This document shows positions 1 through 64,000 of a DNA stretch of 64,000 nucleotides, piece after piece; positions within the stretch are counted from its first letter, which is position 1; each line of letters begins with the position of its first letter. Made by a program: the position numbers and the translations under genes. The DNA comes from Vulcanisaeta moutnovskia 768-28 (lineage in GTDB: Archaea > Thermoproteota > Thermoprotei > Thermoproteales > Thermocladiaceae), in NCBI RefSeq assembly GCF_000190315.1, contig NC_015151.1, positions 434,001 through 498,000 of the forward strand. Reading direction: 5' to 3'. The notes beneath the pieces are model-generated. The model did no database searches. It saw nothing but the letters and a program-made list of their open reading frames with translations, and had not been told where the DNA came from.

Positions 1-657
1 GCTGATGGCACAATGATAGAGATTGCCGAGAAGGGAATACTTTGGGTTAAAGTGACTGTTTACGGGAAGCAAGCACATGCCTCGCTCCCTGAGCTTGGCC
101 TCAATGCCTATAGGCTTGGTAGTGAATTAACGCTCGAAATAGACAGGAAGTTGCACGAAACGTTTAACCATGAGGATGCCTTATTCATACCACCGAAGTC
201 GACCTTTGAACCAACTAAGGTAGAACCTAATGTAGGGAATGTAAACACAATACCCGGTAGGCACGTATTCTATATTGACTGTAGGATATTGCCTAAGTAC
301 AACATCGATGATGTTCTTAAGATTATTAAGGATACGGCAAGTAATTACTGTAGTTCACATGGTTGTAGGGTCGATATTGAGGTTATTAGTAGGGATGATC
401 CCGTGCAACCAACCAGTGCAGATAGTGAGATTGTTAGGAGACTATCTAAGGCAATAAGAGTTGTCAGAGGACTAGAGCCCAGGTTAATGGGTATTGGTGG
501 TGGTACATACGCACGTTACTTAAGGGCCCGAGGTATACCCGTGGCCGTTTGGATGACCTCCAAGGAAACGGCTCACGCACCTGATGAGCATGTGCTCCTT
601 ACTGATGTTATAAATGACATAAAGACTGTAGTGGTGTCATTACTTACGGAACCATAG
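1..657 (+). CDS. M20-family metallopeptidase/deacylase, C-terminal part
   Basis: The frame is open from base 1, so the 5' end with the first metal-binding half lies outside the window; 218 residues are visible. They show the dimerisation-domain signature GKQAHASLPELGLNA near visible residues 25-39, a GGGTYARYL segment, and AHAPDEH close to the C-terminus, the place of a late metal ligand in the ArgE/DapE/CPG2 family. These enzymes are zinc-dependent cytoplasmic amidohydrolases that remove acyl groups or cleave peptides. The substrate cannot be told from this part (acetylornithine, succinyl-diaminopimelate, acetyl-lysine or a dipeptide are possible). Family certain, substrate unknown. Confidence 0.85.
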   Translation, partial: ADGTMIEIAEKGILWVKVTVYGKQAHASLPELGLNAYRLGSELTLEIDRKLHETFNHEDALFIPPKSTFEPTKVEPNVGNVNTIPGRHVFYIDCRILPKYNIDDVLKIIKDTASNYCSSHGCRVDIEVISRDDPVQPTSADSEIVRRLSKAIRVVRGLEPRLMGIGGGTYARYLRARGIPVAVWMTSKETAHAPDEHVLLTDVINDIKTVVVSLLTEP

Positions 658-714
658 TAAGTACGATCCATACCCTTTTAAATCCATAATTCTCTAGCCT
701 AACCGTAGGTAAAA

Positions 715-1665
715 ATGAGGGCTTTAATAACACTTGAACCATATGCAAGGAGTATAAACCCATACGATTTACTAGCTAGGATTAACTGTGGTCAAATCGT
801 TGAGTGTGGTCGTAATAAATGTATTATTGACCTGAGCGATTGCGATACAAATATTCTAACAATGCTTAGGGATATTAACTATGTTGGTCATATATCGATA
901 ATAGATCAAATAATTAGTAGGGACCTAGATACCCTATTCGTAGTGGCTAAAGAGACGTTGCTGGGCCTTATTGGTAATGGAGATGGTACATTTAAGGTCG
1001 TTGTTAGAAGGATGGATAAGAAGTACCCAGTGACTAGTATCGAGCTTGCAAAAAAGCTTGGTGAATACCTTGCTCAGTTCGCTAGGGTGGATTTGGAGGA
1101 TCCTGATTACATAGTGTATGTTGAGGTTAGGGATGACTCCTTCATAGTTGCTCATTCAACAAGAGATTTATTCCGTAAGAGGAGGGAGGCAATACCGAGT
1201 GATTGGGTGAATCGTGTGGTTGGTATTGTTGATGGTCCTAAGGAGGTTTACGAAGCGATGGATCTAGTACAATTAAGTCATGCATTAGGTATTGAGATTA
1301 GGTTAATAACTAATCCATTAATTGTTGATAGGGCGTTTAGAGCTTTGAGACTTGGTTCCTTACCTAGGGTTAGGATTGTGAATATTGATGAGGCGTTGAA
1401 TGGCATTGACATACCCATTGTGTTGTCAATGCATGCCAACTACAATGAGAGGAAGTTGATTGAGGTGAGTAGGGAGGCGTTTAGTAAGGGGTTGAGGATT
1501 GGCTTGATACTTGGTAATGAGTACGATGATGTTAGCCTGAACCTGAGGGGCAGGGCGATGTATGAAATTAGGCTTGGGCCCATGACTGGTCATCCTATGA
1601 GGACTACTATTGCGTTGGCTTACGGCATTAGTGTTATATACACAACGTGGTTAATGAATCAATGA
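715..1665 (+). CDS. THUMP-domain SPOUT-type RNA methyltransferase
   Basis: A 316-residue protein. Residues about 60-150 resemble a THUMP RNA-binding domain (VVRRMDKKYPVTSIELAKKL then DYIVYVEVRDD and FIVAHS), and about 160-316 resemble a SPOUT knot methyltransferase, ending in LGPMTGHPMRTTIALAYGI, the type of glycine-rich loop that binds S-adenosylmethionine. THUMP proteins act on tRNA, and a Thermococcus enzyme of this architecture has been reported to methylate tRNA. The modified base here is not deducible. The next gene starts inside the stop codon (ATGA), suggesting co-transcription. Start ATG 715 follows a TTTTAAATC promoter-like stretch. Confidence 0.65.
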   Translation: MRALITLEPYARSINPYDLLARINCGQIVECGRNKCIIDLSDCDTNILTMLRDINYVGHISIIDQIISRDLDTLFVVAKETLLGLIGNGDGTFKVVVRRMDKKYPVTSIELAKKLGEYLAQFARVDLEDPDYIVYVEVRDDSFIVAHSTRDLFRKRREAIPSDWVNRVVGIVDGPKEVYEAMDLVQLSHALGIEIRLITNPLIVDRAFRALRLGSLPRVRIVNIDEALNGIDIPIVLSMHANYNERKLIEVSREAFSKGLRIGLILGNEYDDVSLNLRGRAMYEIRLGPMTGHPMRTTIALAYGISVIYTTWLMNQ

Positions 1666-2195
1666 TGCTCCCGGAAGTTAATGTAGGGCGTGGTAGGTTC
1701 AAGGCGCTTCCTAGTAAGTATGCGTTGTTATTTATGGCTTGGTACTCGAGAGGTTCATCAATAAGTCTATATAGATTGTTGTTGATAACTTACTTGGCAT
1801 CATATATTGTTAGATACGTGTTCGAGCAACCGCCAATAAACAGTAAGTCCATACTAAGTGACTTGAGTGCTCTTGCTAGTGAGGGATTGATCGAGTTAAG
1901 AACAATAAACGGTAGGTTAATGGTCAAGGTCACTGATAAGGGTAGGCGATTAATAGGTGAGTTATACGGTATGAGCAACGAATACGTGCTATTTGGTGAT
2001 TACTTAATAGTGAAGTTGAGGGACTTGTTTAATGAGTTAATAAGGTTGGTCAATGCCTATCAGGATATGGATGCTGCAGTGCTACTCTCAGTGGCGTTTA
2101 GAGAGTTGTCACTTAAGGAAGGTGGTATTGAGGGCGATGCCCTGAGGGATTTAGCCCTTGATTTGAGGAGACCCTGCGAGAACGTGCTTGGTTAG
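1662..2195 (+). CDS. Conserved hypothetical protein with winged-helix-like segment
   Basis: I do not recognise the family. ATG 1662 overlaps the upstream stop as ATGA and is preferred to an in-frame GTG at 1647 that lies inside the methyltransferase gene. The product is about 177 residues. Residues 55-100 ([18 protein letters not shown]...[14 protein letters not shown]) look like a winged helix-turn-helix with a terminal wing; the rest is helical. It lies between an RNA methyltransferase gene and the L15e operon, so a role in RNA metabolism or regulation is possible but only inferred. Confidence 0.6.
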
Positions 2196-2232
2196 CATAA
2201 TGTTTTTAATACCCACTCATAACCTGGTCTTG

Positions 2233-2811
2233 ATGGCGAGGGGACTTTATCACTATTTAGCTGAGGCGTGGGCTGGAGCCAGGAGTAGCTGGATTTGGGA
2301 CGTGATCATGAAGCAGAGATTGATAGAGTGGCGTAGGGAACCATCTATTGTTAGGGTTGAGAAACCCACGAGGATTAACAAGGCTAGGCAGTATGGTTAT
2401 AAGGCTAAGCAGGGCATAATAGTTGTTAGGGTCAGGCTTAGGAGGGGTCCATTCAACAGGAGAAGACCGAACAGTGGTAGGAGACCGAAGAGAATGGGTG
2501 TTTATGGAATAACCACTAGCAAGAGTCTCCAGTTAATTGCTGAAGAAAGGGCTGCCAGGAAGTACCCGAACATGGAGGTTCTCGGTTCATACTGGGTTGG
2601 TGAGGATGGCACGTACGTATGGTATGAGGTTATTCTTGTAGATCCAAGCCATCCAGCCATTAGGAGCGACTCAGACTTTGCGTGGCTCGTTGGTAAGGAG
2701 GATAAGGAGGGACGTAGGAGGAGAAGGCTGAGGGAGAGACAGAGGAAGTTGATTGAGAGATTAAGGAAGAAGGCTGAGCAGTCTCAGCAATCTCAATCCC
2801 AGCAATCATAA
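2233..2811 (+). CDS. rpl15e: Large-subunit ribosomal protein L15e
   Basis: The product begins [13 protein letters not shown], the usual N-terminus of L15e, so ATG 2233 is chosen over an in-frame start at 2188. It carries the arginine-rich stretch [19 protein letters not shown], which contacts rRNA, and [29 protein letters not shown]. At 192 residues it has about the normal length. The C-terminus is a charged tail ending in a glutamine/serine-rich run (QQSQSQQS), longer than is typical. It starts the cluster L15e - RNA-binding protein - Rnp3 - Rnp2, a gene order known in archaea. Confidence 0.95.
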
Positions 2812-2824
2812 ATTCTTATCTTTT

Positions 2825-3238
2825 ATGGCGATTGTTCAATTAGATCTTGAGGTTATTCTCCATGCAACTGAGGATCTTGATAAGACCGTTAATTACCTTG
2901 TAAGGTTATTAACAGATAAAGCACCAATAGTTATAGAAGTGCTTTATGGACATTACGGTAATCCAATATATAAGGTTCAATCATCCATTAAAAATGAGGA
3001 GCTTGCCATGAGTATCATTAAGTACGTATGTTCATCACTTACAAATAGGGATTACCTTCTGAGGACTGCGGTGAGTAGGGTAGATGATTCTGGGAATGTT
3101 TTCCTTAGGTTTGATAAGCAGGAGTTTGTGATGGGGCGTATTGTGCTTAGTGACGGAGATGACGTGATTAGGGTTAGGATTAAGATTACGGGTGTTGATG
3201 CTATGCAATTTATTAATGAGGTTTGTAAGTTATGGTAA
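2825..3238 (+). CDS. RNA-binding protein of the DUF54 type
   Basis: A 137-residue protein that fits the archaeal RNA-binding family often encoded between L15e and the RNase P p30 gene (PF01877, formerly DUF54). Typical pieces are an N-terminal VILHATEDLDKTVNYL and the later GHYGNPIYKV. Its length is normal. The gene starts 13 bases after L15e and its stop overlaps the Rnp3 start (3232), so it is translationally coupled to both. Members have been linked by context to exosome/RNase P operons; the precise role is not established. Confidence 0.75.
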   Translation: MAIVQLDLEVILHATEDLDKTVNYLVRLLTDKAPIVIEVLYGHYGNPIYKVQSSIKNEELAMSIIKYVCSSLTNRDYLLRTAVSRVDDSGNVFLRFDKQEFVMGRIVLSDGDDVIRVRIKITGVDAMQFINEVCKLW

Positions 3239-3840
3239 AAACAATGTTTGTAGAATTGCATTTGGGTTCAGCGGACAGGAGATTAATTAGCCTATTAAAG
3301 AGGCTTGGTTATGGTTTAGTGGCATTGATAATTAGTGGAAACAATGACATCGAGGAATTACCTGCATTCAGGAAGCTCGTGATTACAAAGGGAAGCGCCT
3401 GGAAAATAGGTTTGTCCAGGAGTTTTGACTTAGTGTCCGTAGTACCATGGAGCAGGTTTGCCCTTAATAAGTTAATAAGTGATGATAGGATTGACGCAAT
3501 AACGGTTAATGAAGTCAATAGGAAGGTCCTGCCATCAAAGGCTCAGGCTAGGGCCATGGCCAGGGAAGGTAAGGCATTGGAGATTGTCATAAACCCAATT
3601 GTGAGTAATGGCGAATCTGGACTTGCGTTTTTAAGGGATGTAATCAATGACTACTCAACAATCGATGGACTTAGAATCGTGGTATCACAGGGCATAAGTA
3701 AGGTGTCTGATGTTAGGAATCCTAGGGATATCGTGGAATTAATTAGGGTATTAACTGGTGTTGATGCTAAGCCCCTAATTAGTGAGAATCCTTATGAGTT
3801 ATTAGTTGATGCGTTATATAGGAGGGGTGTTTGTCTATGA
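3232..3840 (+). CDS. rnp3: RNase P protein component 3 (Rpp30 homologue)
   Basis: A 202-residue protein with the TIM-barrel-like Rpp30 fold pattern: VELHLGSADRRLISLLKRLG at the start, a middle FDLVSVVPWSRFALNKLISDDRIDAITV, and LEIVINPIVSN followed by an SQGI segment. It is a subunit of RNase P, which removes tRNA 5' leaders, and pairs with Rnp2/Pop5, encoded immediately downstream with an ATGA overlap. The start at 3232 overlaps the previous stop; an internal ATG at 3244 (MFVELHLG) is also possible. Known context: Thermoproteales of this group have a reduced RNase P RNA, and Rnp3 and Rnp2 are the protein subunits recognised there. Confidence 0.85.
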   Translation: MVKTMFVELHLGSADRRLISLLKRLGYGLVALIISGNNDIEELPAFRKLVITKGSAWKIGLSRSFDLVSVVPWSRFALNKLISDDRIDAITVNEVNRKVLPSKAQARAMAREGKALEIVINPIVSNGESGLAFLRDVINDYSTIDGLRIVVSQGISKVSDVRNPRDIVELIRVLTGVDAKPLISENPYELLVDALYRRGVCL

Positions 3841-4154
3841 TGTACGTGATTGTGGATGTTTATCCGGGGGATTCTATTGATAAGGTAATTACTGATTTAA
3901 ATAGTTGGTTTAGGTTATTCTCAGGTAAGGATGCAATAGGTTCTGAATTAAAGGTAATTGCTAAGTATGAGGGTAAGGGCAGGGTTGTGATTCAAGTACC
4001 TAGTAACTTACTTAAGTACTTGAGATCCGCGGTCATCATGGCTGGTAGAGAAAGTGATATTACGGTAATTACTGTGAAGGTAACTGGTACTATAAGGAAG
4101 GCCTTGGCAATTGCATCATCGGTTCCCTACCTATTTAATGAGTTCGTAGAGTAA
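3837..4154 (+). CDS. rnp2: RNase P protein component 2 (Pop5 homologue)
   Basis: About 105 residues, the usual Pop5 length, with the family-typical VTGTIRKALAIA near residues 83-94. Pop5 binds the catalytic domain of RNase P RNA together with Rpp30. ATG 3837 overlaps the Rnp3 stop codon (ATGA). A TTG at 3831, placed five bases after a GGAGG, is an alternative start adding two residues. Last gene of the L15e operon; a short gap and a convergent gene follow. Confidence 0.85.
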   Translation: MMYVIVDVYPGDSIDKVITDLNSWFRLFSGKDAIGSELKVIAKYEGKGRVVIQVPSNLLKYLRSAVIMAGRESDITVITVKVTGTIRKALAIASSVPYLFNEFVE

Positions 4155-4261
4155 GGCTAATCAGCTCGTCGTGAGCTCTTCATTACTCAGTTTTGATACC
4201 CATCATCATTAGTACTGGAGTTAGCCCGCTTATTTAAATGGCTTTATCAGCTGAGACCTAA

Positions 4262-4756
4262 TTATGGTATTGGTACTGCCTGTTTAATACTATAATAACC
4301 CCTGTTATAATATATTAATGGAACTTTATTGTTCATTATCTGGGCATCAAGAATTTCACCAATGAATATAGTATGGTCGCCACCTGGGTATTTAGCAACA
4401 ACCTTACAATCTAGATATGCAATTGCTCCTTCAATTATTGGAGAGCCCGTCTTTGCAGTTTTTACTTTCAATCCACTAAATCTCTCCTCCCTAGGCGCTG
4501 TTGCGAATTTAATGGCTAAATCCTTCATATCATCAGATAGTATGTTCACCGCATAGACATTTGACTTATCAATTGCCTCATGACTTGCGAGCCTCTTATC
4601 AATAGCTATGAGCACAAGTGGTGGATCAAGCGATAACGATGTAAATGAATTAACAGTTAATCCGTAATATTCATCATTATAGGTTGTTGTCACTATTGTA
4701 ACGCCTGTTGGATAATTCCTCATTACAGCCTTGAGTAATTCACTGGATATGGTCAT
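4262..4756 (-). CDS. Flavin reductase-like FMN-binding protein
   Basis: A 164-residue protein of the HpaC/flavin-reductase domain family: NYPTGVTIVTTTYNDEYYGLTVNSFTSLSLDPPLVLIAID is the characteristic N-terminal block that binds FMN, followed by NVYAVNILSDD and a GDHTIFIGEI block before the C-terminus. Members reduce free FMN/FAD with NAD(P)H for partner monooxygenases or act in other redox roles in the cytoplasm. No partner oxygenase is nearby. A stand-alone gene between the RNase P operon and the ABC transporter. Confidence 0.85.
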   Translation of the reverse strand: MTISSELLKAVMRNYPTGVTIVTTTYNDEYYGLTVNSFTSLSLDPPLVLIAIDKRLASHEAIDKSNVYAVNILSDDMKDLAIKFATAPREERFSGLKVKTAKTGSPIIEGAIAYLDCKVVAKYPGGDHTIFIGEILDAQIMNNKVPLIYYNRGYYSIKQAVPIP

Positions 4757-4804
4757 TACGGCATTAATAACGTATTATTATTAAAATCTTTAATCCTGTG
4801 CTAA

Positions 4805-5821
4805 TTATCTCTTAACATATAACCAGCATTTAACGAAGACGCCAGGCCTTGCCTCAACAACTGGTGGTTCTTGTTTCTTGCAAATATCCATTGCATATGG
4901 GCATCTTGGATGAAACCTACAGCCAGTCGGTGGATTGGCTAAGTTGGGCGGTTCACCAGGAGCTACCTTCCTTTCCCTCAACCTATTGCTTGGGTCCGGG
5001 TCTGGTATTGCCTCAATGAGTGATTGAGCATATGGATGAAGCGGATTCTTAACCACATCCCTAAATGGCCCATACTCAGCAAATTGCCCCGCATACATTA
5101 TCAGTATGTAGTCGCTGAAGTACTTCGCGGTTGATATGTCGTGGGTTATGTACATGAATGCCATCTTATGCCTTTGCTGAATATCCTTAAGTATAGTTAG
5201 TATCTCAACCCTTATTGATGCATCAAGCATTGATACGGGCTCATCAGCGACTATGTAGTCCGGGTCCGTTATTATTGCCCTCGCAATGGCAACCCTCTGT
5301 CTCTGGCCACCACTGAGCATGTGTGGGTACTTGTTCACGAAATCCTCAGGTGGTGTTAACTTAACCTCCTCAAGGGCTCTGTATATTCTTTCTTCTCTTT
5401 CTTTCATGGATATTCCCTGTACCATGAGTGGTTCCTCAAGTATAAAGTGTATGCTGTGGAATGGGTTAAGGCTTGAATATGGGTCTTGAAATACCATACT
5501 AACTCTCCTTCTAAATCCTATTTTCTTCAATTCCTCTTCCTTCATATGCGTTATATCATTGTCATCAAAGTATACTTCACCAGATATTGGCTCAAGAAGC
5601 CTGATCAATGTCCTACCTAATGTTGTCTTTCCACTGCCCGACTCACCAACTATTGCCAATGTAATGCCTCTATCAATGCTTAGGCTAATATCATCAACAG
5701 CCTTAACATACCTGGGCTTTGCAAATAGGCCGGGCTTTATGGTATAGTAAGTTCTCAATCTATGGGCAATGACAAGGCTATCCTTCCTAACCCATGGTGT
5801 GTCCTCAAAAACCCCAGGCAT
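4805..5821 (-). CDS. Peptide-type ABC transporter ATPase (OppF/DppF-like)
   Basis: A 338-residue ABC ATPase. Walker A GESGSGKTT is at residues 59-67, LSGGQRQRVAIARAI at 169-183 and Walker B/D-loop YIVADEPVSMLDAS near 189-202. A C-terminal oligopeptide/dipeptide extension GCRFHPRCPYAMDIC follows at about 302-316; these cysteine-rich tails can hold an Fe-S cluster in the family. It pairs with the next ATPase (5896-6885) and two permeases in one minus-strand cluster. It should energise uptake of peptides or, as known for many archaeal members, oligosaccharides. Confidence 0.93.
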   Translation of the reverse strand: MPGVFEDTPWVRKDSLVIAHRLRTYYTIKPGLFAKPRYVKAVDDISLSIDRGITLAIVGESGSGKTTLGRTLIRLLEPISGEVYFDDNDITHMKEEELKKIGFRRRVSMVFQDPYSSLNPFHSIHFILEEPLMVQGISMKEREERIYRALEEVKLTPPEDFVNKYPHMLSGGQRQRVAIARAIITDPDYIVADEPVSMLDASIRVEILTILKDIQQRHKMAFMYITHDISTAKYFSDYILIMYAGQFAEYGPFRDVVKNPLHPYAQSLIEAIPDPDPSNRLRERKVAPGEPPNLANPPTGCRFHPRCPYAMDICKKQEPPVVEARPGVFVKCWLYVKR

Positions 5822-5895
5822 ATAGCGATTATGCCTTTCAGGGATTGCTTAAAAATCTAACCTATATTTGCATTTATAATTTATTTGCTTATAAA

Positions 5896-6885
5896 TTATT
5901 TATATAACCAACAAGCCACAAGGTGCTTCCTGCTTGCCTTACCCTCGAGTTCCACCATAGGTGGTTCCTTCTCGTCACAAAGACCCTTTAGGTAATCCCT
6001 ATCCTTATAGAATGGGCATCTTGGATGAAATCTACAACCACTTGGCGGATTAATTAGGCTTGGTACTTCGCCAGGTATGAATGATAGTGTCTTGTCAGTT
6101 CTCAGTGTGGGCACGCTAGATATTAAGCCCTGGGTATATGGGTGGCTTGGGTTCGTATAAATATCCTCGGCGCCACCAATTTCCACAAGTTTTCCAGCAT
6201 ACATTATTGCCACTGAATCTGCGAGCTCACTTGCCAATGAGAGATCATGGGTTATGAATATGTATGACAGTTTATACTCCCACTTAAGTTTCTTAAGTAG
6301 ATTCATTATGTTTGCTTGGGTTATTACGTCGAGTGCTGATGTGGGTTCATCAAGAATTACGACCTTCGGATGGGCCATTATTGACATGGCTATTATCACC
6401 CTCTGTTTCATACCACCACTAAGTTGATGCGGATATCTATTCACTAAATCTCTGGGTAATCCGACGGATTCTAGGGCATCCATGGCCATTTTCAAAGCCT
6501 CATCTTTACCAGTTCCCTGTAATAGTAACGGTTCTGTCATTTGATCACCTATCTTGATCACGGGATTCAAGGCATTCATTGATGCTTGAGGTACCATTGC
6601 AATCCTCTTCCACCTAATCTCTCTCCTAAACTCCTCCTCAGGCATGTGAAGTATTTCCTTACCCTCTAGGTATATCTCACCATCAACAAGGGATACATTC
6701 CTCTCCCAAACTCTAACAAGTAACTTAGCAAGTGTTGATTTTCCACTGCCCGACTCACCAACTATTGCTAGGGTCTCTCCCTCGTCTAACTCAAAGGATA
6801 TGTTATCAACAGCCTTAACGATACCCTTAGTCGTGGTGTAGTAAAGCTTTACGTTTCTAACATCAAGCAATACCATGCTCATCAC
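5896..6885 (-). CDS. Peptide-type ABC transporter ATPase (OppD/DppD-like)
   Basis: A 329-residue ABC ATPase with Walker A GESGSGKST at residues 43-51, signature LSGGMKQRVIIAMSI, Walker B VVILDEPTSALDV, and the C-terminal oligo/dipeptide extension GCRFHPRCPFYKDRDYLKGL. It is the second nucleotide-binding subunit of the importer, acting at the inner face of the membrane. Its start overlaps the end of the DppC-like permease gene by four bases, so the two are co-translated. Several ATGs lie close together at the N-terminus, so the start could be a few codons downstream. Confidence 0.93.
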   Translation of the reverse strand: MMSMVLLDVRNVKLYYTTTKGIVKAVDNISFELDEGETLAIVGESGSGKSTLAKLLVRVWERNVSLVDGEIYLEGKEILHMPEEEFRREIRWKRIAMVPQASMNALNPVIKIGDQMTEPLLLQGTGKDEALKMAMDALESVGLPRDLVNRYPHQLSGGMKQRVIIAMSIMAHPKVVILDEPTSALDVITQANIMNLLKKLKWEYKLSYIFITHDLSLASELADSVAIMYAGKLVEIGGAEDIYTNPSHPYTQGLISSVPTLRTDKTLSFIPGEVPSLINPPSGCRFHPRCPFYKDRDYLKGLCDEKEPPMVELEGKASRKHLVACWLYK

Positions 6886-8303
6886 CCATATCTAAGCCTT
6901 GGATTAACCACGGGTTCTGAGGCCATTGCGGTTAATATAAATACCACTGCCACGAAAGCAACAAGTAGACCAGGTGGTATTACCCACCACCAGTAACCTG
7001 ATGTTAATGCACCAAATTCATCAGCATAATAGAGGAGCATACCCCATGTTGGGTATTCTGAGCCTGCTAAGCCGAGGAAGTTTATGGAGGCTAACGTTAA
7101 TATTGCACCGGGTACATTCGTGACCAGCAGGTAAAGTATGTATGGAATTATCTGAGGTAGAATGTGATTCCTCAATATCCACATCCTACTTGCGCCAGCT
7201 ATTACGGCTGACTCTATGTACTGGGCACTCCTTATCTGCATAATCATAGCCCTAATAATCCTAGCCGACGCGCCCCAGGATACAATTGCTAAGAATATCA
7301 CGGCATCCCAAATACTCCAACCAAACAGAACTGAGAAGACTATTAATAATGGAAAGGCAGGTAGTAATATTACGAAATCCGTGAGTCTCATTAGGGATTC
7401 ATCGGTTAATCCACCGTAAAATCCAGCAACAATACCAATTATTACTGCTATCACTACTATTATTAATGCAGAGAGCAGTCCAACAGCTAGGTCTATTGGG
7501 AAGCCAGCCAATAACCCAAGCCATAGGTCATGACCCTCATTATCAGTACCCATTAAACCATATGTCTGCCCCTGAAGTACTATTTCTAAGTTATTTCTAT
7601 TAATTACTGATGAGTTCTGTGAGAATACGTAAAAGACAAAGTCAAACTTATATGTTCCCTTTAATGGTGTTAATTTACCATTGTTAATTGTGTAAAATAT
7701 GTATGGCGTAGCCGAGGACCCAGTAGGCACTATACTACTTACATGGTATTCCTCATTATAGAATAGGTTAACCTGGCTTATAACCTCAGAAGCCACGCCA
7801 AACGTGGTTACTCTACTATTAATTGGCAAGGGACCAAGTGTTATTTTGCTTCCATCGGGTCTATAAACCGTTACTGATAACACAGGAGGTTGAGGCATGC
7901 TATATATAGCTGGGTTATTAATAACAATAAAGATCTCGCTCCATGGTTTATCATACTCATAATTAACATTAAATGTCACAGTAATATAGGTCACGCCATT
8001 CTGCTGCTGTACTGCGTATGTATAATCATGAACATAAACCTGGGGTGAATATACTGGGCCTATCAATGAGTTAATCCAAGCTGGTGGCGCGTATTGCGGA
8101 TTTAATTGCCAATACTTTGGATTATTCCACACACTTGCAAAGTTCGGTGGTAAAACAATAAGTGCATACATTGATACTACTACCAATATTATGAATAGCG
8201 CAGCGGATATCTTACCAGTACTTGACGAGAAGAACTCCTTAGTAATCTCGCTGGGGGTCATCCCTAGGATCCTAAACTCACGCTGCTTCTTTGCCATGCT
8301 CAT
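6882..8303 (-). CDS. ABC transporter permease (DppC-like) with large extracytoplasmic insert
   Basis: The C-terminal half (from about residue 245) is a standard DppC permease: MGTDNEGHDLWLGLLAGFPIDL, then helices and the EAA-type loop YIESAVIAGASRMWILRNHILP that contacts the ATPase. The first transmembrane helix (KISAALFIILVVVSMYALIVL) is followed by an insert of about 190 residues rich in Tyr, Asn, Pro and beta-strand patterns, absent from bacterial DppC of about 300 residues and expected outside the cell. Start ATG 8303 is chosen because it follows GGTG directly after the upstream stop; an ATG at 8297 is equally possible. Confidence 0.9.
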   Translation of the reverse strand: MSMAKKQREFRILGMTPSEITKEFFSSSTGKISAALFIILVVVSMYALIVLPPNFASVWNNPKYWQLNPQYAPPAWINSLIGPVYSPQVYVHDYTYAVQQQNGVTYITVTFNVNYEYDKPWSEIFIVINNPAIYSMPQPPVLSVTVYRPDGSKITLGPLPINSRVTTFGVASEVISQVNLFYNEEYHVSSIVPTGSSATPYIFYTINNGKLTPLKGTYKFDFVFYVFSQNSSVINRNNLEIVLQGQTYGLMGTDNEGHDLWLGLLAGFPIDLAVGLLSALIIVVIAVIIGIVAGFYGGLTDESLMRLTDFVILLPAFPLLIVFSVLFGWSIWDAVIFLAIVSWGASARIIRAMIMQIRSAQYIESAVIAGASRMWILRNHILPQIIPYILYLLVTNVPGAILTLASINFLGLAGSEYPTWGMLLYYADEFGALTSGYWWWVIPPGLLVAFVAVVFILTAMASEPVVNPRLRYG

Positions 8304-8307
8304 CACC

Positions 8308-9417
8308 TTACTCCCTAAGCCTTGGATCAAGCATTATATAAACAATTTCCATTATGAATATTATCACGATATAGAGTAGTGTTGAGGCATACGTAAGCGC
8401 AACTACGACGGGTAGATCAGGTGTTGGAGAACCAACAATTGCAATGTTATATACATAACCCAATCCCCACCAATGAAACACCATCTCCGTGACCAGGAAG
8501 CCACCGAATATTATGAATGGTATTGTTATGAAGATACTCGTTAATATTGAAGGAGCAGCAGGCCTGAGTATATACCTATTTACCACGTGATTCTCGGGTA
8601 ATCCCTTAATCTTCGCAAAGGTTACGAAATCCTCCTGAGAAATATTAAGTACCACAGTCCTTGCGAAATAGGCCCAACTACCAATATTAATTATTAGCAC
8701 AGTTATGAGAGGCAGTGTGAAGTGCCATAGTAAGTCAAGGACTGCCTGCGGTATTGTAAATACCTTAACTGGGTCTGTTAGCCACAATTCGTAGTACTTA
8801 GGACTTATTATACCGCCTGTTGGGAAGGAAATCGGTGAGTGCATTTGTGCTAGGTAAAATGAGAATATCAGTAGCATGACAATACCCAACCACCACTGAG
8901 GTATGCCATTAGCTAATGCTGCGTAGTACATAACTACTCTATCGGATTTAGAACCATATTTAAGGGCTGATCTAAGCCCTATCTCAATACCTATAAATGC
9001 GCTTAGCAATATGCCAAAGGTATCGAGGAGTATTGTACCAGGTAATGCAGATAATATTATATCAACAACCTTACCACCACCAACATTACCATACTCACTT
9101 GGGAAGTATGAGTAACCCCAATTAAAAACAATCATATTATACATTATGTAGAGGGTCCTAATCGCAGGTGGTTTATTAAGTCCGTAGGCGCTCTCCAATT
9201 CGGTCATTATTTGTGTTTGTAATTGCTGTATCTGTGTTGAGTTGTAGTGACCATGAAGCATTAAGTTCATTATTATGGACTTTGTCTCCATCATTATCTC
9301 ATCCTTAAGTATCTTTGATGCAGGTCCAGCTAGGGCAAAGGATATTACGAAGAGCACTATAAATAACAAAACAACCAGCGTTGCTGCTCTAACGGCAAGC
9401 GTCCTTGCAAGACCCAT
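8308..9417 (-). CDS. ABC transporter permease (DppB-like)
   Basis: A 369-residue membrane protein. An N-terminal helix (ATLVVLLFIVLFVISFALAG) precedes an extracytoplasmic loop of about 85 residues, then five more helices, with an EAA-type loop EDFVTFAKIKGLPENHVVNRYILRPA and the end MDPRLRE typical of DppB permeases. It forms the membrane channel with the DppC-like subunit encoded four bases downstream. It is the first of the four transporter-core genes after the binding protein; a gap of 111 bases separates it from that gene. Confidence 0.92.
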   Translation of the reverse strand: MGLARTLAVRAATLVVLLFIVLFVISFALAGPASKILKDEIMMETKSIIMNLMLHGHYNSTQIQQLQTQIMTELESAYGLNKPPAIRTLYIMYNMIVFNWGYSYFPSEYGNVGGGKVVDIILSALPGTILLDTFGILLSAFIGIEIGLRSALKYGSKSDRVVMYYAALANGIPQWWLGIVMLLIFSFYLAQMHSPISFPTGGIISPKYYELWLTDPVKVFTIPQAVLDLLWHFTLPLITVLIINIGSWAYFARTVVLNISQEDFVTFAKIKGLPENHVVNRYILRPAAPSILTSIFITIPFIIFGGFLVTEMVFHWWGLGYVYNIAIVGSPTPDLPVVVALTYASTLLYIVIIFIMEIVYIMLDPRLRE

Positions 9418-9528
9418 CGAACTTGAAGAAACTTCTCGCGTTATTTAAGCCTTACTAACGTTATGTAGCCCAATCTAGAATAAATATAAGAAAGAATTTT
9501 GATTAATTTTATCGTTTTACAAAAATAA

Positions 9529-12204
9529 TTATCTTCTTCTCCTAATAGCCAGCCAAGCACCAACCGCAACTATTATCACAACTATAATCACTATTATAGC
9601 TATTAATAATGTTGTGCTCATTGCTGGTGTCTTCTTGGGCGGTGGAGGTGGCGGTGGAGGTGGTGGCGGAGGTGGTGATACCGTTAGTGATGTTACGTAC
9701 TGAGTAGGTATCTTCACGACATTAGTGAACGCATATAACAATAATTCATAGGTACCTGGTGTCAGTGTTGCAGTTACGTTACTCGGTATTGTTATTGTTA
9801 AAGTTCCAGGTGTTGTTGATGATGCAAGTGTCTCATAGATAATCTGCCCAGTGGCTGGGTTAACCAGGTATACATAGGCCTCTGGATTACCAACAGCACT
9901 TATGCTTACCGTTAATGTGGCTGTGGTATTGGCAGTTATTGTTGACGGGGACACTGAGGATATACTTGGTATTAAGTTCGTTGGTACTGATGTAACGCCC
10001 AACTTAACGAAGACTTGGTTAAACCAATACGTGTAGTTGTACGGATAGCTACTCCAACTAACGAGTATGGCTGACTGTGGCGTTACCGTGGTTATACTCT
10101 TTAGTATGTACGGTCCATTACTAATCCAGAGATTACCATATGTGCTGTAGAAGTTAAGGGCGTCCTCATAGTCCTGTATAGCCGTTGCAGTTGCATTTGA
10201 TCCAAGGAAGTTCTGACCATTTATTATAGCCCACGAACCATTATCCCATATGTACCCAGTCTTAATCCAGTTCTGTAGTACGCTTGCTAGGTATTGGTTA
10301 AATGATGATGACCTGAAGTCAGCCTCTGGTATACTCAGTGACTGAGCCTCACCACTCGTGAATGCGTACTTACCCTGCTGATATGCGTAGAACTCAAGGG
10401 CGAGGTCAACCCATGGATTAGCAAATGATGGGAAGCCAGGTGCATAGTAAGCTGCCACGAAGTTGGGGTCTGGGAACCAGTAGTTGCCGTAAATCACCAC
10501 CGTGCCATTCGGGAAGAACTGCATACCAACAATTGAGCTTACTGTTGGTGATATTATACCACCAACATCGCTCGCGGTTGCTTGGTTAGGGCCTAGGTCT
10601 GGTGCTCCAGTTGTCGTTGTTGCCGCTAGGTCAAACCATGTGTAGTAGTAGTAGATTATGTCAGCCATGGTTATTGGTTGACCATCCTGCCAGTACTGGC
10701 CAAGCCATGTACCGTTGAAGTACAGGTAAACGATGGATTTGGCGTACTGTCCAGGACCAACATCTTGCCACTGCTTAGTAGTTGCATTCCAAAAGACTGC
10801 GTTAGACGGTACTGGGAATACTGCTGAACCATTCGGGCTTAGTATTGCATTCCAAGCACCCCTAATTGGCATTGGCTCGCCAGTGAATGGGTTGTAGAAG
10901 GCGAATGGATCGCTCGTGAACTCCTGAATGACGTCATATGAGTAGGTATCTATTGAGACGAACCATCCGAAGTTATTCCATGGGAATTCACTAACGTGGA
11001 ACATGCCGACATTAAGCACATTGGGATGAGTCGTTGAGTATGCGAACTTAATGCCTAGAGGCCACTCAAGGCCGAATATGCTTGGCATCCAGTTGGTTAA
11101 GTTCTGTATTGGGTATGGGAATGTGGCTGCAACGAGCCATACCCTAACAGCCTGCTGGAAGCAGTCGTATAGTGAGGTCTCTGAGTAACTCTCGAATTGC
11201 TGCAGTGATGTGAAGTTGCCCGTAGTGGCCCACATGGTTATTGTGTCAATTGTTGAGTTACTATACTGCCAATAACCAGTAACGCCCCAACCGGGCATGT
11301 CGCCAGTCCATGAGGCACAGAATGATGCACCAGCATAGGTATCCCAGGGCTCTGCGTATATTGTCCAAGCCTCGGTGTATATCTGCCACTCCATTTGTGC
11401 TGGGTTCGAACCATAAACTATTGTTAACGCCTCTGATAAGTCGCCGTATATCGGTTTAACGGTAAAGCCCACATCCTGGAGTTCAGACATAAATAATTGA
11501 CCAATGGCGTATCTGAATGGATCATCCTTCCTAATGAAGAATATTATTGTAACAGGCTGTGGGGTTGTACTGTTTGGTGGTATGTAGTACCACTGGTGGT
11601 TAATGTATAGTATCCTGCCAACCCATGGATTATACATACCGTCGAAGTTCGACGTTGTGTTTATTGCCTGGAAGAGGGCGAAGATTGATTGATTAACGTA
11701 GGTTGGGTCATAGTGAATGTTTGCCTGCACAACCATTGGCTGAATTAGGAGTTGGCTGTCTATTGCGAAGGGCCCAGGCCAGTTATATACGGGTGTTGCA
11801 TAGCCTGAAAAGACCTGGGTAATTATTGCGTGCCTATCAACTAGGTAATTCATTAAGAACCTGAATTGCCAATAAGCAAACGGATTAAACGTAGTATTGC
11901 TTGGATATGGGTTGAATAGTAGGTCGAAGCCTGACGTTAATGATGGACTAACCATCTGAATACCAGGTGTCGTACTTAACTGCGATAATACATTGGGCGG
12001 TAGCGCAAATGGGTTTAGATAAACATCTATTTTGCTTGATGTGAAGTATTGAACGGCCTCTGTTGGCGTGACTTCGTACAGGTTTACTGTTGATGGCATT
12101 GTTTGTTGGGCATTAACAACAAGGCCTATTACTAGTATGGCTGCGATCAGAGTTACTGCCATAAGTATGGATACGTAGTTTGTCATCCTCCTTTGTTTAG
12201 GCAT
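9529..12204 (-). CDS. Membrane-anchored ABC solute-binding protein, family 5 type
   Basis: An 891-residue protein with an N-terminal hydrophobic signal/anchor (VSILMAVTLIAAILVIGLVV, residues 11-30), a long aromatic-rich extracellular body with family-5 features, then a beta-domain of about 90 residues, a run of 13 prolines (SPPPP..., bases about 9638-9678), a C-terminal transmembrane helix and the stop-transfer tail RRRR. This layout, a Pro-rich stalk plus C-terminal anchor, is known for archaeal binding proteins. It should capture the substrate for the downstream permeases. Promoter: TTTAAAAAC about 25-30 bases before the start. Substrate not deducible. Confidence 0.9.
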   Translation of the reverse strand: MPKQRRMTNYVSILMAVTLIAAILVIGLVVNAQQTMPSTVNLYEVTPTEAVQYFTSSKIDVYLNPFALPPNVLSQLSTTPGIQMVSPSLTSGFDLLFNPYPSNTTFNPFAYWQFRFLMNYLVDRHAIITQVFSGYATPVYNWPGPFAIDSQLLIQPMVVQANIHYDPTYVNQSIFALFQAINTTSNFDGMYNPWVGRILYINHQWYYIPPNSTTPQPVTIIFFIRKDDPFRYAIGQLFMSELQDVGFTVKPIYGDLSEALTIVYGSNPAQMEWQIYTEAWTIYAEPWDTYAGASFCASWTGDMPGWGVTGYWQYSNSTIDTITMWATTGNFTSLQQFESYSETSLYDCFQQAVRVWLVAATFPYPIQNLTNWMPSIFGLEWPLGIKFAYSTTHPNVLNVGMFHVSEFPWNNFGWFVSIDTYSYDVIQEFTSDPFAFYNPFTGEPMPIRGAWNAILSPNGSAVFPVPSNAVFWNATTKQWQDVGPGQYAKSIVYLYFNGTWLGQYWQDGQPITMADIIYYYYTWFDLAATTTTGAPDLGPNQATASDVGGIISPTVSSIVGMQFFPNGTVVIYGNYWFPDPNFVAAYYAPGFPSFANPWVDLALEFYAYQQGKYAFTSGEAQSLSIPEADFRSSSFNQYLASVLQNWIKTGYIWDNGSWAIINGQNFLGSNATATAIQDYEDALNFYSTYGNLWISNGPYILKSITTVTPQSAILVSWSSYPYNYTYWFNQVFVKLGVTSVPTNLIPSISSVSPSTITANTTATLTVSISAVGNPEAYVYLVNPATGQIIYETLASSTTPGTLTITIPSNVTATLTPGTYELLLYAFTNVVKIPTQYVTSLTVSPPPPPPPPPPPPPKKTPAMSTTLLIAIIVIIVVIIVAVGAWLAIRRRR

Positions 12205-12228
12205 ATCATGTTATTTTGGATTAAGTTT

Positions 12229-12717
12229 TTAAACTTTTCCATGTATATTAATTATTGATTCTGTAAATCCAATTATTAATAATGCTATTACCAATATAAA
12301 TAATATTGTGAGTATAATTGTTAATACATTAATAATTTCAGGTCTATAAATACCAATAATGGTAACTTGCCCTCTACCCATTGACGCTAAATTAAGGTTG
12401 GTTATTGTTGTGAAGTTTAGTTCCTTTAATTGATAAGGGCCTAGGTTTACCATATAGTAAAGTGTCAGTGTTATGTTCGTTTCAGGTATCCACTTAATTA
12501 TAGTTATGTTAGTGTTTAGATTACTATTATTTGTCCTTAACATTATAAAGACTATTTCCGATGGATTCACGGTAAATGAACCATTAATGGCAGGCCCACT
12601 ATAATAATAATGCGTATTAAATGGGTTCAGTATTATGTAAATGGCCAGTATAATCGTGACTATACCAATGATGTAGGCGGCAACTATAAACCTATCTCTA
12701 AGGATTTCACTAATCAT
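12229..12717 (-). CDS. Hypothetical protein with two membrane helices
   Basis: A 162-residue protein of unknown family. One helix near residues 12-30 (AYIIGIVTIILAIYIIL) and one near 132-152 (VLTIILTILFILVIALLIIGF) flank about 100 residues with many Asn-x-Thr/Ser sites (NGSFTV, NNSN, NTNITI, NITLTL), so this part is probably outside the cell and N-glycosylated. It lies 25 bases upstream of the binding-protein gene on the same strand and may belong to the transporter unit; that is an inference from position only. Confidence 0.6.
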   Translation of the reverse strand: MISEILRDRFIVAAYIIGIVTIILAIYIILNPFNTHYYYSGPAINGSFTVNPSEIVFIMLRTNNSNLNTNITIIKWIPETNITLTLYYMVNLGPYQLKELNFTTITNLNLASMGRGQVTIIGIYRPEIINVLTIILTILFILVIALLIIGFTESIINIHGKV

Positions 12718-12739
12718 TACAAAGCACTTAATTTTATTT

Positions 12740-12895
12740 TTACACCTTAAGTTTTGTTCTTCTCCAAAGTCTTCTCGCTGGATTTGTTAAAACCTTTCTG
12801 TCAGTCTTGGCAGTTACCCAAATCGGTGGTGCCCTATTTGACTTATTCGCAGCCGCAAGTCTTAACTTCTTACCCAGTGGTTTATTCCTGGCCAT
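12740..12895 (-). CDS. rpl39e: Large-subunit ribosomal protein L39e
   Basis: A 51-residue basic protein found by translating the minus strand: it begins [18 protein letters not shown] and ends [12 protein letters not shown], the standard length and ends of L39e, with the conserved core [12 protein letters not shown]. Start ATG 12895 follows GGTGAGG, which overlaps the stop of the PDCD5-like gene. L39e lines the ribosomal exit tunnel. The order S19e - PDCD5-like - L39e is a known archaeal arrangement. Easily missed because of its size. Confidence 0.96.
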
Positions 12896-12900
12896 ATCCC

Positions 12901-13269
12901 TCACCTATACCTTATCCTGAACTCTCTATGGGTCTGTTTATAAATTGTTTCCAGTATCTTCTTGAGGTCTTCATCCGTAATGGGCACTTTGACTCTGCCG
13001 GATTGGGCTAATGTTATTAATTGTTGTTCAAGAGCCTCGACAAGTTCGGGCTTAACAACCCTAAGATTATCAAGCCTCTCCCTGGCCTCAGGCGTTAGTA
13101 TCACCCTGAGCACGGCTCTCCTCTGGGCAGCTAATTCCTGTCTTTTCCTTTCCTCCTCCATTTGTTTCTGAAGATCCTGAAGCTTCTTCTGCCTAATGGC
13201 TTCAAGTTCATCCTCACTCATTTCTTGATCACTACCTTCCTCCTCTCCGTAATTCTCGTCAATAGACAT
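12901..13269 (-). CDS. DNA-binding protein of the PDCD5/TFAR19 family
   Basis: A 122-residue helical protein: an acidic N-terminus ([21 protein letters not shown]), a [19 protein letters not shown] helix, and the conserved core [37 protein letters not shown], read here from [12 protein letters not shown] onward. Archaeal PDCD5-like proteins bind DNA and have been linked to the prefoldin/chaperone network; the role is not settled. It lies between S19e and L39e on the same strand, five bases from L39e, and is probably co-transcribed with it. Confidence 0.9.
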
Positions 13270-13334
13270 GGCATAACAAAGGCAGTAAACCTATTTATTA
13301 ACCTTAAACCTTGGGATCTTAACCGTGAACAAAC

Positions 13335-13817
13335 CTACTCAGCGGTAGTCTTTGGCGTTAAGTATTTAGTGAGCTCGGGTCTTTGCTTAACTAACTCCTT
13401 AAGTGTATTTAGGGCTATCTTATCTAATAATGACTTGCCCTGGGGTGTTATCACCCTACCTGCCTTGGTCTTGGTTATGAGACCAGCAGTCTCAAGTTGA
13501 TGAAGTATATTCCTTATTACCGCGCCACCAGCCTTCCTAGTCCTCTCGCTCCTAACGGCACTACCAGCCTTAGCCCTATAGCTAAATGCCATCCTAAGGC
13601 TGCCAATACCCACAGGTCCGTTTAGGTAGATCTTCCTTAAAATAGCGGCGGTCCTTATGTACCACCAATCATCCTGCATTGGAGGTCTATCCTTATTCGG
13701 GCCTGTCTTAACGAATAACGCCCAGTCCGGCGGCTTAACCTGAGGCACATTCTCCTTAAGGTACTTAGCCAATTCCCTAATTAGTAATTCTGCGGGTACG
13801 TCCTTAACACTAACCAA
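13335..13817 (-). CDS. rps19e: Small-subunit ribosomal protein S19e
   Basis: A 160-residue protein starting MVSVKDVPAELLIRELAKYL and carrying WYIRTAAILRKIYLNGPVGI, the S19e winged-helix core, then RKAGGAVIRNILHQLETAGLI. Length is normal for archaea. S19e belongs to the head of the small subunit and acts in its maturation. A TATA-like AATAAGTATTTA stretch read on the minus strand lies about 35 bases before the start. First gene of the S19e/PDCD5/L39e cluster. Confidence 0.96.
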   Translation of the reverse strand: MVSVKDVPAELLIRELAKYLKENVPQVKPPDWALFVKTGPNKDRPPMQDDWWYIRTAAILRKIYLNGPVGIGSLRMAFSYRAKAGSAVRSERTRKAGGAVIRNILHQLETAGLITKTKAGRVITPQGKSLLDKIALNTLKELVKQRPELTKYLTPKTTAE

Positions 13818-13943
13818 GGCCGATCAAGAATGCGGATAGCTAGGGTTAATAAGTATTTACTAAACGTGGTATTCACAGTCACGTATAGCAATGAACTTAA
13901 TACCAGTTAAGTATATAGCATAGATTCTTTTTATCTTGGTTAT

Positions 13944-14816
13944 ATGACGTTCTCCATTGTGGCAACTGATGGGATTGATGTTGGCATTGCCGTGGCATCT
14001 AAATTCATAGCAGTGGGTGCAATAGTACCACAGGCCCAGGCTAAAGTTGGTGCAGTTGCATCACAGTGTTATGCAAACCCTAGGTTGGGTTCATTAATAC
14101 TTAAGTTACTTGAGTCGGGCCTTAATACCAATGATGCATTAAGTAAGGCGCTAAATGAGGATTCTGATAAGGAGGAGAGACAGGTTGGTGTTGTTTCTAT
14201 ACGTGGTGATGCAACCGCATATACAGGCTCTAAGTGTTCTGAATATGCAGGACATATCGTGGGTAGCGGTTATGCAGTTCAGGGCAATATATTGACTGGT
14301 CCTGGTGTTCTTGAGAGAATGGCTAGGGCCTTCGAGACGAAGCGAGGTGAGTTAGTGGATAAATTGCTTGATGCTCTATCAGCAGGTGATGCAGCTGGTG
14401 GTGATAAGAGAGGTAGGCAGTCAGCCGCTATTTTGGTGCTCAGGCCGAGTGGTGGTTACCTAGGCCTTACCGATACTTACGTTGATCTTAGGGTAGATGA
14501 CCACCCAGACCCTGTTGCTGAGTTACGTAGGTTATTCAGCATTTGGGAATTGACGTTGTTGAATAGGGAGGATCCCAATGATGTGATCCTAAAGTCCAGT
14601 GTTGCATCAACAGTTCAGAGGATACTTAAGGGGCTTGGTTTTTATAATGGTGATGTTCATGGCAATTGGGATGAGGCAACCGAGGAGGCCTTCAAGGCGT
14701 GGGCTGGCCTCGAGAATTTCGAGAACAAGATTAGGAATGATGATAAGATCTGGGGATCGGTTTATCGCTACTTAATTAATGAGGCTAGGCGTAGGGGTTT
14801 GTTGATTAATGATTAG
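13944..14816 (+). CDS. DUF1028 protein with C-terminal peptidoglycan-binding-like domain
   Basis: Residues 1-210 match the DUF1028 family (Ntn-hydrolase-like fold): MTFSIVATDGIDVGIAVASKF, then VPQAQAKVGAVASQCYANP, GSGYAVQGNIL and GDKRGRQSAA. Residues about 225-290 (STVQRILKGLGFYNGDVHGNWDEATEEAFKAWAGLEN) look like the putative peptidoglycan-binding-like domain often fused to DUF1028. An archaeon of this type has no peptidoglycan, so the tail probably binds something else or is structural. Enzyme activity unknown. The gene diverges from the S19e operon and has its own promoter region. Confidence 0.85.
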   Translation: MTFSIVATDGIDVGIAVASKFIAVGAIVPQAQAKVGAVASQCYANPRLGSLILKLLESGLNTNDALSKALNEDSDKEERQVGVVSIRGDATAYTGSKCSEYAGHIVGSGYAVQGNILTGPGVLERMARAFETKRGELVDKLLDALSAGDAAGGDKRGRQSAAILVLRPSGGYLGLTDTYVDLRVDDHPDPVAELRRLFSIWELTLLNREDPNDVILKSSVASTVQRILKGLGFYNGDVHGNWDEATEEAFKAWAGLENFENKIRNDDKIWGSVYRYLINEARRRGLLIND

Positions 14817-14853
14817 AAGGATTAATAAATAGGTTGTTTTGTGGGTTTGAGCA

Positions 14854-15192
14854 ATGGCCATTAAATTCTGCCCGAGATGTAAGAGTGTAATGGTTCTAAC
14901 AAAGGAGGGTGGTAAAGCTGTTTGGAAGTGCCCTAAGTGTGGTTATGAAGAGGAGGTTAGTGTTAGTAGTGCGAAGCTTGTTGAGAAGACGACATTAACC
15001 AGGAAGGATGATAAACCAATAGTACTAACAAAGTCTGGTGAGGAGGCTCTGCCTAAGGTTAAAAAGACATGCCCTAAGTGTGGTTATGAAGAGGCGTACT
15101 TCTGGGTTCAGCAGACGAGAGCTGCTGATGAACCACCAACCAGGTTTTATAAATGTGCTAGGTGTGGGTACGTTTGGCGTGAATATGAGTAG
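14854..15192 (+). CDS. tfs: Transcription factor S (TFIIS-like transcript cleavage factor)
   Basis: A 112-residue protein with two zinc ribbons: N-terminal CPRC...CPKCGYEE (residues 6-28) and C-terminal CPKCGYEEAYFWVQQTRAADEPPTRFYKCARCGYVW (about 74-108). The tip carries the acidic pair DE in RAADEPPTRFYKC, which in TFS/TFIIS enters the polymerase active site to stimulate RNA cleavage in backtracked complexes; both residues are present, so it is probably active. It lies upstream of PCNA, with a separate TATA region for the latter. Confidence 0.94.
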   Translation: MAIKFCPRCKSVMVLTKEGGKAVWKCPKCGYEEEVSVSSAKLVEKTTLTRKDDKPIVLTKSGEEALPKVKKTCPKCGYEEAYFWVQQTRAADEPPTRFYKCARCGYVWREYE

Positions 15193-15269
15193 GCTTAAGC
15201 GTCGCTAAATAATACTGTTTTTGCTGAAGATGTAGAGTTTATATTTAAGTGGCGACTAAGTAGTAATTG

Positions 15270-16025
15270 ATGTCTGAGGTTAAGATAACATACCCAGATG
15301 CCAGGGAATTCTCGCAAATAATAGATGCAGTATCGGCACTAATTGAGGAGGCAAGCTTTACATTAGCGAGCGACGGGCTTAAGTTAAGGGCTTTAGACCC
15401 ATCGAGGACTGCAATGATTGATTTATTAATACCCAGGGAGGCCTTTGAGGAGTTTCCTGAAAGCCTTAATGAAGAGGTTAAAATTGGCATTAATTTCGAT
15501 GATTTCAAAAAGCTACTTAGGAGAATTAGGAAAGGCGATAAATTGAGTATTGAGACAAGCGAGGGCAAGCTCAAGGTTAGGCTTGTTGGTAAGGCATCTA
15601 GGACAATGACGCTCCCACTTATTGATATTGGTGCCGAGGAGTTACCAACACCAAAGGTAGTATACACAGTACTGGCTAAGGTGTCTAGTGATGCATTGAA
15701 TGAGGCACTTAAGGATGCTGATGTAATTGCTGATGCCGTTAAGTTTGATGCTAAGGATGATGGTCTTTATGTATCGGCAAGTAGTGATAAGGGTGATGTT
15801 GAGGTTAAGTTTGAGAGGGAGGGCGAGGTAATGTTTGAGTATGACCTCAAGGAGCCAGCAACAGCCAAGTATAGCCTTGACTACTTGATTGATACAATAT
15901 CAAAGGCCTATAGGATAAGTGATATAGTCACGGTAGAATTCGCAACGCAAAAACCCATTGCGCTAACATTCGAGATTCCCATGGGTGGTAAGTTAACGTA
16001 CTACATAGCACCAATGATTGAGTAA
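15270..16025 (+). CDS. pcn: DNA polymerase sliding clamp PCNA
   Basis: A 251-residue protein of normal PCNA length. It starts MSEVKITYPDAREFSQIIDAVS, has the LRALDPSRTAMIDLLIP motif, a basic DNA-facing helix KKLLRRIRKGDK and the C-terminal APMIE after LTYYIAP. ATG 15270 is preferred over the TTG just before it; TATA (GTTTATATTTAAG) sits about 25-30 bases upstream, giving an almost leaderless message. Crenarchaea often have three clamps forming a heterotrimer; only this one is in the window. Followed by primase and GINS genes, a replication gene group. Confidence 0.94.
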   Translation: MSEVKITYPDAREFSQIIDAVSALIEEASFTLASDGLKLRALDPSRTAMIDLLIPREAFEEFPESLNEEVKIGINFDDFKKLLRRIRKGDKLSIETSEGKLKVRLVGKASRTMTLPLIDIGAEELPTPKVVYTVLAKVSSDALNEALKDADVIADAVKFDAKDDGLYVSASSDKGDVEVKFEREGEVMFEYDLKEPATAKYSLDYLIDTISKAYRISDIVTVEFATQKPIALTFEIPMGGKLTYYIAPMIE

Positions 16026-16093
16026 TACCAAGTATTATAATTAATTAAGTGGTAAAAATAATTTTTAATGCAGATTAGTACTCGGCATGTGAT

Positions 16094-17137
16094 ATGCCCA
16101 GTTTTATTGATTTAGTAAAGGTATTATTTAGGAATTATTATCGAGGTATTGACCTATCGGAAACCAGTGACCTAGAGAAGAGGGAGTTCGGTTTTCAATT
16201 CTTCGATAAGGAGGGAATGATTAGGCATGCTAGTTTTAGAAATAGCGACGAGCTAAGGCATTACTTAATAAGTAATGTGCCATCCCACGTCTACTACTCA
16301 TCAGCGCTCTACAATGACCCAGCAAACCCCGATATGGACGCTAAGGGTTGGCTAGGTGCTGACTTGATTTTTGACATTGATGGTGATCACTTACCAACAC
16401 CCAACTGTCAAGGTGCTGAATTAATGACGCTTGAGTGCTTAAATGATGCCACGGATGAAGTTAGTAAGCTCATTGATTCCCTCATTGAGGACTTCGGCTT
16501 CTCTGACTCATCAATTAAGATATTCTTTAGTGGTCATAGGGGTTATCATGTACATATTGAATTACCTGAGATTAGGGGATTAATGGATGATGAGAGGAGG
16601 GAGATCATAGATTACCTGCTTCTCCGTGGTTTTGACATAGAACGCCTAATCAGGGGTAATGCTGTTCTCATAGATGCTAGGTTAAGGGGTATTGGTGGTA
16701 GGTTGGCGTCCCTAATCCATGAATTGGATCCTGAATTACTTAATAACCTTAGTAGTAAGAAGAGATTGAGTAAGTCCTTAATTCGGAAACTAAATACACT
16801 TAATTCCGTAATTAGTGAGAGGCTTTCCATACACATAGATGAGGTGGTGACCATGGACATACATAGATTAATTAGGATGCCTAATTCATTGCATGGTAAG
16901 ACAGGGCTTAGAGTCGTTAAGGTAGGTCCAAGTGATCTAGAGAGGGGTGCTGATTTTATTATTGATAAGGCAATACAATTTAGAAGGGGTACATTAACGC
17001 TTAGGCTTATTAAGAAGGTACCAGTTAGGAGGGTTTTGGGTGAGGATGTCGTGGGTGATGAGGGCAGTATTATTAAAGTGCCCACATATGTCGGTATATA
17101 TCTAGTAATTAGTGGTTGGGGTGAGTTAGTTGATTAG
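16094..17137 (+). CDS. priS: DNA primase small (catalytic) subunit PriS
   Basis: A 347-residue protein with the primase active-site triad region: LIFDIDGDH (two catalytic Asp at about residues 93-97), SGHRGYHVHIE near 150 that binds nucleotide, and a third acidic site in VTMDIHRLIRMPNSLHGKTGL at about 253-273. It synthesises RNA/DNA primers with PriL, which is not in the window. The stop overlaps the start of the GINS gene, so the two are co-translated; this priS-gins51 coupling is known in crenarchaea. Confidence 0.95.
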   Translation: MPSFIDLVKVLFRNYYRGIDLSETSDLEKREFGFQFFDKEGMIRHASFRNSDELRHYLISNVPSHVYYSSALYNDPANPDMDAKGWLGADLIFDIDGDHLPTPNCQGAELMTLECLNDATDEVSKLIDSLIEDFGFSDSSIKIFFSGHRGYHVHIELPEIRGLMDDERREIIDYLLLRGFDIERLIRGNAVLIDARLRGIGGRLASLIHELDPELLNNLSSKKRLSKSLIRKLNTLNSVISERLSIHIDEVVTMDIHRLIRMPNSLHGKTGLRVVKVGPSDLERGADFIIDKAIQFRRGTLTLRLIKKVPVRRVLGEDVVGDEGSIIKVPTYVGIYLVISGWGELVD

Positions 17138-17630
17138 TGATGTGCTTAGAAGGTTGATAGACTTCACGAAACTAGAGATAGGTACTGAGGAGATTCAGAG
17201 ACCACCGTTTGAGTCATACGCCCAGTTAGTGCAGGAATTGAATAATAGGTTGTTAATGAGTGGTAATGTACTTGATAAGGAATTGATTGAATCCACAAGA
17301 ACAATGGTTAGAGAAACCATTGCAGCACTTATTAGAAAGAGAATTGAGAAAATAATGAGGTACTATGAGACTAATAAGGAGATACCGCAAGACGCATTGT
17401 TTATGGAGGAGAGAAGGTTTCTCATGCCATTACTCGAGCTAAGAATTACTGAGGCACCAAAGAGCGAGGCCCAGGGATTAGCAATAATATCCTTTAAGAA
17501 GGGATTTCCCGTGCTCTATAGTGTTCGTTTAGTGACTATTGGACCATTTTCGCAATTTGACATCGCAGCAATACCGAGAAGTGATGCTGAGGAGTTACTA
17601 CGTAGGAGTGTAATTGATATTGTGCGTTAA
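17130..17630 (+). CDS. gins51: GINS complex subunit, Gins51 (Sld5/Psf1-like)
   Basis: A 166-residue protein. The helical A domain is at residues 20-110 and a small beta domain at the C-terminus (VRLVTIGPFSQFDIAAIPRSDAEELLRRSVIDIV), the arrangement of Gins51 rather than Gins23. GINS links MCM and GAN/primase in the archaeal replisome. The start is a TTG at 17130 overlapping the PriS stop; a GTG at 17142 is an alternative. Sequence alone is weakly conserved; coupling to priS is the stronger evidence. Confidence 0.8.
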   Translation: MISDVLRRLIDFTKLEIGTEEIQRPPFESYAQLVQELNNRLLMSGNVLDKELIESTRTMVRETIAALIRKRIEKIMRYYETNKEIPQDALFMEERRFLMPLLELRITEAPKSEAQGLAIISFKKGFPVLYSVRLVTIGPFSQFDIAAIPRSDAEELLRRSVIDIVR

Positions 17631-17677
17631 AAACAACGGAGGTAAAAAAATAAAAGGGGGTTTTCCCCGAGCTTCTC

Positions 17678-17962
17678 GTGAAGTTTCCTAAGGTTGTGAG
17701 AGCCTACTGCCCAAGGTGTAATGCGTATACGGACCACACAGTTACGATATATAGCCATGGGAAGAGGAGGAACTTAGCCGAGGGGCAGAGAAGATACTTA
17801 AGGAAGCTTAAGGGTTATGGTTCAAGCAGGAAGCCTAAGCAGAAGAGATTTGCTAAGACTACAAAGAAGATCGTCGTTAAGCTTCAATGCAGGCAGTGCG
17901 GTTATGTATTATTAAGACCAATTGGTAGGTTAAAGAAGCTTGAGATAGTTGAAACAAAGTGA
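17678..17962 (+). CDS. rpl44e: Large-subunit ribosomal protein L44e
   Basis: A 94-residue zinc-ribbon protein: [22 protein letters not shown], the basic [23 protein letters not shown] and the second CxxC in [21 protein letters not shown], all standard for L44e (L42A). The start is a GTG at 17678. A short G-run/T4/C-run hairpin lies at about 17656-17668 just upstream. S27e follows ten bases after the stop, as in other archaea. Confidence 0.96.
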
Positions 17963-17972
17963 GGTGGTGATT

Positions 17973-18179
17973 ATGCCCAGTAATTGGCGTTCAGTCCTTG
18001 TTCCAAGGCCGAGATCAAGGTTCCTAAGGGTTAGGTGTAATAATTGTGGTAATGAGCAGGTGGTCTTCGATAGACCAGCCATGGCCGTTAGGTGCCTGGT
18101 CTGTGGCAATGTCCTGATAGAACCAACCGGTAGTAAGGGTAAGATTGTTGGCGCAACAGTAGTTGCGACGTACGAGTAA
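17973..18179 (+). CDS. rps27e: Small-subunit ribosomal protein S27e
   Basis: A 68-residue zinc-ribbon protein. ATG 17973 after AGGTGGTGA gives [22 protein letters not shown], the normal N-terminus; a longer in-frame start at 17949 lies inside L44e. Zinc ligands are CNNC (in [15 protein letters not shown]) and CLVC (in [18 protein letters not shown]). It follows L44e and precedes eIF2-alpha, the usual archaeal operon order. Confidence 0.96.
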
Positions 18180-18222
18180 AATAACGAAAAAGGTATAAAT
18201 GCACCCCATCCTATCATAGTCG

Positions 18223-19074
18223 ATGAGTAAGAGGGAGGAGAAGTTAGACGATATTAAGAAGAGTGTTTTCTCGGTCAGGATTGCTAGGAAGGAATTACCC
18301 GAAATAGGTGAATTGGTTATTGGCACGGTATATAGAATACTGGAGCATGGCGCTTATGTCCTTCTTGATGAGTATGGAGGTTTAGAGGCCTATGCGCCAA
18401 TAAATGAGATAGTTCAATCATGGTTTCACGATATTAAGGACTACCTAAGGCCGGGTCAGAAGACTGTTTTTAGAGTTATCAGGGTTGATGCACGTAGGAG
18501 GCTCATAGATATCTCGCTTAGGAGAGTCAAGGAAGAGGAGAAGAAGGAGAAACTAGCTAGATGGAAGAGGACAATTAGGGGTGTTAAGCTTCTTGAGCTT
18601 GTTGCCAAGAGATTAAACATTACGCTTGATAGAGCTTTACAGGATTTTGGTTGGAAGCTCGAGGACTACTATGGAGACTTTCTATCGATTTTTGAGAATG
18701 TGGTAAAGTATGGACCTGTGGACCTCAGGAAATTAGGACTTAGCGATAATGTTATTAACGCCATTATGGAGGTTGCTAAGGAGAGGATCGAGGTAGAACC
18801 TGTGGAGATTTCAGGTATTATTAGGATGATAAACATTAAACCTGATGGTGTTAAGCACATCAGGGATGTACTGCTTAAGGCCATGGAGTTGGCTAGGAAG
18901 GAGGGCGCTGAGAGTGTTAAGATATATACAATTGGTCCTCCCAGGTATAGGATAGACATTATGGGCAGGGATCCGAAGAAATTGGAACAAGTTCTGAAGG
19001 ATGTAGTTAATCTAGTCACCACAGAGATCAAGAGGAGGGGTGGGGAGGCAAGTTTCACCAGGATAGGCGAGTAA
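18223..19074 (+). CDS. Translation initiation factor 2 subunit alpha
   Basis: A 283-residue protein. An N-terminal S1 RNA-binding domain spans residues about 24-95 (GELVIGTVYRILEHGAYVLLDEYGG...RRLIDISLRRV), then a helical middle domain (RWKRTIRGVKLLELVAKRLN), then an alpha-beta C-terminal domain (PPRYRIDIMGRDPKKLEQVLKD) that binds eIF2-gamma. It is part of the complex that brings initiator tRNA to the ribosome. It lies three bases from nop10, in the S27e-eIF2-alpha-Nop10 cluster. TATA-like AAGGTATAAATG is about 25 bases before the start. Confidence 0.95.
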   Translation: MSKREEKLDDIKKSVFSVRIARKELPEIGELVIGTVYRILEHGAYVLLDEYGGLEAYAPINEIVQSWFHDIKDYLRPGQKTVFRVIRVDARRRLIDISLRRVKEEEKKEKLARWKRTIRGVKLLELVAKRLNITLDRALQDFGWKLEDYYGDFLSIFENVVKYGPVDLRKLGLSDNVINAIMEVAKERIEVEPVEISGIIRMINIKPDGVKHIRDVLLKAMELARKEGAESVKIYTIGPPRYRIDIMGRDPKKLEQVLKDVVNLVTTEIKRRGGEASFTRIGE

Positions 19075-19076
19075 TT

Positions 19077-19310
19077 ATGGATTCAATACTAAGGAGGTGC
19101 AGGAACTGCGGTAGGTATACAATGAGGAAGGACAAGTGTCCATACTGTGGTGGTGATCTTGAAATTCCGCATCCACCTAAATTCTCGCCTGAGGATAAGT
19201 ACGGTAGGTACAGATTATTAATGAAGATAATGAGTGGTAAAATAAAGCTTGATAAAAGCGTTATATCGGCGGTTTTGGGATTAACCTCAACCGATTCTAA
19301 GGCCCAGTGA
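19077..19310 (+). CDS. nop10: H/ACA ribonucleoprotein subunit Nop10
   Basis: A 77-residue protein with a zinc ribbon CRNCGRYTMRKDKCPYCGG (residues 8-26) and the linear arm PHPPKFSPEDKYGRYRLLMK that wraps Cbf5. Nop10 is part of the H/ACA RNP that makes pseudouridine in rRNA. The C-terminal 20 residues (KLDKSVISAVLGLTSTDSKAQ region) extend beyond the roughly 60-residue archaeal core. Two bases separate it from eIF2-alpha; it ends convergent to aglB with a two-base gap. Confidence 0.93.
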   Translation: MDSILRRCRNCGRYTMRKDKCPYCGGDLEIPHPPKFSPEDKYGRYRLLMKIMSGKIKLDKSVISAVLGLTSTDSKAQ

Positions 19311-19312
19311 AA

Positions 19313-21643
19313 TTATTGATTAATAAGTGTTTGATTACGTGCTAATGCATTGAGGAGACTGTAATTAACCTTGTATATTATTACCCAACCATATGGTCTA
19401 GAGACATATACTAATTGGGCCCAGGGTGGTGGATACCATAGGAGAGACCAGGGTGTTGTGGGACCATTATAACCAGGTATGCCTATGTAGGTTAATTTAG
19501 CTGATGTGAGGCTTGCCCCTGGCATTATTGTTGGTACACCCTCAAATATCCAATAAGCCGGAATATTATTCACAGTGCATGTTGACCACACAGCATATGA
19601 CGCGCTAACAACCTCTGAGTTAAACATTAGGCTGTAGAGTGTGACGTTATAAGCCGCATAGAAGGTGTTGTTGGCATATGGTACGTAAATGGTTGAGGAG
19701 CCCACCGGGGCAGGATAAATAAATGTATTTAGTATGTAATTATTGGTATAGCCGGCTATCCTTGCCATCCAATAGCTCTTTGCAAAATCACCACCCGCTG
19801 GATACTCAGGTATGAGAATGCATATTGATCCTAAGCCATAATTTGTCATATTTACAGGTCCATATATATAATATGGCTCAAAAATCAGTATATACTGTGG
19901 ATCATGAAGCTCATTCAGTTTTTCCAAAACACCCGTGTAATTATAGGGGTTCGACATGAAGAAATTACCTATCAACGCTATCTGTGTACCATTTACTGTT
20001 GAATTATCAGCTAGGCTAGTCCTATTACCTATAACAGCGATCCAATAGCCGTAATCCCACCATGAGAGCACAGTAGCATTTGGCGGTGTATTGTAAGACA
20101 ACCACTGAAGCGCATCAAGCCAGTCAGGCGTTGGTATTGGTGGCGTTACAGTACTAACTATTTGCTGCGGCATTATGGACATTGACAGTGCAGGTTGAAT
20201 ATTAACAATGAGAGCGATTGCCAATATAATACCGAGAAGGGCTGCTAAGGAAAGTCCAATAACTATGCGCCTATTTAGTGCTAACTCAGTGAGTTTTACA
20301 AAGCCATATGCTGCAGCCGGCACCCAAAATAGGCCGAGCAGCATGAATAGCCAGACCTCTGACGATGCGAAGTAGGCTGCGACCAGTGATCCAAGACTAA
20401 TTAGTATTACTGGAAGTGATAGTGACATTATGGAGAGGATCATTGTGTATATCATAAACGGTATTGTTATTGATATATTGTACATGCTCTGTTGGAGAGT
20501 TGATGGGGAGTGCTCAGCAACGCTCTGTACAATTGCGCTCCTGGCAAATGGCGCTAATGCACCAAGGAACTTACCACCTATCGATGTGAAGCTTAGTCCT
20601 ATTACGGCGACCACGAGCACTACAATAGCCATGAGGAAGTACCTAATTATAGGGACCATAATCCTTGGGTACCTTGGGTATAGCTTAATTAGGGCATAAG
20701 CGATTATTGAGAATAATAAAGCGGCATTGGCGACGCCACCCATTCCAGATATCAATGTGTGGAAGCCATATCTAGGGGTTATTGCTACAAAGGCCGAGAA
20801 CCCAAGGTCAGTGAGTACGTAGGTTATCACAAGCTTATCAATGGTGAATGGTAGGTTTTGTCTCCTAGCTATCCTAATGAGCAGGTAAAGTAGTATTACT
20901 ATTGTGAATAAGCCGTAGAAATTCCATAGGAATACGTAGGAACCCCACACCCAAGTCGTTATTCCATTAAATATTGCCGAAAGCACCGCAAAAAGTATCC
21001 AGTAATTATCCTTCCTAATCAGGGACTCGATATAGAAGGCAATGCCTAGTGTCGCTATAAATTGAAATAATGGTTCAGCCGCGAACCAACCAGCCGTACC
21101 CCTCTGAAGAAGCATTGTTGAAAATACAGACCATAGAGCCGCTAATAGTCCCACATACTTACCGCCAAGTCTGTAGCCAAGGTAAAACATTGCTGGGACC
21201 ACTGCGGCGTTTGCAATTGCTGGAAGCAAAACTACCGATTGTACTAGATCAAAACCCAAGTGCGACAGTACCTTGTATGCAAGTACCCCAAACCATGAAA
21301 CACCTGGCGATAGTACTACTGTCCAGTTAACACCCCATGGATACCAGAAATGTGTGAATAGTGCACCATAACCCTTATGAAGCCACCAAAAAAGTCCCTT
21401 GATGGTTCCATACTTAAGCATTTGTTCGGTCATGAAGAGCCTTATGTATGGGTCAAACTCATTTATGTACCAACCATAAAGCAACACAGGGTAAAGTCTC
21501 AGGTAATATGCAAGTAGTGTGAATGAGACCACGGCTGAAAGCATCGCAACCCACTGCGTAACCCTCACATCAAGTGGCACAGTAGGTACTACCTGCGTAA
21601 TAGACTCCATTTTAGCCTTACTCACGGCCTTTGCCTTACTCAT
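19313..21643 (-). CDS. aglB: Oligosaccharyltransferase STT3/AglB
   Basis: A 776-residue protein: about a dozen transmembrane helices in the N-terminal 460 residues, starting with the GWYINEFDPYIRLFMTEQML loop that holds the DxD-like metal site, then a soluble extracytoplasmic domain with WWDYGYW near residue 527, the acceptor-recognition motif of STT3. It transfers lipid-linked glycan to Asn in Asn-x-Ser/Thr of exported proteins. Many predicted secreted proteins in this window are rich in such sites. No other glycosylation gene is adjacent. Confidence 0.95.
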   Translation of the reverse strand: MSKAKAVSKAKMESITQVVPTVPLDVRVTQWVAMLSAVVSFTLLAYYLRLYPVLLYGWYINEFDPYIRLFMTEQMLKYGTIKGLFWWLHKGYGALFTHFWYPWGVNWTVVLSPGVSWFGVLAYKVLSHLGFDLVQSVVLLPAIANAAVVPAMFYLGYRLGGKYVGLLAALWSVFSTMLLQRGTAGWFAAEPLFQFIATLGIAFYIESLIRKDNYWILFAVLSAIFNGITTWVWGSYVFLWNFYGLFTIVILLYLLIRIARRQNLPFTIDKLVITYVLTDLGFSAFVAITPRYGFHTLISGMGGVANAALLFSIIAYALIKLYPRYPRIMVPIIRYFLMAIVVLVVAVIGLSFTSIGGKFLGALAPFARSAIVQSVAEHSPSTLQQSMYNISITIPFMIYTMILSIMSLSLPVILISLGSLVAAYFASSEVWLFMLLGLFWVPAAAYGFVKLTELALNRRIVIGLSLAALLGIILAIALIVNIQPALSMSIMPQQIVSTVTPPIPTPDWLDALQWLSYNTPPNATVLSWWDYGYWIAVIGNRTSLADNSTVNGTQIALIGNFFMSNPYNYTGVLEKLNELHDPQYILIFEPYYIYGPVNMTNYGLGSICILIPEYPAGGDFAKSYWMARIAGYTNNYILNTFIYPAPVGSSTIYVPYANNTFYAAYNVTLYSLMFNSEVVSASYAVWSTCTVNNIPAYWIFEGVPTIMPGASLTSAKLTYIGIPGYNGPTTPWSLLWYPPPWAQLVYVSRPYGWVIIYKVNYSLLNALARNQTLINQ

Positions 21644-21730
21644 TACGACTTGATTAAATAATCAATTTAAAAGCATTTTTCACAGACCGAGCACGAAAAA
21701 TAAATTAGCAAGGCATAATAAAATACCACC

Positions 21731-22537
21731 GTGGGTTGTCTCGAAGTAAGTAGTTACACCTCGAGGGCTGTAATATGCAATAGGGGTGCGTACTTACTCG
21801 AGTGGTCGGTCTCAGGCAAGGATATAATACTACCTGGTGATCCTGATAGACCAACGTGGAGCGGCATGGCAATAATGATACCCTTCGCGAACAGGATCAA
21901 GAATGGAGAATACGAATTTGAAGGCATAAAGTACTCGCTACCTAGGAATAAGGAGGGCCATGCAATTCATGGCCTCATCTTAAACGAGGAATGGAGCATA
22001 ACATACATCGGTGAGAACAGTGTCTCGCTCGAACATGTTCTTAAACACCCTGATTATCCAACGGAATTAACATCAATAATCAAATACACACTAGTTGAAG
22101 GAGAACTCGATGTTGAGTTTATCATTAAAAATACAGGACTCAGGAGCGCACCATTAGTTGTTGGTGCTCATCCATACTTTATAGTCAGTAATGACTGGAT
22201 GATAAATACTCAGGGAGAGATATTAATGTGTGAGACAGTTAATAAGATACCAACCGGCAAATTAATACCTGTTGATCTAAATAACACAGAAAGAAGGGAA
22301 TTTGATGATTGCTTCTTGGTTAATGGCGACATAACCCTAGAGTCCCACTACTCAACAATTAAGATCATAAGGCATGGTATGCCCTACATACAAATATTCA
22401 CGGGAGTGCCTAATGCCATAGCCATAGAGCCGATGAGCGGAGCACCAGACGCGTACCATAATGGCATGGGACTAACTATAATAAAGCCAGGGGAGGAAAA
22501 GAACTTTAGGTTCACGATAAAGGTACTAAGGGCTTAG
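21731..22537 (+). CDS. Aldose 1-epimerase (galactose mutarotase family)
   Basis: A 268-residue beta-sandwich protein: FANRIKNGEYEFEG near residue 58 (the N-R motif of the family), HAIHGLILNEEW with the sugar-binding His, VVGAHPYFIVSNDW with the second catalytic His, and IAIEPMSGAPDAY with the catalytic Glu. Converts alpha and beta anomers of hexoses. The start is a GTG. It could feed the Leloir pathway, whose galK and galT lie at 61-63.6 kb, but it is not linked to them here. tRNA-Arg follows 40 bases downstream. Confidence 0.92.
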   Translation: MGCLEVSSYTSRAVICNRGAYLLEWSVSGKDIILPGDPDRPTWSGMAIMIPFANRIKNGEYEFEGIKYSLPRNKEGHAIHGLILNEEWSITYIGENSVSLEHVLKHPDYPTELTSIIKYTLVEGELDVEFIIKNTGLRSAPLVVGAHPYFIVSNDWMINTQGEILMCETVNKIPTGKLIPVDLNNTERREFDDCFLVNGDITLESHYSTIKIIRHGMPYIQIFTGVPNAIAIEPMSGAPDAYHNGMGLTIIKPGEEKNFRFTIKVLRA

Positions 22538-22577
22538 ACGAGAAAAGCTAAAAAACCAAGTAAACTAATCATAAATT

Positions 22578-22655
22578 GGCCCCGTAGCTCAGCATGGATA
22601 GAGCGGCGGCCTTCTAAGCCGTAGGTCGTGGGTTCAAATCCCACCGGGGCCGCCA
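22578..22655 (+). tRNA. tRNA-Arg (anticodon TCT)
   Basis: A complete cloverleaf: acceptor GGCCCCG pairs with CGGGGCC, D arm GCTCAGCATGGATAGAGC, anticodon stem GCGGC/GCCGT with loop CTTCTAA giving anticodon TCT, T arm GTGGG-TTCAAAT-CCCAC, discriminator G and encoded CCA. No intron. A perfect palindrome follows nine bases later, and a degenerate copy of the 3' half of this tRNA occurs about 0.86 kb downstream. Confidence 0.97.
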
Positions 22656-22664
22656 AATTTTAGT

Positions 22665-22687
22665 CAATACTTAACTGTTAAGTATTG
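22665..22687 (+). terminator. Perfect 11-bp-arm hairpin after tRNA-Arg
   Basis: The arm CAATACTTAAC (22665-22675) is followed by one T and its exact reverse complement GTTAAGTATTG (22677-22687). The hairpin begins nine bases after the tRNA CCA end. It may help end or process the tRNA transcript, or be a protein-binding palindrome; archaeal termination usually relies on T runs, and only a short TTTT precedes it. Structure certain, role inferred. Confidence 0.4.
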
Positions 22688-23034
22688 CACAATATTATAA
22701 CTCATTGATTTTAATGTTGTGAATTCTCTACAATATAATTAACATGATTAATTGCGAGTTACTGAGGCTTAGCGCCACGAACTAGATAAGAAGAGGATAC
22801 CTATTTAATGATGGGTTATGTATGATCGAGGGTTGGCGTTCTATAGGGAATGCCTAAGTAATGAGCACGATACTTCTATCCTTTATCACACGATGGTCTT
22901 AACACACATGTTATTCAAAACCCTGGAAAAGTATTGGTATGCTTTGCCATAATGCAGTATAGAGCGAGAAAACCGTTATTAGCATATAAAATATTTAAGG
23001 ATTAAGATATTGAGTTGAGTAGTGAAATGTAGTT
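22688..23034. other. Non-coding stretch without recognisable gene
   Basis: About 350 bases between the tRNA hairpin and the PaREP1-like gene. All frames are broken by stops; the longest piece (about 45 codons, starting near 22811) matches nothing I know. A TATA-like AAAATATTTAAGG lies about 40 bases before the 23035 start. The stretch may be the remains of decayed genes, in keeping with the broken genes that follow. Confidence 0.5.
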
Positions 23035-23445
23035 ATGGAGGGTAGGGTTGATATTTACCTAAGTGATGCTGAGGAGTTCCTTAATGAGGCTATTGAGGAG
23101 TTTAATAATGGTGTTAAGAGTGGTGATCAGTTAAAGATTAGGGATGCTGCCGAGAAGGCCTGGAATGCCGTGGTTCAGGCTACTAATGCGTTAATATTTG
23201 CATTCATGAAGAAGGTTCCGGCTAGTCATTGGGAGAGGAGGAGGTTGCTTAGGGAGCTTGAGTTAGCGAATCAGGTGATCGCTCAACTTGGGTTTAGGGA
23301 TAGATATTCAGCCAGGGAGAGGAATTTCCATGAGTTGGTCTTCTACGAGGGTATAGTGGATATTAATGACATTAAGGTGGAACTAGACAAGGTTAGGAGA
23401 TACATAAATGATGTGAAGAACGTTATTCAAGTAATCTCACATTAA
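23035..23445 (+). CDS. PaREP1-family protein (HEPN-like)
   Basis: A 136-residue all-helical protein. The stretch RDAAEKAWNAVVQATNALIFAFM and the later RERNFHELVFYEG match the PaREP1/PaREP8 family, multicopy in Pyrobaculum, Thermoproteus, Caldivirga and Vulcanisaeta and related to HEPN domains. Function unknown; HEPN relatives are often RNases or parts of toxin pairs, but no nucleotidyltransferase partner is adjacent. The start is GTT-ATG at 23035. It sits between an intact tRNA-Arg and a degenerate tRNA 3' half, which hints at transfer. Confidence 0.75.
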   Translation: MEGRVDIYLSDAEEFLNEAIEEFNNGVKSGDQLKIRDAAEKAWNAVVQATNALIFAFMKKVPASHWERRRLLRELELANQVIAQLGFRDRYSARERNFHELVFYEGIVDINDIKVELDKVRRYINDVKNVIQVISH

Positions 23446-23470
23446 ATTACTTTAATTCAGGGAAATCGAC

Positions 23471-23511
23471 TTTTAAGCCGTGAATCGTAGGTTCAAGCCA
23501 CGCCGAGCCTG
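23471..23511 (+). pseudogene. Degenerate 3' half of tRNA-Arg
   Basis: Forty-one bases align without gaps to 22612-22652 of the tRNA-Arg gene, from the anticodon loop to the discriminator, with 29 identities (about 71%, counted by hand). The anticodon-stem 3' side TAAGCCGT and the T-loop GGTTCAA are kept. T-stem pairing is partly lost (CGTaGG with CCACG needs a bulge). No 5' half precedes it. It could be an old att site copy left by an element that integrated into the tRNA, or a decayed tRNA duplicate. Confidence 0.5.
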
Positions 23512-23579
23512 TAGAATTTATCAATCCTTAGCTAGTGTAAGTTGCGTAAGTCAATCTTTAAGGTTACTCTAGAATAGTT

Positions 23580-23666
23580 TTCGCTGGTGATTGAGGTTTC
23601 TGGTCACCGAACTATGATGAGACTCCATCCATCATGATTAAAGTAACGTTTACCGTAACCAGCGAA
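23580..23666. repeat. Inverted repeat enclosing an aldo/keto-reductase-like fragment
   Basis: The arms TTCGCTGGT (23580-23588) and ACCAGCGAA (23658-23666) are exact reverse complements. Inside, ATGATG and CATCAT form a second small stem. Bases 23593-23608 (GAGGTTTCTGGTCACC) are identical to 54612-54627 in the aldo/keto reductase gene and in the same frame give GFWSPNYDE against GFWSPDYSNDE there, so the stretch is probably a decayed piece of such a gene. No open frame remains. Confidence 0.4.
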
Positions 23667-23732
23667 GGCCAATCGTAGATCCTATAAGAGAAGCTGCCAT
23701 CGCCTAATACGTTTTTCAGTAATGAATTTAAA

Positions 23733-24195
23733 TTATTTATGGCCTTTCAGCATCTTCTTCAATCTGCCCACTAACTCTAAGACGGCTTGCTCACGCGCTT
23801 CGAACCTCTCTACTCATGAAGTTGTGGTAGGAGTTTGCATGTGGTCTTTCAGCCATGCTGAAATTCATTAGGATTGACTTATCGCTGGTCTCCTTATAGA
23901 GTCTCTCAATTACCATGTCATAGTCCCTATGGCTGTAGTGCTCCCAGCTGCGAGCCTCGGCAATGGCGTTAAGCAACGCCGTAACTGCACCTCAGTACTT
24001 CTCGCCGGCCTGGGCTAGGTCATCCTTTGCGTAGGCAGCTCTAAGGTAATCCTCATGAAGCTTAAGGTATAATTCTATCCTTCGTGAAGGGTCGAGCCTC
24101 TCGGCAATTAAGTCAGCTATGAACCTCTCAACATCTCTATCACCAGCCAATTTCTTCAGTAGTTCTATGATCGTTGGTGATAGTGTCAATGCCAT
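23733..24195 (-). pseudogene. Broken PaREP1-family gene
   Basis: Read on the minus strand from ATG 24195, the product begins MALTLSPTIIELLKKLAG and runs through ERLDPSRRIELYLKLHEDYLRAA to AGEKY, then a TGA (23992-23994) stands where family members have Trp (GEKYWGAV). The same frame continues as GAVTALLNAIAEARSWEHYSHRDYDMVIERLYKE and AERPHANSYHNFMSRE, then needs a frame change near 23800 to give FEAREQAVLELVGRLKKMLKGHK and a stop at 23733-23735. One nonsense change plus one frameshift make it a pseudogene. About 153 residues in total, the normal length. Confidence 0.85.
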
Positions 24196-24499
24196 ATTTA
24201 TAGAGGTAATGGTTTAATTGTTTGATAAACTTTTACATGCTAAATTCGAATGATACTAACAGAAGTGCAGAATGGCACTATGTATGCAGGAGCATCTATA
24301 TGCCGAATATGGAAATGGCGCTTTTAATATTGCGTTTTCTGAATTGTGAATGGTTACGATAATCGTAAAATACTATAATAGTATCCATGCAGGCATTGTT
24401 AAAGGCATTCTTAAGAGTTGTTGCGTATTCGTTTCAGTAGGTATGTGATTGTTATTAAAAGAATGATTTATAATTTTTAATTTGAAATACTGCATAACG
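24196..24499. other. Non-coding stretch with a 15-bp palindrome
   Basis: About 300 AT-rich bases between the broken PaREP1 gene and the end of the first exporter operon. No coding frame is seen. Bases 24354-24368 form a perfect palindrome TTACGAT-A-ATCGTAA. The last 40 bases before the operon end contain several T runs that could end transcription of the minus-strand operon (TTTATAATTTTTAATTTG on the plus strand). Otherwise nothing recognised. Confidence 0.4.
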
Positions 24500-24904
24500 C
24501 TACGCCGCAGGTATAGATATTATGCCTAACATGGCCAATATTAGTAAAATTAGTATTATGAATGGTATAACTGATTGTAAGAATAGTTTTCTCCTGAATA
24601 GCCATACCGTGGCGGGTATTAGTCCTGCGATTACGGCGAAGCCTATCACCGCAACGGCTATCTTCTCTGCAACGGCTATTTTGGGCATACCGACGTAGCA
24701 AGTCTTCATAGCAGCCACCTTAGCTCCTGAAACCAGTTTATTGAGTTGACAAGTCACCGCATTGGTATTTACTAGGGCGAGGGCTATGAAGGCTCCAGTA
24801 AGGGCTATTATTCCAATAATCGCTAACCAATAGGCGACTAGCCCATAAGCCTTTGCCTCCGGTGGTGCCTCAGCAGACCTACGTATTTTATACATGAGCA
24901 TCAT
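24500..24904 (-). CDS. Three-span membrane protein, candidate partner of TauE-type exporter
   Basis: About 134 residues from ATG 24904, which overlaps the exporter stop (ATGA) and is preferred to longer in-frame starts inside that gene. Helices: YWLAIIGIIALTGAFIALALV, IAVAVIGFAVIAGLIPATVWLF and SVIPFIILILLILAMLGIIS, with an RRK between the last two. The loop after helix 1 holds C-x16-C (CQLNKLVSGAKVAAMKTC). The protein at 26948-27373 shares the topology and the identical C-x2-N-[KR]-L-x2-G-x8-C pattern. The layout resembles DUF1634 proteins, which often accompany TauE/SafE. Function unknown; a subunit role is inferred from coupling. Confidence 0.65.
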   Translation of the reverse strand: MMLMYKIRRSAEAPPEAKAYGLVAYWLAIIGIIALTGAFIALALVNTNAVTCQLNKLVSGAKVAAMKTCYVGMPKIAVAEKIAVAVIGFAVIAGLIPATVWLFRRKLFLQSVIPFIILILLILAMLGIISIPAA

Positions 24905-25854
24905 GGCGACCACCCCATGAGAATAGGTATTGCCTGTTGAAATAGCCTTACACTTGTTATTAGCATGACTGCAATTATTACCCATCTAATGATCGGTATT
25001 TTAGCCTTGGGCATAACTCTAACCCCTAATTCCGTACCAAGGACCATACCGATGACACAGGGAGCTAAGAATGGAAAAACCAAGGCACCACTATTTATAT
25101 AAACCCACAAAGCACCCGTATCGCCAATAGCTATCAATACCTTGCTCGTTGCAGCGGCGACCTTTAATGGTAAGTACATTACTAGATTATATACCGGCAC
25201 AATAGCCCAACCAGCTCCAACACCAAACATACCAGATACTAAGCCTACACCAATAAAGCATAGTAAGCCCCATACCGTATTAACGGCCTTATACGTTACG
25301 ACTGTCCTTAATGATTCCTCGTAATATCGAGCATTTTCTAATTGGAATATCCTCGCTATTCTATCAACCTTATTGACTGAGTTAGGAATATCCACCTGCC
25401 TTCCCCTCCATAGGAATAAACCGACAATAAACAACATCAGAGCAGCTAAGCCAAGCCTAATTGAGGCGACACCCACATTACCGAAGGATCTAGTGATCTC
25501 AAGCCCCAGTACCGCACCAAGTATCGAGGATACGGTATATGGTACTGCCGTAAGGATTATAGCGTTAAAATTGGCAAGCCCTTTACTTAGATATTGCCTT
25601 GACGCAATTAAGGAACCTACAGTGGCTATCGCGAGACCCGTTGTCCTTATAACGTCCGTATTAATGGCTGTGAAGGCCATCATTATCGGTGTGAATAAGA
25701 CAGCACCACCAACACCAGCCAATGCTGCCAGGAAGCCTATAATAATGCATATAACGAGCATGGTAATACAGAACACAACAAAATCCCACTGTGCATTGGA
25801 TGCGCCTATGTAGAGTGTGGTCCCAACGAGAAGTGGGTAGGTATTTAGCATCAT
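24901..25854 (-). CDS. TauE/SafE-family sulfite/sulfonate exporter-like protein (1)
   Basis: About 317 residues, eight to nine helices. The family repeats are clear: FLAALAGVGGAVLFTPIMMAFT in the first half and FIGVGLVSGMFGVGAGWAIVPVYNL in the second. A hydrophilic loop (RQVDIPNSVNKVDRIARIFQLENARYYEESL) lies between them. TauE/SafE proteins export sulfite, sulfonates or related anions. A TATA element at 25883-25901 places transcription start near 25860, so ATG 25854 or 25851 fits better than the longer ATG 25869. Close paralogue of 27375-28316. Its place in a sulfate-reduction block suggests export of a sulfur oxyanion, an inference. Confidence 0.85.
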   Translation of the reverse strand: MMLNTYPLLVGTTLYIGASNAQWDFVVFCITMLVICIIIGFLAALAGVGGAVLFTPIMMAFTAINTDVIRTTGLAIATVGSLIASRQYLSKGLANFNAIILTAVPYTVSSILGAVLGLEITRSFGNVGVASIRLGLAALMLFIVGLFLWRGRQVDIPNSVNKVDRIARIFQLENARYYEESLRTVVTYKAVNTVWGLLCFIGVGLVSGMFGVGAGWAIVPVYNLVMYLPLKVAAATSKVLIAIGDTGALWVYINSGALVFPFLAPCVIGMVLGTELGVRVMPKAKIPIIRWVIIAVMLITSVRLFQQAIPILMGWSP

Positions 25855-25882
25855 TCTATCACCGATCAATTGTTACACGTAT

Positions 25883-25901
25883 TATTTATAAACTTTGTTC
25901 T
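25883..25901 (-). promoter_or_regulatory. Promoter of exporter operon 1
   Basis: Read on the minus strand, AGAACAAAGTTTATAAATA combines a purine-rich BRE (AAAG) and a TATA box (TTTATAAAT). Eighteen of nineteen bases match the element at 28343-28361 before exporter operon 2. It lies about 29 bases before ATG 25854. Confidence 0.6.
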
Positions 25902-26009
25902 ACATTATGTTCGTAAATTAAGATATTTTTATTATTATATTATCAATATTATAGAATAAAATTCTAGAGAATACAATAAAAGCAATCTTATACACATGTA
26001 AAACTTTAA

Positions 26010-26894
26010 TTATTTAGTCGTGTTAGTGACTATGAATACTGTGTTATATGTTTTAATAATTGTATTCACGCCATTAATGTACTCACCAGTCCAATAACCC
26101 GCGTAGGTCCATTGCAAATTGCTTGGTGCGATCCATGATCCACTCTTCAATAGCCATAATGATAACGTTGCATTCAAGTAATTAAATCGAACACCCTGAT
26201 AATTACTTGCGCCGACCACCGTTACATCAATTAGGCCAAATCTTTTCATGTAAACTTTCATTCTAGTTATTTCAGTATCATTATAGTATAAAATCAATGT
26301 TTCGTTACTTGGTAGATAGACCATGATTAATGTACCGCATATTGGATAGTGTAATTCATGCCTCATACCTATTTCACGACATGTTATTGTCCCATTAAAT
26401 TTCAGCAAGCACCATAAGGGCTCTACCACATTCTCACCATTATAAGAGGTAATGAGTAGTACGTCTTGCACCCAATACCAGCTTCCATTAATTGCCTTAA
26501 GCCAGGTGTTTAATTGTACACTATAGCCAGGTATTAAAGTTAAGTTTTTATAGTTATTTACCGTGGGTGGCAATGAAACTCCTAATGCTGGATCTGCGTT
26601 ATAAACGCAAAAGTACGCCTTAACACCGGTATAGTTCATGCCACGTGGTATAATTACGCCAACACCAGGGTTGGTAGGGTTTGTTTTGTTTATCGTGACC
26701 CAAGTCACTGATCCGTTGATGTACTCTACAATGCATAAACCGCTTTGGCAATAATACTGCACTATATTTAAGCTGCTGATATACCTATTAAAATTAATGT
26801 TATGTCTCAAGTAGGTCACGAGTATACTAGGGCCTATAAATAATACTATGAATATCAAGGTTAGTCCTAGGATTAATAGCAATGAGGATTGCAT
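26010..26894 (-). CDS. Hypothetical anchored extracytoplasmic protein
   Basis: A 294-residue protein with one N-terminal transmembrane helix (LLILGLTLIFIVLFIGPSILVTYL, residues 6-29) and a long extracytoplasmic part rich in Asn-x-Ser/Thr sites, Tyr and Trp. Cysteine pairs (YYCQSGLCIVEY; LWCLLKFNGTITCRE) suggest disulfides. No family recognised. It lies alone between two exporter operons on the same strand, with its own AT-rich upstream region, and might be a secreted or surface accessory protein; that is a guess from position. Confidence 0.55.
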   Translation of the reverse strand: MQSSLLLILGLTLIFIVLFIGPSILVTYLRHNINFNRYISSLNIVQYYCQSGLCIVEYINGSVTWVTINKTNPTNPGVGVIIPRGMNYTGVKAYFCVYNADPALGVSLPPTVNNYKNLTLIPGYSVQLNTWLKAINGSWYWVQDVLLITSYNGENVVEPLWCLLKFNGTITCREIGMRHELHYPICGTLIMVYLPSNETLILYYNDTEITRMKVYMKRFGLIDVTVVGASNYQGVRFNYLNATLSLWLLKSGSWIAPSNLQWTYAGYWTGEYINGVNTIIKTYNTVFIVTNTTK

Positions 26895-26947
26895 TACTAA
26901 TTATAGTATCCTTAAAGTACTATATAAACTTATATTTGGTTTCAGAT

Positions 26948-27373
26948 TCACATATTAATCGATATTAATCCAAGGGCCGATAGTATTAATACTATCATTA
27001 TTAATGATGCGATTAATGCAAAGTTGATCTTCCTTCTTGTATATAGCATAATTACGGTTACGATAATCCCCATTATGGCGGCTATGCCGAATAGTATAAA
27101 ACCAATGTCCTGAAGCATCATGGCATATGAATTAGTATGCATGTACGTTATTATATTTATTATCCTAATTCCACTACTCTGTATACATGACTGTATGACA
27201 TTTGGTGCCTCACCATCCAATAGCCTGTTTATAATACAAACAGTATTGCCATAATGCTTAGTCACTGTTAATAGGAGACCCATGAAGGCCGTTATGATAC
27301 CAGCTATTGCTATCCAGAAGGCAATTTTGCTGTAGGTCCTTGATATCACTGATAATACTTTGTCCGATGCCAT
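26948..27373 (-). CDS. Three-span membrane protein, candidate partner of TauE-type exporter
   Basis: A 141-residue paralogue of the protein at 24500-24904: helix 1 AFWIAIAGIITAFMGLLLTV, a loop with CIINRLLDGEAPNVIQSC (C-x16-C, same N-R-L-x2-G spacing), helix 2 IGFILFGIAAIMGIIVTVIMLY, the RRK motif, and helix 3 ending LILSALGLISINM. It starts one base after the stop of its exporter gene (27375). The two conserved cysteines should lie outside the membrane and may form a disulfide or bind a sulfur species. Function unknown. Confidence 0.65.
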   Translation of the reverse strand: MASDKVLSVISRTYSKIAFWIAIAGIITAFMGLLLTVTKHYGNTVCIINRLLDGEAPNVIQSCIQSSGIRIINIITYMHTNSYAMMLQDIGFILFGIAAIMGIIVTVIMLYTRRKINFALIASLIMIVLILSALGLISINM

Positions 27374-27374
27374 A

Positions 27375-28316
27375 TTACACCACCCCCATTATTACAGGTA
27401 GTGCTTGTTGGATTAATCTGGCACTCGCTAAAAGCATCGCGAGGATTACAAACCACCTAATCACGTAAGCCCTCAACTTAGGCATTAATCTTGAGCCTAC
27501 CTGCGCTCCTATCATACAACCAAGGAGGCAGGGTACTGCGAATATGGGTATCATAGCACCACTGTTTATGTAGACCCACATGGCGGCCGTATCGCCAATG
27601 CCTATCACCACGAGACTGGTTGCTGTAGCTACCTTAAGTGGCACGTACATAATTAAATTATACACCGGCACAATAGCCCAACCAGCACCTAAACCAAACA
27701 TGCCAGAGACGAGGCCTATCCCCACAAAGCATAGTAAGCCCCACACCGTATTAACGATCCTATACTCTACTATGCGACCCAACGAAATTTCATAATAACT
27801 AGAATTAAGCTCAAACGCGTTAGCCAACTTATCATACTTACCCTCTGGTGGTATGGGATATTCTGTTCTTCTTCCCTTAGTTATCATGAGTATTACAATA
27901 AATAATACCAACACCCCCAGAGCGAATCTAATCAAGGCCTTACCGAAACTCCCCATAACCGCAGTTATATGAAGCCCGATGAAGGAGCCAATAATTGCGA
28001 AAATAGTATATGGAAGAGACGAGAAGAGGGCCAGGTTAAAGTTTGCAATACCTCTACCTAGATAAGGTCTTGCGGACATAAGTGAGCTCATTGTAGCTAT
28101 CGCAAGGCCTGTCGCACGCACTATGTCTGGATTTATAGTCGTGAAGGCCATCATTATCGGTGTGAATAAGACACCACCACCAACACCAGCCAATGCCGCA
28201 ACAAACCCTATCAATATACATATTAAAAAGATTATTATTAAAAATATAACTGGAGAATTAAGCAATGTAAATATATTATCTAATAATCCACTGATTATAT
28301 TGATGTGTACAGGCAT
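27375..28316 (-). CDS. TauE/SafE-family sulfite/sulfonate exporter-like protein (2)
   Basis: About 313 residues and highly similar to the protein at 24901-25854, including FVAALAGVGGGVLFTPIMMAFTTINPDIVRATGLAIAT and FVGIGLVSGMFGLGAGWAIVPVYNLIMYVPLKVATATS. ATG 28316 fits the TATA element at 28343-28361, about 27 bases upstream; a TTG at 28325 would add three residues. It is followed directly by a C-x16-C membrane partner gene, the same two-gene module as at 24500-25854, so the module has been duplicated. Confidence 0.85.
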   Translation of the reverse strand: MPVHINIISGLLDNIFTLLNSPVIFLIIIFLICILIGFVAALAGVGGGVLFTPIMMAFTTINPDIVRATGLAIATMSSLMSARPYLGRGIANFNLALFSSLPYTIFAIIGSFIGLHITAVMGSFGKALIRFALGVLVLFIVILMITKGRRTEYPIPPEGKYDKLANAFELNSSYYEISLGRIVEYRIVNTVWGLLCFVGIGLVSGMFGLGAGWAIVPVYNLIMYVPLKVATATSLVVIGIGDTAAMWVYINSGAMIPIFAVPCLLGCMIGAQVGSRLMPKLRAYVIRWFVILAMLLASARLIQQALPVIMGVV

Positions 28317-28342
28317 GGTCTTCAAGCTATGATTAGCCTAAA

Positions 28343-28361
28343 TATTAATAAACTTTGTTCT
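28343..28361 (-). promoter_or_regulatory. Promoter of exporter operon 2
   Basis: The minus-strand AGAACAAAGTTTATTAATA is a BRE/TATA-like element with 18 of 19 bases shared with 25883-25901. It is placed for a nearly leaderless start at ATG 28316. The conservation covers the BRE and the bases before it (AGAAC), so a shared regulator is possible. Confidence 0.55.
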
Positions 28362-28491
28362 CCAGATTTTCCTAAAATAAAACTAATTTATTAATTATTA
28401 TGAAATAATAATTAAATAAATTTACAAAATATTATTCTTAAGCGATTAACATTATTCTTCGGTATTACTTAATACAAATTTGTTTTCAACT

Positions 28492-29481
28492 CTAATCAGT
28501 TATATACTTTCTCATGATTAACAATATCATTAATGCTAATAATAGTACTGAGAATGCTATAATATGCCTGGTCATTATTGGTATAATGAGTATGTGCCCC
28601 CTATTTAATCCTGAAAGTAGCATCCTAACTGATAGGTATGAGAATACCGAAAGTAACACTACCTTTACTGATGATGATCGAACACGGGGTAATAAGTACG
28701 ATGCTAAGTACGCGCCTGGCGCTATACCGACTGCCGATGCCATGGCTAGGTATGGCTGTATATACCCAAAAGCCCAATAAAGTGATCCGCTAGTCGCCGC
28801 TGTCACACCTACTATCAGGTTGCTCGTTGCTGTGGCTACTTTTAATGGTAAGCCAATTACATTATATAGTGCAAGTATGTTTATGGGGCCGCCACCTATG
28901 CCCAATAATCCTGACATTAATCCTCCAAAGAACATAATGGGTATTGACTTAATGAGGTTCATTCTATAAATTGTGTAATTCACGTAGGTCTTAAGAGTAG
29001 TGTCGAAGAATACATCGTTCAATATTATATGGTCAATATCTTCTCGTCTAGTTAATATTGGGGTGATATTGTATTTTTCCTTTCTTTTTAATGATAGAAC
29101 CATTGTTAATATCATTATGAAACTAAATACCAAGTATAATATCCAATTAAATCCTCTGCTTATTAAATGGTATGCCATTAGCGATCCCATAATGGCACCA
29201 AACGTCGTTATTGGGCATAGGAATAACATCACCTTAACGTTAGGAAGCCTTATGTTTAAGTATCTATATCCGCTCATTAGAGAAGTCATTAGCGCTGACA
29301 CAAGACTAATGCCAGCAGCATACTGTATTGGTAGGTTCTCGAACACTGACGTTAATAGTGGTGTTAATATAACGGCACCACCAAGACCTAGAAGACCCCC
29401 TATTAACCCAGCCACGAATCCACATGCTAGGATTATTAAAAGTGTTATTATAAATTCGATAATGAAGAGCATAGGAATCAC
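28492..29481 (-). CDS. TauE/SafE-family exporter-like protein (3)
   Basis: A 329-residue membrane protein with both TauE repeats: FVAGLIGGLLGLGGAVILTPLL and FFGGLMSGLLGIGGGPINILALYNVIGLPLKVATATSNL. A cytoplasmic loop (LKRKEKYNITPILTRREDIDHII) separates the halves. It differs from exporters 1 and 2 in the signature (GIGGGPIN rather than GxGAGWAI) and resembles exporter 4. Its start overlaps the stop of the fusion gene 29478-30899 by four bases, so the two are co-translated and may form one transporter. Confidence 0.82.
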   Translation of the reverse strand: MIPMLFIIEFIITLLIILACGFVAGLIGGLLGLGGAVILTPLLTSVFENLPIQYAAGISLVSALMTSLMSGYRYLNIRLPNVKVMLFLCPITTFGAIMGSLMAYHLISRGFNWILYLVFSFIMILTMVLSLKRKEKYNITPILTRREDIDHIILNDVFFDTTLKTYVNYTIYRMNLIKSIPIMFFGGLMSGLLGIGGGPINILALYNVIGLPLKVATATSNLIVGVTAATSGSLYWAFGYIQPYLAMASAVGIAPGAYLASYLLPRVRSSSVKVVLLSVFSYLSVRMLLSGLNRGHILIIPIMTRHIIAFSVLLLALMILLIMRKYITD

Positions 29482-30899
29482 CCATGTAGTATGAAGATAG
29501 GTAGCACGAATATGGCTATCATCAAATTCACGAAGGTTATTAAGGCTAGCAACGTGTATAGGATATCTCTTTCTAACAAGAATCTTACGAAATTCAATAA
29601 AACCATAACTACTGGAATCGCTATTAATACCATTAACCCAAACATCATTAGACTTAATCCACCCAACCTTAGAATACCATCGAGTACGTACATTACAGTG
29701 ATTTCGCGCGTATTTACCATACTTGAGGGATCAAGAATTTGCTTCAGCTGCACGTGAAGGCCGACACTGCCTCCATGTAGGAAAAGCATTATTAAGCCCA
29801 ATATTAAGAATATGATGCTCAGGAGTACTCCGTATTTAAGTAGGTTGCTCACGATGCTCGTGAATTTCCTCTCAACCGCACTAGGGCTCTCAGGTTGAGC
29901 TTGGTATATCGTTATTGACATATCCTGAACTTCTTTATACTTATGTGTGAATATAATATAGAGTGATATTATTATTACTGAAGCAAGCACGGTGGCAATT
30001 ATCGTTCTCTCCAGCGATGTTATTGGTAGTAAACCCTCTCTGCCGAGGCCCCTAAGTACCATTCTGAAGCCTAGATAAGCCAGCACCGCTACGAAAACCC
30101 ACCTGACTTGCTTATTAGTTACGTACATGAGCATTCTAGTACCAATCCTAGAGCCTATTAAGACACCTATTGCGGTGCATGTTGCTATGAATGGACTTAT
30201 ATACCCAAAGTACCAGTAAAGTGAGCCGCTGGTTGCGGCTGTTACTCCTATCATGAAGTTGCTCGTTGTTGTACTCACCTTCATGGGCAGGTTCATGCCC
30301 CAGTCCATGGCGAGTACCTTAAGCGCGCCACTACCAATACCCAACAAACCACTAATAAAACCAGCAAAGAACATTATCAACCAACCGAGCCACCAACGAA
30401 CACCCCAATACTTATACCAAATCTTTAGTGCTGGATCATAGCACACCCCATAGAGCTTAAAGACCTTAGTTGTTCGATCTGGATTCCTTGGCGGTGGAAG
30501 TTCGCAAGTGCTTCTCTGTACGGTGGGTACTATTGATGCCAGCAGGACAACGCCGAATATTACGTATATGACCCAGGTAAGGCCGTGTGCATATACGAAA
30601 TTTGCTGTTAGTGAGCCTATTATTGCACCCGTGGTTGTTGCAGTGACTAGGCTAATGCCTATCCTATCATTAGCTAGTCTCTTCTTAACGTACACGCTGG
30701 CTGAACCAGCCGATGTGGATATTGTTGATATTAACGCGGAGCCCGTGGCATATATTATTGGTATACTTAGGAATAGTGTTAGTACCGGTGTCAAGACAAC
30801 GCCTCCACCAAGCCCAGCCAAGGCACCGAGTAAACCAGCTACAATACCTGCAATTATGAACTCCAGCATTTTCAATAGATCAAATATTACGGTGATCAT
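29478..30899 (-). CDS. TauE/SafE-family exporter fused to a DUF1634-like membrane domain
   Basis: A 473-residue protein. Residues 1-320 form a TauE-type exporter (LLGALAGLGGGVVLTPVLTLF; FFAGFISGLLGIGSGALKVLAMDWGMNLPMKVSTTTSNF). Residues about 330-473 form an added three-span domain (LLKYGVLLSIIFLILGLIMLFLHG; LRLGGLSLMMFGLMVLIAIPVVMVLL; YTLLALITFVNLMIAIFVLPIFI) that looks like DUF1634. The fusion supports a physical complex between exporters and the small three-span proteins encoded beside exporters 1 and 2. Promoter: TATA-like element near 30921-30934 for a nearly leaderless message. Confidence 0.8.
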   Translation of the reverse strand: MITVIFDLLKMLEFIIAGIVAGLLGALAGLGGGVVLTPVLTLFLSIPIIYATGSALISTISTSAGSASVYVKKRLANDRIGISLVTATTTGAIIGSLTANFVYAHGLTWVIYVIFGVVLLASIVPTVQRSTCELPPPRNPDRTTKVFKLYGVCYDPALKIWYKYWGVRWWLGWLIMFFAGFISGLLGIGSGALKVLAMDWGMNLPMKVSTTTSNFMIGVTAATSGSLYWYFGYISPFIATCTAIGVLIGSRIGTRMLMYVTNKQVRWVFVAVLAYLGFRMVLRGLGREGLLPITSLERTIIATVLASVIIISLYIIFTHKYKEVQDMSITIYQAQPESPSAVERKFTSIVSNLLKYGVLLSIIFLILGLIMLFLHGGSVGLHVQLKQILDPSSMVNTREITVMYVLDGILRLGGLSLMMFGLMVLIAIPVVMVLLNFVRFLLERDILYTLLALITFVNLMIAIFVLPIFILHG

Positions 30900-31107
30900 C
30901 AGTCAAAAACTTGACTTCACGATATATAAACATTATTACACGATACAATACACTAAACGAGAAATAATTTAGTAATTATATCGTAAATAAATGAATATTT
31001 TTAACATAATAACATATTTTTATTAATAAATATTTATAAATGACTAATAATTAAGGAAACTGAATATAAAAATATACAATTGTTTTAATGGTGTATAATA
31101 ATTAGCG

Positions 31108-33608
31108 TTACCTTGATATACCTAACCTGCCAAGCATTAATTTAGCTCTATCATTAATTGCAAAATTAACAAATAAGCAATAGAGTGCTACCGCCGCGAA
31201 TTCCTGCCAGGTTATTGGTGTTAATAAATGACCCCATGGACCCGGCAATCCCGTTAATGCTATAAACGCTACCACAACCATATCTATTACTGATGCTATT
31301 ATTAGCCACTTACCTGGTCTTGATACCCAGAATGGCCCTCTCTCCCTAACTATGAATGGTGTTAGTACTCCCATGTACATAATCGCCGTGAAGTAATACG
31401 TATGTAACACATGTACGTTGCCTATGTGGAAGTAGTCAAGAGCTAGGAACAATAGACCGAACATCTCGGCTACAGTAAATATCCCAAGTCCAACACCTAA
31501 CTTCACAAGTTTAGGTACGTCCCACTTCTCCGGCGTTGGTGAGCCTTTGGCATTATCCGTGGATAAGGATATGGTCACGAAATCAATCAAAAATAGGAAA
31601 AGCGTTACGTCAAGCGCAGAGACTGCATATATTGGGTTGTGCCAAAATAGAGCTGAGATTATGAAGGCCAAGGTTACGAAAACAGCTATTTCAAATGTTT
31701 TAACAACCTTATTGAGTATCCATGTGATGATCCTCTGGAATGTTGACCTGCCAATCCTAACGAGCTCCACAACACCCGAAAGTCCCTCAACAGTCAGAAC
31801 AACACTAGCCGCCGCCTTAGCCACATCAGTCGCGTTACTAACGGCTATACCAACCTCGGCCTGTTTAAGGGCTGGTGAGTCATTAACACCATCACCAGTC
31901 ATACCAACTATTTGCCTACTTGCCTGCAGGCTTTTCACGATGAAGTACTTATCCTCCGGGTAAATCTCAGCAAATACATCAGCCTCCTCAGCAAGTTTAG
32001 CTGCCTTCTGCGGTTCTTTCTCAAGTAATTCCTTTAGTTCTTTACCAGACATCACATTCTCGCCAAGGCCGATGATCTTGGCTATTTCCCTGGCAATGGG
32101 CTTAGCATCACCGGTCAGCATCTTAACCCTAACACCCAAATTCCTAAGCTCCTGGATTAGCTTAGGAGTGTCCTCTCTAGGTATGTCATATAATGCCACG
32201 AGGCCAACCATCTCCCAGTGATCACCATCCTCAGACTTAGCCACACCCAGCGTCCTATAGCCACTTGCCGCAAAGGAATTCATAATACTTTCAACATCCT
32301 CACCCAACTTTATCCTGCATAAATCCTCAGCTAATGTCCTAACGGCACCCTTAGTAACCCTAAATATGCGACCACCATTATTTCTATCCACAACCAAGGC
32401 CTCTGTGCGCCTCGTTGATGGATCAAAGGGCTTGAACTCCTTAACCTCGAAATCATTAATTAGTAATTTTCTTTCCTTCGCAGCCCTTATGAAGGCCAGG
32501 TCTATTGGGTCTTGATTAGCCTCTTGACTCGCTAATGCACCATAAAGTAATACTTCATTCTCAGAGTAACCTTTCATGGGAACAACATGAGTAACTGTTA
32601 ACCTATTGTAGGTTAGGGTTCCCGTCTTATCCGCGCATAATACTGTCATAGATGCTGAATCCTCAACGGCACTGAGCTTCGTTATTAATGCACCCTTCCT
32701 AGCCATTTCCTGAGCTCCAACGGCCATGGTTACCGTGAACATGGCGGGTAGCGCAACTGGTACTGCGAATACGATTAGCATTATTGCCAGGGGCAGTACG
32801 TAGTCCGCCAGAAACATTAGACTGTGTAGGTAGAAGTAGGTTAGTGGGAACATGACTATTACGAGAATGGAAACCATAATTAGCAAGGCCGAGACGACTT
32901 TAGATATTATCTCTTCCATATGTAACTTAGGCCTAGCTGTTTGAACTAGTTGTACTGTCTTTCCAAAGTACGTATTTAACCCAGTCCTAACAACCACGGC
33001 AGTAGCCTCTCCCCTCCTGAGAATGGATCCAGAGTACATTATATCACCCTTCCTCTTAATCACAGGCATGCTCTCCCCAGTGAGTGCTGATTGGTCGACC
33101 TCAACCTCCTCACTGGTTATTATCTTAGCATCAGCGGGCACTATATCACCAGCCCTAATTCTAATTATATCACCAGGGACTAAGAACCTCGCTGGTAGTG
33201 CCTGCCAGACGCCATTCCTAAGAACCCTAGCCATAACCTGAAGTCTCTGCTTAAGTAATTCAACCGCCCTTGCAGCGTGTTCCTCATGGATAAAACCAAT
33301 TAATGCATTAACAACAAGCAAAGCAGCGATGATGTAAGCATCAACAAGCCTGGCCGGATCTATTGTTAAACCAAGGATTATGCAGACAATCATCGCTGCT
33401 TCAAGCATCCATGCAGTGAATCCCCAGAACTTCTTAGCAAACTTCTTGGCTGGGTGTTCCTTCTTCTCGGGTACCTCGTTATAGCCATACCTCTTGGCCC
33501 TCTCGTTAACCTCAGCATCACTAAGCCCTGTATTTGCATTTGTGTTTAATTCCCGTAAAATTCCTCCACGGAAATAGTCTCATAATTACGAGACTTCTCG
33601 GGCAACAT
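31108..33608 (-). CDS. Plasma-membrane-type P-type H+-ATPase, N-terminus frameshifted
   Basis: The main frame from ATG 33408 (766 residues) holds LTGESMPVIKRKGD, the phosphorylation motif CADKTGTLTYNRLTV, the hinge MTGDGVNDSPALKQAEVGIAV and about ten helices, as in the type IIIA proton pumps of plants, fungi and archaea. The conserved N-terminus GLSDAEVNERAKRYGYNEVPEKK is visible upstream in the same frame but has no ATG, GTG or TTG. In another frame, ATG 33608 gives MLPEKSRNYETISVEEFYG, which joins it if one G is added to the GGG at 33552-33554. So the gene is frameshifted, or this is a base-calling error. TATA-like CTTATAAAC at 33638-33646. Confidence 0.88.
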
Positions 33609-33742
33609 AATAAAGTACATTTTCACTATTACGAAGACTTATAAACTTTATTCCACATTATGGAAATAAAATTAATATAAAATTCAATATAAATGAAAAC
33701 TATTATATAATAATAATATGAAATTATTCAGAAGAATTTAGT

Positions 33743-34456
33743 TTAGCTCAATTTAATTAATGTATTCATTAATGATACATCTTTAAAGAGTCCTAGGTAG
33801 AAGTAGTCTTCATTAGCCTCAACAACCGTTAAATGCTCATTTAGTGAGAGCTTTTTTAGTATTTCATTAACAATGAAGTATTGAGTATATGAAGGCCTTC
33901 TTAATTCATGATTAAGAACCCACATTCTCACTCCATTATAGAAATCCATAATCGACGCAATTATGTGTTTTGATAATTCATTAAGAGCTTTATCGACCTC
34001 CCTATCATCCCTAAACTCCCGTTTAAATAAATTAATTACGGCACTATTACCTATGATTTCATCGTAGGCCCATGCTACATGGTCAAGAACATGCCTACAT
34101 ATAAAGTAATCGTTAAAGAATCTTAAGGTCCTAATTATTAAATCGATATAATTAGTGACTAATAAATCCTTATTCTTAGCCTTTCCTACTCTCTTACCAA
34201 GGCTTAACTCATCACTTTCATGCATCTCAAGATAATCCTTAATGCGCACTACTGAATGACTAATAACCGCTAAGTCAATTATGTATGCCACAGGAATAAT
34301 CATACCATTCTCTATTCTTACTAGTTGATTTACGGGAATAATATGGATTTTAACAAATAAGTCAGCTCTCTCCCTAATCAATGAGTTGGGCTCAAATAGC
34401 CTAACCTTACTTATTGCATTATTAATAACCTTGTTTATTGCATTAATACTATTCAC
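33743..34456 (-). CDS. Hypothetical protein, paralogue of next gene
   Basis: A 237-residue protein of unrecognised family. It shares with 34538-35164 the N-terminal block PNS-[IV]RE-x-A-[DE]LF-[VI]K-x-HI-[IV]P (PNSLIRERADLFVKIHIIP), a middle NDYFICRHVLDHVAWAYD, and the end block DYFYLGLF. Largely alpha-helical, no membrane segment, no known motif. Two paralogues in a row beside a winged-helix regulator and the siroheme genes suggest a sulfur-linked or sensory role; this is only contextual. The long helices are reminiscent of ligand-binding regulator domains without an HTH. Confidence 0.55.
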   Translation of the reverse strand: MNSINAINKVINNAISKVRLFEPNSLIRERADLFVKIHIIPVNQLVRIENGMIIPVAYIIDLAVISHSVVRIKDYLEMHESDELSLGKRVGKAKNKDLLVTNYIDLIIRTLRFFNDYFICRHVLDHVAWAYDEIIGNSAVINLFKREFRDDREVDKALNELSKHIIASIMDFYNGVRMWVLNHELRRPSYTQYFIVNEILKKLSLNEHLTVVEANEDYFYLGLFKDVSLMNTLIKLS

Positions 34457-34537
34457 AATAATATCTAGGTAGAAGTGAATTTTAATGCTATTCCACGATA
34501 TATGTAAAATACATTTCGATAAAAGTGATATGCATAG

Positions 34538-35164
34538 TTATGTTAAACCCACGTATATGCAATCATTATCTACCTTTAATAATATAAATATCTTATTATT
34601 TATATCCTTAAGAAATTTTTCAATTAATGAACGCTCTATCGAAGTACTTCTTTTTAGTACATAATTAATTAAGTCACAAATTATTAAATTAAAGATATCA
34701 TTTAATACCTTTACTATGGATTTTTCCTTAACTCTATAATCATTAATTAACCTTTTAATTAAATAATCATTAGTTAACGAATCGTAAGCCCATATTAAAT
34801 AATTAAGTATGTCATTACACACGAAATATCCATAAAATAGAGTTAGTAACTTTATCTTATAATCAAGGTAAAGGTTCATTAGTGATTGATACTTGTTCTT
34901 TAATTGAATCTTACATGGCATGATGTCACTTAATAGTATTGATGTATCTTTAAGGACTAATCTCTCCATTACGTTAATCTTAATTTTTACATCATCATTA
35001 ATTATGATGAATGATTCAAGAGGGACTATGTGAGCCTTAATAAATAATTCAGCGTTTTCTCTAACCCTGCTATTTGGGTCATAATTACTAGCCAGTTCTA
35101 TAGCATTATTAACTATGTTACTAAGTTCGTTAGGTAGCTTGAGTTTTATGCATTGCTTCTTCAT
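34538..35164 (-). CDS. Hypothetical protein, paralogue of 33743-34456
   Basis: A 208-residue helical protein with PNSRVRENAELFIKAHIVP near the N-terminus, FYGYFVCNDILNYLIWAYDSL in the middle and DNDCIYVGLT at the end, aligning along its length with its neighbour. Very rich in Leu, Ile, Asn and Lys, more AT-rich than the surrounding genes. No family recognised. Diverges from the winged-helix gene at 35252 across an 87-base promoter region containing TTCCAC-GTGAAA (35208-35219), abutted half-sites like those of the sulfate-operon palindrome. Confidence 0.55.
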   Translation of the reverse strand: MKKQCIKLKLPNELSNIVNNAIELASNYDPNSRVRENAELFIKAHIVPLESFIIINDDVKIKINVMERLVLKDTSILLSDIMPCKIQLKNKYQSLMNLYLDYKIKLLTLFYGYFVCNDILNYLIWAYDSLTNDYLIKRLINDYRVKEKSIVKVLNDIFNLIICDLINYVLKRSTSIERSLIEKFLKDINNKIFILLKVDNDCIYVGLT

Positions 35165-35251
35165 TATTTATTATTATCAGTCTTATAATTATGAGATTTA
35201 AGGTTAATTCCACGTGAAATAAGCGTTTTTAACTTCGGCCGTTGAAAAATA

Positions 35252-35926
35252 GTGATGCTAACTAGTATTGGAATCGATGTAGTACACCTAATGATACTGA
35301 AGTTGATACTTCATACAATTCGTGAGACTGCAAGAGAGGAGGATCCATTCCCACTATGGGCATCATTAACAGGACATGTTAGTAAGGCAACGTTCTATAG
35401 GAAAGTCTCTGAGTTGGAAATGATGGGCTTATTAGAGAGGGTAAGTAGGAATAAGTACTTGATAAGTATAGGTGGGTATCTACTACTTCTTTTCGCGTAT
35501 TTCATGCGTGTTGATGGTGTAAATGAGGATACCGCCCAATTGGCAATTAGGGCTATTAAGGGTAATTGGGGTTTAATTGAATTTAATGATTATGAGATTG
35601 AAAGTTACGTAAGGCTACTTTATCTGAGTAGCAAAGGGAGACCTAGTAATGAGCTTTTAATGCTATATCAGGAATTTCCTAAAAACGTTCTATTTATCCT
35701 ACCTGATAATCTTAAATCAATAGCCTCTAATTCATTATATGAAATGTTAATTGATAAATATGGTGATATAAATACCGTTAGTAAGGCAAGGAGAGTTATT
35801 GTAAAGGCATTAATTGATTATTTTCCAACTACTCTCGTTAATGGGTGCAGGTCAGTAGCAATTATGGATGGCAATAAAGTAAAGGCATTAGCCATGCAGT
35901 GCGGTAACGAGTATATACTTAATTAA
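35252..35926 (+). CDS. Winged-helix transcriptional regulator
   Basis: A 224-residue protein. Residues about 30-75 (DPFPLWASLTGHVSKATFYRKVSELEMMGLLERVSRNKYLIS) form a winged helix-turn-helix with a clear recognition helix (VSKATFYRKVSELE). The C-terminal 140 residues are helical and of unknown type; cysteines near the end (VNGCRSVAIMDGNKVKALAMQCGNEY) could sense redox state. It diverges from the paired unknown genes and is convergent with the DsrN-like gene, ending two bases from it. A candidate regulator of the sulfur genes. Start ATG 35252 (an ATG follows at 35255). Confidence 0.75.
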   Translation: MMLTSIGIDVVHLMILKLILHTIRETAREEDPFPLWASLTGHVSKATFYRKVSELEMMGLLERVSRNKYLISIGGYLLLLFAYFMRVDGVNEDTAQLAIRAIKGNWGLIEFNDYEIESYVRLLYLSSKGRPSNELLMLYQEFPKNVLFILPDNLKSIASNSLYEMLIDKYGDINTVSKARRVIVKALIDYFPTTLVNGCRSVAIMDGNKVKALAMQCGNEYILN

Positions 35927-35927
35927 A

Positions 35928-37313
35928 CTAGGATCTGGCCTTATTGATCAAGATTCTTCTAAGCATCCTACCAATTACATCATAAGTATCTGGGTGAATG
36001 TGTAGGTAATGAGCGTAGGCATTATTTATTTGAAAACCATCAAAGCCATGAATACCAACTCCTCTTTCATATTTAATAACGAATTCATAATTACCACGCA
36101 ATATTAATGAGGAGTAATGAAACTCATGACCCATTAAAACAGTACCTGCATCACCAATCACAGAATCCCTAATCACCCTAGCCCTCGCATAGCCATACCA
36201 CATGGGCTTTCTATGCATTATTGTTATAGCGTCTATGGCACCCACCATCTCGTATTCCTCGTTATTATAAATAATTGAGTCCGTTAAATACATTAAACCA
36301 CCACATTCAGCGTATAGGTGTTTTCCTGAATCTATGAACCTACGTATGTCGGACTTAAGCGACCTATTCCTCTCAAGGGATTCTCCATAAACCTCAGGAA
36401 AACCACCACCAATTAATAATAGGTCTAGATCACCAAGTTCCTGGTCAACTTCAGGATCAATGAACTTAATATTATTCGTAAATGTTTGAATTCTCTCTAT
36501 GGTTTCTGGGTAATAGAATGTAAACACTCTCCCACCTAATATACCCACTCTTACCTCATTACTTATTATTTTAGATGTATCTAAGCTTACGTAATTCCTC
36601 ACTTCAAGGGGTTCCGAGTATTCCCTGGCAACCCTAACAACCTTATCAATATCTATAAATTTCGACACGTCCTTAAACACCTCAATTAAACGCTGCTTAT
36701 TAATTTCCTCAGCATGAATCAAGCCTAAATGCCTATATTGCATTATACTCTCTAAATCATCATTCCTCGGTATATAACCCAGAAAAATCAAACCTTCATC
36801 CTCAACGGCAATCCTTAACTTCTCTAATTGTCTTTGATTAACGTTAGTTACTACAGCACCCGCTATCCTCACGTCACTATCAAAGTCCTTTAATCCCCTA
36901 ATTATTGCTCTCACCGTTCTATTAATCCTCTCCCCATTAATTACAAGAACAATAGGTGCCTTAAGAAGCTTAGCAATCTGAGCGGTGCTACCCACTTCGC
37001 TAATGCCATCAATGCTGTCATAAAGCCCTGAGACACCCTCAACGATTGCAATGTCCGAATTCAGGGAGTACTTGTAAAACCTTGAAATGACCTTATCACC
37101 CATTAATACGTAATCAAGGTTCCTACTCAATGTATTAGTGACCGCAAGGTGATAACTTGGATCTATATAATCAGGACCAACCTTAAATAGAGATACCTTT
37201 AATCCTGCCCTAATCAATGCATAAGACAACGCTAATGTGGCCGTTGTCTTACCATTCTTACCCTTATACGATGCTATGATGAGCCTAGGTATCGTAATTT
37301 CCATAATTATCAC
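35928..37313 (-). CDS. dsrN: Siroheme amidase DsrN-like (CbiA/cobyrinate a,c-diamide synthase family)
   Basis: A 461-residue protein of the CbiA family: an N-terminal ATP-binding domain (YKGKNGKTTATLALSYALIRAGLKVSLFKVGPDYIDP) and a C-terminal glutamine amidotransferase domain with the nucleophile in YAECGGLMYLTDSI and a later HYLHIHP. CbiA makes the a,c-diamide of cobyrinate; the homologue in dsr clusters, DsrN, is thought to amidate siroheme for DsrAB. Position in the sulfate-reduction block and coupling to a siroheme-type methyltransferase gene favour DsrN; a cobamide or F430 role cannot be ruled out. ATG 37313 or 37304; both overlap the upstream gene. Confidence 0.75.
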   Translation of the reverse strand: MIIMEITIPRLIIASYKGKNGKTTATLALSYALIRAGLKVSLFKVGPDYIDPSYHLAVTNTLSRNLDYVLMGDKVISRFYKYSLNSDIAIVEGVSGLYDSIDGISEVGSTAQIAKLLKAPIVLVINGERINRTVRAIIRGLKDFDSDVRIAGAVVTNVNQRQLEKLRIAVEDEGLIFLGYIPRNDDLESIMQYRHLGLIHAEEINKQRLIEVFKDVSKFIDIDKVVRVAREYSEPLEVRNYVSLDTSKIISNEVRVGILGGRVFTFYYPETIERIQTFTNNIKFIDPEVDQELGDLDLLLIGGGFPEVYGESLERNRSLKSDIRRFIDSGKHLYAECGGLMYLTDSIIYNNEEYEMVGAIDAITIMHRKPMWYGYARARVIRDSVIGDAGTVLMGHEFHYSSLILRGNYEFVIKYERGVGIHGFDGFQINNAYAHYLHIHPDTYDVIGRMLRRILINKARS

Positions 37314-37944
37314 GTCTTATTATAAATATTAATGATGGAGGTTTTACATTAAGTTCATCAATAACTGGATCGTTAATATCTAGTCTATGTGCTTCTTCAT
37401 CAGGATACGTAACCCTACTAATCACTATTACGTCATTCCTGTCACTGAATTTACGTATTAACTCCTTCGCAATCCTTGTTCCCATAAATATGACCTTAAT
37501 GTCGGATTCAACATCATAATCAATGTCTGGATAGGCCATTAATGTAACTATGCCCTTTAATTCAACCATGAATCTGGCGGCCGCGGCTGTAAAACTACTA
37601 ACTCCCGGTACTATCTCGCAGGGAATACCATTACGTATGGACTCTTTACAAATCTCAACTCCTCTGCCAAAGATCACTGGATCACCGTTCTTAAGGAAAA
37701 CAACATTAAGACCTCTCCTGGCCAGCTCTATTGCTTTGATTATGTATTCCCTATGGGCATCACCCCTAACATGACCCATATATATCCTTTCAGCCTTTGG
37801 TGCATACATACTTATTATCTCCTCATTGACTAATGAACCGTAAAAGACAATATCCGCCTTGTTCAGTATCTTAATGGCCTTTACAGTAATTAATTCAGGA
37901 TCCCAGGGACCTACTCCAACGACATAAATCGAAATAACAATCAC
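37285..37944 (-). CDS. Tetrapyrrole methylase, SUMT (CobA)-like
   Basis: A 219-residue SAM-dependent tetrapyrrole methylase: YVVGVGPWDPELITVKAIKIL at the N-terminus, VVFLKNGDPVIFGRGVEI (the P-loop-like GDP-x-IFGRG motif of uroporphyrinogen-III methyltransferases) and GIPCEIVPGVSSFTAAAA. SUMT makes precorrin-2, precursor of siroheme, the DsrAB cofactor. It is slightly shorter than usual and lacks the common PLTHR segment, so another C-methyltransferase is possible. The start is a GTG. It is coupled to the DsrN-like gene by a 20-29 base overlap. A sulfate-operon palindrome variant lies 39 bases upstream. Confidence 0.78.
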   Translation of the reverse strand: MIVISIYVVGVGPWDPELITVKAIKILNKADIVFYGSLVNEEIISMYAPKAERIYMGHVRGDAHREYIIKAIELARRGLNVVFLKNGDPVIFGRGVEICKESIRNGIPCEIVPGVSSFTAAAARFMVELKGIVTLMAYPDIDYDVESDIKVIFMGTRIAKELIRKFSDRNDVIVISRVTYPDEEAHRLDINDPVIDELNVKPPSLIFIIRRDNYGNYDT

Positions 37945-37982
37945 CCTATACCTTATATTGTATTATGATGATTAAATAATTA

Positions 37983-38001
37983 TTACACATAGCACGTAAA
38001 A
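37983..38001. promoter_or_regulatory. Sulfate-operon palindrome, site 1 (SUMT/dsrN)
   Basis: TTACAC-ATAGCAC-GTAAAA: same 6-7-6 layout as the five other sites, one mismatch from CAC-N7-GTG. It begins 39 bases before the GTG start of the SUMT-like gene and 13 bases before the 3' end of the regulator gene 38014-38799. Confidence 0.5.
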
Positions 38002-38013
38002 CTCTATGATAAT

Positions 38014-38799
38014 TCACAATACTTGGGTAAATCTTAACTTCCTAATTTCGTTAAATAAAATACATTTACAGGAACCATATGGTATGGGTACATTCATACA
38101 CGACTTTTCGCAAAGCTTACACATATAGACGTACATATTTCCATCAAGGTCTATACTCACAACGAACTTTTCATTACCTACTAATAGTGATGATTTCGTA
38201 ACTATGTTACCATCAATAATTAATCTACTAATTAAGTAATGCGTGGCAATATTAATTATATCATTCAGCTCATCATTACTAAGAAAATGTCTCAGTTGAT
38301 CTCTATGTTCAAGTATTGAAATCATTATGGTCTTGGGATCCTCAATAACCTTTATCATGTCATTATTGAGATTAAGCATTATCATTAATGCCTTCATGAT
38401 TTTCATGATTCTTTGGCAGCAATAATTTCTTAATCGCCATTTTCTGCATATCTTGCTTAAGATAATGCTTGAATCACCTATGCAGTTAAGGGCTAGGCAT
38501 GTTAGTAATCCCTTGACTGTGGATTCATAGATATACTTTTCATTATTTGAGCCGTATCCATTTAATGGTCGTATTAATCCATATTGCATCATTTTTCTAG
38601 CCTTCTTATATACTGTTGATATTGCAAATCTAGTATTCTTAGAAACTCTGTATAGTGTTATTGGCTCATTATAAATTATATACGTTAATAGTTCCTTCAT
38701 TGTATCATCAACGTCCATATTCAAAGCCATAGTAAACTGATTAAGTGAATACGGAATTTCATAGCCCATTATGGCTTCTTTCATTAATGCTTTATTCAT
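38014..38799 (-). CDS. HTH regulator with C-terminal cysteine cluster (1)
   Basis: A 261-residue protein. Residues about 45-85 (EPITLYRVSKNTRFAISTVYKKARKMMQYGLIRPL) look like a winged helix-turn-helix; the end holds C227-x2-C230-x3-C234-x9-C244-x-C246. The paralogue at 44775-45560 has the same length, HTH and cysteine cluster. The cluster could bind Fe-S or zinc and sense redox state or sulfide; that is an inference. The gene lies among sulfate-reduction operons, and a TGCAT-AAA-ATGCA palindrome sits 44 bases before its start, as TGCAA-AAA-TTGCA does for the paralogue, suggesting autoregulation. Confidence 0.7.
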   Translation of the reverse strand: MNKALMKEAIMGYEIPYSLNQFTMALNMDVDDTMKELLTYIIYNEPITLYRVSKNTRFAISTVYKKARKMMQYGLIRPLNGYGSNNEKYIYESTVKGLLTCLALNCIGDSSIILSKICRKWRLRNYCCQRIMKIMKALMIMLNLNNDMIKVIEDPKTIMISILEHRDQLRHFLSNDELNDIINIATHYLISRLIIDGNIVTKSSLLVGNEKFVVSIDLDGNMYVYMCKLCEKSCMNVPIPYGSCKCILFNEIRKLRFTQVL

Positions 38800-38842
38800 T
38801 AAATATGATTGATATTCAACTGAATAAATACAATTTTATCAG

Positions 38843-38855
38843 TGCATAAAATGCA
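38843..38855. promoter_or_regulatory. Palindrome before Cys-cluster regulator 1
   Basis: TGCAT-AAA-ATGCA, five-base arms with an AAA centre, beginning 44 bases upstream of the start codon at 38799, just beyond the likely TATA region (GTATTTATTC). The paralogous regulator has the matching element at the same distance. Confidence 0.55.
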
Positions 38856-38902
38856 TTAAATAAGCGTCTTTATAAGTTACCATGATTATGATCCTTCTCA
38901 GT

Positions 38903-39481
38903 TCAATCTTTCTTAGTTTCTAAAATGCATGTCACTACATCAATACTGATATTAACATCATTACCATATAAATTGTTTATTTCCACGAGATAAATACCTG
39001 GATTCATTCTCTGTGTCCATACCACATTACTTATATCGAAATAGCCAACCAATGTTATGTCTTCAGCATAATAAGCATTATCACTTACTGGTTCACCAAC
39101 TCTCTTTATGAGTAGAGTCACATTACCTGAGCTAGTTGATATGGCTATTATTGATATACCTATGAAGCCCATGGGAACCATTATTGGGCAATATATTGAC
39201 TCGTGTCTACGCAATTGAAAACCCACTAACCTACAGGAGCTTATTACCGAGAGGAATTGCCTAACATCCTCTCTCGTTGATGTAACTAGTGGGTTTTCGG
39301 AAAGTATTTGTGCAATTATCCTGGCTATTTCCTTAGCCTCACTTAGTGGTAAATGCCTTCTCTTTAATTCATTAACGCATACCCTTACTCTATTAAGTTG
39401 TTCGTCAGTAAGTTCAATTCCTAAATTCCTAAGCTCTAATCTTAGCACCTTAATAAATTCCGTTTCATAATCATGAAACAT
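38903..39481 (-). CDS. Hypothetical protein with HEAT-like start and beta-rich end
   Basis: A 192-residue protein of unrecognised family. Residues 5-80 are helical and charged (EFIKVLRLELRNLGIELTDEQLNRVRVCVNELKRRHLPLSEAKEIARII). The second half is beta-rich, with a hydrophobic stretch PIMVPMGFIGISIIAIST that might be a core strand or a membrane contact, then SGNVTLLIKRVGEP and NPGIYLVEINNLYGNDV, reminiscent of an immunoglobulin-like or emp24-like fold. It lies between regulator 1 and the apr-sat operon on the same strand. Function unknown. Confidence 0.5.
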   Translation of the reverse strand: MFHDYETEFIKVLRLELRNLGIELTDEQLNRVRVCVNELKRRHLPLSEAKEIARIIAQILSENPLVTSTREDVRQFLSVISSCRLVGFQLRRHESIYCPIMVPMGFIGISIIAISTSSGNVTLLIKRVGEPVSDNAYYAEDITLVGYFDISNVVWTQRMNPGIYLVEINNLYGNDVNISIDVVTCILETKKD

Positions 39482-39540
39482 AATAAAGAACCCATAAATA
39501 AGAACTAATCAAAAGATGTTTTAAATAGAAACCATAGACA

Positions 39541-39918
39541 TTACTTCTCCTCAGGCAAGGTTGGTGGTGGCAAGTACTCCTCCTCCTTAGCCGCCAACTC
39601 CTTAACCCTGCTGAGTCTCTCTGGCTTCAATAATTCGCCAAAGATCTCTTTACTAACACTCCTTAATTGGGCAATCACCTCAAAGAGTTCTCTCTTAAAG
39701 GCGACAGGTGTCTCTTCAATGAATCCCCTAGCGTCGATTCTAGCCCTCGGAAACTCCTTTAATATCCTCTGAGCTATATCATCAGGAACCTCAAGCTCAA
39801 TTACCTTTAAATAACCACCATATAGATCCTTAACTAATCTCTCTAATGGAGTTCCCTTAATCCTTTCAAGCCTCGCCCTATCCAGTATTACGGAGATCTT
39901 GTAGGGCATCTCTATCAC
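39541..39918 (-). CDS. Hypothetical protein coupled to sat
   Basis: A 125-residue acidic/basic soluble protein: KISVILDRARLERIKGTPLERLVKDLYGGYLKVIELEVPDD, then IDARGFIEETPVAFKRELFEVIAQLRSVSKEIFGELLKPERL and a Pro/Glu-rich tail YLPPPTLPEEK. No family recognised. Its start overlaps the sat stop by four bases (ATGA), so it is translated with Sat at the end of the aprM-aprB-aprA-sat operon. A helper of sulfate activation is the simplest inference. No metal or nucleotide motif is visible. Confidence 0.7.
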   Translation of the reverse strand: MIEMPYKISVILDRARLERIKGTPLERLVKDLYGGYLKVIELEVPDDIAQRILKEFPRARIDARGFIEETPVAFKRELFEVIAQLRSVSKEIFGELLKPERLSRVKELAAKEEEYLPPPTLPEEK

Positions 39919-41291
39919 CTCTTCATTGGTACATCCATTGGTGGTACATCGGCCTCAAGCTCCCTCTCTTTTAACTCAAGGTATTTCTTATTAACGAATG
40001 GGTAGCCGTAAACCCTCCACCACTTAACAATTACTCTATAAACCTCAGGTCTGAAGATTATGGGTGGTGGTTCAATACCCTCTGCGATTAATCCTCTAAT
40101 GAAACTGCCACTGAATCTCTGGGCTATGTCTGTGTGAGCGCATGTATCACTGTAGGCTATCTCACCGCACTTCGGGCAGTACCAGAACTCCTTAATGTTG
40201 ACTGGCCTTATCTTAAGGCCTTTATCAAGGTCGTAGGGGGGCGCATTTAGTCCGAAGCTCGGTATACCCTTTTCCCAAAGTATCTGTGTTGCATATGGGT
40301 CGTAGTAATCACCGACAGCCGCATGATCCCTACCAAACATGTGATGTGTACAACCCATGTTCTGCCTAATTATACCGTGAAGTAGTGACTCGAGTGGGTT
40401 ACCATACCTCATATCCCATAGGGTGAAGGTAACGATGTGCCTCTTCGGGCTTATATAGCCATACTTATTAAGTGCTTCATGTCCCTCGAGTATTGCCTCA
40501 TCAATGAAATCTCCAAGTCTCTTGGCGCCGATTATTGCATTAACCAATATTCCATGGCACGGCTCAATATCCCCAAGGTAGGCTGCATTCTTCATTAAAT
40601 GCTCATGACCAGTGTGCGGTACATTCCTAGTCTGGTGAGCGATTACGGTCCTCCAACCCCTCCTCTGCATCTCTTCACGTGACCTAGCCGGTGGGTACCA
40701 GAACCTGTTATATGGATCCTTAAACACTGGCTCATTAATCACGTATACCTTACCAGCTAACGCAATACCCGTCATACTCCTGTATATTAACCAACCTGGA
40801 TGTTTCTCGTCGAACTTCCTCTTAACAACCTCTGGATTTCTCTCAGGAGTTCCAAATGTCCTATCAGCCAAGTCCTTCGGATCAAAATTCCATATCTCCT
40901 CAACATTAAGTATCGCAAATGGCTGGCCCTTAAGCCTCAATAACAACCTATCACCCTCTTTTACACTAAGTTTCTTCAAGTCATCTTCACTAATATCGAA
41001 TATTATTGGAAATGGGAACAACCAACCATCAAGGAGTCTCCTCTCCTTAAGCACGCTCTCAACCTCATTCCTAGTCATGAACCTGTCCAGTGGGCTGAAG
41101 AAGCCGTAGGCAATGGACATTATTTCCCTATACACATTCCTAATTGGTAAGCCGCTAACTGGATCCCTAGTGGCCTTTAAATCGTAGGGAATCGCACCAA
41201 CAGCCATACTAATTGCCTTATCCTTATCCCTAATTACTGCATCCACGAGTTTACCCCCATGTGGGGGTGGTGTGTTTATCTTAAGGCTCAT
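39915..41291 (-). CDS. sat: Sulfate adenylyltransferase (ATP sulfurylase)
   Basis: A 458-residue enzyme that makes adenylylsulfate (APS) from sulfate and ATP, first step of sulfate respiration. The ATP-binding HQTRNVPHTGHEHLMKNA (QTRN and HxGH motifs) and MRYGNPLESLLHGIIRQNMGCTHHMFGRDHA are present. The end carries CPKCGEIAYSDTC, a zinc-binding insert known in thermophile ATP sulfurylases. ATG 41291 is preferred to 41300 as it gives MSLKINTPPPHGGKL at normal length. Fourth gene of the apr-sat operon, directly after aprA. Confidence 0.96.
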   Translation of the reverse strand: MSLKINTPPPHGGKLVDAVIRDKDKAISMAVGAIPYDLKATRDPVSGLPIRNVYREIMSIAYGFFSPLDRFMTRNEVESVLKERRLLDGWLFPFPIIFDISEDDLKKLSVKEGDRLLLRLKGQPFAILNVEEIWNFDPKDLADRTFGTPERNPEVVKRKFDEKHPGWLIYRSMTGIALAGKVYVINEPVFKDPYNRFWYPPARSREEMQRRGWRTVIAHQTRNVPHTGHEHLMKNAAYLGDIEPCHGILVNAIIGAKRLGDFIDEAILEGHEALNKYGYISPKRHIVTFTLWDMRYGNPLESLLHGIIRQNMGCTHHMFGRDHAAVGDYYDPYATQILWEKGIPSFGLNAPPYDLDKGLKIRPVNIKEFWYCPKCGEIAYSDTCAHTDIAQRFSGSFIRGLIAEGIEPPPIIFRPEVYRVIVKWWRVYGYPFVNKKYLELKERELEADVPPMDVPMKR

Positions 41292-41301
41292 GCTGACCAC
41301 C

Positions 41302-43206
41302 TCATGGAAACTCTATTATGTGAATCACAGGTACTTTCCATAACTCCCACTGTCCAGTCTTCGCATCATACCTTGAATTAACGAATACATGCCAATTATC
41401 ATCATCCAGCGCCGGATAGTCCGACCTAACGTAGTAACCAGGCCACCTGGTCTCCTTCCTAAATAGCATATGCCTAATCACGGCCTCTGCAGTCAGTATC
41501 CTGTGCCAAAGCTCCCAAACCCTCATTAACTCATGCCAATCCTGGGCAGCAGCATAATTCATGAAGTCCTCCTTAAGGAACTGCAGTAGTTCTAAACCCC
41601 TGTTGAGCATAACTTCGTTGGTCATATAATAATTGGACCAACCACCCGCGCATTCATCCATTATCTTCTGAAGTCTAAACAAGCCCTGCTTCCAAAACAT
41701 CTTGGTTGGGTCTACTGGGTGCATGTAACTTGGCCCAGTAACAACATTGTACCTACCTCTCTGGTAACGCTCCAGTGGCTCCATCACCTTGGCTATTAAT
41801 GAATCAACCTGATCTCTATTCATATCTATCTTCTCGTCGCTGTGATCCATTACATAAAGTACGGCTGATTTACCTGCCAACCTACCCTCAGTAAATGAAC
41901 CACTACTGAACTTGTGCGGATTAGCACCGCAAGCATCACCTGCGCAGAATAGGCCGTCCAGTGTCGTCATCCTATTATAACCCCAGTAATACTGGTATCC
42001 CCTATCGCCAGGCAGGCCATCAATCTTCTTGGGTGTTAGATCCTCAGGACCACTTGGCCACGCACCACATTCAGTGGCGTGACTACCCATTACGTAGGGT
42101 TCCGTGGTGATTACCTCGTAAGGTCTCTCTGATGGTTCATGGTTCTGTCCAGCCCATATGACAACTTGGCTTATGGTCATGTCTAGGAAGTCCTCGTAAG
42201 CAATTGCCTCACTATCTGTACCCTTCTTCACTGTTTCCTCGGTCCTCATTAGGCTCGGTCCACGGCCAGCCATCCACTCAAGACGTTGGGCAAACACCCT
42301 GAGCGTTGTTGGTGTGATTGGTGAGTCAACATACTTACCCTTACCACCGTATAACTTCCTTATCTCATCAACATGAGGCTTCCAGAAGTCTTGGCCATAG
42401 GCATTACTAATCCTTGTCTTAAGCAGTAATTGATAAGCACCCACTGGTCCGTAGCCATCCTTAAACCTTGGTACCACGAACCTGGCCTCCATCATTGTCA
42501 TCACCGCGCCAGTCTCGATTAACATGCCATAGGAGGAAGCTGATGACCATGGCGGATACCAACTCCTGCCCAGTCCCTCACCCTGCGATCTGGGCCTATA
42601 TATCTGTGATCCACCACCAGCAGCGAGTATTGTAGCTTTTGCTCTAAATACGTAGAACGTACCATCATTCACATTGAAACCTAGGGCACCAACAACCCTA
42701 TTTGGATTGCTTGCACTCTTTATTAGGTGGGTCACCATGATTCTGTTTAGTATGTTTTCATCACCAAGGGCCTTCCTTGCTGCCTCAGCAACTATTGGTT
42801 TGTAGGATTCTCCATGAATCATTATTTGCCACTTACCCTCCCTAACGTAACAGCCTGTCTTAGGCTCAGGCCATATTGGAAGTCCCCACTCATCAAATAA
42901 GTGAACTGTTGAGTCTACATGCCTCGCATAATCATAGACGAGGTCCTCCCTCACAATACCCATTAGGTCGCCTCTAACGTACTTAAGGTAATCCTCTACA
43001 GTATTCTCCTTGCACTTAAGGCCCAGGTACGTGTTTATCGCGGATAATCCCATCGCCACTGCACCACTCCTATTAATATTCGCCTTCTCGGCAAGTACCA
43101 CCCTGCAATTCCTGCACCAGTACCTGGCCTCCCATGCGGCTCCTGCTCCAGCCATTCCGCCACCAATTATTAAGATATCAGCATCTACGTACCTAACCCT
43201 AGTCAT
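41302..43206 (-). CDS. aprA: Adenylylsulfate reductase alpha subunit
   Basis: A 634-residue flavoprotein: FAD-binding ADILIIGGGMAGAGAAWEARYW at the N-terminus, VALAEKANINRSGAVAMGLSAINTY region read as VVLAEKANINRSGAVAMGLS, and a late RFKDGYGPVGAYQLL and CAGDACGANPHKFSSGSFTEGRLAGKSAVLYV. AprA reduces APS to sulfite and AMP, in the cytoplasm, with electrons from AprB. Length is normal for the dissimilatory enzyme. It lies four bases from aprB and before sat in a single operon. Confidence 0.96.
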   Translation of the reverse strand: MTRVRYVDADILIIGGGMAGAGAAWEARYWCRNCRVVLAEKANINRSGAVAMGLSAINTYLGLKCKENTVEDYLKYVRGDLMGIVREDLVYDYARHVDSTVHLFDEWGLPIWPEPKTGCYVREGKWQIMIHGESYKPIVAEAARKALGDENILNRIMVTHLIKSASNPNRVVGALGFNVNDGTFYVFRAKATILAAGGGSQIYRPRSQGEGLGRSWYPPWSSASSYGMLIETGAVMTMMEARFVVPRFKDGYGPVGAYQLLLKTRISNAYGQDFWKPHVDEIRKLYGGKGKYVDSPITPTTLRVFAQRLEWMAGRGPSLMRTEETVKKGTDSEAIAYEDFLDMTISQVVIWAGQNHEPSERPYEVITTEPYVMGSHATECGAWPSGPEDLTPKKIDGLPGDRGYQYYWGYNRMTTLDGLFCAGDACGANPHKFSSGSFTEGRLAGKSAVLYVMDHSDEKIDMNRDQVDSLIAKVMEPLERYQRGRYNVVTGPSYMHPVDPTKMFWKQGLFRLQKIMDECAGGWSNYYMTNEVMLNRGLELLQFLKEDFMNYAAAQDWHELMRVWELWHRILTAEAVIRHMLFRKETRWPGYYVRSDYPALDDDNWHVFVNSRYDAKTGQWELWKVPVIHIIEFP

Positions 43207-43210
43207 ACTC

Positions 43211-43708
43211 TCACCCCCTCACCTCAACCTTAACAACTTCTGGAACCTTCATCTTGGGTAATTCAACACCGAGTTTATTGCCACCAAGCTTTTCATGTTC
43301 ACAGGACAGGTATGGAGTCCTCAGGAGCTCTTTAGATGGTTCTGGGTATTCATGTGGTGGCTTTATTGAGTTCCAGGGTGTGGTCCTTATTGGGAACACG
43401 AAGTACTTAACAGTTCCATTCCTATACCTAATCGTCCAGTAAACTCTATTCGTCTTCTCATCCCTATAGACCTCAACGGCACCACCAAGTGGCGTAAAGT
43501 CCATGTAACCTCTTATCTGAACAGCACCCTGTGGACAGTGCTTAACGCAGTTATAGCACTCCCAGCAGGACTCTGGTTCTGCATTATAGGCCTTCCTACC
43601 GAGTATACCTGATTTTGTGAACTTCATTATGTGGCTTGGGCATACGTTAACGCAGTCCCCACAACCCGTACATTTAGCTGGAATTACGTAGGAGGGCATG
43701 TCCACCAC
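43211..43708 (-). CDS. aprB: Adenylylsulfate reductase beta subunit (ferredoxin-like)
   Basis: A 165-residue iron-sulfur protein with two [4Fe-4S] motifs: CTGCGDCVNVCPSHIM (residues 14-29) and CWECYNCVKHCPQGAV (about 48-63), followed by the AprB tail FPIRTTPWNSIKPPHEYPEP that wraps AprA. It carries electrons from the membrane subunit to AprA. One base separates it from the membrane protein gene upstream, and four from aprA. Confidence 0.96.
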   Translation of the reverse strand: MVDMPSYVIPAKCTGCGDCVNVCPSHIMKFTKSGILGRKAYNAEPESCWECYNCVKHCPQGAVQIRGYMDFTPLGGAVEVYRDEKTNRVYWTIRYRNGTVKYFVFPIRTTPWNSIKPPHEYPEPSKELLRTPYLSCEHEKLGGNKLGVELPKMKVPEVVKVEVRG

Positions 43709-43709
43709 C

Positions 43710-44579
43710 TCAGGACCTCACCTTAGTAGTATGACCTGGATGATGAGAATGCAGTGCTTTCTCTGCTAATTCACCGCTCCATGGACCAAGTAGCCTAGGC
43801 TCCACACCTTTCCAAGTCCTGTATCTATCGTATAATTGCCATATGTACATGTATATGGCGTGGCCAAACTTTGTCCAAGGCATTGTCGCGAACATCATCG
43901 CAACGAGAAATATATGTACACTAAACGCCGTGGCCAATGCATAGTAGTTGGTTGGAACCGTGAGTTCAACACCCATTATACCGAAACCACTTAGTGCAAC
44001 AAAGAATGTAGTCCATAGGAAGAAATCCGTAACCGCAGGTTCACTTACTGATCTAGTGCCTTGCCACCTAATTGCCATCATGATTATAAAACCAATTACA
44101 ATTAGGATACCGCCAACTGCCCCAGTTCCTATTACCGCATACGGACCTGTAGGGCCAAGCTTACCGCCTGGTATAAAGGCCACGAGACCTGGAACACCAC
44201 TTGGCACCCACTCGTCATAGATAAAGCCTAGCGTTGTTGATATTGCGGCAAACACGAACCCCCACCAAACAAGTGCATGGGCGAGCGCCTTAACCTTGGG
44301 CTTGCTTAGGTATGTGGATTGTGTGTGGCAAGATGTCATGGGTGCACCATAGAATGGATATAGGAATGCCGTAATTAGCCCAGCAATAAATGCACCTGCT
44401 GAGCCCCAGTTCCTTGTGGGTCCCTTTATGGGCAACATACTATTTAAGTGTGATAGGGCTAGTATGCCTCGGTTTATTTCAATTGCGAAGCCAATCACCA
44501 TCTCTATAACAAGTGCTATGGCGCCATATATTATCCACAGGTGTGGTATTGGTAAGTATAGCTCGAGCATCAGCATCAT
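43710..44579 (-). CDS. Apr-associated membrane protein (AprM-like, NarI/DsrM-type heme b core)
   Basis: A 289-residue protein with about six helices. The fifth/sixth helix region holds H222-x17-H240 in VHIFLVAMMFATMPWTKFGH, the same spacing and PW[ST]K-x2-H motif as DsrM here (H229-x17-H247) and as the heme ligands of NarI. His101 matches the first N-terminal ligand, but the residue ten further is Ala111, so only one b heme seems possible. It heads the aprB-aprA-sat operon and probably passes quinol electrons to AprB in place of Qmo. The C-terminal tail is His-rich (HSHHPGH). Start: several ATGs within ten codons. Confidence 0.8.
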   Translation of the reverse strand: MMLMLELYLPIPHLWIIYGAIALVIEMVIGFAIEINRGILALSHLNSMLPIKGPTRNWGSAGAFIAGLITAFLYPFYGAPMTSCHTQSTYLSKPKVKALAHALVWWGFVFAAISTTLGFIYDEWVPSGVPGLVAFIPGGKLGPTGPYAVIGTGAVGGILIVIGFIIMMAIRWQGTRSVSEPAVTDFFLWTTFFVALSGFGIMGVELTVPTNYYALATAFSVHIFLVAMMFATMPWTKFGHAIYMYIWQLYDRYRTWKGVEPRLLGPWSGELAEKALHSHHPGHTTKVRS

Positions 44580-44604
44580 ATTACTTTAGTTAAAAAAAGA
44601 ATTA

Positions 44605-44623
44605 TTTCACATAGATTGTGAAA
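44605..44623. promoter_or_regulatory. Sulfate-operon palindrome, site 2 (apr-sat)
   Basis: TTTCAC-ATAGATT-GTGAAA, perfect six-base arms. On the minus strand it lies between the TATA-like CATATAAAC (about 44624-44632) and the start codon 26 bases downstream, so it overlaps the expected transcription start: a position suited to repression. Confidence 0.65.
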
Positions 44624-44700
44624 GTTTATATGTTTACGAATAAATTATTATATATTACTACGAATATTAATAAATGCAATATTAATTCGTATCTTAATCA

Positions 44701-44771
44701 ATGATAATATATAATATTTTATTAATATTCATGATAATATATAATAATTTTGGAATATTTTATTAATATCT
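44701..44771. repeat. AT-rich direct repeat, two units
   Basis: ATGATAATATATAAT occurs at 44701-44715 and 44731-44745, each followed by ATTTTATTAATAT; in the second unit an 11-base insert (AATTTTGGAAT) separates the two parts. The repeat fills the space between the end of regulator 2 and the apr promoter. It may act as a terminator, a binding array or simply be a local duplication. Confidence 0.6.
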
Positions 44772-44774
44772 TAA

Positions 44775-45560
44775 TTATTTTACTAGGTTTATCATATCTT
44801 TACTTAGTTCAGCGATTAATGGGCAATGATTATCGCATGATGCGTATGTTAGTATACAATTCTTATCACATAGTCTGCATATGTATACATATAGTATCTT
44901 GCTATTCTTATAGTATCCGATAAGGAATGAGTTATTACCAAGTATTATATCTGGCTTCTTATTATTCGACATGCTATTTATGATATTGCTAACTAGGTAG
45001 TAAATTGAGGTGTTCTTTACGTTTGTTACTGTATACTCATCAATTAACTTGTTATTTATTATTGTATTATTGACGAGTGCACTTAATGCAGTTATCATTA
45101 GTGTGTCTATATTCTCAATTATCCTTAGATTTTCATTCTTAATTATGTATGGCAATACCGTGAGTATGGATACTAACCTGTAATTATTATAGTTTCTTAA
45201 ATTCCATCTAATCTTAAGCTTATTTAGTACAATATCGTCATCAAGGCACTTATACGCTAGGCATGTTAGTAACCCCTTAACAGTAACTTCATATATATGC
45301 TTACCATTTGATTTACCATTCAATCCCATAGGTGTCAATAGGTTGTTCTTGACCATGTACTTAGCCTTCTTGTAAATAGATGAAATACTATATGGAGTTT
45401 CCCTGGAGACCCTGTATAACGTAACGGGACCCCTAATAATTATATATGCGAGCATATCACTCATTACATTATCATACTCAACATTCACAAGTCTCCGAAG
45501 TTCTACCCTAAGACTTTCAGGAACTAAACCTATGGAACTAACATCATTACTAGACTTCAT
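44775..45560 (-). CDS. HTH regulator with C-terminal cysteine cluster (2)
   Basis: A 261-residue paralogue of 38014-38799: winged-helix block GPVTLYRVSRETPYSISSIYKKAKYMVKNNLLTPM, the shared YEVTVKGLLTCLA and RWNLRNYN segments, and a C-terminal cluster C228-x2-C231-x3-C235-x6-C242-x3-C246. It lies between dsrK and the apr-sat operon on the same strand, so it is well placed to control sulfate reduction. TGCAA-AAA-TTGCA is 44 bases before the start. The family name is unknown to me; DNA-binding and metal/Fe-S sensing are inferred from the sequence pattern. Confidence 0.7.
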   Translation of the reverse strand: MKSSNDVSSIGLVPESLRVELRRLVNVEYDNVMSDMLAYIIIRGPVTLYRVSRETPYSISSIYKKAKYMVKNNLLTPMGLNGKSNGKHIYEVTVKGLLTCLAYKCLDDDIVLNKLKIRWNLRNYNNYRLVSILTVLPYIIKNENLRIIENIDTLMITALSALVNNTIINNKLIDEYTVTNVKNTSIYYLVSNIINSMSNNKKPDIILGNNSFLIGYYKNSKILYVYICRLCDKNCILTYASCDNHCPLIAELSKDMINLVK

Positions 45561-45603
45561 TAATATCCACCTGTATTCATTTGCTATTAAGTCGCTTGTT
45601 TAG

Positions 45604-45616
45604 TGCAAAAATTGCA
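45604..45616. promoter_or_regulatory. Palindrome before Cys-cluster regulator 2
   Basis: TGCAA-AAA-TTGCA, starting 44 bases before the start codon at 45560. Same arm length, centre and distance as the element before regulator 1. Confidence 0.55.
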
Positions 45617-45683
45617 TAGAGAATAAACAAAATGTAAATAGTTATTTTTCGGTTGAAAAGCATTAATTTCTATTTAGATGCAT

Positions 45684-47102
45684 TTAAATAACTAGTGCTC
45701 TATAAACCAAGTCCATAAGTCCCGAATACTTAATCTCCTTCCCATACATCTTATTTAGGTAAGGAACAACATGACTGAGTTGCGCCTTGCAGATTGAACA
45801 TGGCCTAATAACCCACTGTGCATCCTTCTTAAGTGCTTCTTCATACCAAAGCCTTGCATATTGCGTAACTAACGGTACTACCTCATCCGTTAGGTTCCCC
45901 CCTTGGCCTCCACAGCACCAGGTCCATGATCTATTATGTTCAGGGTCAACCCACCTCTTTGCAACATGACTTAGTATGAATCTCGGTTCCTCGGTCAAGT
46001 CCCCTCCTCTGGCATATTGGCACGGATCTTGGTACATATAGACTATATCGCCATTAGCCTCAGGATTCAACTTTATTTTTCCTTCCCTTATGGCCTTCGC
46101 CACCAAGTGATGTATGTGCACCAGTTCTATCCCGTACTCCCTAAGCCTCGGCAACGTATAGTTCTTATGCGCCCTCCATGCATGCCCACACTCACCAGCA
46201 ATTACAAGCTTTACGCCTAACTCCCTGGCAACATTGACGTACTTCTCAGCCAAGCCCTGCAAATGTTTGGGATGAAGGAACAGGCCAAAGTTGGCTGTCT
46301 CTGCAGCCTTCGTGCTCAATGTATAGTCTATGCCGATTGCATATAGGAATAGTAGATAACCCTTGAGGGTTTCCATGTTCATGAAATAATCAGCTGATGA
46401 CGGTAGTAATAGGGCGTAGGCAGGTTCGTCAATCTTAACCTTAAGTTCAATACCTCTTTCCTGTTTGATTTCGTTAACCACGAAGTCGATTATGGACTTA
46501 ACAGCTCCAGGAGTTAAATTCATGTTATTGCCGCTCTTCCAATGGGCATCTACTGTTAATGCCGTAAATCTAGATGCCATGCCTATCTCATAGAGTATCC
46601 CCCTTACTACCCTTGTTACGTCAGTCTGCTCAACACCAAGCGGACAAGCATAACCACACCTCCTGCATATAAGGCATAACCAGTAATACGTGTATATCTT
46701 CTTTATGTAATTCATGTCGATTTTCTTAACTGCACCAACAGCTCTACCAAACAACTTACCGCTAACCTTATCCGCCTTAATTACAGCCCTTATCAACTCA
46801 GCACGCCCAAGGGGTGAGTTATATGGATCACCAGTCGTTATGTATGTTGGACACGCATTTAGGCACTGCCCGCAGTGAACACATACGTCCACAGCCATCC
46901 TCACATTCTTATTATTCTCATACTCCTCAAGTAATCTTCTCCTGAAGTACTCGACCTTCTTCTCATCAGTGGTTACCTGCTGCCTAAATTTAATTGCCTC
47001 ATGAAGCCTTGAGACCAGCTTCTCATCCGCCAAGTAATGCATGAAGTTAGATACATCACCCCACTTGAATGGTCTTTCTCTGAATACCTTGTCAAATGAC
47101 AT
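45684..47102 (-). CDS. dsrK: DsrK-like iron-sulfur protein (HdrD/CCG-domain family)
   Basis: A 472-residue protein. Two [4Fe-4S] motifs, CVHCGQCLNACPTY (about residue 74) and CLICRRCGYACPLG (about 143), are followed by CCG-type domains: CGHAWRAHKNY, WTWCCGGQGGN and RPCSICKAQLSHV, which in HdrB/DsrK hold the catalytic noncubane cluster that acts on disulfides. It should reduce the DsrC trisulfide/disulfide at the membrane with DsrM, encoded 15 bases upstream. HdrD itself is a possible alternative, but the dsr context favours DsrK. Confidence 0.9.
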   Translation of the reverse strand: MSFDKVFRERPFKWGDVSNFMHYLADEKLVSRLHEAIKFRQQVTTDEKKVEYFRRRLLEEYENNKNVRMAVDVCVHCGQCLNACPTYITTGDPYNSPLGRAELIRAVIKADKVSGKLFGRAVGAVKKIDMNYIKKIYTYYWLCLICRRCGYACPLGVEQTDVTRVVRGILYEIGMASRFTALTVDAHWKSGNNMNLTPGAVKSIIDFVVNEIKQERGIELKVKIDEPAYALLLPSSADYFMNMETLKGYLLFLYAIGIDYTLSTKAAETANFGLFLHPKHLQGLAEKYVNVARELGVKLVIAGECGHAWRAHKNYTLPRLREYGIELVHIHHLVAKAIREGKIKLNPEANGDIVYMYQDPCQYARGGDLTEEPRFILSHVAKRWVDPEHNRSWTWCCGGQGGNLTDEVVPLVTQYARLWYEEALKKDAQWVIRPCSICKAQLSHVVPYLNKMYGKEIKYSGLMDLVYRALVI

Positions 47103-47117
47103 AGTTCATCACCTCAC

Positions 47118-47921
47118 CTACGTGGTCTTCACCTTTATTGCTGGTCTTGCTATTGTTGGCATGAAGAGGAATGAGAATGGATGCATCATCTTGCTCCATG
47201 GGAAGTATGCAATAAATACCATGGCGAGTAATGCATGTACCTGGAGTATTGGGTAGTTAATTATTGGTTGGATGTTTGGGTGAAGCGTAACCAGGGACCA
47301 CATCCATCTACTGATTATGTCGACATAGGCTGGATTGTATGGTGTTATACCGAGTGTTTGATAAAGCCCTAGAACTATTATTGCCAGTAGTATTGCCACT
47401 GCGAAGTAATCATCGAGGAAGCTAAACATACGTAGAGGAATGCGTACCTTATATTCATTCATTACCCTTACAGTAATTGTTCTACCAGTGATCCTCCTCG
47501 TAATTAGAATCAATAACCCAATTAGTGCTATTGTACCAGCAGTACCACCAACATATAGTGCAATGACTTGGTGAAGGCTTGGCGTTAATCCAAGCCACTT
47601 TTCCAGGTATGTACCTGGAATTATTATGCCGAGATGCCCGATCAATGCAATCCAGATTCCCCAGTGGAATAGGAAGGACCCTATGAATAGTGACCAATCC
47701 CTATCCCTACCAGGTAATGTATAGAAAATGAAAATTCTCTTAAGAACCTCTATAGTTGTTGAACCCCAACCATCTCTATACAGGCAGACATTAACATTGT
47801 AAAGCCCCACTAATCCCTTTGCCGTGACCCACGTGACCACTCTATATATAATGCCCACTAGGAATATCACTACTACGGCATATGGAATGTATCCGTAGAG
47901 AACAAGGTAAAACTCGTTCAT
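47118..47921 (-). CDS. dsrM: DsrM-like cytochrome b membrane subunit (NarI family)
   Basis: A 267-residue protein with five to six helices. Four histidines fit the NarI diheme pattern: H86-x9-H96 (FHWGIWIALIGH) and H229-x17-H247 (VHALLAMVFIAYFPWSKMMH). It oxidises menaquinol and passes electrons to DsrK. DsrJOP genes, present in many bacterial complexes, are absent here, so this is a minimal DsrMK complex. A palindrome site lies in the shared divergent promoter with 48014. Confidence 0.9.
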   Translation of the reverse strand: MNEFYLVLYGYIPYAVVVIFLVGIIYRVVTWVTAKGLVGLYNVNVCLYRDGWGSTTIEVLKRIFIFYTLPGRDRDWSLFIGSFLFHWGIWIALIGHLGIIIPGTYLEKWLGLTPSLHQVIALYVGGTAGTIALIGLLILITRRITGRTITVRVMNEYKVRIPLRMFSFLDDYFAVAILLAIIVLGLYQTLGITPYNPAYVDIISRWMWSLVTLHPNIQPIINYPILQVHALLAMVFIAYFPWSKMMHPFSFLFMPTIARPAIKVKTT

Positions 47922-47959
47922 ACTCTATTCGTAGTAGTCATCAAACATAAAAAATATTA

Positions 47960-47978
47960 TTACACGTAGTATGTGCAA
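47960..47978. promoter_or_regulatory. Sulfate-operon palindrome, site 3 (dsrMK / 48014 gene)
   Basis: TTACAC-GTAGTAT-GTGCAA, centred between the divergent starts at 47921 and 48014, 39 and 36 bases from them. One site could therefore control both directions. Confidence 0.6.
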
Positions 47979-48013
47979 AATAATATTAAAGATAATGGGA
48001 AATTCATTAATTA

Positions 48014-48547
48014 ATGAGTAGTGAAGGTGATAGGAAGAGGAACGAGATCTTGGAATTGGTAAATAGGGCCAGGAACTCCGGTTTCCTGGAGGAACTCAGC
48101 GTTTCCGATGCCATTGATGATATAATGAAGTCGACGGGTGAGGAGGTTAATTTAATACTATATACCCAGGGTAGTGAGCCATTGCTGATAAACGCCGCTA
48201 GGGAGGAGGATTATGTGTCGCTTGCATTGCTTGACCTGGAGCTTGTTATGGATGTTAGCCTTAAGGAGTTTCCCAGTATTGCTCAGGTTTTTAATGATCT
48301 TGAGGAAATAACGACAAAGTTGGGTTATGAGTTTCATGGAGATAGATCGATTGCGCCATTTTTATTTCCCCTCAGACTTGATACCAATAATGAGAGGGCG
48401 GTGATTATTTGTGGTGTAAAGGCGGCTATTACTGAGGATCTATTTAATGAGAATTTCATGGAAGGTTTAATAGAGGATTTAGAACTTAATTATATGATGT
48501 ATCTATCAGAATTACTAAATGGTATTGAAACTACCAGGAGAGAATAA
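48014..48547 (+). CDS. Hypothetical acidic protein divergent from dsrMK
   Basis: A 177-residue acidic soluble protein: DRKRNEILELVNRARNSGFLEELSVSDAIDDIMKS, LILYTQGSEPLLINAAREEDYVSLALLDLELV, then ELNYMMYLSELLNGIETT. No recognised family, no cysteine cluster, no membrane helix. It shares its promoter region and the palindrome with dsrMK, and its end overlaps the convergent DsrE-like gene by 17 bases. Shared control suggests a part in sulfate respiration, for example assembly or regulation; inference only. Confidence 0.65.
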   Translation: MSSEGDRKRNEILELVNRARNSGFLEELSVSDAIDDIMKSTGEEVNLILYTQGSEPLLINAAREEDYVSLALLDLELVMDVSLKEFPSIAQVFNDLEEITTKLGYEFHGDRSIAPFLFPLRLDTNNERAVIICGVKAAITEDLFNENFMEGLIEDLELNYMMYLSELLNGIETTRRE

Positions 48548-48887
48548 TAGAACCCTTAGCAATTTCAAATAGATCCTTAGGTTCCGCAATTGATACACCG
48601 TCAATTAGCTCCTCCTTCTTAACGTTAAAGCCCTCCATGGCCACTTTGCATGCCATGATCTTAACATTACTCTTCATGGCATTCCTCAACATGTCCTTCG
48701 TGGCATTACTCAACTTCTCAAATACATTCCTCTTAGCCATAACCACTGAGTGAAGTGCTAGGTATATGAAGGCTTCATAGCCTAATGAGGAGGCAATCAA
48801 CGCAAGCCTTAGTACTGCCTGGATTCGGTCCTCCTCAGAGGGAGACATTGTTGTGAAGAAAATTACCCTATCCTTATTCCTACTCAT
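48531..48887 (-). CDS. DsrE-family protein
   Basis: A 118-residue protein of the DsrE/DsrF-like fold: VIFFTTMSPSEEDRIQAVLRLALIASSLGYEAFIYLALHSVVMAK, then KSNVKIMACKVAMEGFNVKKEELIDGV, where the single Cys (IMACKVAM) matches the active-site region of sulfur carriers of this family. Such proteins pass persulfide sulfur between partners such as TusA or DsrC. It may act with DsrC here. A palindrome site variant lies 36 bases upstream of its start. Confidence 0.82.
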   Translation of the reverse strand: MSRNKDRVIFFTTMSPSEEDRIQAVLRLALIASSLGYEAFIYLALHSVVMAKRNVFEKLSNATKDMLRNAMKSNVKIMACKVAMEGFNVKKEELIDGVSIAEPKDLFEIAKGSIILSW

Positions 48888-48922
48888 TAGTACTTACATT
48901 AATACTTAATTAATTGATTTTA

Positions 48923-48941
48923 TTTCACATAAGCCATGTAA
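48923..48941. promoter_or_regulatory. Sulfate-operon palindrome, site 4 (DsrE-like gene)
   Basis: TTTCAC-ATAAGCC-ATGTAA, one mismatch (ATG for GTG) from the shared pattern, 36 bases before the DsrE-like start. Next to it, read on the minus strand, is an AT-rich AAATAAAAT that may serve as TATA. Confidence 0.5.
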
Positions 48942-48952
48942 GCCACCTACAT

Positions 48953-49063
48953 CTAGAATAGAGCTTCTTCATCATCTTGCTTTCTTACTTTGCCCATGAG
49001 ACATTCCATGCATCGTAACGAAACCTTATAGATTATATTATCGGTATTAATTTCATTATTCAT
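48953..49063 (-). CDS. Possible 36-residue CxxC miniprotein
   Basis: The minus-strand frame from ATG 49063 reads 36 residues, including LRCMECLMGKVRKQDDEE, a CxxC in a basic context. There is no clear ribosome site and no known homologue; it may be chance. It would lie upstream of the DsrE-like gene on the same strand, inside the dsr regulatory region. Confidence 0.2.
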   Translation of the reverse strand: MNNEINTDNIIYKVSLRCMECLMGKVRKQDDEEALF

Positions 49064-49175
49064 TAAACCGTAGCATTACACATCAATACATACCACCAAA
49101 TAAGGGAGCCCACTAAAGCGCCGAGCTTTAAGTTACACTATGATCACTTCATTATTTGTTTTATGTACTGAGAAA

Positions 49176-49194
49176 TATCACGTTCTATGTGTAA
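49176..49194. promoter_or_regulatory. Sulfate-operon palindrome, site 5 (dsrAB)
   Basis: TATCAC-GTTCTAT-GTGTAA, ending 44 bases before the dsrA start and just upstream of the TATA-like CAAAATAAATAG. The dsrC site ends 45 bases before its start, so the two promoters have the same geometry, one suited to activation. Confidence 0.6.
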
Positions 49195-49237
49195 TAAGCT
49201 TTTCAAAATAAATAGCCCTTACAATCTATGATAAGTT

Positions 49238-50482
49238 ATGGGTACAGAGACTGCTCAAACGATAAGTGATTTGGAACGAGGCATGAAGATGCTTGAGTAC
49301 CTTGAGAAGGGTCCCTGGCCTAGCTATGTCACAGAACTTAAGAAGACGAAGTATCCACTTGAGCCTTACGCCGAGGGCCTAGCCAGGAAGTACACCCCAT
49401 GGCTTAGCGGATCATTCAGAGTTAGGTATGTATTCAGTGGAATATTGGCTAGAAGGAGTAGGGATGGTAAGTTCGTGGAAATTCACTTCAGGACCTATGC
49501 ACCTGCCGGTAGGTTTTACTCAACCAGTTACTTGAGAAAGGTTGTTGAGGTCGCTAAGAGGTATGGGATAGGTTTGATGGAGTTTGGCGGTAACACTGGA
49601 GCGCTTGTTCTTAATATGATTGCTGAGAAGGCTGACGAGGCCGTGGATGCCATTAGGACCATAATGGGTAGTGATGTCGGTGGTTCAGGCGACACATTTA
49701 GAGAGTTTTATGCGTGTCCTGGACCAGCCCTATGTGAGTTCGCACTATACGATACATTACACGCCATGGACTACATCAGATCACACCCGGCGTTTTACAG
49801 ATATTTAAATACACAGATGTTCCCGTATAAAATAAAGTTCAAGTTTAGTGGTTGTCCAATGGATTGCGCCACAGCCAATTCTAGGGCTGATTTTGCATTA
49901 ATCGGTACGTGGGTTGGTGCTCCTGAAATTGATCAAGGATTGTTCAGGAAGATGGTCGAGGAGGGTAAAATAAATCCAAAGGAAATCGTTAATTCATGTC
50001 CATCAAAGGCCATTACTTGGAATGAAGAAAAGAAGGAACTCAATATAGATGGGTCCAAGTGCCTGAAAGCCATGAATTGCATCAGGAAAGCATTTCCTGC
50101 AATAAGGCCAGGCAAGAATAGAAAGATTGCATTACTCGTTGGTGCCCATGTTCAAGGACATTTCGGGCCTAAGCTCGCAAGAGCCGTTGCTTTGTTAGAC
50201 TCAGTTGAGGAGGTTGTTCCATTTGCTACAGAATTAATTAATAAGTACATGGATTTGGCGCCACGTAGACATAGGATAGGTGACATGATAATTAGGAGGG
50301 GCTTTAAGGTCATTAGTGAGGTTGCTGATAAGACTCTACCAAATAAGCCCAAGGGAACACCGTCATCGCATTTGAGGATTTCTATAGGGACTAATTTAAC
50401 TGATGATGAGAGGAAAATGTATGAAAACTGGGCTAAACAAGTGATGAGTGAGTATTTCGGAGGTGGTTCTGGTTCGAGGTGA
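49238..50482 (+). CDS. dsrA: Dissimilatory sulfite reductase alpha subunit
   Basis: A 414-residue protein. Siroheme-[4Fe-4S] ligands are C160-x5-C166 (YACPGPALC) and C206-x3-C210 (SGCPMDCAT). DsrAB reduces sulfite to the DsrC trisulfide, then sulfide. The C-terminal ferredoxin domain has C254 (NSCPSKAI), C275 and C281 (KCLKAMNC), but the usual middle Cys of CxxCxxC is Ala278, so its cluster may be altered or lost. The stop overlaps dsrB (ATGA). A palindrome and TATA element precede the gene. Confidence 0.96.
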   Translation: MGTETAQTISDLERGMKMLEYLEKGPWPSYVTELKKTKYPLEPYAEGLARKYTPWLSGSFRVRYVFSGILARRSRDGKFVEIHFRTYAPAGRFYSTSYLRKVVEVAKRYGIGLMEFGGNTGALVLNMIAEKADEAVDAIRTIMGSDVGGSGDTFREFYACPGPALCEFALYDTLHAMDYIRSHPAFYRYLNTQMFPYKIKFKFSGCPMDCATANSRADFALIGTWVGAPEIDQGLFRKMVEEGKINPKEIVNSCPSKAITWNEEKKELNIDGSKCLKAMNCIRKAFPAIRPGKNRKIALLVGAHVQGHFGPKLARAVALLDSVEEVVPFATELINKYMDLAPRRHRIGDMIIRRGFKVISEVADKTLPNKPKGTPSSHLRISIGTNLTDDERKMYENWAKQVMSEYFGGGSGSR

Positions 50483-51615
50483 TGCTCATGAGTCTCTCCA
50501 TAACTCCTGAACCTAGGGATAGAATGAATAAGAGACTGCCAGTACCGTTCTCAACCCAATTACCTGAGGTTATTAGGAGCAATTATGGTAGGTGGATCGA
50601 TAGAAAGTTCCATGGTAATGGGATCATTGAACACGTATCTGAGACTGGTGATAAGGTATTCACTGTTAAGGTTGGTTTACCATCAAATAGTAGGGTTAGT
50701 GTGGATACTCTTGAGAAATTTATAGAAATTGCTGATAAGTATGGCCTCGGTGTTGTTAGGGCAACTAGAGGCATGAATATTGAGTTCATAACTGATAGCC
50801 TTGATAAAGCGTTGAAAATTAAGGAAGAGGTCGAGAAGTTAGGCTTTCCAGTGGGAGGATGGGGAACATCACTGTGGCACATAACCTCCTGCACTGCCTA
50901 CCTAACATGCACAACAGCGGTAGTTGATGCACCATCAATAACCCAGGTACTTTATAATAACCTAAAGCCGTACTTCACGGGCGAGGAAAAGTTACCGGCT
51001 AAGTTAATGGTCTTTGTGGCCGGTTGCACAAATGTGTGCGGTGGCACATTAGCTGGCGACATAGTTATTGTTGGACACTATGGACAAGCCCCAAAGCCCG
51101 ACCCAGAGAGAATTAAGTTCTGTCTGCCATCTAGCACCGAGGCCCTTAAGAAGGCGGTGCCCGACGTGGCAGCTGTATGCCCTGTCGGTGCCATTAAGGT
51201 CTTTGGTAAGCCGGATGGATCAGTGGGTATTGAGGTTGATGAGAGGAAGTGCATAGCGTGTGGCAGGTGTAAGAATGTCTGTGATTACTTTGATTGGGAC
51301 CCCACGAAGATTGGTGTGGCGATATTCGTTGGCGGTAAGACAAGCAATACAGGGACAGGCCCAAGGTTGCCCTATAAGGTTATTCCATGGCTACCGGTTA
51401 ATCCGCCCGAGTATAGGGAGATTGTGGCTGCTGTTAAGAAGATAATCGATGTATGGAGGAGAGAAGCCCAGCCTGGTGAAAGACTTGGTGATTATATTGA
51501 TAGGATTAGTATTGATGAGTTTATGAGCAAGGTAGGTGTACCGAGGACTAGGCATAATAGGTGCGAGGAGGCTTCGTGGAACTTTGGCGTTAGGCAGTTC
51601 ATAACGTATATGTAA
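50482..51615 (+). CDS. dsrB: Dissimilatory sulfite reductase beta subunit
   Basis: About 377 residues. The siroheme-cluster motifs are SCTAYLTCTTA (C-x5-C) and AGCTNVCGGT (C-x3-C), and the ferredoxin domain is complete with VCPVGAIKV and CIACGRCKNVCDY. ATG 50482 overlaps the dsrA stop; ATG 50488 (MSLSITPEPR) is an alternative. It forms the alpha2-beta2 enzyme with DsrA. The ferredoxin module should deliver electrons to the siroheme. Confidence 0.96.
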   Translation: MLMSLSITPEPRDRMNKRLPVPFSTQLPEVIRSNYGRWIDRKFHGNGIIEHVSETGDKVFTVKVGLPSNSRVSVDTLEKFIEIADKYGLGVVRATRGMNIEFITDSLDKALKIKEEVEKLGFPVGGWGTSLWHITSCTAYLTCTTAVVDAPSITQVLYNNLKPYFTGEEKLPAKLMVFVAGCTNVCGGTLAGDIVIVGHYGQAPKPDPERIKFCLPSSTEALKKAVPDVAAVCPVGAIKVFGKPDGSVGIEVDERKCIACGRCKNVCDYFDWDPTKIGVAIFVGGKTSNTGTGPRLPYKVIPWLPVNPPEYREIVAAVKKIIDVWRREAQPGERLGDYIDRISIDEFMSKVGVPRTRHNRCEEASWNFGVRQFITYM

Positions 51616-51696
51616 TTGATTATAAGGTAATTGATTTGCTTAAAAATAAAATAATAATCCATTTTTCATTCAATGGGTAAATAATGGTGATTCAAT

Positions 51697-52632
51697 TTGA
51701 TAAGCATAATCCTATCGCCACCTAGTGTTGAATACATGAAGTACTTAAGGGAGATTGCACAGCATTATGATGTTTTCATAGTTGAGGTTCCTGATGTTGA
51801 GGGTGTTAGGCGTTACTTAAATGGTGAGATTGACTTTGATCAGTTACTTTATGAAATTGAGTATTTTGATGTTAATTATGCCAGAGTATTCTATGGAGTA
51901 CTAAAAGAGTTGAATAAAGGTGGTATTGAGGTAATACCAATTGATCCCTATGGATTGATTAGCATGAAAATTAGAATTAAGGCAATAACTGGTGGATTAT
52001 CGAGCATATCAATAAGCAATGAGGAGGTGTACATAGCCTACATGGAGACCAAAATAGCCGAGGCCTACAGGGGTTATAACTCGGCATTATTTAGGAGGAG
52101 TTTTGATGATTCAGTGAGGTGGGTAATAAAGTATGCAAGGCTCGATACTGAGAGAATAAAGTTCAAGTCTGAATTAAGGGCTAGGGAGTTAACTAAGGTA
52201 TTGGGTGCCTTTAGGGGCCGCGATATATTAATACATGCTGATCATTATAATGAAATCCTTGTGGAATACCTAGGCAGTAAGTTGATGTGTAGACCCAGCG
52301 TTATGAGACTTAATGATGTGGTTAGTAAAAGACTGGGGGTTAGGACTCTTCATCATCCAGGACTTGTGCTAACCCATAATTACCTATATGGTATCACTAT
52401 GGATGAGAATAAGGAGTACCTACTTGGCGCCCAGGCCCTGATTTACACAATACTGAAGATGAAGGTCCTCGGTGGAGTTGATAAGGACTTACTTGGGGAT
52501 AGGGCTATATTGATCGATAATACATTAATCAGATTTGCCTATAATCTAAGTCTTAATGAGGCAAGGAAGCTTTTTCATACGTTAATGGAGATACCAAAGG
52601 GTATATTTAGAGTTAAGTTAAGGAGGACTTAA
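51697..52632 (+). CDS. Hypothetical protein between dsrAB and dsrC
   Basis: A 311-residue soluble protein of a family I do not recognise. It starts ISIILSPPSVEYMKYLREIAQHYDVFIVEVPDVEGVRRYL and has the motifs VFYGVLKELNKGGIEVIPIDPYG, EVYIAYMETKIAEAYRGYNSALFRRSFDDSV and GRDILIHADHYNEILVEYLG. Its layout, alternating strands and helices with a late conserved His in HHPGLVLTHNYLYG, suggests an enzyme. The start is a TTG at 51697 after GGTGA. Position between dsrB and dsrC implies a role in sulfite reduction or its cofactors; inference from context. Confidence 0.65.
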   Translation: MISIILSPPSVEYMKYLREIAQHYDVFIVEVPDVEGVRRYLNGEIDFDQLLYEIEYFDVNYARVFYGVLKELNKGGIEVIPIDPYGLISMKIRIKAITGGLSSISISNEEVYIAYMETKIAEAYRGYNSALFRRSFDDSVRWVIKYARLDTERIKFKSELRARELTKVLGAFRGRDILIHADHYNEILVEYLGSKLMCRPSVMRLNDVVSKRLGVRTLHHPGLVLTHNYLYGITMDENKEYLLGAQALIYTILKMKVLGGVDKDLLGDRAILIDNTLIRFAYNLSLNEARKLFHTLMEIPKGIFRVKLRRT

Positions 52633-52650
52633 TTGTAAAAATTAATGAAA

Positions 52651-52669
52651 TTTCACTTGCAACGTGTAA
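52651..52669. promoter_or_regulatory. Sulfate-operon palindrome, site 6 (dsrC)
   Basis: TTTCAC-TTGCAAC-GTGTAA, ending 45 bases before the dsrC start and upstream of an AT-rich core-promoter stretch (ACCCTTTTACACC). Same distance as at dsrA. Confidence 0.6.
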
Positions 52670-52713
52670 TAACCCTTTTACACCATGCAGTACTTACAGT
52701 CCTGGGTGATTAA

Positions 52714-53049
52714 ATGCCAGTCACGTGCCCAGGTGAGTATGAGGTTAATGGAAAGAAGGTAGTGTTAGATGAAGATTGCTTCCTGCAAAATCCTGAAATC
52801 TGGGATGAGAAAGTTGCCGAGTGGATGGCTAAGAATCTCGAAGGCGTACAACAAATGACCGAGAGACATTGGAAGGTGGTTAAGTACCTAAGGCAGTACT
52901 GGGAAACATATGGCGTATGTCCACCAATAAAGATGTTACTAAAGGAAACTGGAGAAACACTGGAGAGTATATACGAATTATTCCCAGACGGACCAGCCCA
53001 CGGAGCATGCAAAGTAGCAGGAGCACCAAAACCAACAGGATGCGTATAA
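52714..53049 (+). CDS. dsrC: Sulfur carrier DsrC
   Basis: A 111-residue protein of the DsrC/TusE family: PEIWDEKVAEWMAKNLEG, TERHWKVVKYLRQYWETYGVCPPIKMLLKETG, and the C-terminal arm GPAHGACKVAGAPKPTGCV with both conserved cysteines spaced C-x10-C. The last Cys carries sulfite-derived sulfur from DsrAB as a trisulfide, which DsrMK then reduces. Both cysteines are present, so it is a true DsrC rather than a TusE-only protein. It has its own promoter and palindrome. Confidence 0.96.
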   Translation: MPVTCPGEYEVNGKKVVLDEDCFLQNPEIWDEKVAEWMAKNLEGVQQMTERHWKVVKYLRQYWETYGVCPPIKMLLKETGETLESIYELFPDGPAHGACKVAGAPKPTGCV

Positions 53050-53101
53050 CAAACGATAAAAATCTCTACACTTAACTTACTTAAAATCTCCTCCTTACAA
53101 C

Positions 53102-53530
53102 CTAACTTACCTCATTAAACAGTTTGCTAGCTAATGAAAGAACCTTCTCGGCATCATTAAGTGCCCTCTCAGCGTCTATCCTGGTGTATAACTCTTCGGG
53201 AGGTATCCCACTTTCCTCATCACCATACATTGAGAACTCCCTCTCTTTTCTTAGGCTCCTTGATATTGACGCTAATTCATCAATATATTCCTGAAACCAC
53301 CCAGGAAATTTATTACGTTCCCTCCTGAGCACCGGACCAACATCATGCCACCTCGGTGGTTCCACGCCAATAATCCTCAATGCTGCCTTGAGCAGTAATT
53401 CGACTGCTTCCTGGCACTGCCTAACCACGTATGGGTAATTACCACCATTTAGGGCTTCTTTTGCGTGCTTTATTCTCTCAGTTGCCTGGTTAATGTAGGA
53501 TCTTGCCATTTCAAGGTTATTCAATTTCAA
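53102..53530 (-). CDS. HEPN-domain protein
   Basis: A 142-residue helical protein: MARSYINQATERIKHAKEALNGGNYPYVVRQCQEAVELLLKAALRI is the HEPN N-terminal signature, followed by EPPRWHDVGPVLRRERNKFP. HEPN/MNT pairs are toxin-antitoxin-like modules common in archaeal and thermophile genomes. The start overlaps the end of the nucleotidyltransferase gene by 14 bases, so the two are one operon. Whether the RNase activity is retained is unclear; an obvious R-x4-H near the C-terminus is not seen. Confidence 0.88.
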   Translation of the reverse strand: MKLNNLEMARSYINQATERIKHAKEALNGGNYPYVVRQCQEAVELLLKAALRIIGVEPPRWHDVGPVLRRERNKFPGWFQEYIDELASISRSLRKEREFSMYGDEESGIPPEELYTRIDAERALNDAEKVLSLASKLFNEVS

Positions 53531-54035
53531 TCACCTCGCCGAATTTATAGTCCTTCTTCAGGACCCAGTACCAAGCCCTATCGCTAATCCAGACCCTCGT
53601 TGCGCCCAATTCCCTCAGCCTATTAATTATTCTTGTAAGAACTCCTTCAAAGAATCCATCTTTATCGTAGACGATTACCGCATCCTCGGTCATGTCCAGG
53701 TAGAGTGGCGAGAATCTTCCAGCCTCTTCCCTAGTCTTTATTAATGGGGATAGGGTAATAGCGTAGCCCTTATTCATTAATTCATCAAGTAGCGGTTGGA
53801 TCTCGTCCTCAGCCCTCTCAAACATTTTAATCCTATCAGATATGGGCTTTGGTAATTCCTCGAAAATTACCAACATATCAATATCACTATCTATACGTGG
53901 ATTACCCCTCGCAACGCTACCGTAAACAACAAGTGAAACTAATTTATCATCATACAACTTAATTAATGAGTTAAGTAGGTTTTGTATGACCGTTTTGTAA
54001 GGTTCCCTAATGAAATTGAGACCCTTCTTAAACAT
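53517..54035 (-). CDS. Minimal nucleotidyltransferase (MNT) domain protein
   Basis: A 172-residue protein with VVYGSVARGNPRIDSDIDMLVIF (residues about 36-58), the GS-x-RG and DxD catalytic motif of the polymerase-beta fold. MNT antitoxins can add nucleotides to HEPN toxins. Longer than the minimal 100-residue MNT, with a C-terminal region GATRVWISDRAWYWVLKKDY. It is the first gene of the HEPN/MNT operon at the right edge of the sulfur block. Confidence 0.88.
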   Translation of the reverse strand: MFKKGLNFIREPYKTVIQNLLNSLIKLYDDKLVSLVVYGSVARGNPRIDSDIDMLVIFEELPKPISDRIKMFERAEDEIQPLLDELMNKGYAITLSPLIKTREEAGRFSPLYLDMTEDAVIVYDKDGFFEGVLTRIINRLRELGATRVWISDRAWYWVLKKDYKFGEVIEIE

Positions 54036-54103
54036 GATGATTAAGCCCCTTATAATTCAATTAACAAAATGATTTTAATCTTAACGCCTTAATTAGGCAA
54101 AGA

Positions 54104-54361
54104 CTATAGGGATCTATAAACATCCTTACCCTTATCCGTAATGCGTATTATTGTTGAGTAGCCAATTATCTCGAGCCTAATTAAGCCCAAGTCCTCAAGC
54201 CTATATAATACGTCCATGACATCATTAATATTAAAACCAGCTATTCTAAATCGCTCAGAAACCTCCTCAAGCTTAATACTGTCTTGACCCTTCCTATCAC
54301 AGGCGTCACCAATAATCCTTAAGACCGTCCTCTCTCTATCACCTAATTCCATAAATATCAT
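54104..54361 (-). CDS. Small winged-helix protein
   Basis: An 85-residue protein, LGDRERTVLRIIGDACDRKG, then LEEVSERFRIAGFNINDVMDVLYRLEDLGLIRLEIIGYSTIIRITDKG, a compact winged helix-turn-helix with a wing hairpin and nothing else. Probably a DNA-binding regulator or a small archaeal wHTH of unknown target. It lies 68 bases upstream of the MNT gene on the same strand. ATG 54361 or 54352 (MELGDRE) may be the start. Confidence 0.7.
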   Translation of the reverse strand: MIFMELGDRERTVLRIIGDACDRKGQDSIKLEEVSERFRIAGFNINDVMDVLYRLEDLGLIRLEIIGYSTIIRITDKGKDVYRSL

Positions 54362-54500
54362 TTACTTATTACACAACTTATTAATAAGGATTTTTATATT
54401 TAGATCAATGCATATATTTAATAATGAATAATATTAAATTAATACGATAATTCAATTCAAGAACTAAGTCATTAGGTCTTCGGCATAACCCTTATAAGCT
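54362..54500. other. Promoter region between wHTH and aldo/keto reductase genes
   Basis: AT-rich DNA with a TATA box CTTATAAG at 54491-54498 preceded by AACC (BRE region), directing transcription toward the aldo/keto reductase. No coding frame seen. Confidence 0.5.
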
Positions 54501-54520
54501 TCATGAAAGCGCTTTCATGA
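54501..54520. promoter_or_regulatory. Perfect 20-bp palindrome before aldo/keto reductase
   Basis: TCATGAAAGCGCTTTCATGA, ten-base arms with no spacer. It starts two bases after the TATA box (54491-54498) and ends six bases before ATG 54527, so it covers the expected transcription start: the position of an archaeal repressor operator. Confidence 0.65.
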
Positions 54521-54526
54521 TCGCTC

Positions 54527-55366
54527 ATGCCATTAAGTAAGGATACTAAGTACATAAAATCAATAAATGGTAAGGTTTCCGTAATCGGAATGGGGACGTG
54601 GGGGCTCGGCGGAGGTTTCTGGTCACCTGATTACTCAAACGACGAGGGTTGGGTCAAGGTATTAAGGAGAGGTATTGAGTTGGGTATGACGCTTATTGAT
54701 ACGGCTGAGATGTACGGTGGTGGTCATGCGGAGGAATTAGTTGGTAGGGCAATAAGGGGCTTCCCAAGGGAGGAACTCTTCATAGTCACTAAGGTATGGC
54801 CGACGCACTCGAAGTATAATGACGCCATTAAATCGGCCAGGGCGAGTAGGGAGAGACTGGGCACGTATATAGATCTGTACTTACTTCATTGGCCCGCCAC
54901 TGACGTACCTATTTGCGAGACTATGAAGGCCTTTGAGAGGTTGATAGATGATGGTGTAGTTAGGTTTGTTGGTTTGAGTAATTTTGATGTTGAGGGTATT
55001 GAGAGAGCTAGGCAGTGCTTTAGTAAGTATGATATTGCTGCCGTGGAGAATAGGTATAGCCTTCTTCATAGGGTTGATGAGACTTCAGTAATACCATACG
55101 TGCAGAGAAATGGCATGCTTTACCTGGCATATACGCCGCTTGAGAAGGGCGAATTTGCTAATAATGAGTTCCTCAGAAGTATTGGTGGGAAGTATGGTAA
55201 GTCTGCAATACAAGTCGTGCTTAATTGGTACATAGGTATTGATAATCTTGTGTCAATACCGAAGGCTGGTAGGTTGGAGCATGTTGAGGAGAATGCGGGT
55301 GCAATGGGTTGGAGGTTAAATAAGGAGGATTGGGATGCAATAAGTAATCACTTCCGTAGGGCTTAG
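54527..55366 (+). CDS. Aldo/keto reductase
   Basis: A 279-residue TIM-barrel oxidoreductase: GMGTWGLGGGFWSPDYSNDEGWVKVLRRGIELGMTLIDTAEMYGGG includes the catalytic D-x4-Y (DTAEMY), followed by the Lys in FIVTKVWP and the His in DLYLLHWPA. It uses NADPH (SIPKAG-type motif at the end) to reduce carbonyls. It is behind a perfect palindrome and two bases upstream of a membrane-protein gene, likely co-transcribed. The substrate is unknown. Confidence 0.93.
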   Translation: MPLSKDTKYIKSINGKVSVIGMGTWGLGGGFWSPDYSNDEGWVKVLRRGIELGMTLIDTAEMYGGGHAEELVGRAIRGFPREELFIVTKVWPTHSKYNDAIKSARASRERLGTYIDLYLLHWPATDVPICETMKAFERLIDDGVVRFVGLSNFDVEGIERARQCFSKYDIAAVENRYSLLHRVDETSVIPYVQRNGMLYLAYTPLEKGEFANNEFLRSIGGKYGKSAIQVVLNWYIGIDNLVSIPKAGRLEHVEENAGAMGWRLNKEDWDAISNHFRRA

Positions 55367-55368
55367 TA

Positions 55369-56127
55369 ATGTCGAGAAACCTAGACGTTATTAAGTATTT
55401 GGGAGTAGTATCGTTGTTACTATTAATCGTAAGTTCAATACTACTGGTAATACCGCCAAGCCAGGGCATGCTCACTACCTACACATGCATAAACGGTGAG
55501 TTAAGAGACAACACGACCTGCGTATTTCCCCAGGTAGTTAGGATAAATAATTATGTGATTGGTAATGCCTTAGTATCAGTAAATAATGGACAACCTGAAA
55601 AGTTAGGTAATGGTTCAATAACCGCCCGCGAAATCACGTTAATACCAATGGTTAATTACGTAAGGATCATTAATCAAACCCAGGTTATATTCAACATTTA
55701 TAACCCAACGAGTAAGTGGGTTAACATTACACTACCCGGTTCGTGCATCCTCACAATAAATACAACAATACTTGGTAGTGGGTATATTTCAATTACTGTA
55801 TTAAGTAATGGGAGAGCCGTTGATTATACCCCATACACGTACTCACTATACATATCGACGTACGCCAATGATAGCGTTAACCTACTAATAAAACCGGCTG
55901 TTCCATTATCGTGCCCCTGCATAAACACTATAGTTAACGTATCAGTAAACGGCACATGCGTTGAACGTAACAGCGCCATTATAACATCAATCGCGTATAT
56001 AAAGAGCAGTAATGCGGTTAGTAATAATCCCTATAGGACCTGTGTATTAATACTCCTGTTAACTTCATTAATTGCACTCATGGTTTCATTAACCCCTGAA
56101 ATTAAGCGATGGATCTATGGGGCATAA
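55369..56127 (+). CDS. Hypothetical protein with two terminal membrane helices
   Basis: A 252-residue protein. An N-terminal helix (VVSLLLLIVSSILLVIPPSQG) and a C-terminal helix (CVLILLLTSLIALMVSL) enclose about 180 extracytoplasmic residues with many Asn-x-Ser/Thr sites and paired cysteines (TCINGELRDNTTC; CPCINTIVNVSVNGTC), so it is probably a glycosylated, disulfide-bonded surface protein. No family recognised. It begins two bases after the aldo/keto reductase stop. Confidence 0.6.
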   Translation: MSRNLDVIKYLGVVSLLLLIVSSILLVIPPSQGMLTTYTCINGELRDNTTCVFPQVVRINNYVIGNALVSVNNGQPEKLGNGSITAREITLIPMVNYVRIINQTQVIFNIYNPTSKWVNITLPGSCILTINTTILGSGYISITVLSNGRAVDYTPYTYSLYISTYANDSVNLLIKPAVPLSCPCINTIVNVSVNGTCVERNSAIITSIAYIKSSNAVSNNPYRTCVLILLLTSLIALMVSLTPEIKRWIYGA

Positions 56128-56159
56128 AACATTTATAATTTGCCAATATACAAGGCTTG

Positions 56160-56297
56160 ATGCCAGGTATTAACGAGATTGTCCAGGAGGAAGCAAAGAA
56201 GATAGTGAATAAGTATCTTGAGCAGGTAAATGAGAGGATAAATAAGACTAAGGAGGAGCTACTGAAGAAGATTGAGGATATAAAGAACATTAAATAA
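56160..56297 (+). CDS. 45-residue coiled-coil protein
   Basis: Plus-strand frame ATG 56160 to TAA 56297. The product MPGINEIVQEEAKKIVNKY... is almost entirely a charged amphipathic helix (EQVNERINKTKEELLKKIE). A TATA-like ATTTATAAT at about 56130 lies 27-30 bases before the ATG, giving a nearly leaderless message. The end overlaps the convergent ATPase subunit C gene by eight bases. It resembles a peripheral-stalk or chaperone-type coiled coil; role unknown. Confidence 0.5.
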   Translation: MPGINEIVQEEAKKIVNKYLEQVNERINKTKEELLKKIEDIKNIK

Positions 56298-57360
56298 CTG
56301 GACCATAAAGCTTAACTACGAAATCCCTAGGTATGCCCTCTAAGAAGGCATTCAGTAATGCAATGACCATGTCACTTTCAATAAACTTAAAGTGCACAGC
56401 GGCTAATGAAGCCCCTGGAGAGAATTCTGTGAATAATGATATCATGGAATCCTCAAGATCCTTAATAAACCTATAACTGAACGGTCCGAGGTACTGAACT
56501 AACGACCTTAAATCTGAGGACCCGGCTACTTTAATTAACTGATCTAATGATACAAATACTGAGGCTAGTTCCTCGAGAATTCTCGTAGGTGATTCACCGT
56601 AGATCTTAATTACGGTACTAAACACCGCGCCTGAACGTATTACTAACTCATTAATTAACTCCTGAGATATACCCCACAACTTACCCCTTAGAAACACATT
56701 AAGGTTATAGTAATCAACAAGCTCCTTAATGAACTTACCAACCGAGTAATCAATCCTTGCTAAATGCATTAAGTACTCTATGAAGGCCTTATCAATGAAC
56801 GTATCAATGAGCATGATACTATATTGAGGATACTGCTTACTAACCTTTAGGAAACCGTCGAGTGCAGGACCTGCAGGATGCTGAAACTCCATTAACTTAT
56901 TACGTAGATCCTCAACATCTCTAACACTCATAATGGCAGCTAGAATATGCCTCCTGCCAAGCTCCTCCTCAACAGCCACATTAAGTAAGCTCTCCAGAGA
57001 AACGCCACTCTCCAAACTCTTCATTAACGATTTGGTGATAACCTTAATATTTTCTAGCTCAAACCTCATTAAGTATGACTTTAATACTGTAGATGCTGGT
57101 GATGGCACTGATGACGCCAATAAACTTATTGACTTGATTACATGAGATCTAATTTCATTAGTTACTTGAGCCTCATCAACTATTTTACCTAACCTCTCAA
57201 GCACATCGCCATAGTCAGTACCCTTTAATACATTAACTGCATCATCAAGCGTCTGAGCAAGTATTAATGCATTTAACTTATCCTTAGTTAAGTACCTAGC
57301 CCTTAACCCCCTAACCCTAGGACCTAATGCCGTCAATTTAATTACGTAACTACTCGACAT
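56290..57360 (-). CDS. atpC: A-type ATP synthase subunit C (V-type subunit d-like)
   Basis: A 356-residue helical protein with the duplicated repeat of the subunit C/d family: GLRARYLTKDKLNALILAQTLDDAVNVLKGTDYGDVL at the start and a related middle segment FENIKV-type (MRFELENIKVITKSLMKS). It joins the central rotor stalk to the membrane ring. It follows the coiled-coil gene 57366-57683 by five bases; other ATPase subunits are not in the window. Confidence 0.85.
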   Translation of the reverse strand: MSSSYVIKLTALGPRVRGLRARYLTKDKLNALILAQTLDDAVNVLKGTDYGDVLERLGKIVDEAQVTNEIRSHVIKSISLLASSVPSPASTVLKSYLMRFELENIKVITKSLMKSLESGVSLESLLNVAVEEELGRRHILAAIMSVRDVEDLRNKLMEFQHPAGPALDGFLKVSKQYPQYSIMLIDTFIDKAFIEYLMHLARIDYSVGKFIKELVDYYNLNVFLRGKLWGISQELINELVIRSGAVFSTVIKIYGESPTRILEELASVFVSLDQLIKVAGSSDLRSLVQYLGPFSYRFIKDLEDSMISLFTEFSPGASLAAVHFKFIESDMVIALLNAFLEGIPRDFVVKLYGPVI

Positions 57361-57365
57361 CTCGC

Positions 57366-57683
57366 CTATTCACCGATTAATAACTTAATGACCTCATCAA
57401 CAGTTTTGTCAATCGCATCATTTACCTTCCTTCTGAACTCCTCAGTTTCCTTACGTAACTGCTCAGAATACTTGCTTACTTCATTTTCAATTTCCCTAGA
57501 CTTACTCTCCCTATACTCATTAACGACACTCTTTATATACTCCTCAACTTCGCTCTGAACCTTAACCTTAACCTCATTTATCAACCTGGCAATCTCAGCA
57601 TCACTACTATCTCTCAATTTATATACTTCATCAACCTTACTATCAACTTTCCTAAGAATCTCATAAAGTCGTTCTAAGGACAC
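57366..57683 (-). CDS. Coiled-coil protein, probable ATP synthase peripheral stalk subunit (H/G type)
   Basis: A 105-residue, almost fully helical charged protein: DSSDAEIARLINEVKVKVQSEVEEYIKSVVNEYRESKSREIENEVSKYSEQLRKETEEFRRKVNDAIDK. The heptad pattern and size fit the H/G-type stalk subunits of A-type ATP synthases. It lies five bases before subunit C, which supports this, but the assignment rests on pattern and position. Confidence 0.65.
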   Translation of the reverse strand: MSLERLYEILRKVDSKVDEVYKLRDSSDAEIARLINEVKVKVQSEVEEYIKSVVNEYRESKSREIENEVSKYSEQLRKETEEFRRKVNDAIDKTVDEVIKLLIGE

Positions 57684-57745
57684 GATAAGCGCCTATGGGA
57701 GAGCCTTAAAAATATTATTGCATTATAATTCATGAAACTGAGGAC

Positions 57746-58240
57746 TTGATCCATGACATATTAATAATGATAAATTATGACAGAGCCTTAAAAATCTCCC
57801 CAAAAATTCACAGTGTGGATGTTAGGGATGTTGTAAGGATATTCAGGTTCATAAGTATCGCCCTATACCTAGTGATAATTGTCATAACAGTAATTCTTGG
57901 TGCAGTGGCACTGTACCTCGCCATTAGGGATATAGCATCATTAATGCCCTTCTCCTCAATATCGGATCTAAAAATACTGAGCGCCTTGTCCGCAGTATTC
58001 CTTGTGGTTATTGCCCTTGAATTTGTTGATATGTTTCTGGAGTACATTAGGTCAGGTACCGTGGTTGTTGACTTAGTATTAGCCGTAGTGCTTACTGCCA
58101 TCTCAAGAGAATTACTGCTCTACATTGCATCGCCCAGCGGTTCCCTAGACTATGGAATATTACTAGTTATGAGTATACTAATACTTGCGTTGGCATATTG
58201 GTTAGTCAATAGGGCAAAGGCTATATCACATACTAGTTAA
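57746..58240 (+). CDS. PsiE-like membrane protein
   Basis: A 164-residue protein with four helices (SIALYLVIIVITVILGAVALYLA; LSAVFLVVIALEFVDMFLEYI; VVVDLVLAVVLTAISRELLLYI; GILLVMSILILALAYWLV). The pattern ALEFVDMFLEYIRSG...VDLVLAVVLTAISREL fits the phosphate-starvation-inducible PsiE family of unknown function. Its end overlaps the convergent siroheme decarboxylase gene by 15 bases. A start at MINYD (57767) is also possible. Confidence 0.7.
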   Translation: MIHDILIMINYDRALKISPKIHSVDVRDVVRIFRFISIALYLVIIVITVILGAVALYLAIRDIASLMPFSSISDLKILSALSAVFLVVIALEFVDMFLEYIRSGTVVVDLVLAVVLTAISRELLLYIASPSGSLDYGILLVMSILILALAYWLVNRAKAISHTS

Positions 58241-59203
58241 TTCAAGTCTCCTCGGCATTTCAGGCAGTAAGTTCCTGGTGCTATACAGGGTTTCGTATTC
58301 ATTAACGCCGAGTCTCCTCATTATATCTCCTATGGCATCCTCAAGCACATTCCTATTAATACCATGTATCATGAAATAGCAGTTGTAGGGCCATGAACCA
58401 AGGGTCACTTCCCTAAGTACTACGTGTGTCGTCTCCTCAATTAAAGCAGTCCTCTCACAGGTTTCTGGGGTTGCCTTGAAGACAACCATGGCGTTCTCTC
58501 TAAAACCTACCCTATCCGAATCCAGTGCTGCGTAAAAGTCCCTTATTACTCCAATCCTCATTAAATTATCCAGTAAATTCCCCAACTCATCAACACTAGT
58601 CCCGGCTAAACTGGCTATTTCATTGAAGGGTTCCCTCACAATGTTTATTGACCTTAACCTCCTGAAGAACTCCATTGATAGTCCTGCGGATTCTATTGAT
58701 GGCACGTTAAGTGGTAATACCATGGACTTCGTGCGAGATACGCCACTCATTAGGTCGAACTTAACATCTATCTTATAGGTCCTTAAAGCCGTTAGAATTA
58801 CAAAGTCATTAATACTAAATTTAGATAGAGTATTGGAAACCTTCATTATTAACTCCTCCCTGCTCCTGGCCTTTGTAACAAACCACACATTATACCTAGG
58901 GTGCTCCCTAACGAAATTATGCGAAACCTGCGCATCAGAATTTATAGCCTTGGCAACATCATTAATTAAATCACTAGGTACATTAACACCGACCAATGCT
59001 GATACCAATCCCCTTGATCTATAATTCACGAGGGCACCTATTCTCTTAATTACACTATTGCGAAACAAATCCCTTGTTTTTTCTAGTACCCAGTCCTCGT
59101 CCTCATTAAGCCTATTTGCAATTTTAAGAAATGGCCTTTTTACTATTGGGAAGCTATACTGTAGCTCCATTAATAACGATCTTAACTTAGTATCAAGCTC
59201 CAC
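58226..59203 (-). CDS. Siroheme decarboxylase, fused AhbA-AhbB type
   Basis: A 325-residue protein with two Lrp/AsnC-like halves. The first has LQYSFPIVKRPFLKIANRLNEDED, IKRIGALVNYRSRGL and HNFVREHPRYNVWFV; the second has RRLRSINIVREPFNEIASLAG, GVIRDFYAALDSDRVGF and LGSWPYNCYFMIHG. These match AhbA and AhbB, which together decarboxylate siroheme to didecarboxysiroheme for heme or heme d1. Here both are in one chain. The family is often misannotated as AsnC regulators; the VREH and PYN-x-Y-x-MIHG motifs argue for the enzyme. Confidence 0.85.
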   Translation of the reverse strand: MELDTKLRSLLMELQYSFPIVKRPFLKIANRLNEDEDWVLEKTRDLFRNSVIKRIGALVNYRSRGLVSALVGVNVPSDLINDVAKAINSDAQVSHNFVREHPRYNVWFVTKARSREELIMKVSNTLSKFSINDFVILTALRTYKIDVKFDLMSGVSRTKSMVLPLNVPSIESAGLSMEFFRRLRSINIVREPFNEIASLAGTSVDELGNLLDNLMRIGVIRDFYAALDSDRVGFRENAMVVFKATPETCERTALIEETTHVVLREVTLGSWPYNCYFMIHGINRNVLEDAIGDIMRRLGVNEYETLYSTRNLLPEMPRRLELTSM

Positions 59204-59293
59204 AGTACCTGTTATTTTGCCCTATTTAAAAGAGATTTGCGTTGTGTCTCAGTGAATAACTGTTATATAGGGTTTAATTGAAGTGTGCTTTGT

Positions 59294-59641
59294 ATGGAGG
59301 AGTATGATTCAAGAATTGTTAAAGCACTCATTGATTTAATAAGTAAGAGCAGGGGCAGGAGGGTCACGATTAAGGCAAGGTCATTGCTCAAATTCGCTGG
59401 ACTTAATGGTAGGCACTCCGACATATTAAAGACGGCTAAAGTCCTTGGGAAATTGGCGAGTGATGGTTATGTTAGGGTTGAGAGTACTAAACCCATTAAG
59501 ACTAGGTCTAGGGTGCTTAGGTATATAATAACCGAGAGTATGGAGTTGTGGAAGTTAGCCAAGGAGAATCCCAATGGCGCTGCTAACGTACTACTGAGGA
59601 GATTAAGGGATTTAAGTAATTATGATGGAACCCAGACTTAA
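59294..59641 (+). CDS. Small helical hypothetical protein, possible DNA-binding
   Basis: A 115-residue basic protein: DSRIVKALIDLISKSRGRRVTIKARSLLKFAGLNGRHSDILKTAKVLGKLASDGYVRVESTKPIKTRSRVLRYII looks like a winged helix with a basic wing. The ATG 59294 lies about 25-30 bases after a TATA (TTATATAGG) and is preferred over an in-frame GTG at 59285. Function unknown; related proteins occur in Thermoproteales. Confidence 0.6.
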   Translation: MEEYDSRIVKALIDLISKSRGRRVTIKARSLLKFAGLNGRHSDILKTAKVLGKLASDGYVRVESTKPIKTRSRVLRYIITESMELWKLAKENPNGAANVLLRRLRDLSNYDGTQT

Positions 59642-59646
59642 CGCGA

Positions 59647-60861
59647 ATGAGGGGTAGTGAGGAAAGAGAGGTGGAAATTGTTAAAGGACATAGGCTTGAC
59701 TATCAATTATATAAATACCTTTTACAGTACTTCTCCGACAGTGAATTGCAAGGCATTTTCGAAAGTATAAGGAAACCACCGAGTAAGTATTATATAAGAG
59801 TCAATACATTGAAGATAAGTCCTGAAGAATTACTAAAATTATTACGCGAACACTCAGTTGATGTTTATCAAGATAAGGATCTACCCGAAGCCCTGTGGTT
59901 CCCTGTTAAGGGACCTAATAAAGTACCTTCGGCGCGTAAGTACGTCTTAGCCGATAAAAAAGCCTCTGAGAGTGTTTATGTGGGTGCTAACTTATATGTA
60001 CCTGGCGTGGTTAAAATGAATAAGGATGTTAAGAAGGGTGATGAGGTTAATATAATTGCTCCCAATGGTGAGATAGTTGCCTTTGGAATTGCTGAGGTTA
60101 ATGGTGATGAGGCTAGAAGCATTAGGCGAGGCATCGCTGTTAAGACACTGGTTAGTGTATATAATATGCCTAAGGTTAGGGATTTGCGTGAGTATGAGCT
60201 TGGTCTTTTCTATGATCAGAGCCTACCAGCTCAATGGGTTACCCATATATTAGATCCCAGACCTGGTGATGTGATTGTTGACATGAATGCTGCACCAGGT
60301 GGTAAGACGAGCCACATAGTACAACTTGGTGGTGGTAAGGCTGTGGTTTATGCGTTTGATAGAAGTGAGAATAAGATCAGGGAAATAATCGAGAATCTAA
60401 GTAGGTTGGGAATGGATAGCCTATATAGGGTTGAGGTTAGGGATACAAGGTTTCTGGACATTGATGAACCCGACCTAATTAACTCTGTGGATAAGATATT
60501 AATTGATCCACCCTGCACTGACATGGGCGTTAGACCCAGGCTCTTTGACATGAAGACCATGGAAACAGTGAAATCGACAGCAAAGTACCAGGAGCAATTC
60601 ATTAAGGTTGCCTGGAAACTACTGAAGCCAGGTGGGGTCCTGGTTTACTCAACATGCACAATACCACCACTTGAGAACGAGGACAACATAGCCTATGCCG
60701 AGAACCTGGGGTTCGAGGTTATTGACATAAGCATACCTAACACATCCGGCGGTCTTGTTGATAGGTATAGAAACTCGGTCATTAGGTTTTACCCGCATGT
60801 ACATGATACGCCAGGCTATTTTATAGCCAAACTCAGGAAGCCTACTCAAATGCATCAATGA
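59647..60861 (+). CDS. RNA m5C methyltransferase with PUA domain (NSUN/RsmB type)
   Basis: A 404-residue protein. Residues 100-170 form a PUA-like RNA-binding domain (RKYVLADKKASESVYVGANLYVPGV...GDEVNIIAPNGEIVAFGIAE). The catalytic domain follows with VDMNAAPGGKTSHI (SAM site, about 211), DPPCTDMG (about 287, Cys that releases product) and YSTCTIPP (about 335, Cys nucleophile). It methylates C5 of cytosine in tRNA or rRNA; the site is unknown. It begins six bases after the upstream gene. Confidence 0.92.
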   Translation: MRGSEEREVEIVKGHRLDYQLYKYLLQYFSDSELQGIFESIRKPPSKYYIRVNTLKISPEELLKLLREHSVDVYQDKDLPEALWFPVKGPNKVPSARKYVLADKKASESVYVGANLYVPGVVKMNKDVKKGDEVNIIAPNGEIVAFGIAEVNGDEARSIRRGIAVKTLVSVYNMPKVRDLREYELGLFYDQSLPAQWVTHILDPRPGDVIVDMNAAPGGKTSHIVQLGGGKAVVYAFDRSENKIREIIENLSRLGMDSLYRVEVRDTRFLDIDEPDLINSVDKILIDPPCTDMGVRPRLFDMKTMETVKSTAKYQEQFIKVAWKLLKPGGVLVYSTCTIPPLENEDNIAYAENLGFEVIDISIPNTSGGLVDRYRNSVIRFYPHVHDTPGYFIAKLRKPTQMHQ

Positions 60862-60890
60862 ACTCAGGCTTAAGTAGATCCACTAAATCT

Positions 60891-61302
60891 CTAGTATTTC
60901 TTAATCAATGTGCTCCTGGATCCACTGCCGCATAATACATACTCATTCTCCAGTACTAATGGATCCATAATAACCCTAAGTGGCAAAACCTTATCGCTAA
61001 GTGGCGTTACTACACCGACATCAACGCCCAATACCTGCCTAACCTCCCTAGCCTTAGCCATGACCACGTGTTTACCCAGTATCATGGACAACTTATCAAA
61101 ATTAATTGCCTTATCACCCCCTAACTATCGCCACTAAATATTCATCATCTACCTTAAGTAATAATGTCTTCACTATTTTAGTTGCAGGTTCACCACTCTC
61201 CATTGATGCGCTTTCCACTGTCTCGACACCATGGTTGAATTCGAGGATATCTACCGTTAATCCTATAATGTTCTCTCTACGTACCTCAACTACAATACTT
61301 AA
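60891..61302 (-). pseudogene. YbaK/ProX-type aminoacyl-tRNA deacylase, frameshifted
   Basis: Read on the minus strand, one frame gives VEVRRENIIGLTVDILEFNH, then VETVESASMESGEPATKIVK and LLLKVDDEYLVAIVRG; it stops at TGA after five Gs (C run 61117-61121 on the plus strand). Removing one G joins it to a second frame reading DKAINFDKLSMILGKHVVMAK, VLGVDVGVVTPLSDKVL and the end YVLCGSGSRSTLIKKY: a full YbaK fold that hydrolyses mischarged Cys/Ala-tRNA. The first frame also lacks a standard start codon. Either a pseudogene, a sequencing error in a homopolymer, or programmed slippage. Confidence 0.8.
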
Positions 61303-61360
61303 CTAATAAGTTGCCCTTTAATCCTTTAATACAATAAATTATAAAGACACTTCAGTAATT
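61303..61360. promoter_or_regulatory. Shared divergent promoter, YbaK-like / galK
   Basis: A 58-base interval with AATAAATTATAAAG (61334-61347), which has a near-symmetrical TATA usable in both directions. It is about 20 bases before the galK ATG, so that message is nearly leaderless. Confidence 0.5.
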
Positions 61361-62620
61361 ATGGCCGTAGACATAGTTACTAGGGAATTCAGGGAATTCT
61401 TTAATGAGGAACCAACCCTGGTAACTTCGGCACCTGGCAGATTAGACTTTCTGAATACGCACCAGGATTATAAAGGGTTGCCGGTGGTTGCCGTTGGTAT
61501 TAATCTAAGGACTTACATCGCTATTTCTAAATCCCAGGGTGAGTTTATGGTGGCGTCAGGTAATTTAAGGGATGATAATGTGAATTACTTCGACAAATTC
61601 TCACTAAGTGGTTTAAAATTGATTGGTGGTAAGTGGTTTGGTGATTATGTTAGGGCTCTTGTAATGGCATTTATGAGACATAGTTATGCGGTTAATCCCT
61701 TTAGGGCTTGGATACGTAGTTATGTACCAATAGCGTCAGGACTTGGAAGTAGCGGAACATTATTAGTAGCGTTAGCCTCTGCAATCAGTGCAGTTAATGG
61801 ATTCAACCTCGATAGAAAGGCAGTCGCCGAGATAGCCTACGAGGCAGAGCACGATGTTATGGGTATACCTTGCGGTAGGCTTGATCAGTATGCGGCTGCC
61901 TTTGGCGATATTGTCGTTATTGAGACCAAGCCTCCCTATAATGTCGAGGTTCTACCACGCCTCAGTGGAGCGTTCCTGGTTGTAGATACAGGCATTAGGC
62001 ATAGTACTGCGGATATACATCCCAAGCGTCAGCAGGAGATAGATGAAGGACTTAGTAAATTACTTAGTATGGACATACCAGGGAATCTGAGGAAGAAACT
62101 TGGGATCCATTATTGGGAGGTTCATTGGAATGAGATCAAGGAGGATGATATGTCGCGATTTATTAGGGAACTGGATGACACACCCAGGAGAAGGATATTA
62201 TATACATTGAGAGCTAACGAAAGTACGAAATTGGCATTGAAGGTTATTAAGGGAGAGGCCGTTGATATTAAGGACTTAATAAAAACGCTTAACTTAAGTA
62301 ATACTGAGGTAGATAGCTTAGTTTCCAGTTATGATTGGAGGGAGACGTTAATTGGTAAAGTTATGACCTATCAACATAAATTACTTAGTGAGTACTATGA
62401 CGTTAGCCTACCTGAAATAGATAAGTTAGTTAATTTCCTAGTGAGCGAGGGTGCCTATGGAGCTAAATTATCTGGGGCTGGTCTGGGAGGTTCTGTCATA
62501 GCACTTGTTAGGGATGAGGATAAAGCTAAGGAGTTGTTAGGTAAGGTCCTGGATAGGGGCTTGGCTCCCAGGGGCTGGGTTGTTAGTATAGACAGTGGGG
62601 TGACTATACATGGGCAGTAA
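61361..62620 (+). CDS. galK: Galactokinase
   Basis: A 419-residue GHMP kinase. The galactose-binding block SAPGRLDFLNTHQDYKGLPVV (GalK signature GR-x-[DN]-hydrophobic-x-x-x-H-x-D-Y) starts near residue 20, the ATP-binding YVPIASGLGSSGTLLVAL near 125, and SGAGLGGSVIALV near the end. It phosphorylates galactose at C1 in the Leloir pathway. Its stop overlaps the galT start by 11 bases. Longer than most archaeal GalK (about 350 residues), with extra sequence in the middle. Confidence 0.9.
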   Translation: MAVDIVTREFREFFNEEPTLVTSAPGRLDFLNTHQDYKGLPVVAVGINLRTYIAISKSQGEFMVASGNLRDDNVNYFDKFSLSGLKLIGGKWFGDYVRALVMAFMRHSYAVNPFRAWIRSYVPIASGLGSSGTLLVALASAISAVNGFNLDRKAVAEIAYEAEHDVMGIPCGRLDQYAAAFGDIVVIETKPPYNVEVLPRLSGAFLVVDTGIRHSTADIHPKRQQEIDEGLSKLLSMDIPGNLRKKLGIHYWEVHWNEIKEDDMSRFIRELDDTPRRRILYTLRANESTKLALKVIKGEAVDIKDLIKTLNLSNTEVDSLVSSYDWRETLIGKVMTYQHKLLSEYYDVSLPEIDKLVNFLVSEGAYGAKLSGAGLGGSVIALVRDEDKAKELLGKVLDRGLAPRGWVVSIDSGVTIHGQ

Positions 62621-63590
62621 GCCTACGATGGAGCTCAGGTGGGATCCAATACTGAGGGAATGGGTCTTGGTATCCAATATTAGGCGCTTCAGACCATGGC
62701 AACCAAGTAATTATTGCCCGTTTTGCCCTGGAAATCCAGAGACTGGTTATGGATGGAGGGCCCTCATTCTAGAGAATAGGTACCCAATGTTGATGGAAAA
62801 CCCACCGGAACCTGGTAATCACTGGTTCTATAAAACAAGTAGGTCAGTGGGTAAGTGCTATGTGGTCGTTGAGACCCCTGAGCATAATATTGATGATATC
62901 AGTGACTTACCCATTGACCAGATAGAGTATGTCCTAAGTATGATAATTAATAAGGTGAGGGAAGAATCAGGTAAGGACTATGCGCATTACTTTCTTTGGT
63001 TTAGAAATAAGGGTAGGGAAATCGGTGTTTCATTAACACACCCACATAGTCAAGTTTACGTATTGCCCTTCACGCCAAGCAGAATTGAGAGAGAACTCGA
63101 TAGTGCCAGGGAATACTTCAATAATTATGGTAGGTGTCTCTTCTGCGACATAGTTAAGGCCGAGCTTAAAGACTATGCTAGGATAATTTATAACAATGAT
63201 CAGTGGGTCTCATTCATGCCGTTTTATTCCCATTGGCCCTTTGAGGTACATATATACCCAAAAAGGCACATTCAATTGATCACTGAACTCACGAATGAGG
63301 AAGTTAGAAGCCTGTCAGAAGTCCTTAAGGTATCATTATGTGGATTAACACATGTATTTAGTAAACCCATGCCATACATACTAGTATTACACCAGGCGCC
63401 CTTAAGGGGTGACTATGCATATTATCATCTGCACATTGAGGTTTATGGTATATTGAGGGAGGAGGATAAGATTAAGTACGCAGCTGGCATGGAGACTGGA
63501 GGCGGTAATTTCACGTACGACTCGGTACCCGAGGAAAATGCGCAAAGGATTAGGGATTCGGTGATGAGGAATTGTATTCATAATAGTTAG
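62610..63590 (+). CDS. galT: Galactose-1-phosphate uridylyltransferase
   Basis: A 326-residue protein of the HIT superfamily: [20 protein letters not shown], the zinc site [11 protein letters not shown], and the active site [12 protein letters not shown] (H-P-H-x-Q nucleophile region), then a second CLFCDIV and HIYPKRH. It swaps UMP between UDP-glucose and galactose-1-phosphate. ATG 62610 lies in the galK end; an in-frame ATG at 62628 (MELRWDP) is also possible. Forms the gal operon with galK. Confidence 0.93.
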
Positions 63591-63637
63591 TAATTAGCTG
63601 CGTTAGGTTTTTATTGAATTCTGCTCTTTACGGCACA

Positions 63638-64000
63638 ATGAGCAGCACCTTCAAGATCTCAGTCACTAAGATGGATTTTGGAGTTAGTGAAGAATTGACT
63701 GGAAAGGTTTATGATACTATAATAATTGGCGGAGGCCCTGCAGGCTTATCAGCAGCGATTTATGCGGCTAGGTATGGAATGAGCACCATAATAATTACGG
63801 AGGAAATAGGCGGGCAGGTTGGTAAGTCTGGCTGGGTTGAGAATTACCTCGGCTATACAAGGATAATGGGTCCTGACCTAGTGACTAAATTTGAGGAACA
63901 CGTTAAGTACTACAATGTGCCGATAATTATTGATTCTGTGGAGAATGTGGAGAGGGATGGCGAATTATTCAAGGTTTATACTCTAAATGGAGATGAGTAT
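63638..64000 (+). CDS. Thioredoxin reductase-like flavoprotein, N-terminal part
   Basis: The window ends inside this gene; 121 residues are visible. After a 20-residue leader they show [23 protein letters not shown], the FAD-binding Rossmann signature, then [20 protein letters not shown], typical of thioredoxin-reductase-type NAD(P)H flavoproteins. The redox CxxC would lie in the missing part, so a TrxB activity cannot be confirmed. It has its own AT-rich promoter after galT. Confidence 0.85.

Follow-up and report, generated by a model that had tools for sequence, protein, structure and literature searches.

Four TauE/SafE-family transport proteins of Vulcanisaeta moutnovskia and DUF1634-type three-span proteins as their probable second subunits

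The window analysed is a 64,000-nucleotide stretch of the genome of the hot-spring archaeon Vulcanisaeta moutnovskia, and the cluster described here occupies its positions 24500 to 30899, with all genes on the (-) strand. In the order of transcription these are exporter 4 (29478..30899), in which a TauE/SafE domain at approximately residues 1–320 is followed by a C-terminal three-span DUF1634 domain at residues 350–464; exporter 3 (28492..29481), which has no partner of its own; exporter 2 (27375..28325) and its three-span partner 2 (26948..27373); a 294-residue protein (26010..26894); and exporter 1 (24901..25869) with its three-span partner 1 (24500..24904). The name "exporter" is kept here, with export assumed from the family name. 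The Pfam profile TauE (PF01925, cut-off 32.6 bits) places all four exporters in the TSUP family, with scores of 121, 137, 149 and 145.6 bits for exporters 1 to 4, and the C-terminal domain of exporter 4 is a clear match to DUF1634 (PF07843) at 80.2 bits against a cut-off of 27.5.

Exporters 4 and 3 are joined by a GTGA overlap of stop and start, and the ATG of partner 1 at 24904 lies in an ATGA overlap with the stop of exporter 1, giving a protein of 134 residues where the longest open reading frame would give 161. A single nucleotide separates the stop of exporter 2 from the start of partner 2, and for both partners a Shine-Dalgarno-like GGGGTGG is found inside or just past the last codons of the preceding exporter. 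The longest frame of exporter 1 opens with TTG at 25869, the likelier start being the ATG at 25854; for exporter 2 the ATG at 28316 is likelier than the start at 28325. Both partners contain three hydrophobic spans, and of the window's 64 open reading frames of at least 130 codons, exporters 1 and 2 alone precede a small three-span frame (0 of the other 62). The initial annotation had described four TauE/SafE exporters, two of them coupled to small three-span proteins, one carrying a fused DUF1634 domain and one co-translated with the fusion, and all of this is borne out by the profile matches and gene boundaries.

The 294-residue protein, on which that annotation was silent, sits between the exporter 1 pair and the exporter 2 pair. 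It has a single N-terminal anchor, after which the remainder is probably extracytoplasmic, and a Pfam search returned no match. It is kept in place only in genome G014 (78% identity), and its membership in the transporter system is uncertain. A promoter element, GAACAAAGTTTAT, lies upstream of exporter 1 at 25888..25900 (-), and the same TATA-like element lies upstream of exporter 2 at 28348..28360 (-). Its longer form, AGAACAAAGTTTATNAATA, has just these two occurrences in the genome with up to two mismatches allowed, and it recurs ahead of the G014 orthologue; this element, common to exporters 1 and 2 and found nowhere else in the genome, had gone unremarked before. A sigma-70 promoter scan gave matches at the level of shuffled sequence, that model not being applicable to archaea, and an Rfam search of 22–36 kb of the window found nothing besides one tRNA.

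A glycine-rich motif is present in both halves of all four exporters (GLGGG and GIGSG / GVGGG and GxGAG, with small variations), and the AlphaFold model of exporter 4 shows two similar sets of helices, matching the two homologous halves of TSUP proteins. In a tree of 108 TauE rows, a clade of 85 rows (support 96/91) contains every partnered or fused exporter, and none of the 23 rows outside it has a partner. Exporters 1 and 2 fall into the same clade (support 99/97). One core residue is Lys in exporter 4, Asn in exporter 3 and Asp in exporters 1 and 2; across the alignment, Lys is found in 44 of 45 DUF rows, 11 of 13 fused rows and 4 of 4 basal rows, Asn takes its place in all 8 exporter 3 rows, and Asp occupies it in all 9 rows of the Cys-partner clade to which exporters 1 and 2 belong. 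The tree and the core residues agree and support the proposal that exporters 1/2 and 3/4 are genuine subtypes.

Orthologues with the fusion group together in a single clade (12 rows from at least three genera, support 100/100), and by this tree the fused form has a single origin, in this archaeal family. For alignment of the fusion with the separate partner rows we used a reduced set with anchor fragments; in fuller automatic alignments, rows of one domain landed on the half of the other. An apparent second fusion in L078 was judged to be a frame error of that assembly, and a 411-residue frame in L182 was rejected as a fusion. In 8 of 8 cases the relatives of exporter 3 lie directly behind a fused exporter, and on this evidence we regard exporter 3 as a derivative without a partner and the constant companion of the fusion exporter, a relationship absent from the initial annotation.

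The two separate partners are 29% identical to each other (E 2e-12). Against Pfam DUF1634, partner 2 scores 17.3 bits, under the cut-off, and partner 1 gives no match at E values up to 1, while the Caldivirga orthologues of these Cys-type partners pass the cut-off with 28.9–42.8 bits, the highest score being that of the partner 2 orthologue. Comparison of the Cys-type partners with DUF1634 by hhalign gave a probability of 87% (pairwise E 4e-6) with all three spans aligned, and partner 1 is tied to the family through partner 2 and the Caldivirga orthologues as intermediates. Like other members of the wider superfamily, they have three spans and lie directly behind a TauE gene or are fused to it. 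The partners had been set apart from the DUF1634 domain; judged from these profile comparisons they are instead divergent DUF1634 relatives, in one superfamily with the C-terminal domain of exporter 4. The spacing C-x2-N-[KR]-L-x2-G-x8-C described for them is exact in partners 1 and 2, but the N-[KR]-L portion is not conserved in their relatives. What is conserved is an extracytoplasmic C-x7-G-x8-C (C46, G54 and C63 in partner 2; C52, G60 and C69 in partner 1), invariant in 9 of 9 Cys-type partners from two genera by collection codes and present in none of 115 DUF1634-type sequences. The wider exporter clade also includes partners lacking these Cys residues. The Pfam entry for DUF1634 gives no function, and we found no paper naming the family in the literature searched.

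Among Thermoproteota outside the host's class, DUF1634 lies directly behind a TauE gene in 69 of 71 loci, the two exceptions being a spurious match and a contig edge. Within the class, every DUF1634 match above cut-off whose surroundings were checked is directly behind a TauE gene or in frame with it. The same arrangement is seen in five bacterial plasmid loci (Thermus, Latilactobacillus, Enterococcus, Listeria and Granulicella), and further pairs occur in Clostridium, Acidobacteria and the archaeal Micrarchaeota; the bacterial sample consists of the plasmid matches and a few of 25 genome-contig loci. DUF1634 matches are also present in Lactococcus lactis and Sulfolobus acidocaldarius. Eight additional unannotated three-span partners were found by position in the partnered clade, six of which overlap the exporter gene or begin at its stop. 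V. moutnovskia itself encodes seven TauE proteins; of the three located elsewhere, one, at 1.42 Mb in the genome, is followed by a DUF1634 gene and two are not. Exporter and partner orthology is concordant in 152 of 152 comparisons in which a counterpart is present and in 156 of 168 overall, where 60 would be expected, and to judge from these assignments each exporter subtype keeps its partner subtype from genome to genome. The survey bears out the earlier suggestion that these small proteins and the exporters go together. The first finding named as able to refute it, small proteins lying mostly away from TauE genes, is contradicted, as nearly all of them sit directly behind one. DUF1634 is almost invariably adjacent to one branch of TauE, and is therefore probably a subunit of these transporters.

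The AlphaFold model of the fused exporter 4 chain has a pLDDT of 72.5 and a pTM of 0.77, against 66.2 and 0.66 for the TauE part alone, in which confidence drops at residues 61–80 and 201–220. Both models are of moderate confidence. The alignments behind them were shallow and not the same for the two chains, and the one for the fused chain also included duplicates and fragments of the query sequence. The models gave no coordinates or PAE, and for this reason the interface was assessed from pTM and pLDDT. Physical contact between exporter and partner is suggested by the fusion and by this moderate model. PDB sequence and fold searches returned no significant match.

We conclude that the locus probably encodes two-component TSUP transporters, each consisting of a transport protein and a dedicated DUF1634-type three-span subunit. 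A single transcript would carry the two-repeat transport protein and its subunit in frames that overlap or almost abut, and in exporter 4 the subunit would be part of the same chain. The partner may pack against the transport domain and stabilise or gate it. With its own partner gone and the core Lys lost, exporter 3 probably acts together with the fused exporter 4, and exporters 1 and 2, with their acidic core residue, Cys-pair partners and common promoter element, would form a second unit that probably differs in its anion or coupling. The Cys pair most likely forms a disulfide. A bolder form of this proposal, which we hold rather unlikely, is that DUF1634 serves as an obligatory second subunit in a hitherto unrecognised two-component TSUP class, that the cluster displays its separate, fused and shared states with exporter 3 as a non-canonical subunit dependent on the partner of exporter 4, and that the Cys-pair partner provides sulfur- or redox-dependent gating in the second subtype.

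That the small proteins are unrelated to the exporters, their proximity being due to chance or hitchhiking, has a nearly negligible probability, given the near-universal adjacency in archaea and bacteria, the fusion, the lack of partner swapping and the uniqueness of the arrangement among the frames of the window; the analysis turned up nothing in its favour. If the three-span protein were a chaperone or assembly factor devoted to its TauE protein, and no lasting subunit, the coupling and the obligate adjacency would be explained equally well and fusion would also fit, but the in-frame fusion kept across the genera of the fused clade represents a permanent 1:1 attachment, and the confidence of the transport domain is higher with the DUF1634 domain present; we consider this explanation unlikely. 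Quite unlikely, too, is that the partners, chiefly the Cys-pair type, are sensors or redox modules whose extracytoplasmic Cys residues bind or relay sulfur or report the redox state to the transporter. The invariance of the Cys motif and its confinement to one partner type fit such a role, as does the sulfur-rich, reducing habitat, but a structural disulfide would give the same pattern and the wider clade has partners without Cys.

The direction of transport is a separate matter, compatible with the two-component reading. Going by the family, a sulfur oxyanion or a small sulfonate is the likeliest cargo. Beyond exporter 4, at a distance of 5–21 kb, are sulfate-reduction genes (cobB/dsrN-like, sirA-like, sat, aprAB, qmoC-like, dsrK, dsrM and dsrAB), and it is possible, though we lean against it, that the transporters take up sulfate, sulfite or thiosulfate to feed dissimilatory reduction. 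Sulfate reduction requires uptake; the sulfate-reducing archaea surveyed have no SulP and mostly no DASS yet possess 4–11 TSUP proteins (seven in V. moutnovskia), for which possible sulfate uptake is among the published readings (PMC5840216), and a tauE homologue of A. fulgidus has been proposed for sulfite import (PMC3949148). On the other hand, the linkage, present in several Vulcanisaeta, is missing in Caldivirga, whose cluster is separated from dsrA by 88 kb and from aprA by about 677 kb; in genus g3, aprA and dsrA gave matches and DUF1634 gave none above cut-off; and TauE-DUF1634 pairs are common beyond this family, those of Listeria, Enterococcus, Thermus and other lineages having no sulfate-reduction neighbourhood in the stretches read. 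Inspection by eye of 15 distant loci revealed varied neighbours and no recurring sulfur gene or cargo hint near the pairs. The initial annotation had drawn the cargo from the sulfate-reduction genes nearby; the proximity stands for some Vulcanisaeta, but after the Caldivirga and g3 comparisons we no longer took the linkage as a general argument about the cargo.

TSUP transporters are found widely and little is understood about them; a subunit role for DUF1634, if true, would give a function to a whole Pfam family. Studying such TSUP proteins in isolation, by assay or structure, might then fail or mislead. The natural fusion of exporter 4 could be taken straight into structural work, and the Lys, Asn and Asp core marks offer a way to separate subtypes in annotation. 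With TSUP/TauE-SafE (PF01925, TCDB 2.A.102) the four exporters share strong Pfam matches and the glycine-rich motif in both repeats. Characterised TSUP proteins such as TauE of Cupriavidus necator are discussed as single proteins (PMC12421959, PMC3949148), whereas one TSUP clade here is predicted to have a dedicated second subunit and carries a core Lys or Asp unlike other TSUP proteins. With the Pfam family DUF1634, the C-terminus of exporter 4 and the Caldivirga relatives of partners 1 and 2 agree, whereas partners 1 and 2 themselves fall under the cut-off and carry the extra invariant Cys pair. SGLT2-MAP17 and similar transporters likewise combine a transport protein with a small membrane subunit of its own; SGLT2-MAP17 appeared here as an insignificant fold match, and the comparison is one of analogy, with no homology claimed.

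The window (G000:C1:434001-498000, drawn from the complete 2,298,983-base genome) carries four minus-strand TauE/SafE genes from 24.9 to 30.9 kb, as read from open reading frames and a profile search: exporter 1 (24901-25869), exporter 2 (27375-28325), exporter 3 (28492-29481) and exporter 4 (29478-30899). A genome-wide search found seven TSUP proteins in V. moutnovskia, matching the seven in print for strain 768-28 (PMC5840216). The start of partner 1 (24500-24904) lies inside the exporter 1 stop codon (ATGA), partner 2 (26948-27373) starts one base behind exporter 2, and exporter 3 starts inside the exporter 4 stop codon (GTGA), all by sequence reading. Relatives repeat this style of exporter-partner overlap, the Caldivirga version being GTGA, and their comparison places a GGGGTGG signal within the conserved exporter end 'MGW'. 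Only two of the 64 window ORFs of at least 130 aa have a small three-span ORF directly behind them, and both are exporters (1 and 2). Between these two pairs lies the gene of a 294-aa protein with one N-terminal anchor (26010-26894, minus strand), which could be an extracytoplasmic accessory protein; only G014 keeps it at this position (78%), and genome G024 has a relative at 30% in a different place. Here we take G001 to be Caldivirga maquilingensis and G014 to be V. distributa.

The DUF1634 domain is clear at the exporter 4 C-terminus by Pfam profile match. Partner 2 scored 17 bits against this profile, under the cut-off, but its Caldivirga orthologues scored 29-43 bits, over it; partners 1 and 2 are homologues, and profile comparison linked the Cys group to DUF1634 across all three spans. 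The fused domain and the small proteins are therefore one kind of part; the three-span partners reported in the initial annotation are real, but their separation from DUF1634 does not hold. Their position also points to three-span proteins of 87–159 aa, most of which have diverged beyond the reach of the Pfam model, directly behind TauE at loci L106, L131, L132, L133, L134, L135, L097 and L224. Pfam DUF1634 probably covers just the centre of a broader superfamily of partners. The longer cysteine motif first described, C-x2-N-[KR]-L-x2-G-x8-C, matches both window partners exactly, but the part that stays invariant across nine partners of the Vulcanisaeta and Caldivirga groups is C-x7-G-x8-C alone. 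Nothing resembling this pattern was found in 115 DUF1634-type sequences, and partners of two more distant exporters have a shorter-spaced pair, C-x7-G-x5-C.

In a class survey of 81 genomes, all DUF1634 matches above the cut-off whose surroundings were checked either followed a TauE gene directly or were in frame with one, and weaker matches were mostly placed alike. In genome G071, a further short DUF1634 match follows a complete pair at a distance of about 670 nt. Elsewhere in the phylum, 71 loci were read, three further loci being left out, and 69 had a same-strand TauE directly upstream, counting L197, where TauE was recognised as a fragment only; the two exceptions were a spurious match in a frame with stops (L203) and a contig end (L205). 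Bacterial plasmid records, as annotated by others, are consistent with this pairing, and the neighbourhoods thus bear out the view that the small proteins belong with the exporters. Tandem TauE-DUF1634 pairs, two on one strand, occur at L145-L147 and L162 (family f32 genomes G377, G228 and G336). A Rieske-type iron-sulfur protein gene lies beside a pair in archaeon G096 (L164 1935-2792, judged by eye) and, as annotated, on a Thermus plasmid (L049 2699-3292); its recurrence in two unrelated lineages is possibly a hint to function.

A maximum likelihood tree of 108 TauE sequences gathers every partnered row in one 85-row clade (96/91), with 45 DUF1634, 13 fused, 9 Cys-type and 8 other three-span partners; partners are absent from all 23 rows outside it. 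Within the clade, partners are lacking in L125, in L096, which lies close to a contig end, and in the eight-row exporter 3 clade, every member of which directly follows a fused exporter 4. The fused form is a single 12-row clade (100/100) found only in this archaeal family; independent fusion is doubted for a thirteenth fused row, L078, which probably reflects a frame error. Exporters 1 and 2 fall in a 9-row clade (99/97) nested within a 15-row clade (100/100), whose base is among the long-branch joins, mostly of outside rows, flagged by the tree program as unsure, and whose remaining members come from other genera and have diverged three-span partners. When the best matches of both proteins in another genome were compared for 24 exporter-partner pairs from eight genomes, 156 of the 168 comparisons were concordant, against an expected 60. 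Each of the 12 discordant ones involved a Cys-type query and a genome in which no Cys-type pair was found; all answerable cases were concordant (152/152), indicating no partner swapping.

Core residues mark the same groups. In the second repeat motif, Lys is present in the DUF1634 clade (44/45), fused (11/13) and basal (4/4) rows, at a position that is mostly Leu, Ile, Val or Phe in other TSUP proteins, Asn in exporter 3 and its relatives (8/8), and Ile or Val in the Cys clade (9/9). Asp follows 28 alignment columns later in the Cys clade (9/9) and in 4/6 of its wider clade; this column is Ala in the DUF1634 clade (58/58). The division into subtypes 1/2 and 3/4 is thus upheld by clades and core marks, and the residues would support a different cargo or coupling for each.

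In AlphaFold2 models from shallow alignments, with anchor copies in one job, the natural fusion (exporter 4) reached pLDDT 72.5 and pTM 0.77, and its TauE part alone 66.2 and 0.66, the loss centring on residues 61–80 and 201–220, equivalent sites of the two repeats. Since a free-floating DUF1634 domain would cap the fusion pTM at about 0.66, the models, judged by pTM and pLDDT without PAE or coordinates, indicate that the domain likely makes a defined contact with the TauE part. Sequence and fold searches matched no solved structure. The partner is probably a lasting subunit packing against the transport core.

Exporters 4 and 3 occupy a conserved site near cobB/sirA and the apr-dsr genes in several Vulcanisaeta genomes, but the single Caldivirga cluster of fused exporter, Cys-type pair and DUF1634 pair lies far from apr and dsr, so that the sulfate-reduction setting holds for the former only. 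The block from exporter 1 and partner 1 through the 294-aa gene to exporter 2 and partner 2 is at that site in G000 and G014 only; other Vulcanisaeta keep the same flanks but lack it. Exporters 1 and 2 share AGAACAAAGTTTATNAATA, at similar distances ahead of their likely ATG starts, with exactly two occurrences in the genome (up to 2 mismatches allowed). It looks like a BRE/TATA promoter, and the copies may reflect either shared control or retained duplicated sequence. Beside the sulfate-reduction genes, a CobB-type a,c-diamide synthase adjoins a uroporphyrinogen-III methyltransferase-like gene (35928-37944, minus strand), a pair fitting siroheme amide synthesis (DsrN-like), as expected. In a plasma-membrane type P-type proton ATPase (31108-33408, minus strand, upstream to about 33500), the N-terminal ~40 residues precede the first ATG and fall partly in a different frame, which looks like a frame break, either genuine or introduced by sequencing; at the same place the complete genome G014 has as sole match a 73-aa remnant, and G017 none.

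At the level of sequence, pairing, fusion, co-inheritance and subtypes are established; a sulfur oxyanion or sulfonate as cargo is a guess from the family. TauE and partner form a real, general two-gene unit of ordinary parts, with the fusion and the Cys-pair variant as local forms. The unit is apparently new to the open literature searched, while the adjacency itself can be read from existing annotation.
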